A stretch of DNA of 42,256 nt. Origin: Clostridiales bacterium. Lineage in GTDB: Bacteria; Bacillota; Clostridia; Christensenellales; Aristaeellaceae. Position 1 is the first letter of the stretch. Every line of letters begins with the position of its first letter. The position numbers and the translations under genes were made by a program. Shown here in pieces: positions 1 through 42,256 of this stretch. The notes under the pieces were generated by a model, which worked only from the letters and a program-made list of their open reading frames with translations, was not told where the DNA came from and ran no database searches. The DNA is taken from positions 1 to 42,256 of the forward strand of contig SVGW01000022.1 of the NCBI GenBank assembly GCA_015056125.1. The letters run 5' to 3'.

Positions 1-957
1 CCAGCCGCCATAGGCTACCGTATCTTCAAAGGGGCCTGCGTTGTCTACATCCTTTTCTGTCATGATATGGGGCCCCACATAACGGCGGCTTTCTCGCTTC
101 CCCGGCAGCATACCGATCCATTCCAAATCCCAGTTTTTATTCTTTTCTTTTTGTTCGGGATCGTTTTTCAGATAATCCCACATGCCATAGGCCAGGGCCA
201 CCAATTCATCCCGCAATTCTTCCGTATCGCCGATGCTGTCCCGATCGCCTCCCAATTCAAGATACCAGAAATTTTCGGTGATCAAATCCAGATTGGGCTT
301 GCGCATGGGGCCCAGCTTTTCCTTGGTGATTTTTTCCGCCCATGGGGGCGCAATGAAGGGCACTTCATGATCTGTTTCACGGGCTTGAATCAGGCAGGTC
401 ATGCCCATGGTCTTTTTGTCGGCTTCTTCCGGCGGGATGGTTTCGTTAAATTCATGGCGGCTTTCCCGGCCCACCCGGTATTCCGCCCCGGTGAGGGGAG
501 CCAGCACGCTATCGCCGGAGCAATCGGCAAAGAGCGTAGCAGTCACTTTGTGATAGCGCTGGGTGGTGGTCTGCCAGCCGGTTACGCTTTTCAGGCGGCC
601 ATTTTCCATTTCCGCATCCAGGCAGGAGCAGTTGAGCAGCAGCGTCAGGTTTTCTTCCTGGCGGGCCATGCCGTATAATACGCTGTCCCAGATGCTGTAG
701 TTTTTATCCGGGTTGCGGTATTGGTTTTCCAGGGCGGCTTCTTCCAAAAGGCCTGTTTCCCGGTTGTTTTCTCCCCAGGCGCCGGAAACCCACATGCGGA
801 TTTCAGAGGAGGCATTGCCCCCCAGCATGGGCCTGTCCTGCATCAATACCACCTTTGCGCCGTGGCGCGCAGCGGACAGAGCAGCAAAAAGCCCGGCCAG
901 GCCGCCGCCTACCACGCAAAAATCCGTGTGATGATCGATTGTGGGAAATGTATGCAT
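1..957 (-). CDS. FAD-dependent oxidoreductase, C-terminus beyond window (partial)
   Basis: The first 319 residues are present and the frame runs off the left edge without a stop. The N-terminus (residues 11-30) has the dinucleotide-binding glycine pattern VVGGGLAG followed by an acidic beta-strand end, and then LGGNASSE, typical of the FAD_oxidored (HdrA-like, PF12831) group. The ATG at 957 is preceded by AGGCGGTGACC. The gene is divergent from the tandem FAD oxidoreductases at 1105 and 2522 and shares their promoter region, which suggests a common pathway. It is only a distant relative of those two: it shares the fold and the GGG and LGG motifs but little else by eye. The substrate is unknown. 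No signal peptide is visible, so it is probably cytoplasmic. Confidence 0.85.
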   Translation of the reverse strand, partial: MHTFPTIDHHTDFCVVGGGLAGLFAALSAARHGAKVVLMQDRPMLGGNASSEIRMWVSGAWGENNRETGLLEEAALENQYRNPDKNYSIWDSVLYGMARQEENLTLLLNCSCLDAEMENGRLKSVTGWQTTTQRYHKVTATLFADCSGDSVLAPLTGAEYRVGRESRHEFNETIPPEEADKKTMGMTCLIQARETDHEVPFIAPPWAEKITKEKLGPMRKPNLDLITENFWYLELGGDRDSIGDTEELRDELVALAYGMWDYLKNDPEQKEKNKNWDLEWIGMLPGKRESRRYVGPHIMTEKDVDNAGPFEDTVAYGGW

Positions 958-989
958 GAAATGGTCACCGCCTTTTTCGATTTTTTTCA

Positions 990-1018
990 ATTATCTCATT
1001 TTTTAGTTCGGCTGTCAA
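990..1018 (-). promoter_or_regulatory. Promoter of the leftward FAD oxidoreductase
   Basis: On the minus strand TTGACA (1013-1018) is followed after 17 bases by GATAAT (990-995). It stands back to back with the rightward promoter at 1037-1065, with 18 bp between the two -35 boxes. A regulator bound here could control both directions. Confidence 0.75.
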
Positions 1019-1036
1019 GGCATGGATGAAAGCGCG

Positions 1037-1065
1037 TTGACAAGGGGAAAAAAGATGTGTAGAAT
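1037..1065 (+). promoter_or_regulatory. Promoter of the tandem FAD oxidoreductase operon
   Basis: TTGACA (1037-1042), a 17-base spacer, then TAGAAT (1060-1065). It lies about 40 bases before the first start codon and is divergent with the promoter at 990-1018. Confidence 0.8.
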
Positions 1066-1104
1066 AGAAAGGGAAAAAAGTCCTTCATATAAAAAGGTGA
1101 AAGG

Positions 1105-2493
1105 ATGAAAAAAATGACGTATGCTTCTTTGCCGGTATACAATACGGCAGAGATTGTGGTGTGCGGCGGTGGCACTGCCGGGTCTTTTGCTGCTATTGCC
1201 GCGGCCCGGGAAGGAAAAAGAGTGCTGCTGCTGGAGCAGTTTGGCCTCCTGGGGGGATCGGCTACGGCGGGCCTGGTTACGCCTCTGATGAGCGTACATA
1301 TCCCCGGGGATCCCCATTGCTCTTATCTGGCAGAGGAAGTGGAGGATAGGCTTCGGGCGCTTCACGCATGCAATGATACGGGCCGCTCCTTTGACCCCAT
1401 GATGCTGAAAATCGTACTGGAGCAAATGTGCGTGGAAGCAGGGGTTCGCCTGCTGTACTACACGGTGATTGCGGATGCGGTGGTAAAGAACCGCAAGATT
1501 GATGCCCTGGTGGTGGCCAATAAAAAGGGCCTATCCTTGGTAAGGGGCAATGTATTCATCGATTGCACCGGAGATGGAGACGTGGCCGCCTTTGCGGGAG
1601 CCTCCTACACCTGCGGGAATCCTGATACGGGCAAAAATCAGCCCATGAGCCTTCGGTATCTTATTGAGCGGGTGGATATGCAGGCGTTCTACGAATTTGT
1701 GGAGGCCAGGAAGAAAGAAACGGGCATTCAAGCCGGTGTGGAAGTGAGCAGGGATGGCACCTGGGCCTACCTGGATTGCGATAATCGGGGAGACAGCGTG
1801 CTCAATGGCTGCTTCCATGCTGCGCTGGAAGAGGGCCTGCTGCAGGAGGAGGATTTTCTCTATTGGCAGGGCTTTTCCGTGCCGGGGCGGCCAGGCTGCA
1901 TTGCCTTTAACTGCCCGGAATTTTTTGAGCATATAAACGGCACGGAGCCGGATGATTTGACGCGGGCCCAAGTGGAGGGAAAGCGGCGCATCCTACGCCA
2001 TCTGCAGTTTTATCGCAAGTATTTCGGCGGCTTTGAGCATGCCGTGATCGGGGAAATTGCCCAGCAGGTGGGAATCCGGGAAACCCGGGAAATCGCTGCG
2101 GATTATGTGCTTGCGTCCATGGAGCTTTGGGGGAAAAAGAAATTCCCCGATATGATTTGCCAATCCAATTATCCCATTGATGTGCATGGCCGGGTATTGA
2201 GCAATCAATTCCTGGGGGATCAGGCGGATGACGGCATGCCCTGGTATGATATTCCCTATCGCGCCTTGGTGGTAAAGGAGCTGGATAATCTATTGGTAGC
2301 GGGGCGCTGCATTGGCGCGGATTTTTATGCCCAGGCCAGCATTCGCATTCAGAAAACTTGTCGCTCAACGGGAGAGGCGGCGGGTATTGCAGCCGCCATG
2401 GCCCTGGATGAACATAAAACGCCCCATGAAATTGAGGGGGCAAAGGTGCGCAAGAAAATGATGGAAAAGGGTGCGCGCTACGCGGCCCTGTGA
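1105..2493 (+). CDS. FAD-dependent oxidoreductase (FAD_oxidored family), first of a tandem pair
   Basis: This 462-residue protein opens with a Rossmann FAD-binding segment (VVCGGGTAG, about residues 18-26), then an acidic residue in LLLEQFG and the family motif LLGGSATAG. CTGDGD near residue 155 and a C-terminal LLVAGRCIGAD segment complete a PF12831-type FAD oxidoreductase. It resembles the next gene along its whole length, roughly two thirds identical by eye, so the two arose by tandem duplication. A start at 1105 is served by AAAGGTGA; a second in-frame ATG at 1114 has AGGA eight bases upstream and matches the paralogue's likely start. No signal peptide or membrane segment is seen. Substrate unknown; a redox step in catabolism of a sugar or plant compound is a guess from the company it keeps. 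Confidence 0.88.
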   Translation: MKKMTYASLPVYNTAEIVVCGGGTAGSFAAIAAAREGKRVLLLEQFGLLGGSATAGLVTPLMSVHIPGDPHCSYLAEEVEDRLRALHACNDTGRSFDPMMLKIVLEQMCVEAGVRLLYYTVIADAVVKNRKIDALVVANKKGLSLVRGNVFIDCTGDGDVAAFAGASYTCGNPDTGKNQPMSLRYLIERVDMQAFYEFVEARKKETGIQAGVEVSRDGTWAYLDCDNRGDSVLNGCFHAALEEGLLQEEDFLYWQGFSVPGRPGCIAFNCPEFFEHINGTEPDDLTRAQVEGKRRILRHLQFYRKYFGGFEHAVIGEIAQQVGIRETREIAADYVLASMELWGKKKFPDMICQSNYPIDVHGRVLSNQFLGDQADDGMPWYDIPYRALVVKELDNLLVAGRCIGADFYAQASIRIQKTCRSTGEAAGIAAAMALDEHKTPHEIEGAKVRKKMMEKGARYAAL

Positions 2494-2521
2494 TTATAGG
2501 AAACAAGAAAGGATGATCGAT

Positions 2522-3898
2522 ATGGACTATTCTTCTTTGCCCATTAGGCATCAGGCGGAAATCGTGGTATGCGGCGGCGGCACGGCGGGGGCCTTTGCGG
2601 CGATAGCTGCAGCGGAAGCGGGCCGGGATGTATTGGTGGTGGAGCAGTTTGGCATGCTGGGCGGCTCGGCCACGGCGGGCTTGGTTACCCCCGTGATGCG
2701 CCCTCATATCGATGGAGAACCCATGGGCTCCTACCTTACGGAAAAGCTGAATCAACGATTGAAGGCGCTGGGCGCGGTGGATGAATCCGGTCGCTATTTT
2801 GATATGACGGTGCTGAAAATCGTGCTGGAAGAAATGTGCGTGGAGGCAGGGGTGCGCCTGTTGTATTACACCCAGGTGGCCGATGCAGTGGTAAACAACG
2901 GCAAGCTGGAAGCCGTTGTGGTGTGCAATAAGGAGGGCCTTTCCCTGATTAAGGGCCAAGTATTTATTGATTGCACCGGGGATGGCGACGTATGTGTGCG
3001 CGCCGGTGCGGAATACAACAAGGGCAACCCGGATACGGGCAAGAATCAGCCCATGAGCCTTCGGTATCTGGTGGAAGGCATCGATACCAGGGCGCTGGGG
3101 GATTTCCTCAAGGAAATGATTGAAAAAACCGGGCGCACCGATGGCGCGCTGGTGAATGCCCGGGGCCATGCTCATTACATGCATATCAATCCCAAGCGGG
3201 AATGCACTTTGAATTTCATCTTTGAAGAAGCGGTGGCCAAGGGCGATTTGCTGGAGGAGGATTATCTCTACTGGCAGGCGTTCACCATGGCGGGCCGGGC
3301 CGGCTGCTTTGCCTTTAACGCCCCCGAATTTTTCGAGCATATCGATGGCACGAAGCCGGAGGATCTTACCTTGGCTCAGCTCAATGGCAAAAAGCGGATC
3401 CTGGGGCACCTGAAATTCTACAAAAAGTATTTCAAGGGCTTTGAAAATGCGCACATCGCTGAAATTGCTACCCAGGTGGGCATCCGAGAAACCCGGGAAA
3501 TCGTTACCGATTATGTGCTCACGGCGGATGATCTGTGGGGCAAGAAGAAATTTGCCGATGGCATTTGCCAATCCAATTATCCCATCGATGTGCACGGGCG
3601 CGTACTGAATAATCAGCATTTGGGTCAGGGCGCGGATGACGGCAAGCCCTGGTATGATATTCCCTATCGTTCTTTGGTGGTGAAGGGGCTGGATAATCTG
3701 ATGGTGGCCGGCCGCTGCATGGGCGCGGATTTTGCGGCGGAAGCCAGCGTGCGGGTGCAGCATTCTGCCAGGGCCACCGGTGAAGCTGCCGGCATCGGCG
3801 CGGCCATGGCCGTGGAAAAGGGCGTGGCGCCCCGGGCCATCAATGGCGCGGATGTGCGCAAAGTGATGGTGGATAAGGGTGCTGTTTACGCGGAGTGA
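2522..3898 (+). CDS. FAD-dependent oxidoreductase (FAD_oxidored family), second of a tandem pair
   Basis: This is a paralogue of the preceding gene, separated by about 28 bases and presumably in the same transcript. The 458-residue product has VVCGGGTAG near its N-terminus, MLGGSATAG, CTGDGD and LMVAGRCMGAD near the C-terminus. I chose ATG 2522 because AGGA (2510-2513) lies eight bases upstream; an in-frame ATG at 2513 abuts the ribosome binding site and is less likely. The two copies differ most in a central stretch (about residues 195-225) that may set substrate choice, whereas the FAD-binding regions are almost unchanged. This could mean two related substrates or a heteromer. No signal peptide is present. 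Confidence 0.88.
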   Translation: MDYSSLPIRHQAEIVVCGGGTAGAFAAIAAAEAGRDVLVVEQFGMLGGSATAGLVTPVMRPHIDGEPMGSYLTEKLNQRLKALGAVDESGRYFDMTVLKIVLEEMCVEAGVRLLYYTQVADAVVNNGKLEAVVVCNKEGLSLIKGQVFIDCTGDGDVCVRAGAEYNKGNPDTGKNQPMSLRYLVEGIDTRALGDFLKEMIEKTGRTDGALVNARGHAHYMHINPKRECTLNFIFEEAVAKGDLLEEDYLYWQAFTMAGRAGCFAFNAPEFFEHIDGTKPEDLTLAQLNGKKRILGHLKFYKKYFKGFENAHIAEIATQVGIRETREIVTDYVLTADDLWGKKKFADGICQSNYPIDVHGRVLNNQHLGQGADDGKPWYDIPYRSLVVKGLDNLMVAGRCMGADFAAEASVRVQHSARATGEAAGIGAAMAVEKGVAPRAINGADVRKVMVDKGAVYAE

Positions 3899-3900
3899 TA

Positions 3901-3953
3901 GCAGGGGCCTTCGCGGCCCCCGTACCCCCGCGCCAGAGGACATCGTCCTCTGG
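3901..3953 (-). repeat. GC-rich double-hairpin repeat, copy 1
   Basis: Two hairpins sit side by side: GGGGCC/GGCCCC (3904-3920) with a 5-base loop, and CCAGAGGAC/GTCCTCTGG (3933-3953) with a 3-base loop. Read on the minus strand this is the same layout as the element at 4218-4265: GTCCAG, a hairpin with ATG-like loop, CTGGCG, a G-rich run, then a second hairpin. It starts two bases after the FAD oxidoreductase stop codon. Confidence 0.6.
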
Positions 3954-4030
3954 ACTCCGGTATGCGACGGTACAATCTTAAAAAGCCCCGTTTTTTCCGC
4001 AAGAAGCTTGAGGAAACGAAAAAGCAATTT

Positions 4031-4150
4031 CACGGGCACAATGAAAACACGAAAAATGGCGGAGGAGAAAGTGAACTTTCTCTCCCGCCTTTTTTCATGT
4101 TTTCCCGGATGCATAGCATCCGGCTGGCGGCTATAGCCGCCGTGCCCGTG
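4031..4150. repeat. Nested inverted repeats in the 3899-4287 spacer
   Basis: CACGGGCAC (4031-4039) is matched by its exact reverse complement GTGCCCGTG (4142-4150). Between them lie the terminator, a hairpin CCGGATGC-ATA-GCATCCGG (4105-4123) and the perfect 16-bp palindrome GGCGGCTATAGCCGCC (4126-4141). No convincing coding frame exists in this roughly 390-base spacer; short frames lack ribosome binding sites. The density of short-loop hairpins suggests a decayed palindromic repeat or MITE-like unit. Confidence 0.55.
4058..4095 (+). terminator. Rho-independent terminator of the FAD oxidoreductase operon
   Basis: A GC-rich imperfect stem (GGCGG...GAGAAAG paired with CTTTCTC...CCGCC) with a short loop is followed by six T residues (4090-4095). 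It lies 160 bases after the last FAD oxidoreductase gene. Confidence 0.7.
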
Positions 4151-4217
4151 GGCGACAACCGTTACTCGGCGCTTCACCGGCACGTTGTTTTTATATGACG
4201 ATTGCAACATCCGGAGA

Positions 4218-4265
4218 ATGGGTCCAGGGGCCATGCCCCTGGCGGGGCGGAGGGGCGGAGCCCCC
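4218..4265 (+). repeat. GC-rich double-hairpin repeat, copy 2
   Basis: CCAGGGGC-CAT-GCCCCTGG (4224-4242) is followed by GGGGC-GGA-GCCCC (4252-4264). The order and spacing mirror copy 1 at 3901-3953 in the opposite orientation. It sits just past the stop codon of the leftward URO-D-like gene (4288), as copy 1 sits just past the FAD gene. Confidence 0.6.
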
Positions 4266-4287
4266 AACGTTCCCCTATCCACGGGCT

Positions 4288-5532
4288 TTATTTCCCGTAA
4301 TACTGATCCAGCGTTTCTTCTGCGATCTTTGCCCAGCGGCTCAGGTTTTCGATTTTGTAGCCCACGGTGCTGATATCCTTGAGCGTGATATCGCAGGGGC
4401 AGTGATAGCGGATGCAGGCCTCTGCCGTTTCCTGGATTTCTTTGCGGATGGCATCTTCATCCAATGTGCCGGCTACCATGGCAGGATTGGGCTTGCGGGA
4501 AAATACATAATGGCTTTCCATCTGCTCGGCTGAGGCCCACACATCGGACCAGGGGCTCACGCCGATTTTGCGCAGGTTTTTGATCTTCTTCAGTTTATCA
4601 ATCCGATCGCTCAAAGGCTCGCAGCAGCCATAGTAGGTGAAGCCAAAGCGCTCGGCAACGGGCTTAATATAATCGATTTCAAATTCCTCATGCATATCCG
4701 GGGATACGCTGCCAAAACATTGGGCCATGCCCCGATACCAGGCAGAATGAGCGCCGGGGCCTTTTTCAGCTTCGATTTTTTCCAGTTCATCCGACCAGGG
4801 CGGTGTGCAGTGAAGATGGGTGGGATCACAGCCCAAGAGGCCCAAGGCTTCCATTTGATCGATGACTGCATGCTGGATTTTCACATATTTTTCCATGGTT
4901 TTGTGAATAAGTTCCGGGTTCATGGCCAAATCCATATAAATAGGTTCCACGCCCCGGAATTTGGCAATTCGATCCCAAATGGTGGCGTACAGGTAATTTC
5001 CGTGAAGCTTTACAGGTAAAATACCATCCAGCATATCTTCGGCCTGGGCCACCCGCTGCCGGTCTTTTTCGGGATCGGCAGTAATGACGGGTATTTTCAG
5101 CTGTTCCAGCTTTTCCTCCGTATCCAGCAAATCATCATAGGAGTGGGAAACAATATGGTTATTTTCATCGGTTTTTTGGATTTTTTCCTGAGAAGTCAAG
5201 CCTTCCCAGGGATTCAGAAAGGATTTTGCCAGGGGAAAATGCTTTTCTGCCACCATATCCCCCTGGAAATATTTCCACTGCAGCAGGCTGCGCCGGAAAA
5301 ATTGCTCCATTTCCTGGGCAAAGGGATCCTGGCATCTCAGGGTCAGTTGGTCGTCTATGTTCAATTCGTGCCAGGGCAGCTCATGAATCCATACCAGGGG
5401 GCGTGCTTCCTCAAGGCCATTGATTTTCCGGGCACGTTTTTCTCGCTCTTCGTTCACCGGGTTTTCGGCAATTTCACGATACTGGCGGGCTAATTCCTGA
5501 ATGATATACTTGTCATGTTCAAGAGCAGACAT
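4288..5532 (-). CDS. Uroporphyrinogen-decarboxylase-like protein (URO-D superfamily)
   Basis: The 414-residue protein has the TIM-barrel pattern of the URO-D superfamily. Its C-terminal half carries HLHC (about residues 243-246), YYGCCEPLSDRI and then IGVSPWSD, resembling the His/Cys zinc-ligand arrangement of corrinoid methyltransferases (MtaA/MtbA type) more than the heme-pathway enzyme. True HemE is usually nearer 340-360 residues and no heme gene is nearby. GGAGGTGTAAC precedes ATG 5532. The gene is monocistronic, with its own promoter at 5573-5601. A methyl-transfer or demethylation role is inference from the family; no corrinoid protein is encoded beside it. Proteins of this type are common in glycan-degrading anaerobes and are usually annotated only as URO-D family. 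Confidence 0.75.
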   Translation of the reverse strand: MSALEHDKYIIQELARQYREIAENPVNEEREKRARKINGLEEARPLVWIHELPWHELNIDDQLTLRCQDPFAQEMEQFFRRSLLQWKYFQGDMVAEKHFPLAKSFLNPWEGLTSQEKIQKTDENNHIVSHSYDDLLDTEEKLEQLKIPVITADPEKDRQRVAQAEDMLDGILPVKLHGNYLYATIWDRIAKFRGVEPIYMDLAMNPELIHKTMEKYVKIQHAVIDQMEALGLLGCDPTHLHCTPPWSDELEKIEAEKGPGAHSAWYRGMAQCFGSVSPDMHEEFEIDYIKPVAERFGFTYYGCCEPLSDRIDKLKKIKNLRKIGVSPWSDVWASAEQMESHYVFSRKPNPAMVAGTLDEDAIRKEIQETAEACIRYHCPCDITLKDISTVGYKIENLSRWAKIAEETLDQYYGK

Positions 5533-5572
5533 ATGTTACACCTCCGGCAACGCACATGATTTTTATGGAATC

Positions 5573-5601
5573 ATTATAACTTTCTTGCAGGGAAAAGACA
5601 A
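5573..5601 (-). promoter_or_regulatory. Promoter of the URO-D-like gene, with a dyad at the start site
   Basis: On the minus strand TTGTCT (5596-5601), a 17-base spacer and TATAAT (5573-5578). A dyad ATGATT (5556-5561) / AATCAT (5569-5574) overlaps the -10 edge and the expected transcription start, where a repressor could bind. Confidence 0.7.
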
Positions 5602-5660
5602 GAGAAATCGATGAGAAATGTGGAAATTGTATTTTTGCATGGAAAATGTGATCTAATTTT

Positions 5661-6548
5661 TTATAACCAGCTAAGCTGCTCTGTTCGGTAAGGCGCATGG
5701 AGGGAGTGGGCGATATCCTCCATGCGGTAAAGCAATCCCTCTTGCTGGCAGCCTTCTGTCAGCGTTTGCCACAGCCGTTCATGGTTCGGGGAGGCACATT
5801 CGTATTGATTGCCAAATACGCGCATATATTTTTCCTTTATCCCGGGAAAATCTTCGTCAATCCGGTCATAAAAATAGCCGCGTTGGTTTTGGCGCAGGGT
5901 GACGCCCATATCCGGATAAGCGAAAATCCATTTTGCGCCGGCCTCTGCCGCTTGATTTACAATAGCGCTTACGTTTTCTTCCGTATCATTAATGAAAGGA
6001 AGCAGGGGCATCAGCAGCACGCCGCTGGGAATGCCCGCCTGGCTTAATCTTTTCAGGGCTTCAAAACGCTGGCTGGAAGGGGCTACCCGGCGCTCCAATT
6101 TTTGACAAAGGCGATCATCCGCCGTGGTGATGGTGATGCTCACCGCCACGGGGGAATGGCGCCGGATGCTTTGCAGTCTGTCTATATCCCGGGTGACCAG
6201 GGGAGATTTGGTATCAATGGCCACGCCGAATCCGTATTGATCCAGCAGCTGCAAGGCGCCCCGGGTGAGCCGCAGCTGCTCTTCAAAGGGGTTATAGGCA
6301 TCGCTCATGGAGCCGGTAATCACCATCCCCTTTTTTCGCTTGCTTCTCAAATCCCGGGCCACCGTTTCCAGGGCGTTTTCTTTGGCGCGTACCCGATCGA
6401 AATCCTGGATCTGGTAGCATTCGCTGCGGCTGTCGCAGTAAATGCAGCCATGACAGCAGCCCTTATACAGATTCATCGTATAGTTACAGCCAAACCAGCC
6501 TCCCTCATGCCATGGGGATAGGATGGTTTTGGCGGGAATATAGTCCAT
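5661..6548 (-). CDS. SPL-family radical SAM protein
   Basis: The 295-residue protein carries the radical SAM cluster motif CX3CX2C (GCCHGCIYCDSR, about residues 31-42). Further family hallmarks are ITGSMSDAYNP, IDTKSPLVTRDIDRL and VSITITTADD, matching the SplB/Rv2578c-like group of uncharacterised radical SAM proteins. It should bind a 4Fe-4S cluster and S-adenosylmethionine. It is shorter than genuine spore photoproduct lyase (about 340 residues), so that activity is not claimed. The start at 6548 has GGGAGG upstream. It lies 22 bases after uvrA on the same strand and is probably co-transcribed, which hints at a link to DNA repair. Confidence 0.82.
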   Translation of the reverse strand: MDYIPAKTILSPWHEGGWFGCNYTMNLYKGCCHGCIYCDSRSECYQIQDFDRVRAKENALETVARDLRSKRKKGMVITGSMSDAYNPFEEQLRLTRGALQLLDQYGFGVAIDTKSPLVTRDIDRLQSIRRHSPVAVSITITTADDRLCQKLERRVAPSSQRFEALKRLSQAGIPSGVLLMPLLPFINDTEENVSAIVNQAAEAGAKWIFAYPDMGVTLRQNQRGYFYDRIDEDFPGIKEKYMRVFGNQYECASPNHERLWQTLTEGCQQEGLLYRMEDIAHSLHAPYRTEQLSWL

Positions 6549-6570
6549 GGCATCCTCCCAGCGTTTTTTG

Positions 6571-9378
6571 TTACAACACGTCTTTGAGGAACTTACCCGT
6601 GTAGCTGCCCTCTACCTTGGCCACTTCCTCCGGAGTACCGGTGGCCACGATCTGGCCGCCGCCGTCGCCGCCTTCAGGGCCCAGGTCGATGAGGTAATCG
6701 GCGGTTTTGATAATATCCAGATTGTGCTCAATCACCAGCACGGTGTTGCCTGCATCGGTAAGGCGCTGGAGCACCTTTACCAGGCGGCTCACATCATCCA
6801 TATGCAATCCGGTGGTGGGCTCATCCAGCAGCACCAAGGTGCGCCCGGTAGCCTTTCGGCTCAATTCCGTGGCCAGCTTCACCCGCTGGGCTTCGCCGCC
6901 GGACAGGGTGGTGCTGGGCTGGCCCAGGCGCATGTAGCCCAGGCCCACGTCATAGAGGGTGCGCAGCTTCTGCATAATGGGCTGATGCGCTTCAAATACT
7001 TCCAGGGCTTCTTCCACGGTCAAATCCAACACATCGGCGATGGAAAGACCCTTGAATTTCACTTCCAGGGTTTCCCGATTGTAGCGCTTGCCCCGGCATA
7101 CCTCGCAGGGCACATAGATATCTGCCATGAAATGCATTTCAATTTTCAGCAGACCATCCCCGGCGCAGGCTTCGCATCGGCCGCCCTTCACGTTGAAGGA
7201 AAAGCGGTTTTCCTTATAGCCGCGCACCTTGGCCTCCACCTGCTGGGCAAATACCTTGCGGATCAGATCAAAAAGTCCGGTATAGGTGGCAGGATTGGAG
7301 CGGGGCGTGCGCCCGATGGGGGACTGATCGATATTGATGATCTTATCCAGCTTTTCCACACCCTCGATACCATCATAATCTGCTTTCCGGGGCCGGGCGC
7401 GATTGAGCATGTGGGCCAGCGCACCGTAGAGGATGGAATTTACCAGGCTGCTCTTGCCGCTGCCGGATACGCCGGTAACGCAGCAGAATACCCCCAAGGG
7501 GAAATTGACGTCAATATTTTTCAGGTTATGCTCCCGGGCGCCCTTTACCGTGAGCCAGCCCTGGGGCATGCGACGGGTATCCGGCACGGGAATTTTCTTT
7601 TTCCCGCTCAGGTATTGGCCGGTAATGGAACCGGGGGTATTCATCACATCCTGCAAAGAGCCCTGGGCCACGATATGCCCTCCGTGCTCTCCGGCCCCCG
7701 GGCCAATATCCACCAGGAAATCGGCGGAGCGGAGGGTTTCCTCATCATGCTCCACTACAATCAGAGTATTGCCCAAATCCTTCAGATGGCGCAGGGTTTT
7801 AAGCAAGCGTGCGTTATCCCGCTGGTGCAATCCGATGGAGGGCTCGTCCAGAATATAGAGCACGCCTACCAGGCCGCTGCCGATTTGGGTGGCCAGGCGG
7901 ATGCGCTGGGCTTCGCCGCCGGAAAGCGTAGCCGCTGCCCGAGAAAGGGTGAGATAATCCAGGCCCACATCGCAAAGGAATCCAAGGCGGGCATCCACTT
8001 CCCTGAGGATGGGCGCAGCGATCATGCCGTCCTTTTCAGATAGGGAAAGGTGGGCAAGAAAATCCCGGGCCTTGCGGATATTCCATTCGCTGATTTCGGC
8101 GATGTTTTTACCGCCTACCGTAACAGCCAGCGCTTCGGGCTTTAAGCGTTGGCCCTTACAGTCCGGGCAGGCTTCGTGGGCCATGTATTCTTCGTAGGCC
8201 GCTTTCATGCTCTCGCTCTGGGTTTCCCGGTAGCGCCGCTCCAGAGAGGGAATTACGCCCTCGAAAGTGGTTTGATAGGAGCCGGTTTCAAATTTGATTT
8301 TTAATTTCTGATTGCCTGTGCCGTAGAGAATTTTATCCAGCATATCCTTTGGCAGATCCTTCACCGGCGTATCCATGGAAAATCCGTAGTGCTCGGCAAT
8401 GGCATGAAACATGGAATGGGCAGTGGAGCCCACTTCTCCGCTGTTCCATCCCATGCAGGATACGGCACCCTGATTCAGGGAAAGGGAGCGATCAGGGATC
8501 ACCAGATCAGCGCTCACCTTCATCAGTTCTCCCAGGCCGCTGCAGGTGGGGCAGGCACCGTAGGGGTTATTGAAGGAAAACATCCGGGGCGCCAATTCTT
8601 CAATATTCACGCCGCAATCGGGGCAGGCATAATTCTGGGAAAAGAGCATTTCGTTGTTGTCTGGCACGATCTGGGCAGCCGCCAGGCCGCCGGACTGCTT
8701 CATGGCGGTTTCAAGGCTATCGGAAAGCCGCTGCTGAATGCCGTCCCGCACCACAAGCCTGTCCACCACCAGATCAATCTGGTGCTTTTTCTGCTTATCC
8801 AGCGGGGGTACGTCATCCAGTTCATACATTTCCCCATCAATGCGCACCCGCACAAAGCCGCTCTTCCGGGCATCCTCCAGGAGCTTCACGTGCTCGCCTT
8901 TCCGGGCGCGCACCACAGGCGCCATAATCTGCAGCTTGGTGCCCTCCGGCAGCGCCAGGATGGCATCCACCATTTGATCCACCGTCTGCTGTTTGATTTC
9001 CTTGCCGCATTGAGGGCAATGGGGTACGCCCGCCCGGGCATACATAAGGCGCAGATAATCGTGAATTTCCGTTACCGTGCCCACGGTGGAGCGGGGGTTG
9101 CGGGCGGTGGTTTTCTGATCGATGGAGATGGCGGGAGAGAGGCCCTCAATGGAATCTACTTCCGGCTTATCCATTTGCCCCAAAAACTGACGGGCGTAGG
9201 AGGACATACTCTCCACATACCGCCGCTGGCCTTCGGCATAAATGGTATCAAAGGCCAAGGAGGATTTACCCGAACCGGAAAGGCCGGTGAACACCACCAG
9301 CTGATCCCGGGGGATGGTGATATCTACATTTTTTAAATTGTGCTGCCGGGCGCCCCGGACGATGATTTGATTTTCCAT
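6571..9378 (-). CDS. uvrA: Excinuclease ABC subunit A
   Basis: UvrA is the ATPase that recognises DNA damage in nucleotide excision repair and loads UvrB. The 935 residues match the usual length. Visible hallmarks are Walker [13 protein letters not shown] near residue 33, a zinc finger from CPDCG to CPTCSG near residues 253-283, the ABC signature [12 protein letters not shown] near 490, a second Walker [13 protein letters not shown] near 640, a second zinc finger (CEACAGDG to CEVCRGKR), and the second signature [22 protein letters not shown] precedes the ATG. uvrB and uvrC are not in this window. The SplB-like gene follows in the same direction. The promoter contains a LexA-like site. Confidence 0.98.
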
Positions 9379-9410
9379 GAAACCCTCCGAAACTTCCTGA
9401 TTTCCCGCTA

Positions 9411-9439
9411 ATTATAGCACATATGTTCCCCTTTGTGAA
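9411..9439 (-). promoter_or_regulatory. uvrA promoter with embedded LexA (DinR)-like box
   Basis: On the minus strand TTCACA (9434-9439), a 17-base spacer and TATAAT (9411-9416). The spacer contains GAACATATGTGC (9417-9428), one base away from the Gram-positive SOS consensus GAAC-N4-GTTC. A dyad GTTCCCCTTT (9425-9434) / AAAGGGGAAC (9445-9454) overlaps and extends upstream. SOS control of uvrA is known in Bacillus; here it is inferred from the site. Confidence 0.7.
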
Positions 9440-9484
9440 GAGGAAAAGGGGAACAGCAAGATATTTCCGTGAGAGGAAAACATA

Positions 9485-9562
9485 GAAAGTAGAAAAATTC
9501 TACGTTGCATAGAATGTGATCCACAATGCGGTTATTGTGTTTCGGGAATAGTTTCGTATAAT
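9485..9562 (+). promoter_or_regulatory. Promoter and dyads before the XRE regulator
   Basis: TATAAT (9557-9562) with a weak -35, TTGTGT (9535-9540), 16 bases upstream. Two short dyads precede it: GTAGAA-N3-TTCTAC (about 9489-9503) and CACAAT-N6-ATTGTG (about 9522-9539). The second overlaps the -35 and would suit autoregulation by the XRE protein; that is inference. Confidence 0.5.
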
Positions 9563-9599
9563 GGAGGCAGACGCGTCAAAGAAACGAGGAGGAATCAAA

Positions 9600-10361
9600 A
9601 TGGGCTTTTTAATTGGTGAAAATATTAAGAAAATGCGCCGGGAGCGCAATTTGACCCAGGAAGAAATGGCGGCCCATCTGGGCATTTCTTTTCAGGCAGT
9701 GAGCAAATGGGAGCGGGGCGAAGGATTGCCGGATATTACGCTGCTGCCTGCGCTGGCCCGGTATTTTGGGGTGACGGTGGATGAACTGATGGGCATGAGC
9801 CGCATCCATGAGGAGGAAACATTGAAAAAACTATGCAAGGCCTGGGAGGACAACAGAGCTGCAGGCCGGCATCGGGAGAATGCAGAACTGATGAGGGTGG
9901 CTTTGAAGCAGTTTCCCAATCATGCCCTGTTGCTGGTGCAGCTTTCCGCTTCTCTGGAAAGATTGGCCAAGGCAGCGGAAACGGAGCAGGAAAAAATGGC
10001 CCTTCTCAAGGAATCCATTGCCGTGCAGGAGCAAATTCTTCGCTACGGAGAGGATAGCGAAGTAAGAGGCGCTACCCTGTATAATATCTGCTTTTCTTAC
10101 TGGAAAGCAGGGGAAAAGAAAAAGGCCCTGGAGCAGGCCAGAAAGCTTCCCAATCTCTACAAGGCCCGGGAAAATGCGCTGGTTGATTTTCTGGAAGGAG
10201 AAGAAAAAAAGGCAATTGCCCGGGTAGCCCTGGCCCCCCTTGCCTGGTCCATGGAAAAGCATCTCTCGGTTCTGGCGGAAACGGAGCATGAAAAGAAGCT
10301 GGCCGACAAGGCCATCGCAACTCTGCAGGAATTCATAAAGGAAATGGAAAAAAATAAATAA
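9600..10361 (+). CDS. XRE-family transcriptional regulator with helical C-terminal domain
   Basis: The 253-residue protein begins with a Cro/CI-type helix-turn-helix (about residues 6-60: NLTQEEMAAHLGIS, then QAVSKWERGEGLPD). The remaining two thirds is rich in Ala, Glu, Lys and Leu and looks like a tetratricopeptide-type helical repeat, probably for ligand or partner sensing. ATG 9600 has GAGGAGG seven bases upstream; an earlier in-frame ATG at 9561 overlaps the -10 box and is rejected. It is transcribed alone and divergently from uvrA. Its HTH is closely similar to those of the two XRE-OPRT fusions in this window (shared pattern LPDITLLP...VTVDELMG), so all three use one DNA-binding module with different C-termini. 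Target unknown. Confidence 0.85.
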   Translation: MGFLIGENIKKMRRERNLTQEEMAAHLGISFQAVSKWERGEGLPDITLLPALARYFGVTVDELMGMSRIHEEETLKKLCKAWEDNRAAGRHRENAELMRVALKQFPNHALLLVQLSASLERLAKAAETEQEKMALLKESIAVQEQILRYGEDSEVRGATLYNICFSYWKAGEKKKALEQARKLPNLYKARENALVDFLEGEEKKAIARVALAPLAWSMEKHLSVLAETEHEKKLADKAIATLQEFIKEMEKNK

Positions 10362-10380
10362 TTCTCCTGGATGTTAGGGA

Positions 10381-10415
10381 AAAGGGGCTGCTCAGAAATT
10401 CCGGGCAGTCCTTTT
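10381..10415 (+). terminator. Terminator between convergent XRE regulator and pyrF
   Basis: GGGCTGC pairs with GCAGTCC (one G-T wobble), with flanking AAAGG/CCTTTT and a 13-base loop, followed by TTTT. It suits the rightward XRE gene and may act weakly for pyrF. Confidence 0.55.
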
Positions 10416-10424
10416 GGCAACATA

Positions 10425-11333
10425 TCAGTAAAGCATGCCACTGTAAGCTGATTTTAGTTCCTGATATACATTTTTTTGCATATCCTGTGCTTGTTGTTTT
10501 ACGAGTTGTTTATATGCGGAGATGGAAGGATAAAAGTTTTCTGCCTCCAGGTGTTTGTAAAGCACATTTCTTGAGGAACTGATAATTGCTCCCAAGCCAT
10601 CACTTCGAAAAAACGGAGGAATATCTTTTGCTTTGCCGCCCTGCGCCCCGTAGCCCGGGACAAGGAAAAAATTATGCTTCATAATTTCGCGAAGGGCTTT
10701 TGCTTTTTCGGGGAACGTTGCGCCAACTACGGCTCCAACGGAGGAATAGCCGTGTTCTCCCATGGATTTTTGCCCCATCATGTTTACGAGGAGTGCTAAC
10801 CAATCCACAATCTTTTCCCCATGTGGATTTATTGCTTCAGAAATTTCCACAGAGCTGGGATTGGATGTTTTCACTAACACAAATACCCCTTTTCCGTCTT
10901 GAATCGCTGTATCGATAAAGGGCTGAATACTGTCCGTGCCAAGAAATGGGGAGATGGTCAGGAAATCTGCATTGATGGGGCCTTCCTTCGCCAAATGGGC
11001 ATAGGCGTAAGCTTTGGCCGTATTGCCGATATCGTTTCTTTTGCTGTCATCGATCACGATTAATCCTTTCTCATGGGCATACTTGATAATCTTTTGATGA
11101 ATACGAATACCTTCTGCACCGTAGACTTCGAAAAAGGCCATTTGCGGTTTGATTGCGGGAACGATATCTGCCACTGCATCGATCACATCCAGTGACCAAT
11201 GCAGGATACTGGCATGCGCCGGAAGGTTTGGCGCTTTATAACATGCGGGAATTTTACCCCATTCAGGATCAATTCCCACAATACAGGGATTTTTCTTGTA
11301 GCGAATCTGCTCAATCAGTTGATCAATTACCAT
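10425..11333 (-). CDS. pyrF: Orotidine 5'-phosphate decarboxylase (type 2)
   Basis: PyrF converts OMP to UMP, the last step of de novo pyrimidine synthesis. At 302 residues this is the longer PyrF subfamily 2. The catalytic Lys/Asp segment is VIDDSKRNDIGNT. Other conserved segments are IVGIDPEWGKIP, FLTISPFLGTDSIQPF, VLVKTSNPSS, AVVGATFPEKA, VPGYGAQGG and the phosphate-binding IISSSRNVLY. All expected active-site residues appear intact. GGAGGAAACG precedes ATG 11333, which overlaps the end of the upstream XRE-OPRT gene by 11 bases, so the two are translationally linked. The two-gene unit is more AT-rich than its neighbours, which may mean horizontal acquisition. No other pyr biosynthetic gene is in the window. 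Confidence 0.95.
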   Translation of the reverse strand: MVIDQLIEQIRYKKNPCIVGIDPEWGKIPACYKAPNLPAHASILHWSLDVIDAVADIVPAIKPQMAFFEVYGAEGIRIHQKIIKYAHEKGLIVIDDSKRNDIGNTAKAYAYAHLAKEGPINADFLTISPFLGTDSIQPFIDTAIQDGKGVFVLVKTSNPSSVEISEAINPHGEKIVDWLALLVNMMGQKSMGEHGYSSVGAVVGATFPEKAKALREIMKHNFFLVPGYGAQGGKAKDIPPFFRSDGLGAIISSSRNVLYKHLEAENFYPSISAYKQLVKQQAQDMQKNVYQELKSAYSGMLY

Positions 11334-12165
11334 ATTCGTTTCCTCCGTATCTTTCTTTGTATTGCTTCATGGTGTCCAAATATTCTCTGCTGCCCACCAG
11401 CCCTTTTTCCATGGCATGAATAATATCGTCCACAGATACGATAGTGTGTATTTTGACACCATATGTTTTTTCCAATTCATGCCGTGCAGACAGCAGGAGT
11501 CCATCCCCTTTTTCCATTCTATCCACAGAAACGATGATATCAGAAATGCATTGAGCAGTATGATCCTGCAAAGCGTGCAGGGTGGCTTTGAGCGTGCTGC
11601 CGGATGTAAGCGTATCTTTTATTAAAGTCACTCGATCACCTGTTTTGAAGTGCTTGTCTGCATGATGATCGATACGATATTGGATATCGATGCCGTATCG
11701 GTTGTATAGAACGGTGCTTGTGGCAATCATGATGGGAATTTCGTGACGCGTGTTTCCAAGCAATAAATTGGATTCCACATTATTTTCGCGTATGCATTCT
11801 GCATAAAATTCGCCGAGCTTTGTAATTTGGCTGGCGGATTGATAATTTCCGATATTGATATAATAGGGAGATAGGCGGCCGCTCTGCAACCGAAATTTTC
11901 CAAATTGAAGTGCGCCATTATCAGCCATGAAGCGAATGAATCGTTCTTTATAATTCAATGCATCCAAGCGGTAATTAAACAGTTCATCCATCGTAATGCC
12001 AAAGTACCGGGCGATCATCGGCAAAAGTGAAATATCCGGAACAGAAAGATGATTTTCCCATTTGCTTACGGATTGAGAGGAAATGGAAAGAACCTCTGCC
12101 AGCTGAGCCTGTGTTATATTCTTGTTTTTTCGTAAAGCGTGAATTTTATCACCGATCAATTGCAT
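11323..12165 (-). CDS. XRE helix-turn-helix / orotate phosphoribosyltransferase-like fusion, next to pyrF
   Basis: Of 280 residues, about 6-60 form a Cro/CI-type HTH (NITQAQLAEVLSIS, QSVSKWE). From about residue 71 the protein follows bacterial PyrE to its end, with FGKFRLQSGRLSPYYIN at 88-104. Compared with the enterobacterial enzyme as I remember it, key positions are changed: Lys26 is Gln94, Lys73 is His141, the first PRPP-motif Asp is Lys183 (IKDTLTSGST), and the flexible loop (163-176) is shorter without the Arg-Lys...Lys-Asp-His pattern. Catalysis is therefore doubtful, and a ligand-sensing regulator, analogous to PurR but with an XRE HTH, is the favoured reading. ATG 12165 has AAAGGAG seven to eight bases upstream; ATG 12183 precedes that site and is rejected. 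Alternatively it may be a true bifunctional PyrE. Confidence 0.85.
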   Translation of the reverse strand: MQLIGDKIHALRKNKNITQAQLAEVLSISSQSVSKWENHLSVPDISLLPMIARYFGITMDELFNYRLDALNYKERFIRFMADNGALQFGKFRLQSGRLSPYYINIGNYQSASQITKLGEFYAECIRENNVESNLLLGNTRHEIPIMIATSTVLYNRYGIDIQYRIDHHADKHFKTGDRVTLIKDTLTSGSTLKATLHALQDHTAQCISDIIVSVDRMEKGDGLLLSARHELEKTYGVKIHTIVSVDDIIHAMEKGLVGSREYLDTMKQYKERYGGNEYGN

Positions 12166-12180
12166 CCTATCGCTCCTTTC

Positions 12181-12209
12181 CATATTAACAATAAAGGATC
12201 AATTGCTCT
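12181..12209 (-). promoter_or_regulatory. Probable promoter of the XRE-OPRT/pyrF operon
   Basis: On the minus strand TAGACA is followed 17 bases later by TATTGT, about 20 bases before the ribosome binding site. A dyad CAACCA-N-TGGTTG lies further upstream (about 12239-12251). Boxes are only moderately close to consensus and the positions are approximate. Confidence 0.4.
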
Positions 12210-12274
12210 TTGTCTATACATTGCAGAGTGAAATGAAGCCAACCATTGGTTGAAAAGATGGGATGAACAAATAA

Positions 12275-12302
12275 ACGCCAGACGAAAAATACAGTCTGGC
12301 GT
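12275..12302 (-). terminator. Terminator of the esterase-Nudix operon
   Basis: On the minus strand ACGCCAGAC and GTCTGGCGT form a perfect 9-bp stem with a 10-base loop, followed by TTATTTG. It lies just after the Nudix stop codon at 12312. Confidence 0.8.
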
Positions 12303-12311
12303 TTTCAGTGG

Positions 12312-12803
12312 CTATTGGTTCAGATATTTCTTTAAGGCGTTGATATGCATGAAAAAGATTTTTTCCGGGGTTTCTTCCACAATCTTTTTAAGGGTATCAA
12401 GGCGTATCCAATGAATATCCGTTGTTTCATCTGTGCTTGGAAGGGGTGTTCCCTTCGCTTCGCAAAGGAAGGTGTGGAGCAGGATGGAGTAGGCCCCGGA
12501 AAGATTTTGGGTGGTGCAGAAGGGGAAAAAAGAACGGGTGGTCACGCCGCCTGTTTGGGTAGAAACGGCGCTTTCTTCTCCATGAATTTTGGTAACGGTA
12601 AGTCCCGTTTCTTCTTTCACTTCTCTTTTGAGAGCGGCAAAAATATCCTCATATTCCCGGATTTTTCCGGCGGGGATTTCCAATTTTCCATTGGTTTCGC
12701 CGCCTCCTTGCTTTTGCCGGGTCTGCACCAGAATGAAGGATTCGCCATCCACGGTTTTTTCAATAATTGCGCTTACGCAGGGCTTGGCAAAAATTTCTGG
12801 CAT
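12312..12803 (-). CDS. Nudix hydrolase
   Basis: The 163-residue protein contains a complete Nudix box, GX5EX7REUXEEXGU, read as GKIREYEDIF then REVKEETGLTV (about residues 46-70), which binds the divalent metal and cleaves a nucleoside diphosphate linked to another moiety. The preceding GGGETNGKLEIPAG is typical of ADP-sugar or (d)NTP-type members. It begins 18 bases after the alpha/beta hydrolase stop on the same strand, so the two are probably co-transcribed, and a strong terminator follows. The exact nucleotide substrate cannot be told from sequence. Confidence 0.88.
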   Translation of the reverse strand: MPEIFAKPCVSAIIEKTVDGESFILVQTRQKQGGGETNGKLEIPAGKIREYEDIFAALKREVKEETGLTVTKIHGEESAVSTQTGGVTTRSFFPFCTTQNLSGAYSILLHTFLCEAKGTPLPSTDETTDIHWIRLDTLKKIVEETPEKIFFMHINALKKYLNQ

Positions 12804-12821
12804 TATTCTTTCCTTCTTTAA

Positions 12822-13574
12822 TCAGGCTTTTTCTGCTTTTCTGAGAAATTCCTCCATGGCGTCCACGATCAAAGGGTATTCCGGGGTATTGGTGCATACA
12901 TGGGGGGAGGTTTTAAGCCAGAGCATGGCTTTCACCTGGCTGCTGACGCCATCCAGAATGATTTGCGGGCTATCGGCGGTAACGGTTTTATCCCGGCGGG
13001 ACTGCACAGCCAATACCGGGCAATGAATGAGGGAAAGATTCCTTCGGGCCTTTCTCATCAGCACGCTCAGATCATGCACGGATTTGGTGGGATAATAATT
13101 GTAGCCTTCGCCTTTGGAAAGCTCGGAGGGGCGGGAAGCAGCTCCTTTTTTGCCGATCATGGGATAGAATGGGGCAGCCAGGGGCGCGGCCCAGCGGAAT
13201 TGATTGGTGGTTTTCATGGCGGCAGCAATGGGAACGCAGGCGGTTACGTCCATTTCCTGGGCCACCATTAGGGCCAACACCCCGCCCATGGAAAGGCCGG
13301 CTACGGAAAAATGGGGATAGGACGCCTGCATTTCCCGGGCAGCGGTGCGTACTTCCAGCAGCCAATCCTGCCAGGATACTCTGGCCATATCTTCCGGCAC
13401 CGTGCCGTGGCCTGGGAGCAGTATACCCCGCACGCCAAAACCCCGTTCATGGAGCGCCTCTCCCATCTGGCGCAGATGGTCGGGGATGCCGGTGAACCCG
13501 TGAATCAGCAGAATGCCGTGATCCCCCTCTGGAAAGGAGAAAGGCCGGGCATGGGGATGAATGGGATGGGACAT
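12822..13574 (-). CDS. Alpha/beta hydrolase, Est30-like carboxylesterase
   Basis: The 250-residue protein has the oxyanion-hole motif LIHGFTG (about residues 22-28), the nucleophile elbow GLSMGG (about 93-98), an acid in SRRDKTV and the catalytic His in SPHV near the C-terminus. This layout matches the Geobacillus Est30 / monoacylglycerol-lipase-like esterases of about 250 residues. No signal peptide is present, so it is cytoplasmic. AAGGAGGCG precedes the ATG. It is the first gene of a pair with the Nudix hydrolase; no functional link between the two is evident. Natural substrate unknown. Confidence 0.88.
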   Translation of the reverse strand: MSHPIHPHARPFSFPEGDHGILLIHGFTGIPDHLRQMGEALHERGFGVRGILLPGHGTVPEDMARVSWQDWLLEVRTAAREMQASYPHFSVAGLSMGGVLALMVAQEMDVTACVPIAAAMKTTNQFRWAAPLAAPFYPMIGKKGAASRPSELSKGEGYNYYPTKSVHDLSVLMRKARRNLSLIHCPVLAVQSRRDKTVTADSPQIILDGVSSQVKAMLWLKTSPHVCTNTPEYPLIVDAMEEFLRKAEKA

Positions 13575-13597
13575 GAAAACGCCTCCTTGCTCTGATG

Positions 13598-13626
13598 AAA
13601 AACGCCGCCCGGGAATCCGGGCGGCG
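13598..13626 (-). terminator. Strong terminator after the first secreted protein gene
   Basis: On the minus strand CGCCGCCCGG and CCGGGCGGCG form a perfect 10-bp stem with loop ATTC, followed by TTTTT. It ends the three-gene secreted protein cluster and insulates the esterase gene. Confidence 0.9.
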
Positions 13627-13643
13627 ATAGGAACCGGAGAAAA

Positions 13644-15029
13644 TTACTGAACGTCGGTAACCGTTTCCGTGATGGTTTCTTCCGTTTCAACGGGGGTATT
13701 CATCAGGGTGATCAGAGCCGTCACTTCTTCGGGCATGGCCGCGGTGGCATTGGCGATCACATTATTCAGGCCAAAAGCCATCATATCCATCATCAGCTGG
13801 CCGCTGACGGTGCCTTCTTCATCATTCATCAGCGCTTCCAGAGAGATGACGGCGGCCTCTTCGCCAATGTTCAATTCCAGCTTTTCGCCCGTGAACATGG
13901 TAACGGTTTCCAAGGCCAGCAGGGGATTTTCAGGATCCATGAAGAATACTTCCAGATAGGTACTCAACGCATCTTCTTCGGTAAGGGTTTCCGCATAGAG
14001 GCCCACATACTGGCCCATGGTGTACACATCCAGGGCGATGGCGGCGTCTTCTTCCGTTTCCCCGGGGAACAAATACAGATCGATCACAGCGGCTTCGCCG
14101 ATGCCTTCCAGGGCAGCATTGACCATTTCATCCATGGTGGAGAAGGTGGCCTCGCCAAAGATGAAGCTCATGGTAAAGGTGCCTTCCACCCAGCCGCCCA
14201 GGGTAGCGATCCGATATTCCTCATCGCCCAAATCAAAGGCGAGGTAGTAATCTTCTCCTACCGAGCCGGAGGCGGTCATATTCGTATACATCGCCATGTT
14301 CATTGCGGGCATTTCTTCTACGTCAGCATCCGCCAGGCTGGCCAGCAGTTCATCCAGATCGGCCGCGGAGAGCGCATCGCCGGAAACGGATACAGAAAAG
14401 AGGGGAGCCAGCGTGGGGTCTTCCATGATGGCTTTCAGCGTGCCAAGGCCCAGGGCAATAAATTCTTTCGTGCTGATGTTGTAGGGAATCTGGCAATTGA
14501 AGGTAAGGCCTTCTGCGATGGTATATTCACCGGGAATGGGCGTGCCGGCGTAGGCAGCAAGGCCGTTCGACAGCTTTTCCAGATGAGGCATAATGGCGGT
14601 TTCCAGCTGAGCGGCGTCCACCTGGGGCATGGCGGCCTGGGCCAGCTCCAGTTCCTTGATGGTTTCCGGAGAAATGGTGATAACAGAGTTGGGGAACAGA
14701 TCGCTCACAGCGGTTACTCCGTTCTCATCCATGGTACCCGCTACGGTAACCACGGGGATATCCTTCAACGTGAGGGCAACCTGAGCGCTGTTATCAGCAT
14801 ACATCACATAGAAGCCCAGATTATTGATCATATCCACCAGATATTTCATGACCTGCTGAGTCTGTTCGTCCATTTCCGTGCCGGTCATATTCAGGAGAGA
14901 GGAGAGCAATTCTTCATTCACAGCAATAGAACCATAGGCGGTGAAAGGAGCGGGGGCGTCTTCCGCCAGCGCACCGGTGCAGGACAGCGCCATCATCAGC
15001 GCCAGGGCAAGGGCCAGGATCTTTTTCAT
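13644..15029 (-). CDS. Secreted protein of unknown function (Ala/Glu-rich)
   Basis: The 461-residue protein has a classical signal peptide: MKK, a hydrophobic ALALALMMALSC core, and a probable signal peptidase I site after ALA (about residue 22). The Cys in ALSC is not in a good lipobox, so a lipoprotein is less likely. The mature part is strongly acidic (many Glu, Asp, Met, Leu, Thr), lacks Cys and shows no catalytic motif I recognise. It resembles the large outer-surface proteins of unknown function that Christensenellales-type genomes carry in clusters. It has its own consensus promoter (15067-15095). The two upstream genes encode secreted proteins of similar size, so a common envelope role is inferred. 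Confidence 0.75.
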   Translation of the reverse strand: MKKILALALALMMALSCTGALAEDAPAPFTAYGSIAVNEELLSSLLNMTGTEMDEQTQQVMKYLVDMINNLGFYVMYADNSAQVALTLKDIPVVTVAGTMDENGVTAVSDLFPNSVITISPETIKELELAQAAMPQVDAAQLETAIMPHLEKLSNGLAAYAGTPIPGEYTIAEGLTFNCQIPYNISTKEFIALGLGTLKAIMEDPTLAPLFSVSVSGDALSAADLDELLASLADADVEEMPAMNMAMYTNMTASGSVGEDYYLAFDLGDEEYRIATLGGWVEGTFTMSFIFGEATFSTMDEMVNAALEGIGEAAVIDLYLFPGETEEDAAIALDVYTMGQYVGLYAETLTEEDALSTYLEVFFMDPENPLLALETVTMFTGEKLELNIGEEAAVISLEALMNDEEGTVSGQLMMDMMAFGLNNVIANATAAMPEEVTALITLMNTPVETEETITETVTDVQ

Positions 15030-15066
15030 ATGGGCATTCTCCTTTTCATAAATTTCCTTCTATATT

Positions 15067-15095
15067 ATTATATCACGGAGAAAAACGGGATGCAA
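15067..15095 (-). promoter_or_regulatory. Promoter of the 461-residue secreted protein gene
   Basis: On the minus strand TTGCAT (15090-15095), a 17-base spacer and TATAAT (15067-15072), about 40 bases before the start codon. Confidence 0.8.
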
Positions 15096-15122
15096 TGCGG
15101 TTGAAAGCATATTACAACTTTT

Positions 15123-16637
15123 TTACAAATTGGGGGAAACGGTAAACAGCGCGGGCATCAGCCGGGGCAGCAGCTCTTCCAGCCAGGCGTTGGCCCGCTG
15201 ACTCCAGTATTCCATCAAGGCCTTGTGGCCCTGGGCTTCCATCAAATCAATGCGCATGGCGCCGTTTACATTATCCAGGCTGCTAACGGCAAAGGGCGCG
15301 GCAGTTTTGCTGGAGAGGGCAGCGGTGATGGAAGCATCGCTGTCCAGATCCCGCCATACCAGGGTGGCGTTGAGCTGGGTAGCGGAGCGCTGGGAGCTGC
15401 CGGAGGCAAAGTCCACCGTAAGAGAAAGGGACTGGGTGGGCGCATCATAGCCCTCCCGGGGCTTGATTACCAAAGACCCCTGCAGGGTGCGGGTGCACCG
15501 GTCGGTGGCCAGGGTGTAGATTTCTTCCCCAGGCTCCCAGATAAGATTATAGTCAAAGGCAATGATCTGGCGGGCTATGGCGGCTTCCTCCACCACAAAG
15601 CTGTCATCTTCCGCCTTTTCCGGAAGCACCAGATTGAATGAGCCGGTATAGATCATTTCCTCGCTGGGAATGCAGGAAATATCAAAATCAGTGCCATCCT
15701 GCAATTGGCCCACAAAGCTCCACTTTTGCTCCGTTTCTTCCGGGGTAACGGAAATGGTGAGATTCTTCATGGCATGGCCTTCGGGGAAGGGGAGGGAAAT
15801 GCTGTCGATCAGGGCCTTGCCGTAGGTGTCATAGCGGCGAATGATCTCAATGTTGCCTTCCATGGGCAATTGATCCAGAAGGGAAAAGAAAATTTCCTGC
15901 ATGGCGGGTTGGAGATAAGCGGCGGCCTGCTGGGCAGTGAGCACTTCTTTTAAGTGGGTAAGCAGCTCCTGATCCTCATAAAAATCAATGAGCAGCTGCT
16001 TGATTTGGGCTTTCAGGGCTTGGGCGGGAATGGTGCATTGGAGCTGGGAATAGCCCACGCCATCCTCCACGCCGGAGGAAAGCTCGGCATAGCCGTTCAT
16101 CCACACGCCCAGCTTGGTTTCGTAGGAAATGAGATGTTCCTGCAGCTTTTCATGCCACGCTTGGGGAGCGCTCTGGCCAAGCAGCAGCGCGGGCCAAAGA
16201 GCGGGCCAGGCAGAATCGCTTTGGAGGGCGGAAAGCAGCTTGGCTGCATCCCATCCCTGGGCAGCGGTATAATATACCCCTTGCCCAGCCAATAGATCGC
16301 TGGCAATGCCCATCAGGGAATCGTTATAGAGGAAGCTGGTTTCCCCGGCGCTTTGCCCATCCAGCATCAGGCGCAGGGTGGCTTGGCCATCCCCCCGCAT
16401 AAAGCTGTGATCCCCTTCCAAGGTGAGGCGGGGGGCCAGGGATTTGAGCATCAAGAAGGTGGCAGGGGGAATGGCCTGTGTCTGGGTGCCGGATACGGAG
16501 AAGGTGATGGTGCCCCGATAGGCGGATTCCAGCATCTGGCGATAGAATTTTTCCTCAATGGGGTAATCCGCCGCAAAGGCGCTTGCAGCGCCAAAGAGCA
16601 TCAGGGCGGCAAGGATCAAAGCAAGCAATCGTTTCAT
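15123..16637 (-). CDS. Secreted protein of unknown function, paralogue of the upstream gene
   Basis: The 504-residue protein has a clear signal peptide (MKRLLALILAALMLFGAASA, cleavage near AFA-A at about residue 22-23). The mature part has many beta-prone segments with Thr and Ser plus a helical C-terminus (ending LEELLPRLMPALF). Its N-terminal region lines up loosely with the upstream gene: a PRL segment, then a Gln-Gly/Ser-Tyr-Thr-Ala segment followed by LL. The two thus look like diverged paralogues, although similarity by eye is low. The gap to the upstream gene is one base, so they form one transcript. No enzyme motif was recognised. It is probably cell-envelope associated. Confidence 0.75.
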   Translation of the reverse strand: MKRLLALILAALMLFGAASAFAADYPIEEKFYRQMLESAYRGTITFSVSGTQTQAIPPATFLMLKSLAPRLTLEGDHSFMRGDGQATLRLMLDGQSAGETSFLYNDSLMGIASDLLAGQGVYYTAAQGWDAAKLLSALQSDSAWPALWPALLLGQSAPQAWHEKLQEHLISYETKLGVWMNGYAELSSGVEDGVGYSQLQCTIPAQALKAQIKQLLIDFYEDQELLTHLKEVLTAQQAAAYLQPAMQEIFFSLLDQLPMEGNIEIIRRYDTYGKALIDSISLPFPEGHAMKNLTISVTPEETEQKWSFVGQLQDGTDFDISCIPSEEMIYTGSFNLVLPEKAEDDSFVVEEAAIARQIIAFDYNLIWEPGEEIYTLATDRCTRTLQGSLVIKPREGYDAPTQSLSLTVDFASGSSQRSATQLNATLVWRDLDSDASITAALSSKTAAPFAVSSLDNVNGAMRIDLMEAQGHKALMEYWSQRANAWLEELLPRLMPALFTVSPNL

Positions 16638-16638
16638 A

Positions 16639-18150
16639 TTACCATTCCTCCTCTACAATCCAGGGGCTTTCGTAATTTTCATCCAAGGGATTTGGCGCAT
16701 GGGGGGCAGCCGTTTCGCTGGGCAGGGGCGCCCATTCGCCGTTCATCCAGCTATCGGTGCGCAAATCGTGGGTAAGCAGGGCGCGGGTTTCTTTGGGCAG
16801 GGTATCCAGCCAATCAAGGAGCAGGCGGGATAGGCTCTTCATTTCCCCCATCAGGTTGGCCCGGGCCTGCTGAGAGGTCATCAGCCGCAAATCCAGGGCG
16901 GAGGCGGCGCTTGGCAGGGGCATTTGTGCCTCGGGCGTCAGGGCGAGTATCACCTGCCCCTTTAGAACCTGTGTGTTGCCTTCTTTTTTGCGCACATCCA
17001 CCGTGCCGCTAAGGCCGGTATCCGTTGCAGACAGGGCCGGGGTCAGCGTCCAGGTGTTTTTTTCCCCGTTCAAATTGGTATCCACAGTGAATTTGCCAGA
17101 CCAGGCTTCGCTTCCATTTTCTTGCTGGATGATATTTTTGCAAGAACCTGTCAAGGCGGCCGATTCTTTTTCCCCATCCATGGTGCGGGTGTAGCTTCCT
17201 TCCAGGGTGAGGGTCTTTTGGGTTTCTTTCTTGGTTTCTTTGGAGGTAATTTTGCCGGTAAAGGAAATTTTGAAATTGTTTTTTCCCTTTACGGCGGGCA
17301 GCGCCAGGGAAACAAAGCCGCCCTTATCCGGAGTGTAGCCCCCAAAGAGGGTCACTTTGCGCACGTCCCCTCCCAAGGCGGCGTTGCCGGTAAATTGCAA
17401 TCCCATATCCCCATCCTGCTTATCCAGAAAGCGCTTGAAGCGGCAGGAACCGGAAAACACCAGAGAGGAAAGCAGCTTTTCCGCTTCCTGATACCAGGCG
17501 GGCTGATCCTGGAGGGCGTCTTGCAAAAGGGGCAAGAGGGTATTAAGAATCCGGGGCCAGGCGGCGTTCATGGTATCTGCATCCAGGGTATAGTTTTCAT
17601 AAGCGGAAGAGGCTGTGGCGTTTTTAATGGAGGTGGTGGTTTTGCTCTTTTTAGGTGCTGCGTATTCACTGAGCAGGGGATAGAGGGCGGGGGCCCACTG
17701 CGTATACAGCTGAGGGAGATTGGCAATCAGAGGAAAGGAGGTTTTTTCTCCTGCCAGCAAAGCAAGGGCATCCGGCTGGGAGGGAGCGGTCAAATAGGAT
17801 TGGCCGGAGGATGAAAAGGAGGTGAGGGTAAAATCGGGCTGGGCCTGGGTGAAGATAGATAAAAGCGGGGCATCATCCCAGGCGATTTGCGCCAGGGTTT
17901 GGGTTCTTTGCGATGCCTCCTGGCCGCTCAAGAGGATTTTCAGCCGGGGCAAAGCATCCTTTAGTAATGCCAAGGTGGAATCCGTCCCATTTTCCATAGA
18001 TTCCAGGGTGGCTGAAAGAGAAAGGGTGAAGCCCTTTTCCGGGGAAAGGGTGCTCAGATAGGGAGAAAAATCCGCCTGGGCGGAGCCGAAGGAGAAAATA
18101 AGCAAAATGGCACAACACAGCGCCAGACAGCGCTGAAATTTTTTGCCCAT
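16639..18150 (-). CDS. Secreted protein of unknown function, first gene of the pair
   Basis: The 503-residue protein begins with a signal peptide (MGKKFQRCLALCCAILLIFSFG) and a probable cleavage after SAQA near residue 26. The mature region is Ser/Thr/Leu-rich, with a Lys/Thr-rich beta section near the middle (KITSKETKKETQ, KTLTLEGSYT) and an acidic tail (ESPWIVEEEW). ATG 18150 follows AGGAAGTGA with seven bases between; a GTG at 18156 is possible but too close to the site. Its promoter lies at about 18256. No known domain was recognised. Operon structure with the next gene and their partial resemblance argue for a shared surface function. Confidence 0.72.
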   Translation of the reverse strand: MGKKFQRCLALCCAILLIFSFGSAQADFSPYLSTLSPEKGFTLSLSATLESMENGTDSTLALLKDALPRLKILLSGQEASQRTQTLAQIAWDDAPLLSIFTQAQPDFTLTSFSSSGQSYLTAPSQPDALALLAGEKTSFPLIANLPQLYTQWAPALYPLLSEYAAPKKSKTTTSIKNATASSAYENYTLDADTMNAAWPRILNTLLPLLQDALQDQPAWYQEAEKLLSSLVFSGSCRFKRFLDKQDGDMGLQFTGNAALGGDVRKVTLFGGYTPDKGGFVSLALPAVKGKNNFKISFTGKITSKETKKETQKTLTLEGSYTRTMDGEKESAALTGSCKNIIQQENGSEAWSGKFTVDTNLNGEKNTWTLTPALSATDTGLSGTVDVRKKEGNTQVLKGQVILALTPEAQMPLPSAASALDLRLMTSQQARANLMGEMKSLSRLLLDWLDTLPKETRALLTHDLRTDSWMNGEWAPLPSETAAPHAPNPLDENYESPWIVEEEW

Positions 18151-18255
18151 GGTCACATCACTTCCTTTTGCGGTTCATGGATAATAACGGAGGAATGCTC
18201 CAAATTCTTGCAGCAAAATGGAAATACTTTTTCCACTCTATACGATTCCAATATG

Positions 18256-18284
18256 ATTATACCGCACATTTTATGAAATGAAAA
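18256..18284 (-). promoter_or_regulatory. Promoter of the secreted protein operon
   Basis: On the minus strand a TATAAT (18256-18261) is preceded 17 bases upstream by TTTTCA. A leader of roughly 100 bases separates it from the start codon. Confidence 0.6.
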
Positions 18285-18320
18285 GAAAAAAAAACAGGCC
18301 CGGCTGATTGCCAGGCCTGT
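18285..18320 (-). terminator. Terminator of the ctsR-mcsA-mcsB-clpC operon
   Basis: On the minus strand ACAGGCCTGG and CCGGGCCTGT make a 10-bp stem (one G-T wobble) with a 7-base loop, followed by a run of nine or more T residues. It lies just after the clpC stop codon. Confidence 0.92.
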
Positions 18321-18330
18321 CAGAATGGAA

Positions 18331-20757
18331 TCAGGTTCCAGATTGATCCTGCTTTTCAAAAATGATCTGTTGGTTTTCAAGCTTCATGAGCACATGATCG
18401 CCCAAGTGAATTTCACCCGCGATGAGCTTTTCGGAGAGAGCGTCCTCCATGGTGCGCTGAATCACCCGGCGCAGGGGACGTGCTCCGTACTGCTCATCAA
18501 AGCCGGCCTTGGCAAGATGGGCAATTACGCTTTCTTCATAGGCAAGGTCAATTTCCTGCTCTTTCAGTCGCTTAGCCACTTGGGCAAGCATCAGGGCGGC
18601 AATTTTCTCAATATCCTTTTGCTCCAGCTTATGGAACACGATGATTTCGTCCACCCGGTTCAAAAATTCGGGCCGGAACACATTTTTGATATCGGTGAGC
18701 ACCTTTTCCCGCATCCGCTCGTAATCCATAATATCCGTGCGGCCCGCGCCAAAGCCCATGCTGCCCTTCTGGGCGGACTGGGCACCGGCGTTGCTGGTCA
18801 TTACGATCACGCAGTTTTTAAAGCTCACCACCCGGCCCATGTTATCGGTCAATCGGCCATCCTCCAGAATTTGAAGGAGCATATTGAACACATCCGGATG
18901 GGCCTTTTCGATTTCATCAAAGAGCACCACGGAATAGGGCTTGCGCCGCACGGCCTCGGTGAGCTGGCCGCCCTCTTCAAAGCCCACATAGCCGGGAGGA
19001 GAGCCCACCATCCGGGATACGGTGTGCTTTTCCATGTATTCCGACATATCCAGCCGGATCAGTGCATTTTCATCTCCAAACATCGCTTCGCCAAGGGCCC
19101 GGCACAATTCCGTTTTGCCCACGCCCGTGGGGCCCAAGAAGATAAAGCTGCCAATGGGTCGCTTGGGATCCTTAAGGCCTGCACGAGCCCTGCGGATGGC
19201 CCGGCTCACGGCGGATACCGCCTCCTCCTGGCCCACCACCCGGGCATGAAGCAATTCTTCCAGGTGCAAAAGGCGGCTGGATTCTTCCTCCGTCATTTTC
19301 TTTACGGGAATGCCCGTCCAGCCTGCCACCACCTGCGCGATATCCTCTTCGCTCACCGTATCCTTGGCAGCAGATTTTTTCTGTTCCCAGGCGGCGCGCT
19401 TTTCTTCGATTTCGCTGCGCAGGGCATGCTCCTGATCCCGGAGCTTGGCGGCCTTTTCATAATCCTGCTTATCAATGGCCTCCCGCTTTTCCCGGAGCAC
19501 CCCTTCCAGTTCCTTTTCCTGGGCCTTCACATCGGGGGGCGCGGTGAAGGCATGAATGCGCACCCGGGAAGCGGCTTCGTCCATCAGGTCGATGGCCTTA
19601 TCGGGCTGGAAGCGATCGGCAATATACCGGCTGGAAAGCTTCACCGCGGCCTCTAATGCTTCATCGGTAATGCGCACCTTGTGGTGCGCTTCATACCGAT
19701 CCCGAAGGCCCTTCATAATGGCCAGGGTTTCTTCTTCGCTGGGCTCATTCACCGTCACCGGCTGGAAACGCCGGGCCAGGGCAGCGTCTTTTTCGATATT
19801 TTTGCGGTATTCATCCAAGGTGGTAGCGCCGATGCACTGAATTTCGCCTCTGGCCAGGGCAGGCTTTAAAATATTGGCCGCGTCCATGGATCCCTCGGCC
19901 TTGCCGGCGCCGATGATATTTTGTAGTTCGTCAATAAAGAGGATCACGTCCCCGCGCTTTTTCACTTCATCCAAAGTGTTCTTCAGGCGTTCTTCAAATT
20001 CGCCCCGGTATTTGCTGCCTGCCACCATGGCACCCATATCCAGGGAAATAATTTTTTTGTCCGCCAATGTTTCCGGCACGCTGCCCTGGAAAATGCGCTG
20101 GGCCATGCCTTCTGCCACGGCAGATTTGCCCACGCCGGGCTCCCCAATGAGCACAGGATTATTTTTCGTGCGCCGGGAGAGAATCTGTACGATGCGCTCA
20201 ATTTCATTGGCTCTTCCAATGACGGGGTCCAGCTCTCCGTCCTCGGCGGCTTTGGTTAAATCCCGGCCATACTTTTGCAGATGGGATTCGCTGCCGCCGC
20301 CGTCCTTGGGCTGGGCATCGGCAGGCTCTTTGCCCAACGCCTCCTGCACGCTTCTTTGCATTTTCTCAATATCGCATCCCATGCTGGTAAGCACCTGCAT
20401 GGCCACGCTTTCCGTATCCTGAAATAGAGCCAGCCACAGATGCCCGGCGGATACGTAGGGATGGCCCAGGCGCTGGGCCTCCCGCACGCTGGTTTCCAAA
20501 AGCTTTTTCACCCGTGGGGTGAGCTCCAACTGGGCGGGGCTCTGGGAGCCGGTGCCGGTTAAGTGCTTGATGCCCTCAGTCACCGTTTCCGTGGTGATGT
20601 GATCGGGCAGAGCAGGGGCGTCTGATCTGGCTTCTTTGAGAAGGCCGATTAAAAAGTGCTCGCTGCCCACATAGTGCTGCCCCAGCTCTACCGCCGCTTT
20701 CTGGGCGGCGGCAATCACTTTCTGGGCGCGCTCGTTGAATCGTCCGAAAATTGCCAT
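18331..20757 (-). CDS. clpC: ATP-dependent Clp protease ATP-binding subunit ClpC
   Basis: ClpC is the AAA+ unfoldase that feeds proteins, including McsB-phosphoarginine-tagged ones, to ClpP. The 808 residues contain a double Clp-N repeat (about 1-145), Walker A GEPGVGKS near residue 205, a UVR/middle domain (LEGVLREKREAIDKQDYEKA) around 420-450 that binds adaptors, and the second AAA module with GPTGVGKTEL near 550. The C-terminal D2 region ends normally. GAGGAACATAAAG lies before the ATG. It is the last gene of the CtsR operon, four bases after mcsB. The middle domain and operon distinguish it from ClpB and ClpA. Confidence 0.97.
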   Translation of the reverse strand: MAIFGRFNERAQKVIAAAQKAAVELGQHYVGSEHFLIGLLKEARSDAPALPDHITTETVTEGIKHLTGTGSQSPAQLELTPRVKKLLETSVREAQRLGHPYVSAGHLWLALFQDTESVAMQVLTSMGCDIEKMQRSVQEALGKEPADAQPKDGGGSESHLQKYGRDLTKAAEDGELDPVIGRANEIERIVQILSRRTKNNPVLIGEPGVGKSAVAEGMAQRIFQGSVPETLADKKIISLDMGAMVAGSKYRGEFEERLKNTLDEVKKRGDVILFIDELQNIIGAGKAEGSMDAANILKPALARGEIQCIGATTLDEYRKNIEKDAALARRFQPVTVNEPSEEETLAIMKGLRDRYEAHHKVRITDEALEAAVKLSSRYIADRFQPDKAIDLMDEAASRVRIHAFTAPPDVKAQEKELEGVLREKREAIDKQDYEKAAKLRDQEHALRSEIEEKRAAWEQKKSAAKDTVSEEDIAQVVAGWTGIPVKKMTEEESSRLLHLEELLHARVVGQEEAVSAVSRAIRRARAGLKDPKRPIGSFIFLGPTGVGKTELCRALGEAMFGDENALIRLDMSEYMEKHTVSRMVGSPPGYVGFEEGGQLTEAVRRKPYSVVLFDEIEKAHPDVFNMLLQILEDGRLTDNMGRVVSFKNCVIVMTSNAGAQSAQKGSMGFGAGRTDIMDYERMREKVLTDIKNVFRPEFLNRVDEIIVFHKLEQKDIEKIAALMLAQVAKRLKEQEIDLAYEESVIAHLAKAGFDEQYGARPLRRVIQRTMEDALSEKLIAGEIHLGDHVLMKLENQQIIFEKQDQSGT

Positions 20758-20761
20758 GGCT

Positions 20762-21751
20762 TTATGTTCCTCCGTTCAGGGCGCTGCGGATCATTTCGCT
20801 GCGCTTTTCATCAATTTCCCGGGGCTCCAGGGTACGCCCGGCGGCCTTTTGCACATGGCCGGGCTGGGCATTGGTGAGCAGCCGATCGCAATCATCCGGG
20901 GAGATGGGCAGCATTTCCATAGCCGCACCCAGCCGAAGATTGGACCAATGCACCATAAATTCCTTCACGCTCATGCGGCGGGCGTGGGATAAAAGCCCGT
21001 AGGAGCGGTATAACTGATCTTCAAAGGCCAAAGCGTCTTTGGCCACCGTTTTTTCCCGAAACACCTTTTCCATTTCGGCCATCTGCTTTGCCACGGCGGT
21101 TACCGCCTCTGTGATTTCCCGTTCCGTGCGCCCCAAGGTGACCTGATTGCTCAATTGATATAAATTGCCCTGGGCCTCGCTGCCTTCCCCGTAAATACCC
21201 CGGATGGTAAGGCCCAGCTTGGCGGCCAATTGATTCACCTTGCCCATTTGCTTAAGCAAAGTGAGCATGGGCAAATGAAGCATGATGGAGGCTCGCATGC
21301 CGGTGCCGATATTGGTGGGGCAGGCGGTGAGATAGCCCAATTGATGATCAAAGGCAAAGGCCAGATGGCGCTGGAGGGTATCATCGATGGAAAGGGCGTT
21401 TTCCATGGCGTCCGGCAGATTTTCCCCCTTGGCAAAGCCCTGAATGCGCAAATGATCCTCTTCATTCATCATGATGGAGATTTTTTCATCCTGGCGGATG
21501 AGGGCGGCGCCTTTATCCCCGTGGCCCAATAAATCGGGGCTGATGAGATGCGCTTCCACCAGCGCTTTCCTTTCCACATCGTCAAGGCCCCGCAGGGTGC
21601 GGAAGTGATAAGCCTCCGGCAGATCACGAAGGGCGGCCAATGTGCGCTCCACGCATTCCTCTGCCTGCTGGGGGCTCATGCGATTTCTAAAGGGAAGATC
21701 CTGATAATTCCGGGCCAAGCGCACCCGGGATGATACAACGATTCCGCTCAT
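20762..21751 (-). CDS. mcsB: Protein arginine kinase McsB
   Basis: McsB phosphorylates arginine residues on proteins to mark them for ClpCP and to relieve CtsR repression. The 329 residues show the phosphagen-kinase-like catalytic domain: SSRVRLARN at the N-terminus for ATP binding, and NIGTGMRASIMLHLP centrally, a McsB hallmark. It is somewhat shorter than the Bacillus protein (about 360). ATG 21751 is chosen because GGGAGG lies seven bases upstream; ATG 21757 overlaps the mcsA stop but is too close to that site. The order mcsA-mcsB-clpC is classical. Confidence 0.96.
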   Translation of the reverse strand: MSGIVVSSRVRLARNYQDLPFRNRMSPQQAEECVERTLAALRDLPEAYHFRTLRGLDDVERKALVEAHLISPDLLGHGDKGAALIRQDEKISIMMNEEDHLRIQGFAKGENLPDAMENALSIDDTLQRHLAFAFDHQLGYLTACPTNIGTGMRASIMLHLPMLTLLKQMGKVNQLAAKLGLTIRGIYGEGSEAQGNLYQLSNQVTLGRTEREITEAVTAVAKQMAEMEKVFREKTVAKDALAFEDQLYRSYGLLSHARRMSVKEFMVHWSNLRLGAAMEMLPISPDDCDRLLTNAQPGHVQKAAGRTLEPREIDEKRSEMIRSALNGGT

Positions 21752-21753
21752 GC

Positions 21754-22230
21754 TCATTCCTCCCGGGCAGGGGTCATGGCCCTGAGTTCATCCCGAAGCC
21801 TTGCAGCTTCTTCAAAATTTTCCTCCGCTACGGCGGCTTCCATTTTAGCGCGTAAATCTTCCATCATCTGCAGCCGCTTTTGCTCTTCTTCGCTCACCGG
21901 GGGCCGCCTGCCTGCATGCTGGGCCCTTCCCTGCACCCGGGTGATCAGGGGGGTTAATTCCTTGCGAAAGGCCTGATAGCACTCCGGGCAGCCCAGCATC
22001 CCCGTTTTCTGAAATTCCTGATAGGTTTCCCCGCAGCGGGGGCAGGTGATATCCGGGGATTGCTGCTTTTGGCCCATGGCGGAAAGCATGGCGGCCAGCA
22101 CGGCCTGAATATCCCCGGCCTTATATTTTTTTACACATTCCCGGCAAAGGTGGCGGGTGGTGCTCTGGCCGTTTACCACGGTGGTTACGATCACCTCAGC
22201 GTCCTTTTTGCCGCATTCTTCACAAAGCAT
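21754..22230 (-). CDS. mcsA: McsA, activator of the McsB kinase
   Basis: The 158-residue protein has the four CXXC-type metal-binding motifs of McsA: CEEC, CREC, CPRC and CPEC. A C-terminal UVR motif (MEAAVAEENFEEAARLRDEL) contacts ClpC or McsB. It activates McsB and links metal or oxidative stress to the Clp system. The start has GGGAGGAACACC upstream. Its stop overlaps the region of the mcsB start, giving tight coupling. Confidence 0.95.
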   Translation of the reverse strand: MLCEECGKKDAEVIVTTVVNGQSTTRHLCRECVKKYKAGDIQAVLAAMLSAMGQKQQSPDITCPRCGETYQEFQKTGMLGCPECYQAFRKELTPLITRVQGRAQHAGRRPPVSEEEQKRLQMMEDLRAKMEAAVAEENFEEAARLRDELRAMTPAREE

Positions 22231-22300
22231 GGTGTTCCTCCCGAAAATAAGGTTTCATTTCATAGTATGCGCTAAAAAGCGGATGCGCACGGCGGAAAAA

Positions 22301-22780
22301 TCAGCCTTCTTCTTCCTGGCGCTGCTGCATGATGGTGAGCAGCATATTTTTGAGTATTTTCGCCCGCAGCACGTCCTTTACTGCTTCCGGCACCGGCACG
22401 GAAAGGGCCTGAGGGGATACGGCGGCCGCCATGGTGCGGGCCTGGGCCAGGGTAACCACCTTGCGCTCTGCCAATTGGGCGCAGAGCACCTGGGCTGTTT
22501 GCGCATCCAGGCTTTCGCCGATGCGCTCGCGCAGGAGATAGGAAAGATGCTCTCCTGAGGATTGGCGCACCCGCACAATGCGGATATAGCCGCCGCCGCC
22601 CCGCTGGCTGGAGGTCATATAGCCGTGATCCGGGGTGAACCGGGTGGCCAACACGTAATTAATCTGGGAAGGAGCGCAGTGGAAATATTCCGCCAGCTCA
22701 TTCCTTTTTAATTCTACCTCCATTTGGTCTTCCTGAAGCATGGCCTTGATAAAATGTTCAATGGTATCGCTTAATCGCAT
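22301..22780 (-). CDS. ctsR: Transcriptional repressor of class III heat-shock genes
   Basis: CtsR is the dimeric winged-helix repressor of clp genes in Gram-positive bacteria. The 159 residues include the N-terminal DNA-binding segment (LAEYFHCAPSQINYVLATRF) and the glycine-rich wing RGGGGYIRI (about residues 60-68) that acts as heat sensor. The C-terminal helical domain that McsB targets is present. GGAGGGATTTTT precedes the ATG. It is the first gene of its own operon, and a CtsR-like box lies at the promoter, so autorepression is expected. Confidence 0.95.
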   Translation of the reverse strand: MRLSDTIEHFIKAMLQEDQMEVELKRNELAEYFHCAPSQINYVLATRFTPDHGYMTSSQRGGGGYIRIVRVRQSSGEHLSYLLRERIGESLDAQTAQVLCAQLAERKVVTLAQARTMAAAVSPQALSVPVPEAVKDVLRAKILKNMLLTIMQQRQEEEG

Positions 22781-22798
22781 AAAAATCCCTCCTGGGGA

Positions 22799-22850
22799 AT
22801 AGTCTTTCTTTGACCTATTTTAGTTTAGCACAATTTATGCCGCGGTGCAA
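22799..22850 (-). promoter_or_regulatory. ctsR operon promoter and CtsR box
   Basis: On the minus strand TTGCAC (22845-22850), 17 bases, TAAACT (22822-22827), and then, at the expected transcription start, GGTCAAA-GAA-AGACTAT (22799-22815). The first half is a perfect CtsR heptad; the second matches AGTCAAA at only about four of seven positions. The layout suits repression by blocking initiation. Confidence 0.7.
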
Positions 22851-22935
22851 GCCCTATTCTATCCAGCGGGCAGGAATAGTTTGTGCAGCCAGAAGACATT
22901 GGAAACAGCAATTTTCTGAAAATACAAGGGATCTG

Positions 22936-22983
22936 TTGACAGAAATAGAAAAATGATTATAATAACACATGAACACTTGTTCA
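22936..22983 (+). promoter_or_regulatory. Promoter and ArsR/SmtB-type operator of the metal resistance genes
   Basis: Both boxes are perfect: TTGACA (22936-22941) and TATAAT (22958-22963), spaced by 16 bases. Over the transcription start lies TGAACA-CT-TGTTCA (22970-22983), a perfect dyad of the kind bound by metal-sensing ArsR/SmtB repressors. Confidence 0.85.
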
Positions 22984-23007
22984 AATGAGAAAAACGGAGG
23001 AAAGCCT

Positions 23008-23370
23008 ATGCATGTGCCGGAATATGCACCAGGATGCGAAAAGGAATGCATCCATGAGGAATTGATTTCTACCGTAACCGCCGAAATGCCGGATGAAGAA
23101 CTGCTCTATGATCTGGCGGAATTATATAAAGTATTTGGGGACAGCACCCGGATTAAGATTTTGTATGTGCTCTTTGAATCGGAGCTTTGCGTATGCGATA
23201 TTGCCCAGCTTCTGGGGATGACCCAGTCCGCCATTTCCCATCAGCTTCGGGTACTCAAGCAATCCAAGCTGGTGAAATTCCGGCGGGAGGGGAAAACCGT
23301 GTTTTATTCCCTGGCGGATGAGCATGTGCGCACCATCATTGGCATGGGCATGGAGCACCTGTGTGAGTGA
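23008..23370 (+). CDS. ArsR/SmtB-family metal-sensing repressor
   Basis: The 120-residue protein is a winged-helix repressor of the ArsR/SmtB/CadC group. It shows KVFGDSTRIKILYVLFESELCVCDIAQ with the recognition helix SAISHQLRVLKQSKLV. The ELCVCD motif is the alpha3 site used by CadC/ArsR-type sensors, and two further Cys lie near the N-terminus (GCEKEC), as in CadC, so Cd/Pb/Zn sensing is likely. ATG 23008 has CGGAGG upstream; the earlier ATG at 22969 lies on the transcription start and is rejected. The next gene, a P1B ATPase, is the expected target. Confidence 0.9.
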   Translation: MHVPEYAPGCEKECIHEELISTVTAEMPDEELLYDLAELYKVFGDSTRIKILYVLFESELCVCDIAQLLGMTQSAISHQLRVLKQSKLVKFRREGKTVFYSLADEHVRTIIGMGMEHLCE

Positions 23371-23397
23371 CGGCGGGGTGAAATTACCGGGGGAACC

Positions 23398-23414
23398 GCT
23401 TTTGCGTCAAAAGC
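23398..23414. repeat. Short hairpin in the arsR-ATPase spacer
   Basis: GCTTTTG-CGT-CAAAAGC (7-bp stem, 3-base loop) in a GC-rich 136-base gap between the regulator and the ATPase gene. It has no following T run, so it is not a standard terminator; it might tune the ratio of the two products. Confidence 0.4.
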
Positions 23415-23506
23415 ACCCTCTCGCGCCCTCCCGACAACCGGCTGGGTAACAGGGGGAGCTCTTTCTGATCTGCCGAGTGTCCCCGGAACTGATAAGGAGT
23501 GAGTAT

Positions 23507-25405
23507 ATGAGTTGTCATTGCGGGCATTGTCACAATGAGCATGAACATCATCATGATCATCACGATGAAGGCGCAGAACGCAAAAAAATGCTGCTGCGCA
23601 TGGGCGCAAGCGCTCTTTTGCTGGCTTTGGGGTTGCTTTTGCCTGTGCCAGGCTGGGTGGAATTCATCGTTTTGCTTTGTGCCTGGGGGATTGCTGGGTA
23701 TCCCGTGGTGATTGCCGCTATCAAAAATATTTTGAAGGGTCATGCCTTTGATGAAATGTTTCTGATGACGGTGGCATCCATCGGCGCTTTCTGCCTGGGG
23801 GAGTATTTTGAAGGCGTGGCCGTCATGCTTTTATATCAGGTGGGCGAATTTTTTCAGGATTATGCCGTGGATAAGAGCCGGGATTCCATTGCGGATTTGA
23901 TGGATATCCGCCCGGAGAGCGCCACGGTGGAACGGGATGAAAAGTTTATGGAAGTATCCCCGGAGGATGTGCGGGTGGGAGATATTATCCTGGTGCGCCC
24001 TGGGGAAAAAGTGCCTCTGGACGGCGTGGTGCTGGAAGGGGAGAGCATGCTGGATACGGCGGCCCTTACCGGGGAAAGCCAGCCCAGGAAAGCGTGCAAA
24101 GGGGACCGCGTGATCAGCGGCTGTGTGAATTTGCAAGGGGCCATCCGGGTGCAGGTGACCCACGCCTATGTGGATTCCACCGTTACAAGGATTCTGGAAT
24201 TGGTGGAGCACAGCGCGGCCAATAAATCTAAAACGGATCGGTTTATCACTCGTTTTGCCAAGGTATATACCCCGGCGGTGGTTTTAGCGGCGGCGCTGCT
24301 GGCGGTGCTGCCCCCGCTTTTCTTGAGCGGCAATTGGCGGGAGTGGATTTCCAGCGCCCTCACCTTCCTGGTGATCTCCTGCCCCTGCGCTTTGGTGATC
24401 TCCGTGCCGCTCACCTTTTTTGCCGGTATTGGCGGCGCATCCCGGAAGGGCGTGCTCATGAAGGGAGCCAATTATCTGGAAATGCTGGCCCGGGTGGATA
24501 CGGCGGTATTTGATAAAACGGGCACCCTCACCAAGGGGATTTTTTCGGTTACCCAGGTGCATGCCAAGGGGATGCGCCAGGAAGAATTGCTTTCTCTGGC
24601 AGCATCAGCCGAGCAAATGAGCAATCATCCCATTGCCAAGTCTCTCCGGGAAGCCTGCCCCGACAATGGCATCCATGAGATCACTGAAATGGAAGAAATA
24701 CCCGGCCAGGGCATCCGCGCCCGGGTGGATGGCAAACGGGTGGCCGTGGGAAATGAGAAAATGATGAAGCAGGAGCGGGTTGCTTGGATGCCCATCAAAT
24801 CTCCTGGGGCGCTGGTGCATGTGGCGGTGGATGGAAGCTATGCCGGCTGCATCGTGATTTCGGATGAAATCAAAAGGGGCGCAAAGGAAACCATTGCAGA
24901 AATAAAAGCCATGGGTATCCAAAAGACCGTGATGCTCACGGGGGACGCTCAGGAGGCAGCGGAGGCCGTGGCCAAAGAACTTCAGGTGGATGATGTATAC
25001 AGCGGGCTTTTGCCGGACGGGAAAGTGGAATGGGTGGAAAAAATGCTGCCCAAGAAAGGCGAAAAAGGCGCGCTGATCTTTGTGGGGGATGGCATCAACG
25101 ATGCGCCCGTATTAGCCCGGGCGGATGTGGGTGTGGCCATGGGCGCGCTGGGCTCGGATGCGGCCATTGAGGCGGCGGACGTGGTGCTGATGGATGATGA
25201 CCCCAGAAAGCTGCCCATGGCCATTGCCCTGGCGCGGCGTACCCTTGGCATCGTGCGGCAGAATATCGGCTTTTCCCTGGGGATAAAGGCTGTGGTCATG
25301 GTGCTTGGCATCGTGCATCTTCTGCCGCTGTGGGCGGCGGTATTTGCCGATGTAGGGGTGTGCCTGCTGGCCATTCTCAATGCCATGCGGGCGGCGAAAG
25401 CGTAA
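23507..25405 (+). CDS. Heavy-metal P1B-type ATPase (Cd/Zn/Pb export type)
   Basis: The 632-residue pump has all core motifs: metal-channel SCPCALVISVPL, the phosphorylated Asp in DKTGTLTKG, SNHPIAKSL with the HP locus that identifies P1B pumps, and hinge GDGINDAP. The N-terminus lacks a CXXC heavy-metal-associated domain and instead carries a short His/Cys-rich stretch (residues 3-20, CHCGHCHNEHEHHHDHH), which fits Zn/Cd/Pb substrate choice. Several membrane helices follow from about residue 35. ATG 23507 has AAGGAGTGAG upstream; the longer frame from 23477 lacks a site. With the ArsR regulator and its operator upstream, this is a metal-inducible export operon like cadCA or zntA. Confidence 0.92.
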   Translation: MSCHCGHCHNEHEHHHDHHDEGAERKKMLLRMGASALLLALGLLLPVPGWVEFIVLLCAWGIAGYPVVIAAIKNILKGHAFDEMFLMTVASIGAFCLGEYFEGVAVMLLYQVGEFFQDYAVDKSRDSIADLMDIRPESATVERDEKFMEVSPEDVRVGDIILVRPGEKVPLDGVVLEGESMLDTAALTGESQPRKACKGDRVISGCVNLQGAIRVQVTHAYVDSTVTRILELVEHSAANKSKTDRFITRFAKVYTPAVVLAAALLAVLPPLFLSGNWREWISSALTFLVISCPCALVISVPLTFFAGIGGASRKGVLMKGANYLEMLARVDTAVFDKTGTLTKGIFSVTQVHAKGMRQEELLSLAASAEQMSNHPIAKSLREACPDNGIHEITEMEEIPGQGIRARVDGKRVAVGNEKMMKQERVAWMPIKSPGALVHVAVDGSYAGCIVISDEIKRGAKETIAEIKAMGIQKTVMLTGDAQEAAEAVAKELQVDDVYSGLLPDGKVEWVEKMLPKKGEKGALIFVGDGINDAPVLARADVGVAMGALGSDAAIEAADVVLMDDDPRKLPMAIALARRTLGIVRQNIGFSLGIKAVVMVLGIVHLLPLWAAVFADVGVCLLAILNAMRAAKA

Positions 25406-25414
25406 TATATTCCT

Positions 25415-25443
25415 TTGACATATTTCTCCTTTTTTGATATACT
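25415..25443 (+). promoter_or_regulatory. Promoter of the flotillin gene
   Basis: TTGACA (25415-25420), 17 bases, TATACT (25438-25443), ten bases after the ATPase stop codon. Confidence 0.8.
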
Positions 25444-25478
25444 GAAAACATCAAAAATTGAAAAAAAGGGGTGTCGGG

Positions 25479-26891
25479 ATGAACGAAATTTGGGAATTTG
25501 TAGTGCAAAATCCGGTGTGGATCATTGTGGCGGCTGTGTTGCTGCTGCTTCTGATCTTCTTTACCAACTATCGCAAAGTGCCGCCGAATATCGCGCTGGT
25601 GATTTCCGGCTGCGTCCGCCGTCGCTATAAGGTGAAGGATGAAGATGGAAAAACTGTGGTAAAGAAATTTGGCTACCGCATTGTGCGCGGCGGCGCCACC
25701 GTGGTGATCCCCTTCCTGGAGCGGGTGGATAAATTGAACCTGGGCATCATGCAGGTGGATATCCGCACCACCCAGCCCGTGCCTTCCCAGGAATACATTT
25801 CCGTGATGGTGGATGGCGTAGCCAATATCAAAATTGGCTCCGATGACGTATCCATTGCCACCGCTGCCGAGCAGTTTTTAAACTGGAAGCAGGAAAATAT
25901 CGCCGCCATTGCCCAGCAGGTGCTGGAAGGCAATATGCGCGAGATTATTGGCCGGATGACCATTGCGGATCTGGTGCAGAACCGGGATAAGTTTGCCACC
26001 GAAACCAGCCGCGCCGCTGCGGCGGATATGGCCAATATGGGCCTGGAAATCATCAATATCACCATCCAGAATTTCTCCGATAAGGATGGCGTGGTGGAAA
26101 CCATGGCCACCAAGAATATCGTGGAAAAGGAACGGGACGCCCAGATTGCCAAGGCGGAAGCCGAGCAGCAGGGCCATAAGGCCAAGGTGGAAGCCGATGC
26201 CTTGATGGCGGAGCAGACCAAGGACCTGGAACTGAAGCAGGCTGAATACAAGATTCAGGCTGACAGGGCCCAGGCAGACGCCGATGTGGCCTATAAGATC
26301 CAGCAGGAAGTGGCCCGAAAGAGCTTTGAAGAAGAAAGGGCACAGGCCGAAATGATCCGCCTGCAAAAGCAAACTGAATTGGAGCGCCAGCAGGTGGAAA
26401 TTCAGAGGCAGAAATTGAATGTGGAGATCCGCGAAAAGGCCGAGGCTGATCGCGATGCCCGCATTGCCCAGGCCGAAGCCGAAAAGGCGGAAAAGCAGGC
26501 CCTGGCAGACGCCGCTTACTATGCCGCCCAGAAGGAAGCCGAGGCCATCCTGCTCAAGGGCAAGGCGGAAGCGGAAGCTCTGCAATTAAAAGCGGAAGCC
26601 ATGCAGCTCTACGGCCAGGCGGCCATGCTGGAAATGGTGGTGGAAAAGCTGCCTGACGTGGCCAAGGCCATTGGCGAGCCCCTGGCGCAGACGGAAAAGA
26701 TCCTCATGTTTGGGGAAGGCGCGGCTACCGGCCTTGCCCGGGATGTGACCGGTTCCATGATGCAGACCTTTGAAGCCATGAAGAGCTCAGTTGGCATCGA
26801 TATTCCCAAGATGCTTAAAGATGTGACCACTGGCGGCCTCATTGGCCGTGCGGCGGAAAAGGAAGCGGAAGAAAGCGCACCCGAAGCATAA
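25479..26891 (+). CDS. Flotillin-like membrane scaffold protein
   Basis: The 470-residue protein has one N-terminal transmembrane helix (WIIVAAVLLLLLIFF, residues 13-27), an SPFH/band 7 domain (about 35-200), and a long Ala/Glu/Lys/Gln-rich coiled coil (about 205-390) typical of flotillins such as FloT/YqiK. A C-terminal low-complexity tail ends in Glu/Ala. Flotillins organise membrane microdomains and oligomerise at the inner face of the membrane. The start at 25479 follows an AGGGGTG site; a TTG at 25458 is less likely. No NfeD partner gene, often next to flotillins, is seen on either side. Confidence 0.92.
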   Translation: MNEIWEFVVQNPVWIIVAAVLLLLLIFFTNYRKVPPNIALVISGCVRRRYKVKDEDGKTVVKKFGYRIVRGGATVVIPFLERVDKLNLGIMQVDIRTTQPVPSQEYISVMVDGVANIKIGSDDVSIATAAEQFLNWKQENIAAIAQQVLEGNMREIIGRMTIADLVQNRDKFATETSRAAAADMANMGLEIINITIQNFSDKDGVVETMATKNIVEKERDAQIAKAEAEQQGHKAKVEADALMAEQTKDLELKQAEYKIQADRAQADADVAYKIQQEVARKSFEEERAQAEMIRLQKQTELERQQVEIQRQKLNVEIREKAEADRDARIAQAEAEKAEKQALADAAYYAAQKEAEAILLKGKAEAEALQLKAEAMQLYGQAAMLEMVVEKLPDVAKAIGEPLAQTEKILMFGEGAATGLARDVTGSMMQTFEAMKSSVGIDIPKMLKDVTTGGLIGRAAEKEAEESAPEA

Positions 26892-26913
26892 GCACGCAAA
26901 AAACAGCAAAAGG

Positions 26914-26958
26914 GGCCTGCAGCCTGTTGATGGCGGGCTGCAGGCCTTTGGCTTTTTG
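26914..26958 (+). terminator. Terminator after flotillin
   Basis: GGCCTGCAGCC and GGCTGCAGGCC form a perfect 11-bp stem with an 11-base loop, followed by TTTGGCTTTTT. It ends just before the ribosome binding site of the HD gene, which has no clear promoter of its own. Confidence 0.8.
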
Positions 26959-26973
26959 AAAAGGAGAAATGGG

Positions 26974-27558
26974 ATGGGGCCAAGAGAATTATTGGATATT
27001 CTTCATGTGGCCGAGAGGCTAAAAAATGTAACCCGCCACTGCTACACCTCCAATGGGCGCCATGAAAGCGTGGCGGAGCATTGTTGGCGAGCGGCGCTGA
27101 TGGCTTTTTTGCTGGAGGATAAATTTCCCCAGGCGGATATGGGCAAGGTGATCAAAATGTGCTTGATTCATGATTTGGGCGAAGCCTTTACCGGGGATAT
27201 TCCTGCCTTTGATAAAACGGCGGCCGATGAAGAAAAGGAGGAGCAATTGCTGAAAAGCTGGGTGGCCTCCCTGCCGGAGGGCCTTTCCGTCCAGATGCAG
27301 GAATTATACCGGGAAATGGAGGAAAGAAGCACCCTGGAGGCCCGGATTTACAAAGTGATAGACGGCCTGGAGGCTGTGATCCAGCACAATGAATCCGATC
27401 TTTCCACCTGGATTCCCCGGGAATATGAAATGAATCTGACCTATGCCGAGGATCGCGTGAAGTTTTCCCCTTATCTTATCAAGCTGCGTCAGGCCATTCG
27501 GGAGGATACGGAAGAAAAGATTCGGGCGGGGCACAGGGTAGACAGATCGCCCAAATGA
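26974..27558 (+). CDS. HD-domain hydrolase (HDDC2/YfbR-like 5'-nucleotidase)
   Basis: The 194-residue protein has the HD signature: HESVAEHCWRAA (about residues 31-42), then CLIHDLGEAFTGDIP (about 66-80), matching the YfbR/HDDC2 group of metal-dependent 5'-deoxynucleotidases. The length fits. ATG 26974 has AAGGAG seven bases before it. A frame that extends upstream to 26842 overlaps the flotillin gene and its terminator and is rejected. It may remove phosphate from deoxynucleoside monophosphates; the precise substrate is not certain. Confidence 0.85.
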   Translation: MGPRELLDILHVAERLKNVTRHCYTSNGRHESVAEHCWRAALMAFLLEDKFPQADMGKVIKMCLIHDLGEAFTGDIPAFDKTAADEEKEEQLLKSWVASLPEGLSVQMQELYREMEERSTLEARIYKVIDGLEAVIQHNESDLSTWIPREYEMNLTYAEDRVKFSPYLIKLRQAIREDTEEKIRAGHRVDRSPK

Positions 27559-27567
27559 TGATAAAAT
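27539..27567 (+). promoter_or_regulatory. Possible promoter of the histidine phosphatase gene
   Basis: TAGACA (27539-27544), 17 bases, TAAAAT (27562-27567), overlapping the end of the HD gene and about 38 bases before the next start codon. Confidence 0.5.
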
Positions 27568-27604
27568 AAAGGCCGATTACCAATGAATGATGCGGAGGTC
27601 GATT

Positions 27605-28192
27605 ATGAAGCTTTATCTGGTGCGCCATGGGCAAAGCGAGGGAAATATTTCCGGTTGTGTGAACGGGCAAAAGGATGTGCCATTGACCGAGCAGGGCTAT
27701 GAAGAGGCCCGGCGCGCCGGACAATATCTGGAGGGGCTTACATTTGACCGGATTTATTCCAGCGATCTGATCCGCACCGTTCAGACGGCCCAGACCGCTA
27801 TCCCCGGCTGCGAGCCCATCCGGCTTTCCTTGCTTCGGGAACTCAATACCGGCGATCTGACTGATAGGCCGCTGAAGGAAATTCGCGAAAGTACAGATGA
27901 AACATTGCGCACGGCTCTTCGCTGGCAGAATTATGCCATTTATGGGGGCGAGGATTGGAGCATGCTCCAGGCCCGGGCGGGGAAATTCCTGAAAATGCTG
28001 GAGGAAGATCCTTGCGAGCAGGTCATCGCCTTTGCTCATGCGGGCTTCCTCCGGGCCACTCTGGAAATGGCCATTCTGGAGGGCGGCAGGATCGATGCCC
28101 GGCATATCCGCTGCCCCAATGCTTCGGTGATGAAGCTGATATATGAGGAGAATACGTGGAGGCTGCTCTCCTGGGGCGCCGGTATCCAGTGA
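27605..28192 (+). CDS. Histidine phosphatase (phosphoglycerate-mutase superfamily)
   Basis: The 195-residue protein opens with the phosphohistidine motif LVRHGQSEGN (residues 4-13). Further family residues are IYSSDLIRTVQTA (the second Arg) and the C-terminal catalytic HAGFLRATLE. This is the small cofactor-independent-phosphatase-like (PhoE/CobC) branch rather than glycolytic Gpm. Cytoplasmic. ATG 27605 has GGAGG eight bases upstream; the ATG pair at 27587 precedes that site. It is collinear with the HD nucleotidase gene, 46 bases apart, which might mean both act on nucleotide or sugar phosphates. Confidence 0.88.
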   Translation: MKLYLVRHGQSEGNISGCVNGQKDVPLTEQGYEEARRAGQYLEGLTFDRIYSSDLIRTVQTAQTAIPGCEPIRLSLLRELNTGDLTDRPLKEIRESTDETLRTALRWQNYAIYGGEDWSMLQARAGKFLKMLEEDPCEQVIAFAHAGFLRATLEMAILEGGRIDARHIRCPNASVMKLIYEENTWRLLSWGAGIQ

Positions 28193-28205
28193 TTGCATAT
28201 AAAAA

Positions 28206-28226
28206 GGAATCGCTTCAAGCGATTCC
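28206..28226 (-). terminator. Terminator for the minus-strand CAZyme operon B
   Basis: On the minus strand an 8-bp perfect stem (GGAATCGC / GCGATTCC) with a 5-base loop is followed by TTTTTATA. Confidence 0.7.
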
Positions 28227-28254
28227 TCAGAATGCTGACAAACCCCGCAAACGC

Positions 28255-28284
28255 AAAAATGGCTGCAAGAATGCGGCCATTTTT
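28255..28284. terminator. Bidirectional terminator between convergent genes
   Basis: AAAAATGGC and GCCATTTTT form a 9-bp stem with a 12-base loop, giving a T run on either strand. It separates the histidine phosphatase (plus) from the heparinase-like gene (minus). Confidence 0.8.
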
Positions 28285-28290
28285 GTTTGC

Positions 28291-30387
28291 TCAGTAAATG
28301 GGATCCAGGTAGAATTTCCTCTCGGCCACCTTGGCAAAGCGCTCGGAGAAATAGGGATTGAATACATATTCACCCTTTTCCGTTTTCAGGGTGACCTTGC
28401 CAAGATCAAAGGAAGCGGACATGAACTGGCCCGTTTTCAGATTGCGGATGGTGGTGAAATTGCCTTCCTTTTCGCAGGCCCAGTCGCTCAGGGCTTCTGC
28501 CTTATCCATGGCCAGGGCATAGGTGATCAGGGCATTTTTTCCAAATTCGGCGGCCTGCCATTCATAAATGGCGGCGCTGCCTTCCCGGCCCTGGTTCACC
28601 ATGTTTTCCAGGGGATGATAGAAATCATGCATGTAGCCAAGAGCGGAGGAAAGCTTCACGGGCGTTTCCTGGCCGGCGCTCATGCAGCCGCCGCAGAAAA
28701 GCTTCACGCCCTCGCCGCCCCGGGTGATGAGCAGCTCCCGGTCTTCCCGGCCCCGCTGGATCTTGGTTTTGTTATCCCGCTGATTGATCACGAAGGTGGC
28801 GCCCAGGCGGATGGGCTCGCCCATGCAGGCGTAGTCCAGCATCAGCATCATGCCGGGCAGGCGCATCAGCCATATGCGCAGCACATTCCGCCGCCCATAG
28901 CCAATATCCCGCTCCCGGGCAAACTGATTGCCCATATCGCTGGCCACGATCTGCACGTCATCCCATTTTTTATTGCACAGCAGCTGATTGCCAAGCAGGC
29001 GCATGGTGGCGGCGCTGCCGCTGTCATTGAGCATATTCAGCCGTCCCCTCTGGGTGTAAATCTGGGGCAGGGAATGGCTGCGGTCGCTGAGGGAAAAAGC
29101 ATAGGTGCGGGAGCGATAGTTGCAGTGGCCGGGATCGGCCAGGATGCGCTCCTTGCCCACGGTGACGGTGAAGCTGTTCTGGTCCATGTGGCTATGGCCC
29201 GCTTTGGTGTATACCGGGGCCTTGGGATCGTAGCCCGCCATGATGGCCACGGTGGTGCGGGTGTTTTCCCAGGCATCCCTACTGATGAGGATGCCCCGCT
29301 CATAGCGGGATTCCAGGGGAAGATTGGCTTCCTTGGGGGTGATGGGCGCGGCGCAATCGGGCAGGTTCAGGATGGTCAGATAGGAAAACTGATTGACGAA
29401 GCCAAAGGTGGCCAGTTCGTCCGGCAGCTGGATGCGGCTTTCGTAAGTGGTATTTAATAGCCAGCTGGCCAGGCCCCGGGCGGTTTCATCCTCGGCATAT
29501 TTGGCTACGAAAGCCAGCAGATTGCCCGTGGGGCGGAAAATGGCGGCGCTGTCGCCGAAATTTACGCTTCGAGGCGCCCAGCCCACGCTGCCAATGGGCT
29601 TCACGTACAAAAGGCTGGCGGCATACCAGGGCATGAGATGGGCAAGATGCTGATATTCAATGCCTTCATCATAGCCCAGGCGCATGGCGATTTCAAAAAG
29701 ATTGGCCTGCTGAAGGGCGGCATAGTTGGAATACTGCAGGGTTTCGCCGTAGTCATTCTGGCTGTACTGCTCGGTAAAGAGCGCGGCGAAATCCAGGGCA
29801 AAGCGGATGTTTTCCTCGTCCCCCAGCAGCATGGCGGATACGCCCAGGCCATTGGCCAGCACGGTGGTCCAGTTGCCGTAATGGGCGGGCCGTTCGGTGG
29901 TGAGGGTTACTTCCAGAAAAGCGCGGCACAGGGGGATGGCGGTGCTTTGCAATTTATCCAGAATGGCCTGTTTTTCTTCTGCAGAGAAAAGATCCCCTGC
30001 ATTGGCATAGGCTTCGGAAAGGGCCAGGGAGGCGTGCCCGGCTTCCAAGGCGCCGATGGGCTGAAGCGCGGTTTGGGAACGGAAATTTTCCCGGAAATCA
30101 GGGCCCACCCACTCTTCCTTGGAAAGGGCCAGCAATTCTTTTACCCGATTGCGGATCCATTGCCCTATCCCTTCATCCTTTTCCATGGCCCAGATGAAGG
30201 CAGCGTCGCTCATGCGCTCCCAGCAAAGATGATACCAAAGCTGGGTATCATCCTCCTGCACCCACTGATCTTCCTGGGTATTCTTTTTGCACCTGGCATA
30301 AAGCTCCCGATACAGCCGCTTCTGGAAGGAATCCTCCGGCGTATGACGAAGCCGTTCCGCTTCATCCTGGCGAATAAAAAGCGTCAT
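28291..30387 (-). CDS. Heparinase II/III-like polysaccharide lyase
   Basis: The 698-residue protein looks like a two-domain lyase: an alpha/alpha-toroid N-terminal part (to about residue 350) with HYGNWTTVLANG, then a beta-sandwich beginning AGHSHMDQNSFTV...ILADPGHCNY, the Heparinase II/III signature with its catalytic and metal-binding His. Related lyases (PL12, 15, 17, 21) cleave uronic-acid polysaccharides by beta-elimination. No signal peptide is present, so it would act on imported oligosaccharides. It is the last gene of operon B and starts four bases after the GH105-like gene; the unsaturated ends it would make are substrates for that enzyme. Exact glycan unknown. Confidence 0.85.
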   Translation of the reverse strand: MTLFIRQDEAERLRHTPEDSFQKRLYRELYARCKKNTQEDQWVQEDDTQLWYHLCWERMSDAAFIWAMEKDEGIGQWIRNRVKELLALSKEEWVGPDFRENFRSQTALQPIGALEAGHASLALSEAYANAGDLFSAEEKQAILDKLQSTAIPLCRAFLEVTLTTERPAHYGNWTTVLANGLGVSAMLLGDEENIRFALDFAALFTEQYSQNDYGETLQYSNYAALQQANLFEIAMRLGYDEGIEYQHLAHLMPWYAASLLYVKPIGSVGWAPRSVNFGDSAAIFRPTGNLLAFVAKYAEDETARGLASWLLNTTYESRIQLPDELATFGFVNQFSYLTILNLPDCAAPITPKEANLPLESRYERGILISRDAWENTRTTVAIMAGYDPKAPVYTKAGHSHMDQNSFTVTVGKERILADPGHCNYRSRTYAFSLSDRSHSLPQIYTQRGRLNMLNDSGSAATMRLLGNQLLCNKKWDDVQIVASDMGNQFARERDIGYGRRNVLRIWLMRLPGMMLMLDYACMGEPIRLGATFVINQRDNKTKIQRGREDRELLITRGGEGVKLFCGGCMSAGQETPVKLSSALGYMHDFYHPLENMVNQGREGSAAIYEWQAAEFGKNALITYALAMDKAEALSDWACEKEGNFTTIRNLKTGQFMSASFDLGKVTLKTEKGEYVFNPYFSERFAKVAERKFYLDPIY

Positions 30388-30391
30388 AGGT

Positions 30392-31486
30392 TTATCCTTT
30401 CTTCATGTAAGGCGGGTTCATCATGCGGTCAATTTCCGTGATGCCATTTTTATAGGCTTCGCACAGGGCCAGCATGATGGAGCCATGGCTGTGATGCTCG
30501 TCATGAATGGGGCGAACGGCGGTGAGATAGGCATGGATGGTGCCCTTATCCTCGCCTTCGCCGGGGCAGCACATGCCCTGCACGCCGTTTTCGGTGCCAA
30601 AATCATCGGTGATGCAGTAATCGCACAGGCCCTGGATGGCCTTTTCAAAGGCTTTTTTGTATTCTTCGCCCAGGATACCCAACCGCACGCCCACGCCGAT
30701 GCCGTAAGCGATCAGCGCGGTGCCGCTGGTTTCTTCCCAGGCGCCTTCCATGGGAATTTCCTGCCGCCACAGCCCGCGAATGGACTGGTGGGGAAGGAGA
30801 TTTTTGCAGAAGTCCTTATAGTATTTCAGGGTCTTTTCATAGTAGGGGGAATCCTTGGGCAGGTAATCCAAGAGATCTGCAAAGCCCATCATACACCAGC
30901 CGTTGCCCCGGCCCCAATGATCCTCGGACATTTTTTCGTAATCCGGGAATTTACCCTTGGACTGATGCAGAAGCCCGCAGGTAGGATCCAGAAATTCTTC
31001 ATACATCAAAATGCACTGCTCGGCAGCGTAATCGATGTATTTCTTTTCATTGAGGGCCACACCTGCAAAGAGCATAAAGGGGGTGATGGCCATCACCACG
31101 TCGATCCAGATCTGGTGGGTGCCGTTGGGATTGGGATCGCAGATAATGCCCTTGTAATTCCGGGGAGCATTCAGGGTTTTTTCGGCATATTCCCGGATCA
31201 GCTCCGTGCATTCGGGATATTCTCCTTCCATGCACAAAAACGCCCGCCCATTGCCGCCGCAGCGGTATGCCTCGAAGAAATAGTGAGGATGATTGATGTT
31301 GTCCGGATAGCGATTGAGATAGGCCTTGGCGATCTGCATGGCTTCTTCGTCTTTTCCGGCTACGGCCACTTTGGCCATGGCAAAGGCCGCCAGCAGGCCA
31401 AAATAATCCCGAATCTCGGTAATTTCATCTAGATGCTTATACAGGTTTTTAGCCAGTGTCAGCGTTTTGATTTTTTCCCGTGCCAT
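30392..31486 (-). CDS. Glycoside hydrolase family 105/88-like unsaturated uronyl hydrolase
   Basis: The 364-residue protein follows the six-hairpin alpha/alpha barrel of GH88/GH105: IWIDVVMAITPFML with the catalytic Asp, then HWGRGNGWCMMGF with the family Arg-Gly-Asn-Gly-Trp signature, and TSGTALIAYGI. Such enzymes (YteR, unsaturated rhamnogalacturonyl hydrolases) remove the unsaturated uronic acid left by lyases. No signal peptide is present, so it is cytoplasmic. It sits between the HIT gene and the lyase-like gene in operon B, which makes a lyase-to-hydrolase relay likely. Sugar specificity (galacturonate, glucuronate, others) cannot be read. Confidence 0.88.
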   Translation of the reverse strand: MAREKIKTLTLAKNLYKHLDEITEIRDYFGLLAAFAMAKVAVAGKDEEAMQIAKAYLNRYPDNINHPHYFFEAYRCGGNGRAFLCMEGEYPECTELIREYAEKTLNAPRNYKGIICDPNPNGTHQIWIDVVMAITPFMLFAGVALNEKKYIDYAAEQCILMYEEFLDPTCGLLHQSKGKFPDYEKMSEDHWGRGNGWCMMGFADLLDYLPKDSPYYEKTLKYYKDFCKNLLPHQSIRGLWRQEIPMEGAWEETSGTALIAYGIGVGVRLGILGEEYKKAFEKAIQGLCDYCITDDFGTENGVQGMCCPGEGEDKGTIHAYLTAVRPIHDEHHSHGSIMLALCEAYKNGITEIDRMMNPPYMKKG

Positions 31487-31507
31487 CAGCAGTCACTCCC
31501 TATTTTT

Positions 31508-31930
31508 TTACAGATTCGCCTTGATCTTTTCAATCATTTCGGCATACTGTTCATCAGTGAGATAGGTTTTGCCGGGGTTCATGGCGAATACGCCGCCCCA
31601 TTCAAATTCATCCTTATACTTGGGCACCAGATGGAAGTGGAGATGGCAGCCGGTATCGCCATAGGCGCCGTAATTCACCTTTACGGGATGGAAAGCGGCG
31701 TGGATGGCTTTGGCGGCCCGGGCCACATCGGCAAAGTAGGCGTTGCGCTCTTCATCGGAAATATTCACGATTTCGCTCACATGATCCTTGTAGGCCACGA
31801 TGCAGCGGCCGGGATGGCTCTGCTCCTTAAAGAGGATCAGGGTGCTCACGCTCAGCTCACAAATATAAATGCCGAAGGCGTCCAATAGTTCGCCTCGCAT
31901 GCAGTATCCGCAGTTGGTATCCTTCATCAT
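31508..31930 (-). CDS. HIT-family nucleotide hydrolase or transferase
   Basis: The 140-residue protein has the histidine triad HLHFHLVPK (about residues 99-107), the active site of HIT hydrolases, and an N-terminal CGYC motif like those that bind zinc in some HIT proteins. HIT enzymes hydrolyse or transfer nucleotidyl groups on phosphates such as AMP derivatives. ATG 31930 follows AAGGAGGAAACC; the longer frame to 32014 overlaps the upstream gene. Its position inside a uronate-glycan operon, between the GH-A glycosidase and GH105-like gene, is unusual and suggests nucleotide-linked or phosphorylated sugar turnover. Confidence 0.88.
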   Translation of the reverse strand: MMKDTNCGYCMRGELLDAFGIYICELSVSTLILFKEQSHPGRCIVAYKDHVSEIVNISDEERNAYFADVARAAKAIHAAFHPVKVNYGAYGDTGCHLHFHLVPKYKDEFEWGGVFAMNPGKTYLTDEQYAEMIEKIKANL

Positions 31931-31940
31931 GGTTTCCTCC

Positions 31941-33299
31941 TTATTTGGCAGTAATGGTCCAGCAGGCAAAGGCGAAGGGGGGCAGCTCGCAGGCGATAGA
32001 GGCCGCGCCTTCAACCAGGGTCACTTCACGGAATTCGGTCACTGCCAGCTCGGTGCAGGGAGGATTGGTGACCACGTTATTCTGCTTGGCGTCCACCTGA
32101 CGCATCACCACTTCCGCCTTCTGTCCTTCCAGCTGCTCCACCGTGCAGGCTATCTGAAGAGGATCTTCGCTGGGGTTGGTGACGATCATGTATACCTGAT
32201 TGCCCTTGCGGGTTGCCCGGGCGCGGAAATTGGTGTTGCCCTGGATCACCACTTCGTCATCCAGCATGCCGCAGAGCATATGCACCGCATGGCCGTTGGG
32301 GGTGGGGGCGTAGCCGCCTTCGGGCAGGCGCAAATACTGGGTGTAGCTCATCTGGAGCTCGGGATTATGGAAAGTGCACCAGGGGAAGATATACATGCCG
32401 TGGAGATCGGCGCCCCGGAGCATGCCGGTCAAGGTTTCGGAGGCATTCTGGAGGCTGTCGGTCAATACGCCGGTGGCACGGCGGGTACCGTATTCATCAA
32501 AGAAGAGGGGCGCATCCGGCAGGCCGTACTTGACCACGTCGCTCTTGTGCATGTTATACATCTGCTGCAGGCAGTTGTTATCGGGGTTATAGGCATGGAA
32601 GGAATAGAAGTCGATGCGCTTGTCTGGATCGGTGTCCTCGGCCAGGGCCTTCATATAATCGTGCCACAAGCCGCGCAGGGTCCAGCCGCCGGTCATGGCG
32701 GTGCCGCCCACCTTCAGATTCCAGCCCCGGCGTTCGTTCAGGCGCTTCACCACATGGCAGATGCAGTTGTACAGGGGCATATATTCGGCCACGGTAAGGC
32801 TGCCGAAGGAGGGAATTTCGCTTTCGTTGGATACTTCGATGTATACGATGTTGTCGCACAGGTCCTTGCAGTGCTCGATTACCTTTTCCACTACTTCTTC
32901 GTATTTTTCGTAGCTCATCAGGCCATCGGCGGTTTCGCGCTCGAAGCGGCGAATATTCAGCATGGCTTCATCCGCCAGGCGGCAGAAGGAAGTGAGATAA
33001 TCTTCAAAATGGGTTTCGGAGGGACGGGAAATGGGCCAGTCATAGGGATAATAGCGCTTATCGCCCAGCTTATCTACGCCGATCTGATAGTTCCAGTCGT
33101 AGGTGTCCGTTTCGATATCCCAAATTTCATCCAGGGTCACCCAGGTGCGGATGATCTTGGGACGGCAATTGTTGCTCACCCAGAAATCGGCAAAATCGGC
33201 GGGGGGAGTATAGCGGAGGGTGGAATTCTGATAGAGCTCTACCCGGGGCCAGGTGCGCACGGTCTGGCCGGCTTTTACGGCGAAATTCATGGTCTGCAT
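31941..33299 (-). CDS. Clan GH-A glycoside hydrolase (GH39-like)
   Basis: The 452-residue protein has a TIM-barrel N-terminal part with an acid/base Glu after Asn in YIEVSNESEI (about residues 152-161) and a nucleophile candidate Glu in LFFDEYGTRR (about 276). This pair, and a C-terminal beta-sandwich (from about residue 350), are the hallmarks of clan GH-A retaining glycosidases; the layout is closest to GH39 by eye. No signal peptide is present, so it is cytoplasmic. AAAGGAG precedes ATG 33299. It is the first gene of operon B and lies downstream of a consensus promoter. Whether it cleaves xylosides, uronosides or another bond is open. Confidence 0.75.
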   Translation of the reverse strand: MQTMNFAVKAGQTVRTWPRVELYQNSTLRYTPPADFADFWVSNNCRPKIIRTWVTLDEIWDIETDTYDWNYQIGVDKLGDKRYYPYDWPISRPSETHFEDYLTSFCRLADEAMLNIRRFERETADGLMSYEKYEEVVEKVIEHCKDLCDNIVYIEVSNESEIPSFGSLTVAEYMPLYNCICHVVKRLNERRGWNLKVGGTAMTGGWTLRGLWHDYMKALAEDTDPDKRIDFYSFHAYNPDNNCLQQMYNMHKSDVVKYGLPDAPLFFDEYGTRRATGVLTDSLQNASETLTGMLRGADLHGMYIFPWCTFHNPELQMSYTQYLRLPEGGYAPTPNGHAVHMLCGMLDDEVVIQGNTNFRARATRKGNQVYMIVTNPSEDPLQIACTVEQLEGQKAEVVMRQVDAKQNNVVTNPPCTELAVTEFREVTLVEGAASIACELPPFAFACWTITAK

Positions 33300-33329
33300 A
33301 GTGATAATCTCCTTTCAAATATGGGTTGA

Positions 33330-33418
33330 TTATGAAAACTTGTTGTTATGAGAATTATAATATGGATGAAATTTGTTGTCAAGCGCAAAGGGGGCTTCAA
33401 CTGCCGGTTTATGAAAAC
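33330..33418. promoter_or_regulatory. Candidate operator repeat TTATGAAAAC (two copies)
   Basis: The 10-base word TTATGAAAAC occurs at 33330-33339, just downstream of the operon B start region, and again at 33409-33418, just upstream of the divergent regulator's -35 box. A partial copy (TTATGA) lies at 33346-33351. Their placement suits binding by the divergently encoded XRE-OPRT protein; this is inference. Confidence 0.5.
33354..33382 (-). promoter_or_regulatory. Consensus promoter of CAZyme operon B
   Basis: On the minus strand TTGACA (33377-33382), 17 bases, TATAAT (33354-33359), both perfect. A repressor is expected because so strong a promoter drives catabolic genes; a candidate operator lies just downstream. 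Confidence 0.88.
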
Positions 33419-33433
33419 GTAACGGCGGTTCGA

Positions 33434-33462
33434 TTGTTTTTTGCCCGGGGTCATTTTATAAT
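33434..33462 (+). promoter_or_regulatory. Promoter of the second XRE-OPRT gene
   Basis: TATAAT (33457-33462) with a weak -35, TTGTTT (33434-33439), spaced by 17 bases, and about 45 bases before the start codon. Confidence 0.6.
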
Positions 33463-33510
33463 ACAGTTGACCGGTTCAGAGCTGACAGGAAGAAATGGGA
33501 GGATGCACGC

Positions 33511-34299
33511 ATGGAAAACATGGGGAGTATCATCAGAAACTTTCGCAAGGCCCGGGGATGTACCCAGGATGAAATGGCCCAATATCTGAATGTAACCTAT
33601 CAGGCAGTATCCAAGTGGGAAAACGGCGCGGCGCTGCCGGATGTATCCCTGATTCCATCCATTGCCGCTTTTTTGCGGGTGACTACGGATGAGCTCTTTG
33701 GCTACACTCTGCATGTGATGACCAATAAGGAAGCGCTAATCTCTATGATGGTGCGAAACCGCATTCTTTGCCGGGATACACGAAAAGAAACAGAGGGAAA
33801 TCTTTTCCGATACTATATCAATTCAGAAAATTTTACGACCAATGCGCAGCTTTACAAGCTGGGAGAAGTGTTTGCCGATCGCATCCGGGAAGAACATTTT
33901 CAGTTTGATGCCTTGGCCGGGCTGGCATATCACGGCATTGCCCTGGCAGCGGCTACGGCTGTGTCCCTTTACTATAAATACGGAATCAGCGTGCCCTTTT
34001 TCTGCGATCGCAGGACGCCGGACAAAAGGGGAAGGATGATTTGCGGCTATACGCCCAAAAACGGAGAAAGGATTTTGCTGATCGATGATACCTTGAGCAC
34101 GGGTAAAACCATGGTGGAGCGCATCGAACGGCTGAAAGAACAGGCGGATGTGGAAATTGAGGGGGCGCTGGTGATTCTCAATGAAGCGCAAAAGGATGGC
34201 ATGCGCATGATCAACGAAACTTATGGCGCCAAAGTGTGCTCTCTGATTACGGATGAGGATATTCAGATGGCGATTTTGGATAAGATCATTGTTTTGTAA
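33511..34299 (+). CDS. XRE helix-turn-helix / orotate phosphoribosyltransferase-like fusion, second paralogue
   Basis: The 262-residue protein has a Cro/CI-type HTH at about 8-60 (CTQDEMAQYLNVTYQAVSKWEN) and an OPRT-like C-terminal domain from about 73. The PRPP motif is intact (ILLIDDTLSTGKT, 188-200). The N-terminal catalytic segment equivalent to KSGRKSPYF is degraded (TEGNLFRYY, 94-102), His141 replaces Lys73, and the flexible loop reads RRTPDKRG (167-174) without the normal Lys/His pair. It probably binds PRPP or a nucleotide but does not catalyse. GGGAGG precedes ATG 33511. It is divergent from operon B and its 3' end is 15 bases from the convergent operon A, placing it as candidate regulator of one or both. 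Confidence 0.82.
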   Translation: MENMGSIIRNFRKARGCTQDEMAQYLNVTYQAVSKWENGAALPDVSLIPSIAAFLRVTTDELFGYTLHVMTNKEALISMMVRNRILCRDTRKETEGNLFRYYINSENFTTNAQLYKLGEVFADRIREEHFQFDALAGLAYHGIALAAATAVSLYYKYGISVPFFCDRRTPDKRGRMICGYTPKNGERILLIDDTLSTGKTMVERIERLKEQADVEIEGALVILNEAQKDGMRMINETYGAKVCSLITDEDIQMAILDKIIVL

Positions 34300-34314
34300 G
34301 AAGGATTATCACGT

Positions 34315-34935
34315 TTAAAAATCAATATCCTCAATTTCACCGTTGTCGATATAATTTTTCAGCAGATGCACTTCTTTATCGATGGGATTTTTCATGAGAT
34401 AGGGGTTCAGATGCCACACGTCCTTGCCGTCCGTGGGATCATGAGCCGCATAGCCGCTGACGATATAGGTGCGGGGCAGGTAGGTGCGGGCCAAGAGCAT
34501 GCTGCGGCGAAGGTGATAGGGCGCGGTGACGATATATACCCTGAAGGGCGAACGCAGCCGTAAATGGCGCTCCAGCTGAATGGCGCCAAAGAGCATGTTT
34601 TCCCTGGTGGTGGTGGCTTCGTTTTCCAGAAGAATGTGATCCTTGGGCACTCCGAATTGCAGCAGATATTCCTGCATGCACTCCGCTTCCGTCATATGCC
34701 CCAGCTCTGTATCGTGGTAAACGCCGCCGGTAGGGATCACATAGGAAACCCGGCCGGCAAGATACAGGTGGGCAGCGGCCCGGGAGCGCATTTCCATTTC
34801 TTCCGGCGGGCCCCCGAGCAGCAGGGCGGCCACGCCGGTGAGCCCGTCGTCTTTCCAATCGCCGTATACGATCTGGCTGATCTGTTCCCGGGTCAATTCG
34901 TTCAGGCGTTTAGGATCATAAGCAGAGTATTTCAT
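34315..34935 (-). CDS. YdcF/SanA-like (DUF218) protein
   Basis: The 206-residue protein matches the DUF218 / YdcF family: VAALLLGGPP (about residues 35-44), VIPTGG, ENEATTTRENM (about 104-114) and VTAPYHLRRSM. Some members bind S-adenosylmethionine, and others (SanA, ElyC) act in envelope biology; here there is no signal peptide or membrane segment, so it resembles cytoplasmic YdcF. AGGAGGAAAAC precedes ATG 34935. It is the last gene of operon A and starts 15 bases after the GH28-like gene. Function unknown. Confidence 0.82.
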   Translation of the reverse strand: MKYSAYDPKRLNELTREQISQIVYGDWKDDGLTGVAALLLGGPPEEMEMRSRAAAHLYLAGRVSYVIPTGGVYHDTELGHMTEAECMQEYLLQFGVPKDHILLENEATTTRENMLFGAIQLERHLRLRSPFRVYIVTAPYHLRRSMLLARTYLPRTYIVSGYAAHDPTDGKDVWHLNPYLMKNPIDKEVHLLKNYIDNGEIEDIDF

Positions 34936-34950
34936 GTTTTCCTCCTTCTA

Positions 34951-36192
34951 TCAGGCTTTCAGTGTGGTAATTTCGCCTTCGTTCACCAATACCTGATCTG
35001 CGCCGGCATCCATATCCTGCATGGAGAGGAAGCCGATGTTTCCTTTGTTGTGCACCAATATAAGGGGCAGGCCGGTATGATTTTCAGAAGAGATATCGGA
35101 AAGGAGCAGCCTGTCCACCCGGGTGCTTTCGCCGATAAAGATGCTGTCCCGGGGCATGGTGTCCTCCCGGCGGTACATATGCTCCACCGTCATGCGCTTT
35201 ATGCGGGTGTTGGCGTCCACCTGAATCAGAGGATAGCACATTTCCACTTTGGGCGGATGCTGGAAATCCCCTTTGCGCACGGGCATGGCCTTGGAAGCGT
35301 AAATGTGGTCAAAGGAGAGGGCATCGTAATCTCCGGTGGTTTCCCCTTCATAATACTTGGTCACGCCGATGCAGTATTGATAGTAAGTGCCATACACATT
35401 GGAAATATGAATATTGTGCACCTTCTCATGCACCAGTAAGAGCCTCACGGCGCTGTGGCATTCCTGAGCGAAAAGACCGTCGATCTGGATATTTGTGATA
35501 TCGCCCCCCATGCCTTCATGGGCATTGAGGGCCACCAGATCATCATAGCAGGTGCCCTTGAGATTGCGGATCACGCCAAAGTGGCAATTGCCGTTTAAGT
35601 GGACGCCATCCATATTCAAGGGAACGGGGTTGCCTTTGTTGTAATCAAAGGTGATATCTTCAATGGTAAAGTAGGATACGCATTCCATATTCACCCCGTA
35701 GGTGGTGGGATCCTTGAGGGTGAGGGAGGAAAGCTTTAAATTGGTTACATTATAAAACAGCATGCCATAGCTATAGAATTCCCGCACGGGAAATTCCAAT
35801 GCCCGCTGGGGATTGGGCATCTGCTCCATATTATTGCAGTTCCAGATGCCGCCGGAAATTTCGATATTGGTGCAGGGGACGTCCGGGGCGTAATCATCCA
35901 CATAACCCCAAAGATGGGCCCGCTTGGGCACTTGATAAGCATTCTCCCGCAAGCGCTTGGCGGGATTTTTTACCATTTTATTCCGTGCCATCACGCAATT
36001 GGATTGGGGCGCCAGGCGAATTTCCGCAAACCGGGGCAGCTCCAAACGGAAATTGGAGGGCAGCTCCAGAGGCGCAGAAATGAGATAATGGGCTTTGGGC
36101 GGTGGAAGCGTTACCTGGCATACGCCGCTGTCGATCATTTCCTGAATGGCTTTTGTATCGTCATGAATACCGTCGCCATATAGCGTGTACAT
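34951..36192 (-). CDS. GH28-like / pectate-lyase-fold parallel beta-helix protein
   Basis: The 413-residue protein begins GDGIHDDTKAIQ (residues 6-17), the opening of pectate-lyase-3 and GH28-type right-handed beta-helices, and has recurrent beta-helix strands. LNMDGVHLNGN (about 203-213) and CYDDLVALNAHEG (about 226-238) resemble the NTDG and DD acid pairs of polygalacturonases, although the GHG and RIK segments are not obvious, so activity may differ. No signal peptide is present; cytoplasmic action on an oligosaccharide is inferred. Its start codon abuts the stop of the metallophosphoesterase gene. Polygalacturonase-type hydrolase is the best guess. Confidence 0.78.
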   Translation of the reverse strand: MYTLYGDGIHDDTKAIQEMIDSGVCQVTLPPPKAHYLISAPLELPSNFRLELPRFAEIRLAPQSNCVMARNKMVKNPAKRLRENAYQVPKRAHLWGYVDDYAPDVPCTNIEISGGIWNCNNMEQMPNPQRALEFPVREFYSYGMLFYNVTNLKLSSLTLKDPTTYGVNMECVSYFTIEDITFDYNKGNPVPLNMDGVHLNGNCHFGVIRNLKGTCYDDLVALNAHEGMGGDITNIQIDGLFAQECHSAVRLLLVHEKVHNIHISNVYGTYYQYCIGVTKYYEGETTGDYDALSFDHIYASKAMPVRKGDFQHPPKVEMCYPLIQVDANTRIKRMTVEHMYRREDTMPRDSIFIGESTRVDRLLLSDISSENHTGLPLILVHNKGNIGFLSMQDMDAGADQVLVNEGEITTLKA

Positions 36193-37086
36193 TTATTTTC
36201 CCTCCTGATAGATGAATTTGCGATTTTCCACTGCTTCAAAGGGCAGATCAAATACGCCGTTTTCGGCAATATAGTGCATATCCGTTTGCATGTGGGAAAC
36301 GGTGAAATGGCCGTCCTCATATTCCATCATTTCATAGCCCCAGGCCCAGCGCGGAGAGAATATATTGAAGGTGTAGCCTGTTTCCGTTTTCATGCCCTCA
36401 TAGGCATAGCCGCCGATATCGATCATGGGTTTTCCGGCGCAGGAAAGGGTTTCGTTGTGGTGTGTATGCCCCCGGAAGAGGCAGATGATCCTTTTATCCT
36501 GCAAAAGGGACTGGGCACGGGGAGAAACGCAACCTTCCCTGAACATATGGGCGCAGAGGATGAAGGGGCCGTCTTTGGCATTTTTCAGGGCCTGCTCCAG
36601 ATAATCTTCATCAATCCCCGTGTAGGGGCTGCCGGAAGCGCTTTGGGCGGGCGTTTGGGCAAAGGTATCCAGGAAAATAGCAGTGAGTCCCTCCAATTCC
36701 AAAGTGAATTGCCGGGGCGTGCCAAAGATATTTTGCCATTTTTCGTTGCTGTAGCTGTCGTGATTGCCGGGGATCACATAAACTGGAGCAGGAAACCGGG
36801 CCATGTATTCATCCCGGAATTTTAAGCAGTAGTTTTCCGGCAATTTTCTAAAATCCGCATCGTCAATGGAAAGATCGCCCAGCACGAAAATTTGATCCAG
36901 GGGCACCTTTTCATGTTCCCTGAGAATATCGGAAAGCATTTTTTCCATTTTCTGTTCCTGGGTGAGGCCAAAGGCGTTGCCGCTGGCGGCGGAAGCAATG
37001 GCTTCCGGATGCGTTTTTTTTAGTTCCGCTTCGGAAAAATTGGTGGTGAAGTGCATATCCGAAACCAGCAGAATTCTTCTTTTCAT
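36193..37086 (-). CDS. Calcineurin-like metallophosphoesterase
   Basis: The 297-residue protein has the four metallophosphoesterase signatures in order: SDMHFTTNF (D-X-H, residues 9-17), GDLSIDDAD, GNHDSYSN and GHTHHNE. These coordinate two metal ions. No signal peptide is present. ATG 37086 has GGGAGAAG upstream, and an extended frame to 37185 overlaps the previous gene. It is followed directly by the GH28-like gene and preceded by an amidohydrolase in operon A, so a phosphorylated sugar or cyclic phosphate could be its substrate; that is inference. Confidence 0.88.
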   Translation of the reverse strand: MKRRILLVSDMHFTTNFSEAELKKTHPEAIASAASGNAFGLTQEQKMEKMLSDILREHEKVPLDQIFVLGDLSIDDADFRKLPENYCLKFRDEYMARFPAPVYVIPGNHDSYSNEKWQNIFGTPRQFTLELEGLTAIFLDTFAQTPAQSASGSPYTGIDEDYLEQALKNAKDGPFILCAHMFREGCVSPRAQSLLQDKRIICLFRGHTHHNETLSCAGKPMIDIGGYAYEGMKTETGYTFNIFSPRWAWGYEMMEYEDGHFTVSHMQTDMHYIAENGVFDLPFEAVENRKFIYQEGK

Positions 37087-37097
37087 GGGCTTCTCCC

Positions 37098-38165
37098 TTA
37101 TTTCCAGAAATGCATCATGGTTTCCAGGTTTTCTTTGCCCAGGGGGCTCAATTGATCCATATGATGCGCTTGGATCCATTGGCAATGCGCATAGGCCTTT
37201 TCCCGGTTCACCGGCCGGGGCGTATCTCCCAGCAGGGAAAGGATATTTTTCATATAGATTTTTTCCAGCACATCCCGGGGAAGGGGCATGGGGGTGATGG
37301 TATTGCCGAAATAATCAAAGGGTTGGCTTCCCTCCAGAAAATTTCTTGCCAGCTCGTGGCGCACTTCGCCGTAGCCCGCGGCATACAGATCGCTGCCCAG
37401 AATGAGCCTGTCCTGATAGCGCAGGAAGAAATTCTTCCAAAGGCTCGTATCTTTGGAAAAATTCACATACATTTCGCCCCCGGCGGTGAGATCCAGATAT
37501 ACGTTGGGATAGGTATCCAGCAGACGGCATGCACCTTCATAATTTCCGGAAATGAAATAGAAATGGGCCAGGATAAAGCGAACGCGGGGATAGCGGGCGA
37601 TCACTTCTTCCATTTCTGCATAGAGCTCATCCAAGGTCAGATGCTCTTTCCCGTACACCCGGCCCAGGGCAATGGCGGTAGGGGTGGCGGTCTTTATATC
37701 CCAGGAAGCCCGGGGATCTCCTACATGGCAAAGCACTACGCTGCCAAGTTCGTTGGCATAGGAGAAAAACGCGGAGAACGAGGGGTGGTTCAGCCCTTTC
37801 CCTATTTCCTTGCGCACTCTGGGATGCATTTCCAGAAATTTAAAGGCGTCAAAGCCCATTTCCATCGCTTCTTTTCCCTGCTGCAGATAGAGGGCCGGAT
37901 CATCGCCGTGCCAAACGCAGCCGGCATAGGCATGGCAGGGCAAAGAAAGCCGATCTTTGATATAGAGCACCTTCAAATTTTCCAGAATATCGTGGTAGGG
38001 CTCATTATGATCGCAACGGGGAACGGAAAGCAGCCCGATCCGGCTGATGGAAAGCTGGGCGCACAGCGCTTCAAAGCCCTTTACCGAATCGTCAACGGGC
38101 TGGGGAAAACAAAGATGGGCATGGTTTTCCATGGCGGGAATACCTGGATCATATTGCTTGGACAT
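37098..38165 (-). CDS. Amidohydrolase-2-family metal-dependent hydrolase
   Basis: The 355-residue protein is a TIM-barrel amidohydrolase-related protein: ENHAHL (H-X-H near residue 15), LCHVGDP, ILAHFYF and GSDLYAAGYG with the catalytic Asp. COG2159 members include decarboxylases and lactonases. No signal peptide is present. It lies in operon A 24 bases after the MBL-fold gene and 11 before the metallophosphoesterase. In sugar-acid pathways such proteins often open lactones; this is inference. Confidence 0.85.
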   Translation of the reverse strand: MSKQYDPGIPAMENHAHLCFPQPVDDSVKGFEALCAQLSISRIGLLSVPRCDHNEPYHDILENLKVLYIKDRLSLPCHAYAGCVWHGDDPALYLQQGKEAMEMGFDAFKFLEMHPRVRKEIGKGLNHPSFSAFFSYANELGSVVLCHVGDPRASWDIKTATPTAIALGRVYGKEHLTLDELYAEMEEVIARYPRVRFILAHFYFISGNYEGACRLLDTYPNVYLDLTAGGEMYVNFSKDTSLWKNFFLRYQDRLILGSDLYAAGYGEVRHELARNFLEGSQPFDYFGNTITPMPLPRDVLEKIYMKNILSLLGDTPRPVNREKAYAHCQWIQAHHMDQLSPLGKENLETMMHFWK

Positions 38166-38189
38166 GGATACTTCTCCTTTGCAGAGGGT

Positions 38190-38915
38190 TTATACAGTAA
38201 GCTCCAGATCGTCAGAGGCTTTCAATGCAGGAATGCCCTTTTCGCTGAGGGCGGCCAGGCATTCCATCACGCTGATCAGGCGCTTATTGGAATAATGGGT
38301 GATGCACACCTTTTTCACCTGGCTGCCTTCCAACACGGGCAAATAATCCGTGGCCGGGAAATGGGCGGATTCGCAGATCAATAGATCGATTGCTTTTTCC
38401 TTGGCGACGGTCGGGAAATCAACGCCGGGGTTTTTCAGGTCGCCGGTGCAAAGCACGGCTTTTCCTTCTGCTTCCAGGAGATACGCAAAGGAATGGGGGC
38501 AATGCTGGGTGGGGATGGCGGTCGCTTTCAGGGTGCCGTCGTCATATACCACGCCTGCTTCCGTTTTCTGGTATTTGATTTCCTTAGGCGCGTTATTGAG
38601 GGTCACTTTCAGCCAGTTGTCGATCACCTGGGCGGCTTCCATGATGGGCAGGCAGATCACGGGATCGGGGGTTTTGAAATACCAGGTGAGCAGATCCACA
38701 AACTGGATCAGCCCGTTGGTGTGATCGCCGTGCATGTGCGTGATGAATACGCCCTTTACGTCATCTATGTTTCTGCCGCGGGTGCGGAGGGCATCGATGG
38801 CCGGGGTGCCCATATCCACAAAATAAATCTTGTCCTTCACTTCAATCATGATGCTGGAGCACTTGCGATCGGGTTCCGGTACGCCATGGCTGCTGCCGAT
38901 AAAGGTGATTTTCAT
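38190..38915 (-). CDS. MBL-fold metallo-hydrolase (RNase Z-like)
   Basis: The 241-residue protein has the metal-binding THMHGDH motif (about residues 59-65), a GSSHG start resembling RNase Z-like beta-CASP relatives, TQHCPHSF and CTGDLKN with further ligand residues. It is shorter than true RNase Z (about 310 residues). GTAAGGAG lies upstream of ATG 38915; a frame extending to 39023 runs over the promoter and is rejected. It is the first gene of operon A. Lactonase or phosphodiesterase activity is possible; the substrate is unknown. Confidence 0.87.
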   Translation of the reverse strand: MKITFIGSSHGVPEPDRKCSSIMIEVKDKIYFVDMGTPAIDALRTRGRNIDDVKGVFITHMHGDHTNGLIQFVDLLTWYFKTPDPVICLPIMEAAQVIDNWLKVTLNNAPKEIKYQKTEAGVVYDDGTLKATAIPTQHCPHSFAYLLEAEGKAVLCTGDLKNPGVDFPTVAKEKAIDLLICESAHFPATDYLPVLEGSQVKKVCITHYSNKRLISVMECLAALSEKGIPALKASDDLELTV

Positions 38916-38952
38916 AATATATCTCCTTACTATAAATATTTTTGCTGTATAG

Positions 38953-38981
38953 ATTATAGCAAATTTCAGCAGGCATAGCAA
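38953..38981 (-). promoter_or_regulatory. Promoter of operon A
   Basis: On the minus strand TTGCTA (38976-38981), 17 bases, TATAAT (38953-38958), about 38 bases before the MBL-fold start codon. The rest of the spacer to 39070 shows no gene. Confidence 0.75.
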
Positions 38982-39070
38982 CAAAAGATTGGATAAAAAA
39001 AGAACCGCGCAAATGGCGGGCACCCGAAAAACAGCTTCAATCCTGGCGATTTGATCTGCAGGGCCTGTGC

Positions 39071-39099
39071 TTGTATATATTGTAAACGTATGATAGAAT
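39071..39099 (+). promoter_or_regulatory. Promoter of the S51-like peptidase gene
   Basis: TTGTAT (39071-39076), 17 bases, TAGAAT (39094-39099), about 70 bases before the start codon. Confidence 0.55.
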
Positions 39100-39169
39100 A
39101 AAGGAAATGAACCTATAAACCATAATATATCAACCCGTTACATGATTATAAATTGATAGGAGAAGATTT

Positions 39170-39838
39170 ATGAATGCAAGTTTGCTGGGATTTTTTAGCG
39201 GATTTCCGACTCGTCACTTTACGGACAGCATCGCTGAGATACTTAGGCAGAAACTAAATGTTAGAGATAGTCTTATATTTGTCAGCGGTTGGCCGGATGA
39301 CTGTGAACAAAACGATAGTGACTCCCATGGAATGCATCAGATGTTTGCCGAATGCAATATGCCTTTTGCAAAGCACTGTGTAATTGATAATCGGATCAAT
39401 GCAGATGAAGCAGTAAAATTGGTTCGTGAGGCATCTTGTATTTTTCTCATGGGTGGGAATGCAACACTACAGTTTCAGTTGATGTGCGAAAAAGGTATCT
39501 TAGATGCAATCCGTCAAAGTAGTGCTGTGATATTGGGCGTAAGCGCAGGCGCTATGAACATGGGCGGTCCTACAGTGGATATATATGAGTCTCCTGTGCC
39601 TTATGAAGGATTAGGATTTGCTAATATTACAGTCAAGGCACATTATCCGTTTAATGATGAATTGTTACAGTCTTTGAGGAAGGTGTCCATGGAAGTTCCG
39701 GTATGCCTTATGACGGATGAAAGTGCAATTTTTGTAACAAAGGATATGATTACATCGATAGGTCAAATCTATCGGTTGGTAAAAGGAGATATTGCTCCGC
39801 TTACACAGCAACAGTTGGAACAGATGCGGAATCGTTAA
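39170..39838 (+). CDS. Peptidase S51 (dipeptidase E)-like protein
   Basis: The 222-residue protein has the S51 nucleophile elbow GVSAGAMNM (about residues 123-131), preceded by FLMGGNATLQF, which forms the oxyanion region of peptidase E and cyanophycinase. VKAHYPFND carries a plausible catalytic His. No signal peptide is present. TAGGAGAAG precedes the ATG. It stands alone between divergent operon A and rubredoxin, and is distinctly more AT-rich than surrounding genes, suggesting horizontal acquisition. Likely role: hydrolysis of Asp- or Glu-containing dipeptides. Confidence 0.85.
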   Translation: MNASLLGFFSGFPTRHFTDSIAEILRQKLNVRDSLIFVSGWPDDCEQNDSDSHGMHQMFAECNMPFAKHCVIDNRINADEAVKLVREASCIFLMGGNATLQFQLMCEKGILDAIRQSSAVILGVSAGAMNMGGPTVDIYESPVPYEGLGFANITVKAHYPFNDELLQSLRKVSMEVPVCLMTDESAIFVTKDMITSIGQIYRLVKGDIAPLTQQQLEQMRNR

Positions 39839-39922
39839 ATTCCGGTTTGGCGTCAAATATAAAAGCGTATTTCTATACACCGAGCGCCCAAGGTGCTTGC
39901 AAACGAGTGTACGGGCATAAGA

Positions 39923-39954
39923 AACGGAGCGTATCGATAACGATGCGCTCCGTT
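39923..39954 (+). terminator. Terminator region after the S51-like gene
   Basis: AACGGAGCG and CGCTCCGTT form a 9-bp stem with further inner pairing (ATCG/CGAT), followed by AACTATTTT. Further hairpins lie at 39972-39984 and 39997-40009, the last followed by TTTTATT, and may end transcription for this gene and for rubredoxin from the other side. A 63-codon frame across this area (39847-40038) has no ribosome binding site and is not considered a gene. Confidence 0.55.
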
Positions 39955-40042
39955 AACTATTTTATGAAGCCCCGCCTAAGGCGGTTCTTTCTGGTTGCCG
40001 AAAAACGGCTTTTATTGATTTGCCTGTGCAGGGAATGATCTA

Positions 40043-40198
40043 TCAAGCTTCGGTAAAGGCGTCTTTGCCCAGGCCGCAGATGGGGCATACCCAATCATCC
40101 GGGATATCTTCCCAGGCCGTGCCGGGGGCGATGCCGCTATCAGGATCGCCAACTTCGGGATCGTAAATGTAACCGCAGGGACATTCAAACTTTTTCAT
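40043..40198 (-). CDS. Rubredoxin (51 residues)
   Basis: Rubredoxin is a small electron carrier with one iron held by four Cys, used by anaerobes in oxygen and peroxide reduction. The 51-residue protein has the family run [15 protein letters not shown] and the second ligand pair CPICG near residue 38. The first pair is ECPCG, that is C-X-C instead of the usual C-X-X-C. AAAGGAGAAATG precedes ATG 40198. It is transcribed alone; a TATAAT (40269-40274) and a leader with hairpin GGAAAGC/GCTTTCC (40229-40249) lie upstream. Confidence 0.93.
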
Positions 40199-40228
40199 AA
40201 TCATTTCTCCTTTAAAATCATTTTTGAA

Positions 40229-40274
40229 GGAAAGCTTTTCTTGCTTTCCGGAGCTTCCTTACGTTTTTATTATA
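40229..40274 (-). promoter_or_regulatory. Rubredoxin promoter and leader hairpin
   Basis: On the minus strand TATAAT (40269-40274) without a clear -35; the leader of about 65 bases contains a 7-bp stem (GGAAAGC/GCTTTCC) with a 7-base loop, ending about 30 bases before the start codon. Confidence 0.5.
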
Positions 40275-40324
40275 CACAGCTTCCATGAGCTTGAAACAAA
40301 ATAAAATAAAAAAATTTGCAGCTA

Positions 40325-40353
40325 TTGACAGGGGAAAACCATAGGCTTATCCT
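40325..40353 (+). promoter_or_regulatory. Promoter of the RmlD-like gene
   Basis: TTGACA (40325-40330), 17 bases, TATCCT (40348-40353), just before the AGGAGG site of the gene. Confidence 0.7.
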
Positions 40354-40377
40354 AAATAAAAAAAGGAGGAGAAGAGC

Positions 40378-41184
40378 ATGAGAATATTATTAACCGGCGC
40401 CCAGGGCTTTGTAGGGGCGCGAATCCGGGAGCATATGCCGGTGATCGCTGCGCCTTCTTTGCGCAATGCTTCGTTGGATCAGGTGAAAAGGCTGATGGAT
40501 GAAATAAGGCCCGATGCCATTATCCACACTGCCGCTATATCGGATATTCCTGCCTGTGAAAAGGATCCGGAGGGCTCCTATCAGGCCAATGTGCTCCTGC
40601 CCGTCTATCTGGCCAAGGCGGCGGGGAGCAGCAAGCTTGTGATGTTCAGCTCCGATCAGGTGTATGCCGGCTGTGAGGAGGAAGGGCCCTATCAGGAAGA
40701 TATCGTGTGCCCGCCCAACCGATATGCGAAGCAGAAATTGGAAATGGAGCAGCGGGTATTGGATATGGCTCCGGACGCCGTGATGCTCAGGGCCACCTGG
40801 ATGTATGATATGCCCATCTATGGGGTGAAAAACCGGGGCAATTTTATCGTGAATATGCTCAAGGCCGCCGCAGAGCATGCGCCCCTTTCTTTTTCGGATA
40901 CTCAGTACCGGGGCGTTACCTACGCCCGGGAGGTGGCCCGGTGCACGGAGCTTTCCCTCTCTCTCCCTGGGGGCGCTTATAACTTTGGCAGCGAAAACCA
41001 CCTTTCCATGTATGAAACCGCTTGCTTCCTCCGGGATGAATTGCATTTGAATCTGCCCCTGGAGCGTGGGGAAAATAGGCATAATCTATGGATGAATTGC
41101 ACAAAACTGAAAGAAAATGGCATCCACTTTCCCTCCACCGTGGAAGGGCTACGCATGTGTATCCAGGATTATCAGCTGGGGTGA
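40378..41184 (+). CDS. RmlD-like NAD(P)-dependent sugar-nucleotide reductase / SDR
   Basis: The 268-residue protein is an extended short-chain dehydrogenase of the RmlD type: TGAQGFVG (glycine-rich NAD(P) site, residues 6-13), IIHTAAISDIPACE, the Ser in MFSSDQVY, and the catalytic YXXXK in NRYAKQKLE (about 121). RmlD reduces dTDP-4-keto-rhamnose, but no rmlABC neighbours are present, so the precise nucleotide sugar is unproven. GGAGGAG precedes ATG 40378. Confidence 0.85.
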   Translation: MRILLTGAQGFVGARIREHMPVIAAPSLRNASLDQVKRLMDEIRPDAIIHTAAISDIPACEKDPEGSYQANVLLPVYLAKAAGSSKLVMFSSDQVYAGCEEEGPYQEDIVCPPNRYAKQKLEMEQRVLDMAPDAVMLRATWMYDMPIYGVKNRGNFIVNMLKAAAEHAPLSFSDTQYRGVTYAREVARCTELSLSLPGGAYNFGSENHLSMYETACFLRDELHLNLPLERGENRHNLWMNCTKLKENGIHFPSTVEGLRMCIQDYQLG

Positions 41185-41192
41185 ATGGCGCA

Positions 41193-41221
41193 TTGCAGAG
41201 GCAGGAAAACTATGCTATAAT
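41193..41221 (+). promoter_or_regulatory. Promoter of the HAD phosphatase gene, with leader hairpin
   Basis: TTGCAG (41193-41198), 17 bases, TATAAT (41216-41221). In the leader GCACG pairs with CGTGC (about 41228-41250) and is followed by TTTT, a possible weak attenuator. Confidence 0.7.
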
Positions 41222-41275
41222 TTGAAGCGCACGCTGCGATGCACGTGCTTTTACCAAGCATAAAAGGAGATTATC

Positions 41276-42103
41276 ATGAACGCTGCAGACCGGCATCTGA
41301 TTGCTACGGATTTGGATGATACCATCCTGAGCCAGCTTTATTCCCTGAGCGCAAAATCTACCAGTAAGCTGATGGCATTAAAGGAAGCCGGCCATATCGT
41401 GATGATTGCCACGGCCCGGCCCACCTGCCTGGCTTTGCCCTATTATCGCATTATGGGGCTGGATTCCCTTTTGTCCACCGTAAATGGAAATTATCTGTAT
41501 CATCCCGATGATCCGAAAATTCCTATGATTCGCCATGAATTAAATGAGGGGCAGATGCAATGGATCCTGGATGCTATGAAAAATGCGGGGATTAATGAAG
41601 GCTATTTGCATATAGATGATCTCATCTATCTTCACGGCCAGGAGCCTGATCATCCTTATTTCCATTTGATGTTTGGCCAAAGCGAGCTGCGCGTGGTGGA
41701 TCAATTGCCCCTTTTGCCCTGCGGCCGGTTTTTTGCCTTTTCGCCCACCATCGCTCAGGCCCAGGAAGCTGAAGCTCAGCTTGCCTCCTGCCAGGGGATC
41801 AATGTGATTACTCGTCCCAAAGAGGATGGCACGGCCCATATGGTGATCACCCCCGTTACGGCGGATAAGTGGTATACCGTGCAGGAAGCGGCCCGCTATT
41901 ACGGCATTGATGAAAAGAATATCTGGTGCTTTGGCGATGAAGAAAACGACCGCCTGATGGTGATGAATGCCGCCCATGGTCATGCTATGGTGAATGGAAA
42001 TCCCAAATTGGTGGCCGATATGCGTGCTCTGGGTAAGGGCGTCACCCGGCTGCCCTGCAGCGAGGACGGCGTAGGAGATATATTGGATCAGCTGCTGAAA
42101 TAA
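41276..42103 (+). CDS. Cof-type HAD-superfamily phosphatase
   Basis: The 275-residue protein has the HAD motif I DLDDTILS (about residues 11-18) with both Asp residues, motif II in MIATARPT, Lys of motif III around DKWYTV and motif IV GDEENDRLMV (about 226-235). The cap placement is that of Cof/YidA-type sugar or nucleotide phosphatases. Cytoplasmic. AAGGAGATTATC precedes the ATG. The promoter between it and the RmlD-like gene implies separate transcription. Typical substrates are sugar phosphates and FMN; no specific one can be assigned. Confidence 0.9.
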   Translation: MNAADRHLIATDLDDTILSQLYSLSAKSTSKLMALKEAGHIVMIATARPTCLALPYYRIMGLDSLLSTVNGNYLYHPDDPKIPMIRHELNEGQMQWILDAMKNAGINEGYLHIDDLIYLHGQEPDHPYFHLMFGQSELRVVDQLPLLPCGRFFAFSPTIAQAQEAEAQLASCQGINVITRPKEDGTAHMVITPVTADKWYTVQEAARYYGIDEKNIWCFGDEENDRLMVMNAAHGHAMVNGNPKLVADMRALGKGVTRLPCSEDGVGDILDQLLK

Positions 42104-42108
42104 AAATC

Positions 42109-42131
42109 AGGCCAGCCCGAAAGGCCGGCCT
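42109..42131 (-). terminator. Terminator facing the HAD gene
   Basis: On the minus strand AGGCCGGCC and GGCTGGCCT form a 9-bp stem (one G-T wobble) with a 5-base loop, followed by GATTTTTA. On the plus strand the wobble becomes an A-C mismatch, so it serves a leftward transcript from beyond the right edge better. No gene is seen from 42132 to the end. Confidence 0.6.
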
Positions 42132-42256
42132 CAGACTGTCAAAAAACCCCTGGGATGCGTCGAAGGGCCGTATTCCGCGAGCTCAAAGGTCGCCTTGCTT
42201 CCTACCGGTCGCAATTCTCCCTTTCGCTCGATTCCTCCGCTTCGCTGTATCCGCCA

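Follow-up and report, generated by a model that had tools for sequence, protein, structure and literature searches.

Background

Phosphoribosyltransferase (PRTase) folds serve regulators as well as enzymes. In PurR, a winged-helix N-terminal domain precedes a PRTase of the purine type. GfcR, a transcriptional regulator of haloarchaea, contains an OPRT-like domain; it is archaeal, carries a different N-terminal domain from the proteins described here, and controls sugar catabolism. PyrR, a PRTase-fold regulator of pyrimidine genes in the pyr operon, has UPRT activity, acts on RNA and has kept its active site.

Here, we discuss two XRE-OPRT fusion genes in the window, that is, the whole stretch of 42,256 nucleotides analyzed from a Clostridiales genome (G000). 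One of them, type A, overlaps a pyrF gene and is, we are fairly confident, a retired enzyme within a self-regulating unit. PurR of Bacillus subtilis joins a DNA-binding domain to an inactive PRTase fold, binds substrate-like nucleotides and controls its own pathway (PMC8789054); type A would resemble it in these respects. Type A differs from PurR in its XRE N-terminus (HTH_3) and OPRT-family PRTase, in being paired with pyrF within a seemingly mobile unit of two genes, and in the loss of most PRPP contacts. No PurR model appeared among the 15 Pfam families or the best 25 of 38 NCBIfam families matched by the fusion. As for the GfcR models (NCBIfam NF045507 and NF002620), the NF045507 cut-off of 300 was not reached by either fusion type; of 30 type A members, this model matched 8, at E 3.4e-6 or weaker, and type B scored 28.2 bits. 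The PyrR model NF003549 scored 15.3 bits, far under its cut-off of 138. We judge that type A belongs with PRTase-fold regulators such as PurR; by the domain models compared, it is neither PurR nor GfcR itself. Among the titles listed in searches of open-access literature, there was no description of an XRE-OPRT or OMP-responsive regulator, and nothing on GfcR combined with phosphoribosyltransferase.

The fusion gene and its partner pyrF

The type A gene lies on the reverse strand (11323..12165; 280 aa). Its start at 12165 is supported by a Shine-Dalgarno sequence, GGAG (12173..12176, reverse strand), and a longer ORF begins at 12183. The initial annotation had proposed an XRE helix-turn-helix (HTH) fused to an OPRT-like domain in a gene overlapping pyrF, and this was confirmed. 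The N-terminal domain (11980..12144, reverse strand) is a Cro/C1-type HTH (Pfam HTH_3, E 1.7e-12; 47.6 bits vs. a cut-off of 23) with the recognition helix region SSQSVSKWE, in which S29, Q31, V33, S34, K35, W36, and E37 were invariant (30/30). It is followed by an OPRT-fold domain without the catalytic flexible loop (11341..11952, reverse strand), and the overlap with pyrF is 11 bp. Structure prediction gave an intact OPRT fold, with structure matches that included the UMP synthases 3qw4 and 2wns. The PyrE model TIGR00336 scored 89.9 bits, below its curated cut-off of 106.8, which among the relatives was exceeded only by the fusion of locus L059 (107.7).

The adjoining pyrF (10425..11333, reverse strand) encodes an OMP decarboxylase (OMPDC) of the TIGR02127 type (250.5 bits vs. 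a cut-off of 110.6), and its NCBIfam matches were OMP decarboxylase models only. The DxKxxDI motif was present in this PyrF and in all 28 PyrF rows adjoining fusions. Another contig of the genome, C3, carries a pyrF-pyrE-pyrB operon followed by a gene that is presumably pyrI. The intact pyrE that was to be sought elsewhere in the genome was found in this operon, with the usual motifs and a score (151 bits) over the cut-off. Since the C3 operon has its own pyrF, of another subfamily (TIGR01740, 207 bits), the window pyrF is the second OMP decarboxylase gene of the genome. All 31 genomes reached via fusion loci had a pyrE in addition to the fusion, in 30 of them over the cut-off; in the remaining one (G170) it was apparently split between contig ends. 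Two OMP decarboxylases were found in 28 of 32 genomes, including that of the window and counting contig-edge fragments, the exceptions being G168, G169, G173, and G180.

Residues of the OPRT pocket

We tabulated pocket residues of 32 fusion OPRT domains against those of 49 lone OPRTs; the alignment (A1) and the site table exclude L069, whose fusion is split into two frames, and L070, which a contig end cuts. The active-site mapping suggested in the initial annotation was carried through in this alignment, and the catalytic loop was absent in 32/32 fusions. K103, H105, and E107 were deleted throughout, and R99 and K100 were kept in none. K73 was kept in 3 of 32 and was Arg in 19. In the PRPP motif, 29 fusions had Thr, Lys or Arg in place of the first acidic residue, and the K26 position held Lys in 15 and Gln in 12. 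Other positions hardly varied: G28 (32/32), R29 (31/32), and P32 (32/32); D125 (32/32), T128 (31/32), and G130 (32/32) of the PRPP motif; and D155, R156, and E158 (each 32/32), of which R156 has a role in orotate binding. Type A is like canonical PyrE in its fold, orotate loop, R156 and 5'-phosphate loop, and unlike it in lacking the flexible catalytic loop, in having mostly lost K73 and the first acidic residue, and in the added XRE domain. Among the 49 lone OPRTs, one outlier (L026, G099:C30:1132-1752) is an OPRT-like protein without XRE whose loop is also shortened and whose motifs are altered.

In nine pairs, dN/dS over the OPRT domain was 0.03-0.18 (dS above 1 in four of them), indicating purifying selection, and a pseudogene was rejected on this ground, with the same limit on dS; an active OPRT was rejected on the ground of the loop deletion in 32/32. 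We infer that OPRT activity has been lost in the type A fusion. Both the absent loop and the purifying selection support the retired enzyme envisaged in the initial annotation. A different reading is that the fusion still makes OMP slowly. OPRT and OMPDC would then be a salvage pair under regulation, in which the XRE domain would serve as the switch of a trigger enzyme. The intact fold of the model and a pyrF with its catalytic motif directly downstream would fit such a pair. In OPRT, however, flexible loop 99-109 and K103 handle PRPP and PPi, K103 is essential, and its acetylation alone lowers k_cat 150-300 fold (PMC10087573), whereas here the whole loop is gone in 32/32 and the host genomes have another pyrE (31/31, one apparently split by contig ends). 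We therefore regard a salvage pair as highly improbable.

By these residue patterns, type A has lost its catalytic loop together with most of the pocket's pyrophosphate side, and has retained the orotate and 5'-phosphate side (R156, P32; D125, G130). This pattern of loss and retention favors orotate or OMP as the ligand, which we would put at about an even chance. The initial annotation had named PRPP, orotate or OMP; orotate or OMP would fit better, and PRPP, with the greater part of its pyrophosphate contacts gone, would fit worst of the three. As a caveat, the acidic residue lost from the start of the PRPP motif contacts ribose (PMC5430920), and its loss would make both OMP and PRPP bind less well. 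Arg at K73 is a mild change with which phosphate could still be held.

The same regulator might instead respond to PRPP, or to another phosphoribosyl compound, as does Bacillus PurR, an enzymatically inactive regulator with a PRT fold to which PRPP and ppGpp bind (PMC8789054). Retention of D125, T128, and G130 and the frequent Arg at K73 (19/32) are consistent with this, but R99, K100, K103, and H105 are gone in 32/32 and the first acidic residue in 29/32, and it is the orotate side that was kept. We consider PRPP sensing by type A unlikely, with perhaps one chance among several in its favor.

Distribution, neighborhood and co-inheritance

A pattern-based scan of 84,980 species genomes returned 37 loci, 31 of them with a fusion; the fusion count leaves out L071, a lone OPRT, and L072-L076, which matched in the HTH alone. 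The search for further XRE-OPRT fusions and their neighbors that the initial annotation had called for thus yielded 31 loci besides that of the window, with pyrF directly downstream in 28. These fusions are 51-72% identical to that of the window and carry the labels Lachnospiraceae, Oscillospiraceae, Clostridia and, in one case, Bacillales; most are from metagenome bins. Two further copies (G582 and G715) also have pyrF, so that, with the window's, it lies directly downstream in 31 of 34 fusion copies. It is absent beside the fusions of L059 and L063, and L070 stops at a contig edge. Copies in G673 and G699 were not counted as new, being identical in sequence to L040 and L057, and neither was that in G708, whose contig is as long as that of L046 and whose pyrF identity equals that of L046. 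The pyrF start lies -23 to +4 bases from the fusion stop in 27/28, and 72 after it in L061. A search of 391 genomes drawn from the class (E 1e-35) found a full-length match in the window's genome only; in the 69 others with a match, only the OPRT domain was covered, with at most six candidates scored per genome.

No neighbor other than pyrF was widely recurrent, every other cluster occurring in at most 5 of the 32 regions compared; as the clusters were built from the longest ORFs that do not overlap, they can miss real genes, as they did the L046 fusion and the L063 pyrB. A pyrimidine operon context was rejected, as pyrB lies beside the fusion only in L063 and the canonical pyrF-pyrE-pyrB operon of the window's genome occupies a different contig. 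The L063 fusion (G173), without an adjoining pyrF, has a broken orotate loop, ERGSISPY in place of SGRxSPY; the L059 fusion, also without pyrF, retains the SGR loop. In the window, an XRE regulator with weak TPR matches (9561-10361, forward strand) is convergent to the pyrF unit. Similar proteins are encoded near L046, L051, L053, L058, L059, and L061, of which the common HTH may be the sole cause.

Distances between fusions were strongly correlated with those between the partner pyrF genes (r = 0.91, 29 pairs; permutation maximum 0.26). The correlation with distances between host pyrE genes was r = 0.26 (22 genomes with a usable pyrE row), a value that wrong binning could have lowered, given that most genomes are metagenome bins and that G174 has two pyrE matches over the cut-off. 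In the 19 genomes with all three genes, the values were 0.94 for fusion-pyrF and 0.23 for fusion-host pyrE. For example, L050 and L052 share 91% identity in the fusion OPRT domain and 41% in the host pyrE. The partner PyrFs also group apart from seven housekeeping TIGR02127-like PyrFs (99/97). Judging from these distances, fusion and pyrF seem to move between bacteria as one unit.

Searches for a carrier were negative within their scope. Viral contigs gave no match to a single-protein query and, with the family alignment, four loci, none over the full fusion: one (L247) matched the HTH part only, and the remaining three matched within the OPRT part or over its boundary. In protein searches, none of the best 10 of 28 matching plasmid records covered 80% of the query, and no full fusion occurred among the best 10 of 18 matching phage records. 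Among the matches listed, the sole phage record above 80% coverage (MT835471, 82%) encodes a lone OPRT with its loop, and the genes of this contig read as bacterial.

An HTH gene overlapping an enzyme gene, in varied neighborhoods and with signs of horizontal spread, recalls toxin-antitoxin-like or defense modules, and the fusion HTH resembles those of antitoxins. The enzyme here, however, is a housekeeping OMPDC with its motif intact, PyrF had no PADLOC match at E 0.01, and the fusion matched through its HTH only; there is very little to recommend a horizontally moving module of this kind. The close spacing and co-inheritance of the two genes would also fit a pseudo-OPRT that is no sensor but binds the co-encoded PyrF as a protein partner, whose occupancy by OMP or UMP would tune the DNA-binding domain. 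UMP synthases (OPRT-OMPDC fusions) likewise couple an OPRT fold with OMPDC and are among the structure matches (3qw4, 2wns), and L063, without pyrF beside it, is the locus with the broken SGR loop. The unit differs from UMP synthase in being two genes, with an OPRT that has no catalytic loop and an XRE domain in front. A scaffold, however, would not need the conserved pocket residues, and L059 has no pyrF and yet an intact SGR loop. We hold such a role of the pseudo-OPRT as PyrF partner to be rather improbable.

The control region

Upstream of the type A gene lies a candidate operator, the perfect inverted repeat CAACCATTGGTTG (12240..12252, unstranded), also written CAACCAATGGTTG. We propose a -35 box read by eye, TAGACA (12211..12216, reverse strand), and a -10 box, TATTGT (12188..12193, reverse strand), the latter 46 bp from the palindrome. 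Further upstream, a hairpin (12274..12304, reverse strand; fold -17.3 kcal/mol, z -5.26), which is likely the terminator of the upstream NUDIX gene, sets the fusion-pyrF unit apart from that gene.

A single CAACCNNNGGTTG-like site in the window is unsurprising by shuffling (one-mismatch expectation 1.28), and the weight therefore rests on conservation of the palindrome. The box occurs with 9 or 10 of 10 matches in 14/31 upstream regions (dinucleotide shuffles: mean 0.11, maximum 2), and a TATAAT-like box follows its GTTG half at a distance of 44-47 bp in 28/31 (mononucleotide shuffles, 44-48 bp: mean 1.9, maximum 6); kinship among the upstream sequences inflates both counts. In a second subclade (L050-L058, L061-L068), the box is weak (4-8 of 10 matches, except L061 with 9) and the left half of the palindrome degenerate. 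Exceptions to the spacing are L065 and L067, where the script took another GTTG, and L070, where TATAAT occurs at 31 and, by eye, again at 46. The distance from box to start codon varies from 83 to 159, or to 196 if the doubtful box of L062 is included.

The box is not private to the fusion. The same 13-mer is present elsewhere in the window's genome (contig C16), and an XRE gene lies within 260 bp of 10 of 31 distinct box sites, in 4 of these 10 the fusion itself; L170 adds one more by eye. Of the boxes collected, L163-L171 were picked by hand, and L137-L162 were at most the first two matches per genome. CAACCNNNGGTTG-like boxes occur upstream of other XRE regulators at L163, L164, L165, L167, and L170. 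As such boxes precede XRE genes with similar recognition helices, the box is supported as a target of this HTH class, and it is possibly a shared operator of SKWE-helix XRE proteins in Clostridia. The box-promoter spacing did not extend to other XRE genes in general: of 7 such boxes, 2 had a -10 with 5 or 6 of 6 matches 44-48 bp away, vs. 2/22 control strand-sites. A regulon including the C3 pyrF-pyrE-pyrB operon was also rejected, an exact-pattern search finding no box on C3. In the open-access literature searched, the palindrome returned one unrelated paper only, and the main text of PMC12565409 contains neither CAAC nor GTTG.

From its conservation we infer that the palindrome may be the operator of the type A fusion. 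Control of its own operon, as the initial annotation had claimed, is supported, short of proof, by the conservation of the palindrome and of its distance to a promoter-like box. Repressors are common among XRE proteins, but a box centered near -65 would suit an activator.

A second fusion in the window

The type B fusion (33511..34299, forward strand) is a solo gene with a different pattern of residue loss. It is 35% identical to type A and has no adjoining pyrF. Its structure model is weaker (pLDDT 73.6), still OPRT-like, and types A and B form one group each in the OPRT tree (SH-aLRT 99, quick method). Relatives occur in G021, G589, and G622 (two copies), making 4 of 250 family genomes with that of the window, and also in G154. 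The G154 copy (L172, G154:C25:167987-168523) is a solo type B in a genome that also has a type A unit, as in the window's genome, and the two copies of G622, a genome of the same family, stand in tandem (L205 and L238, G622:C140:40385-42050).

In the 5 tabulated type B proteins, G69, A71, Y72, R99, D125, and G130 were kept in all, K73 was His in all, and the first acidic residue was Asp in 4; K103, H105, and T128 were lost in all, R156 was kept in 2, and the SGRxSPY loop was broken. In type B, it is thus mainly the orotate side of the pocket that has gone, with parts of the PRPP side retained. By this pattern it may sense PRPP, but the loss of T128 speaks against it. Besides HTH models, type B (33511-34296) had weak PADLOC matches to PRTase_III-A models (best E 5.1e-5), which probably reflect the shared PRTase fold.

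Proposed function

On balance, we think it probable that type A and pyrF form a mobile self-regulating unit, in which a spare OMP decarboxylase is under the control of a pseudo-OPRT that responds to orotate or OMP. Type A would be a one-component transcription regulator, with an XRE DNA-binding domain and an OPRT without catalysis. The dead OPRT pocket would probably bind orotate or orotidine 5'-monophosphate (OMP), and binding would alter the seat of the fusion on the palindrome upstream of its own promoter, so that the ligand would set the expression level of the fusion and the overlapping pyrF. The pyrF product would be a spare OMP decarboxylase added to the housekeeping one, perhaps draining OMP when the housekeeping PyrF falls behind, and both genes would travel between Clostridia as a self-contained unit.

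A bolder version, which we put forward as speculative and on present odds improbable, is that the mobile unit, sensing OMP or orotate, supplies a second OMPDC under conditions that block or overwhelm the housekeeping one; natural nucleotide-analogue OMPDC inhibitors or an influx of orotate in the gut would be examples. The sister type B kept the complementary, PRPP-like part of the pocket, so that in this version an OMP/orotate sensor and a PRPP sensor would both descend from a single XRE-OPRT ancestor.

If the proposed function is true, type A would be a bacterial regulator that responds to mid-pathway compounds of pyrimidine synthesis (orotate or OMP) and is built from the enzyme of the same step. 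It would represent a clear example of an enzyme that became a sensor, in two lineages that each lost a different half of one active site, and would explain the two OMP decarboxylases in these Clostridia.
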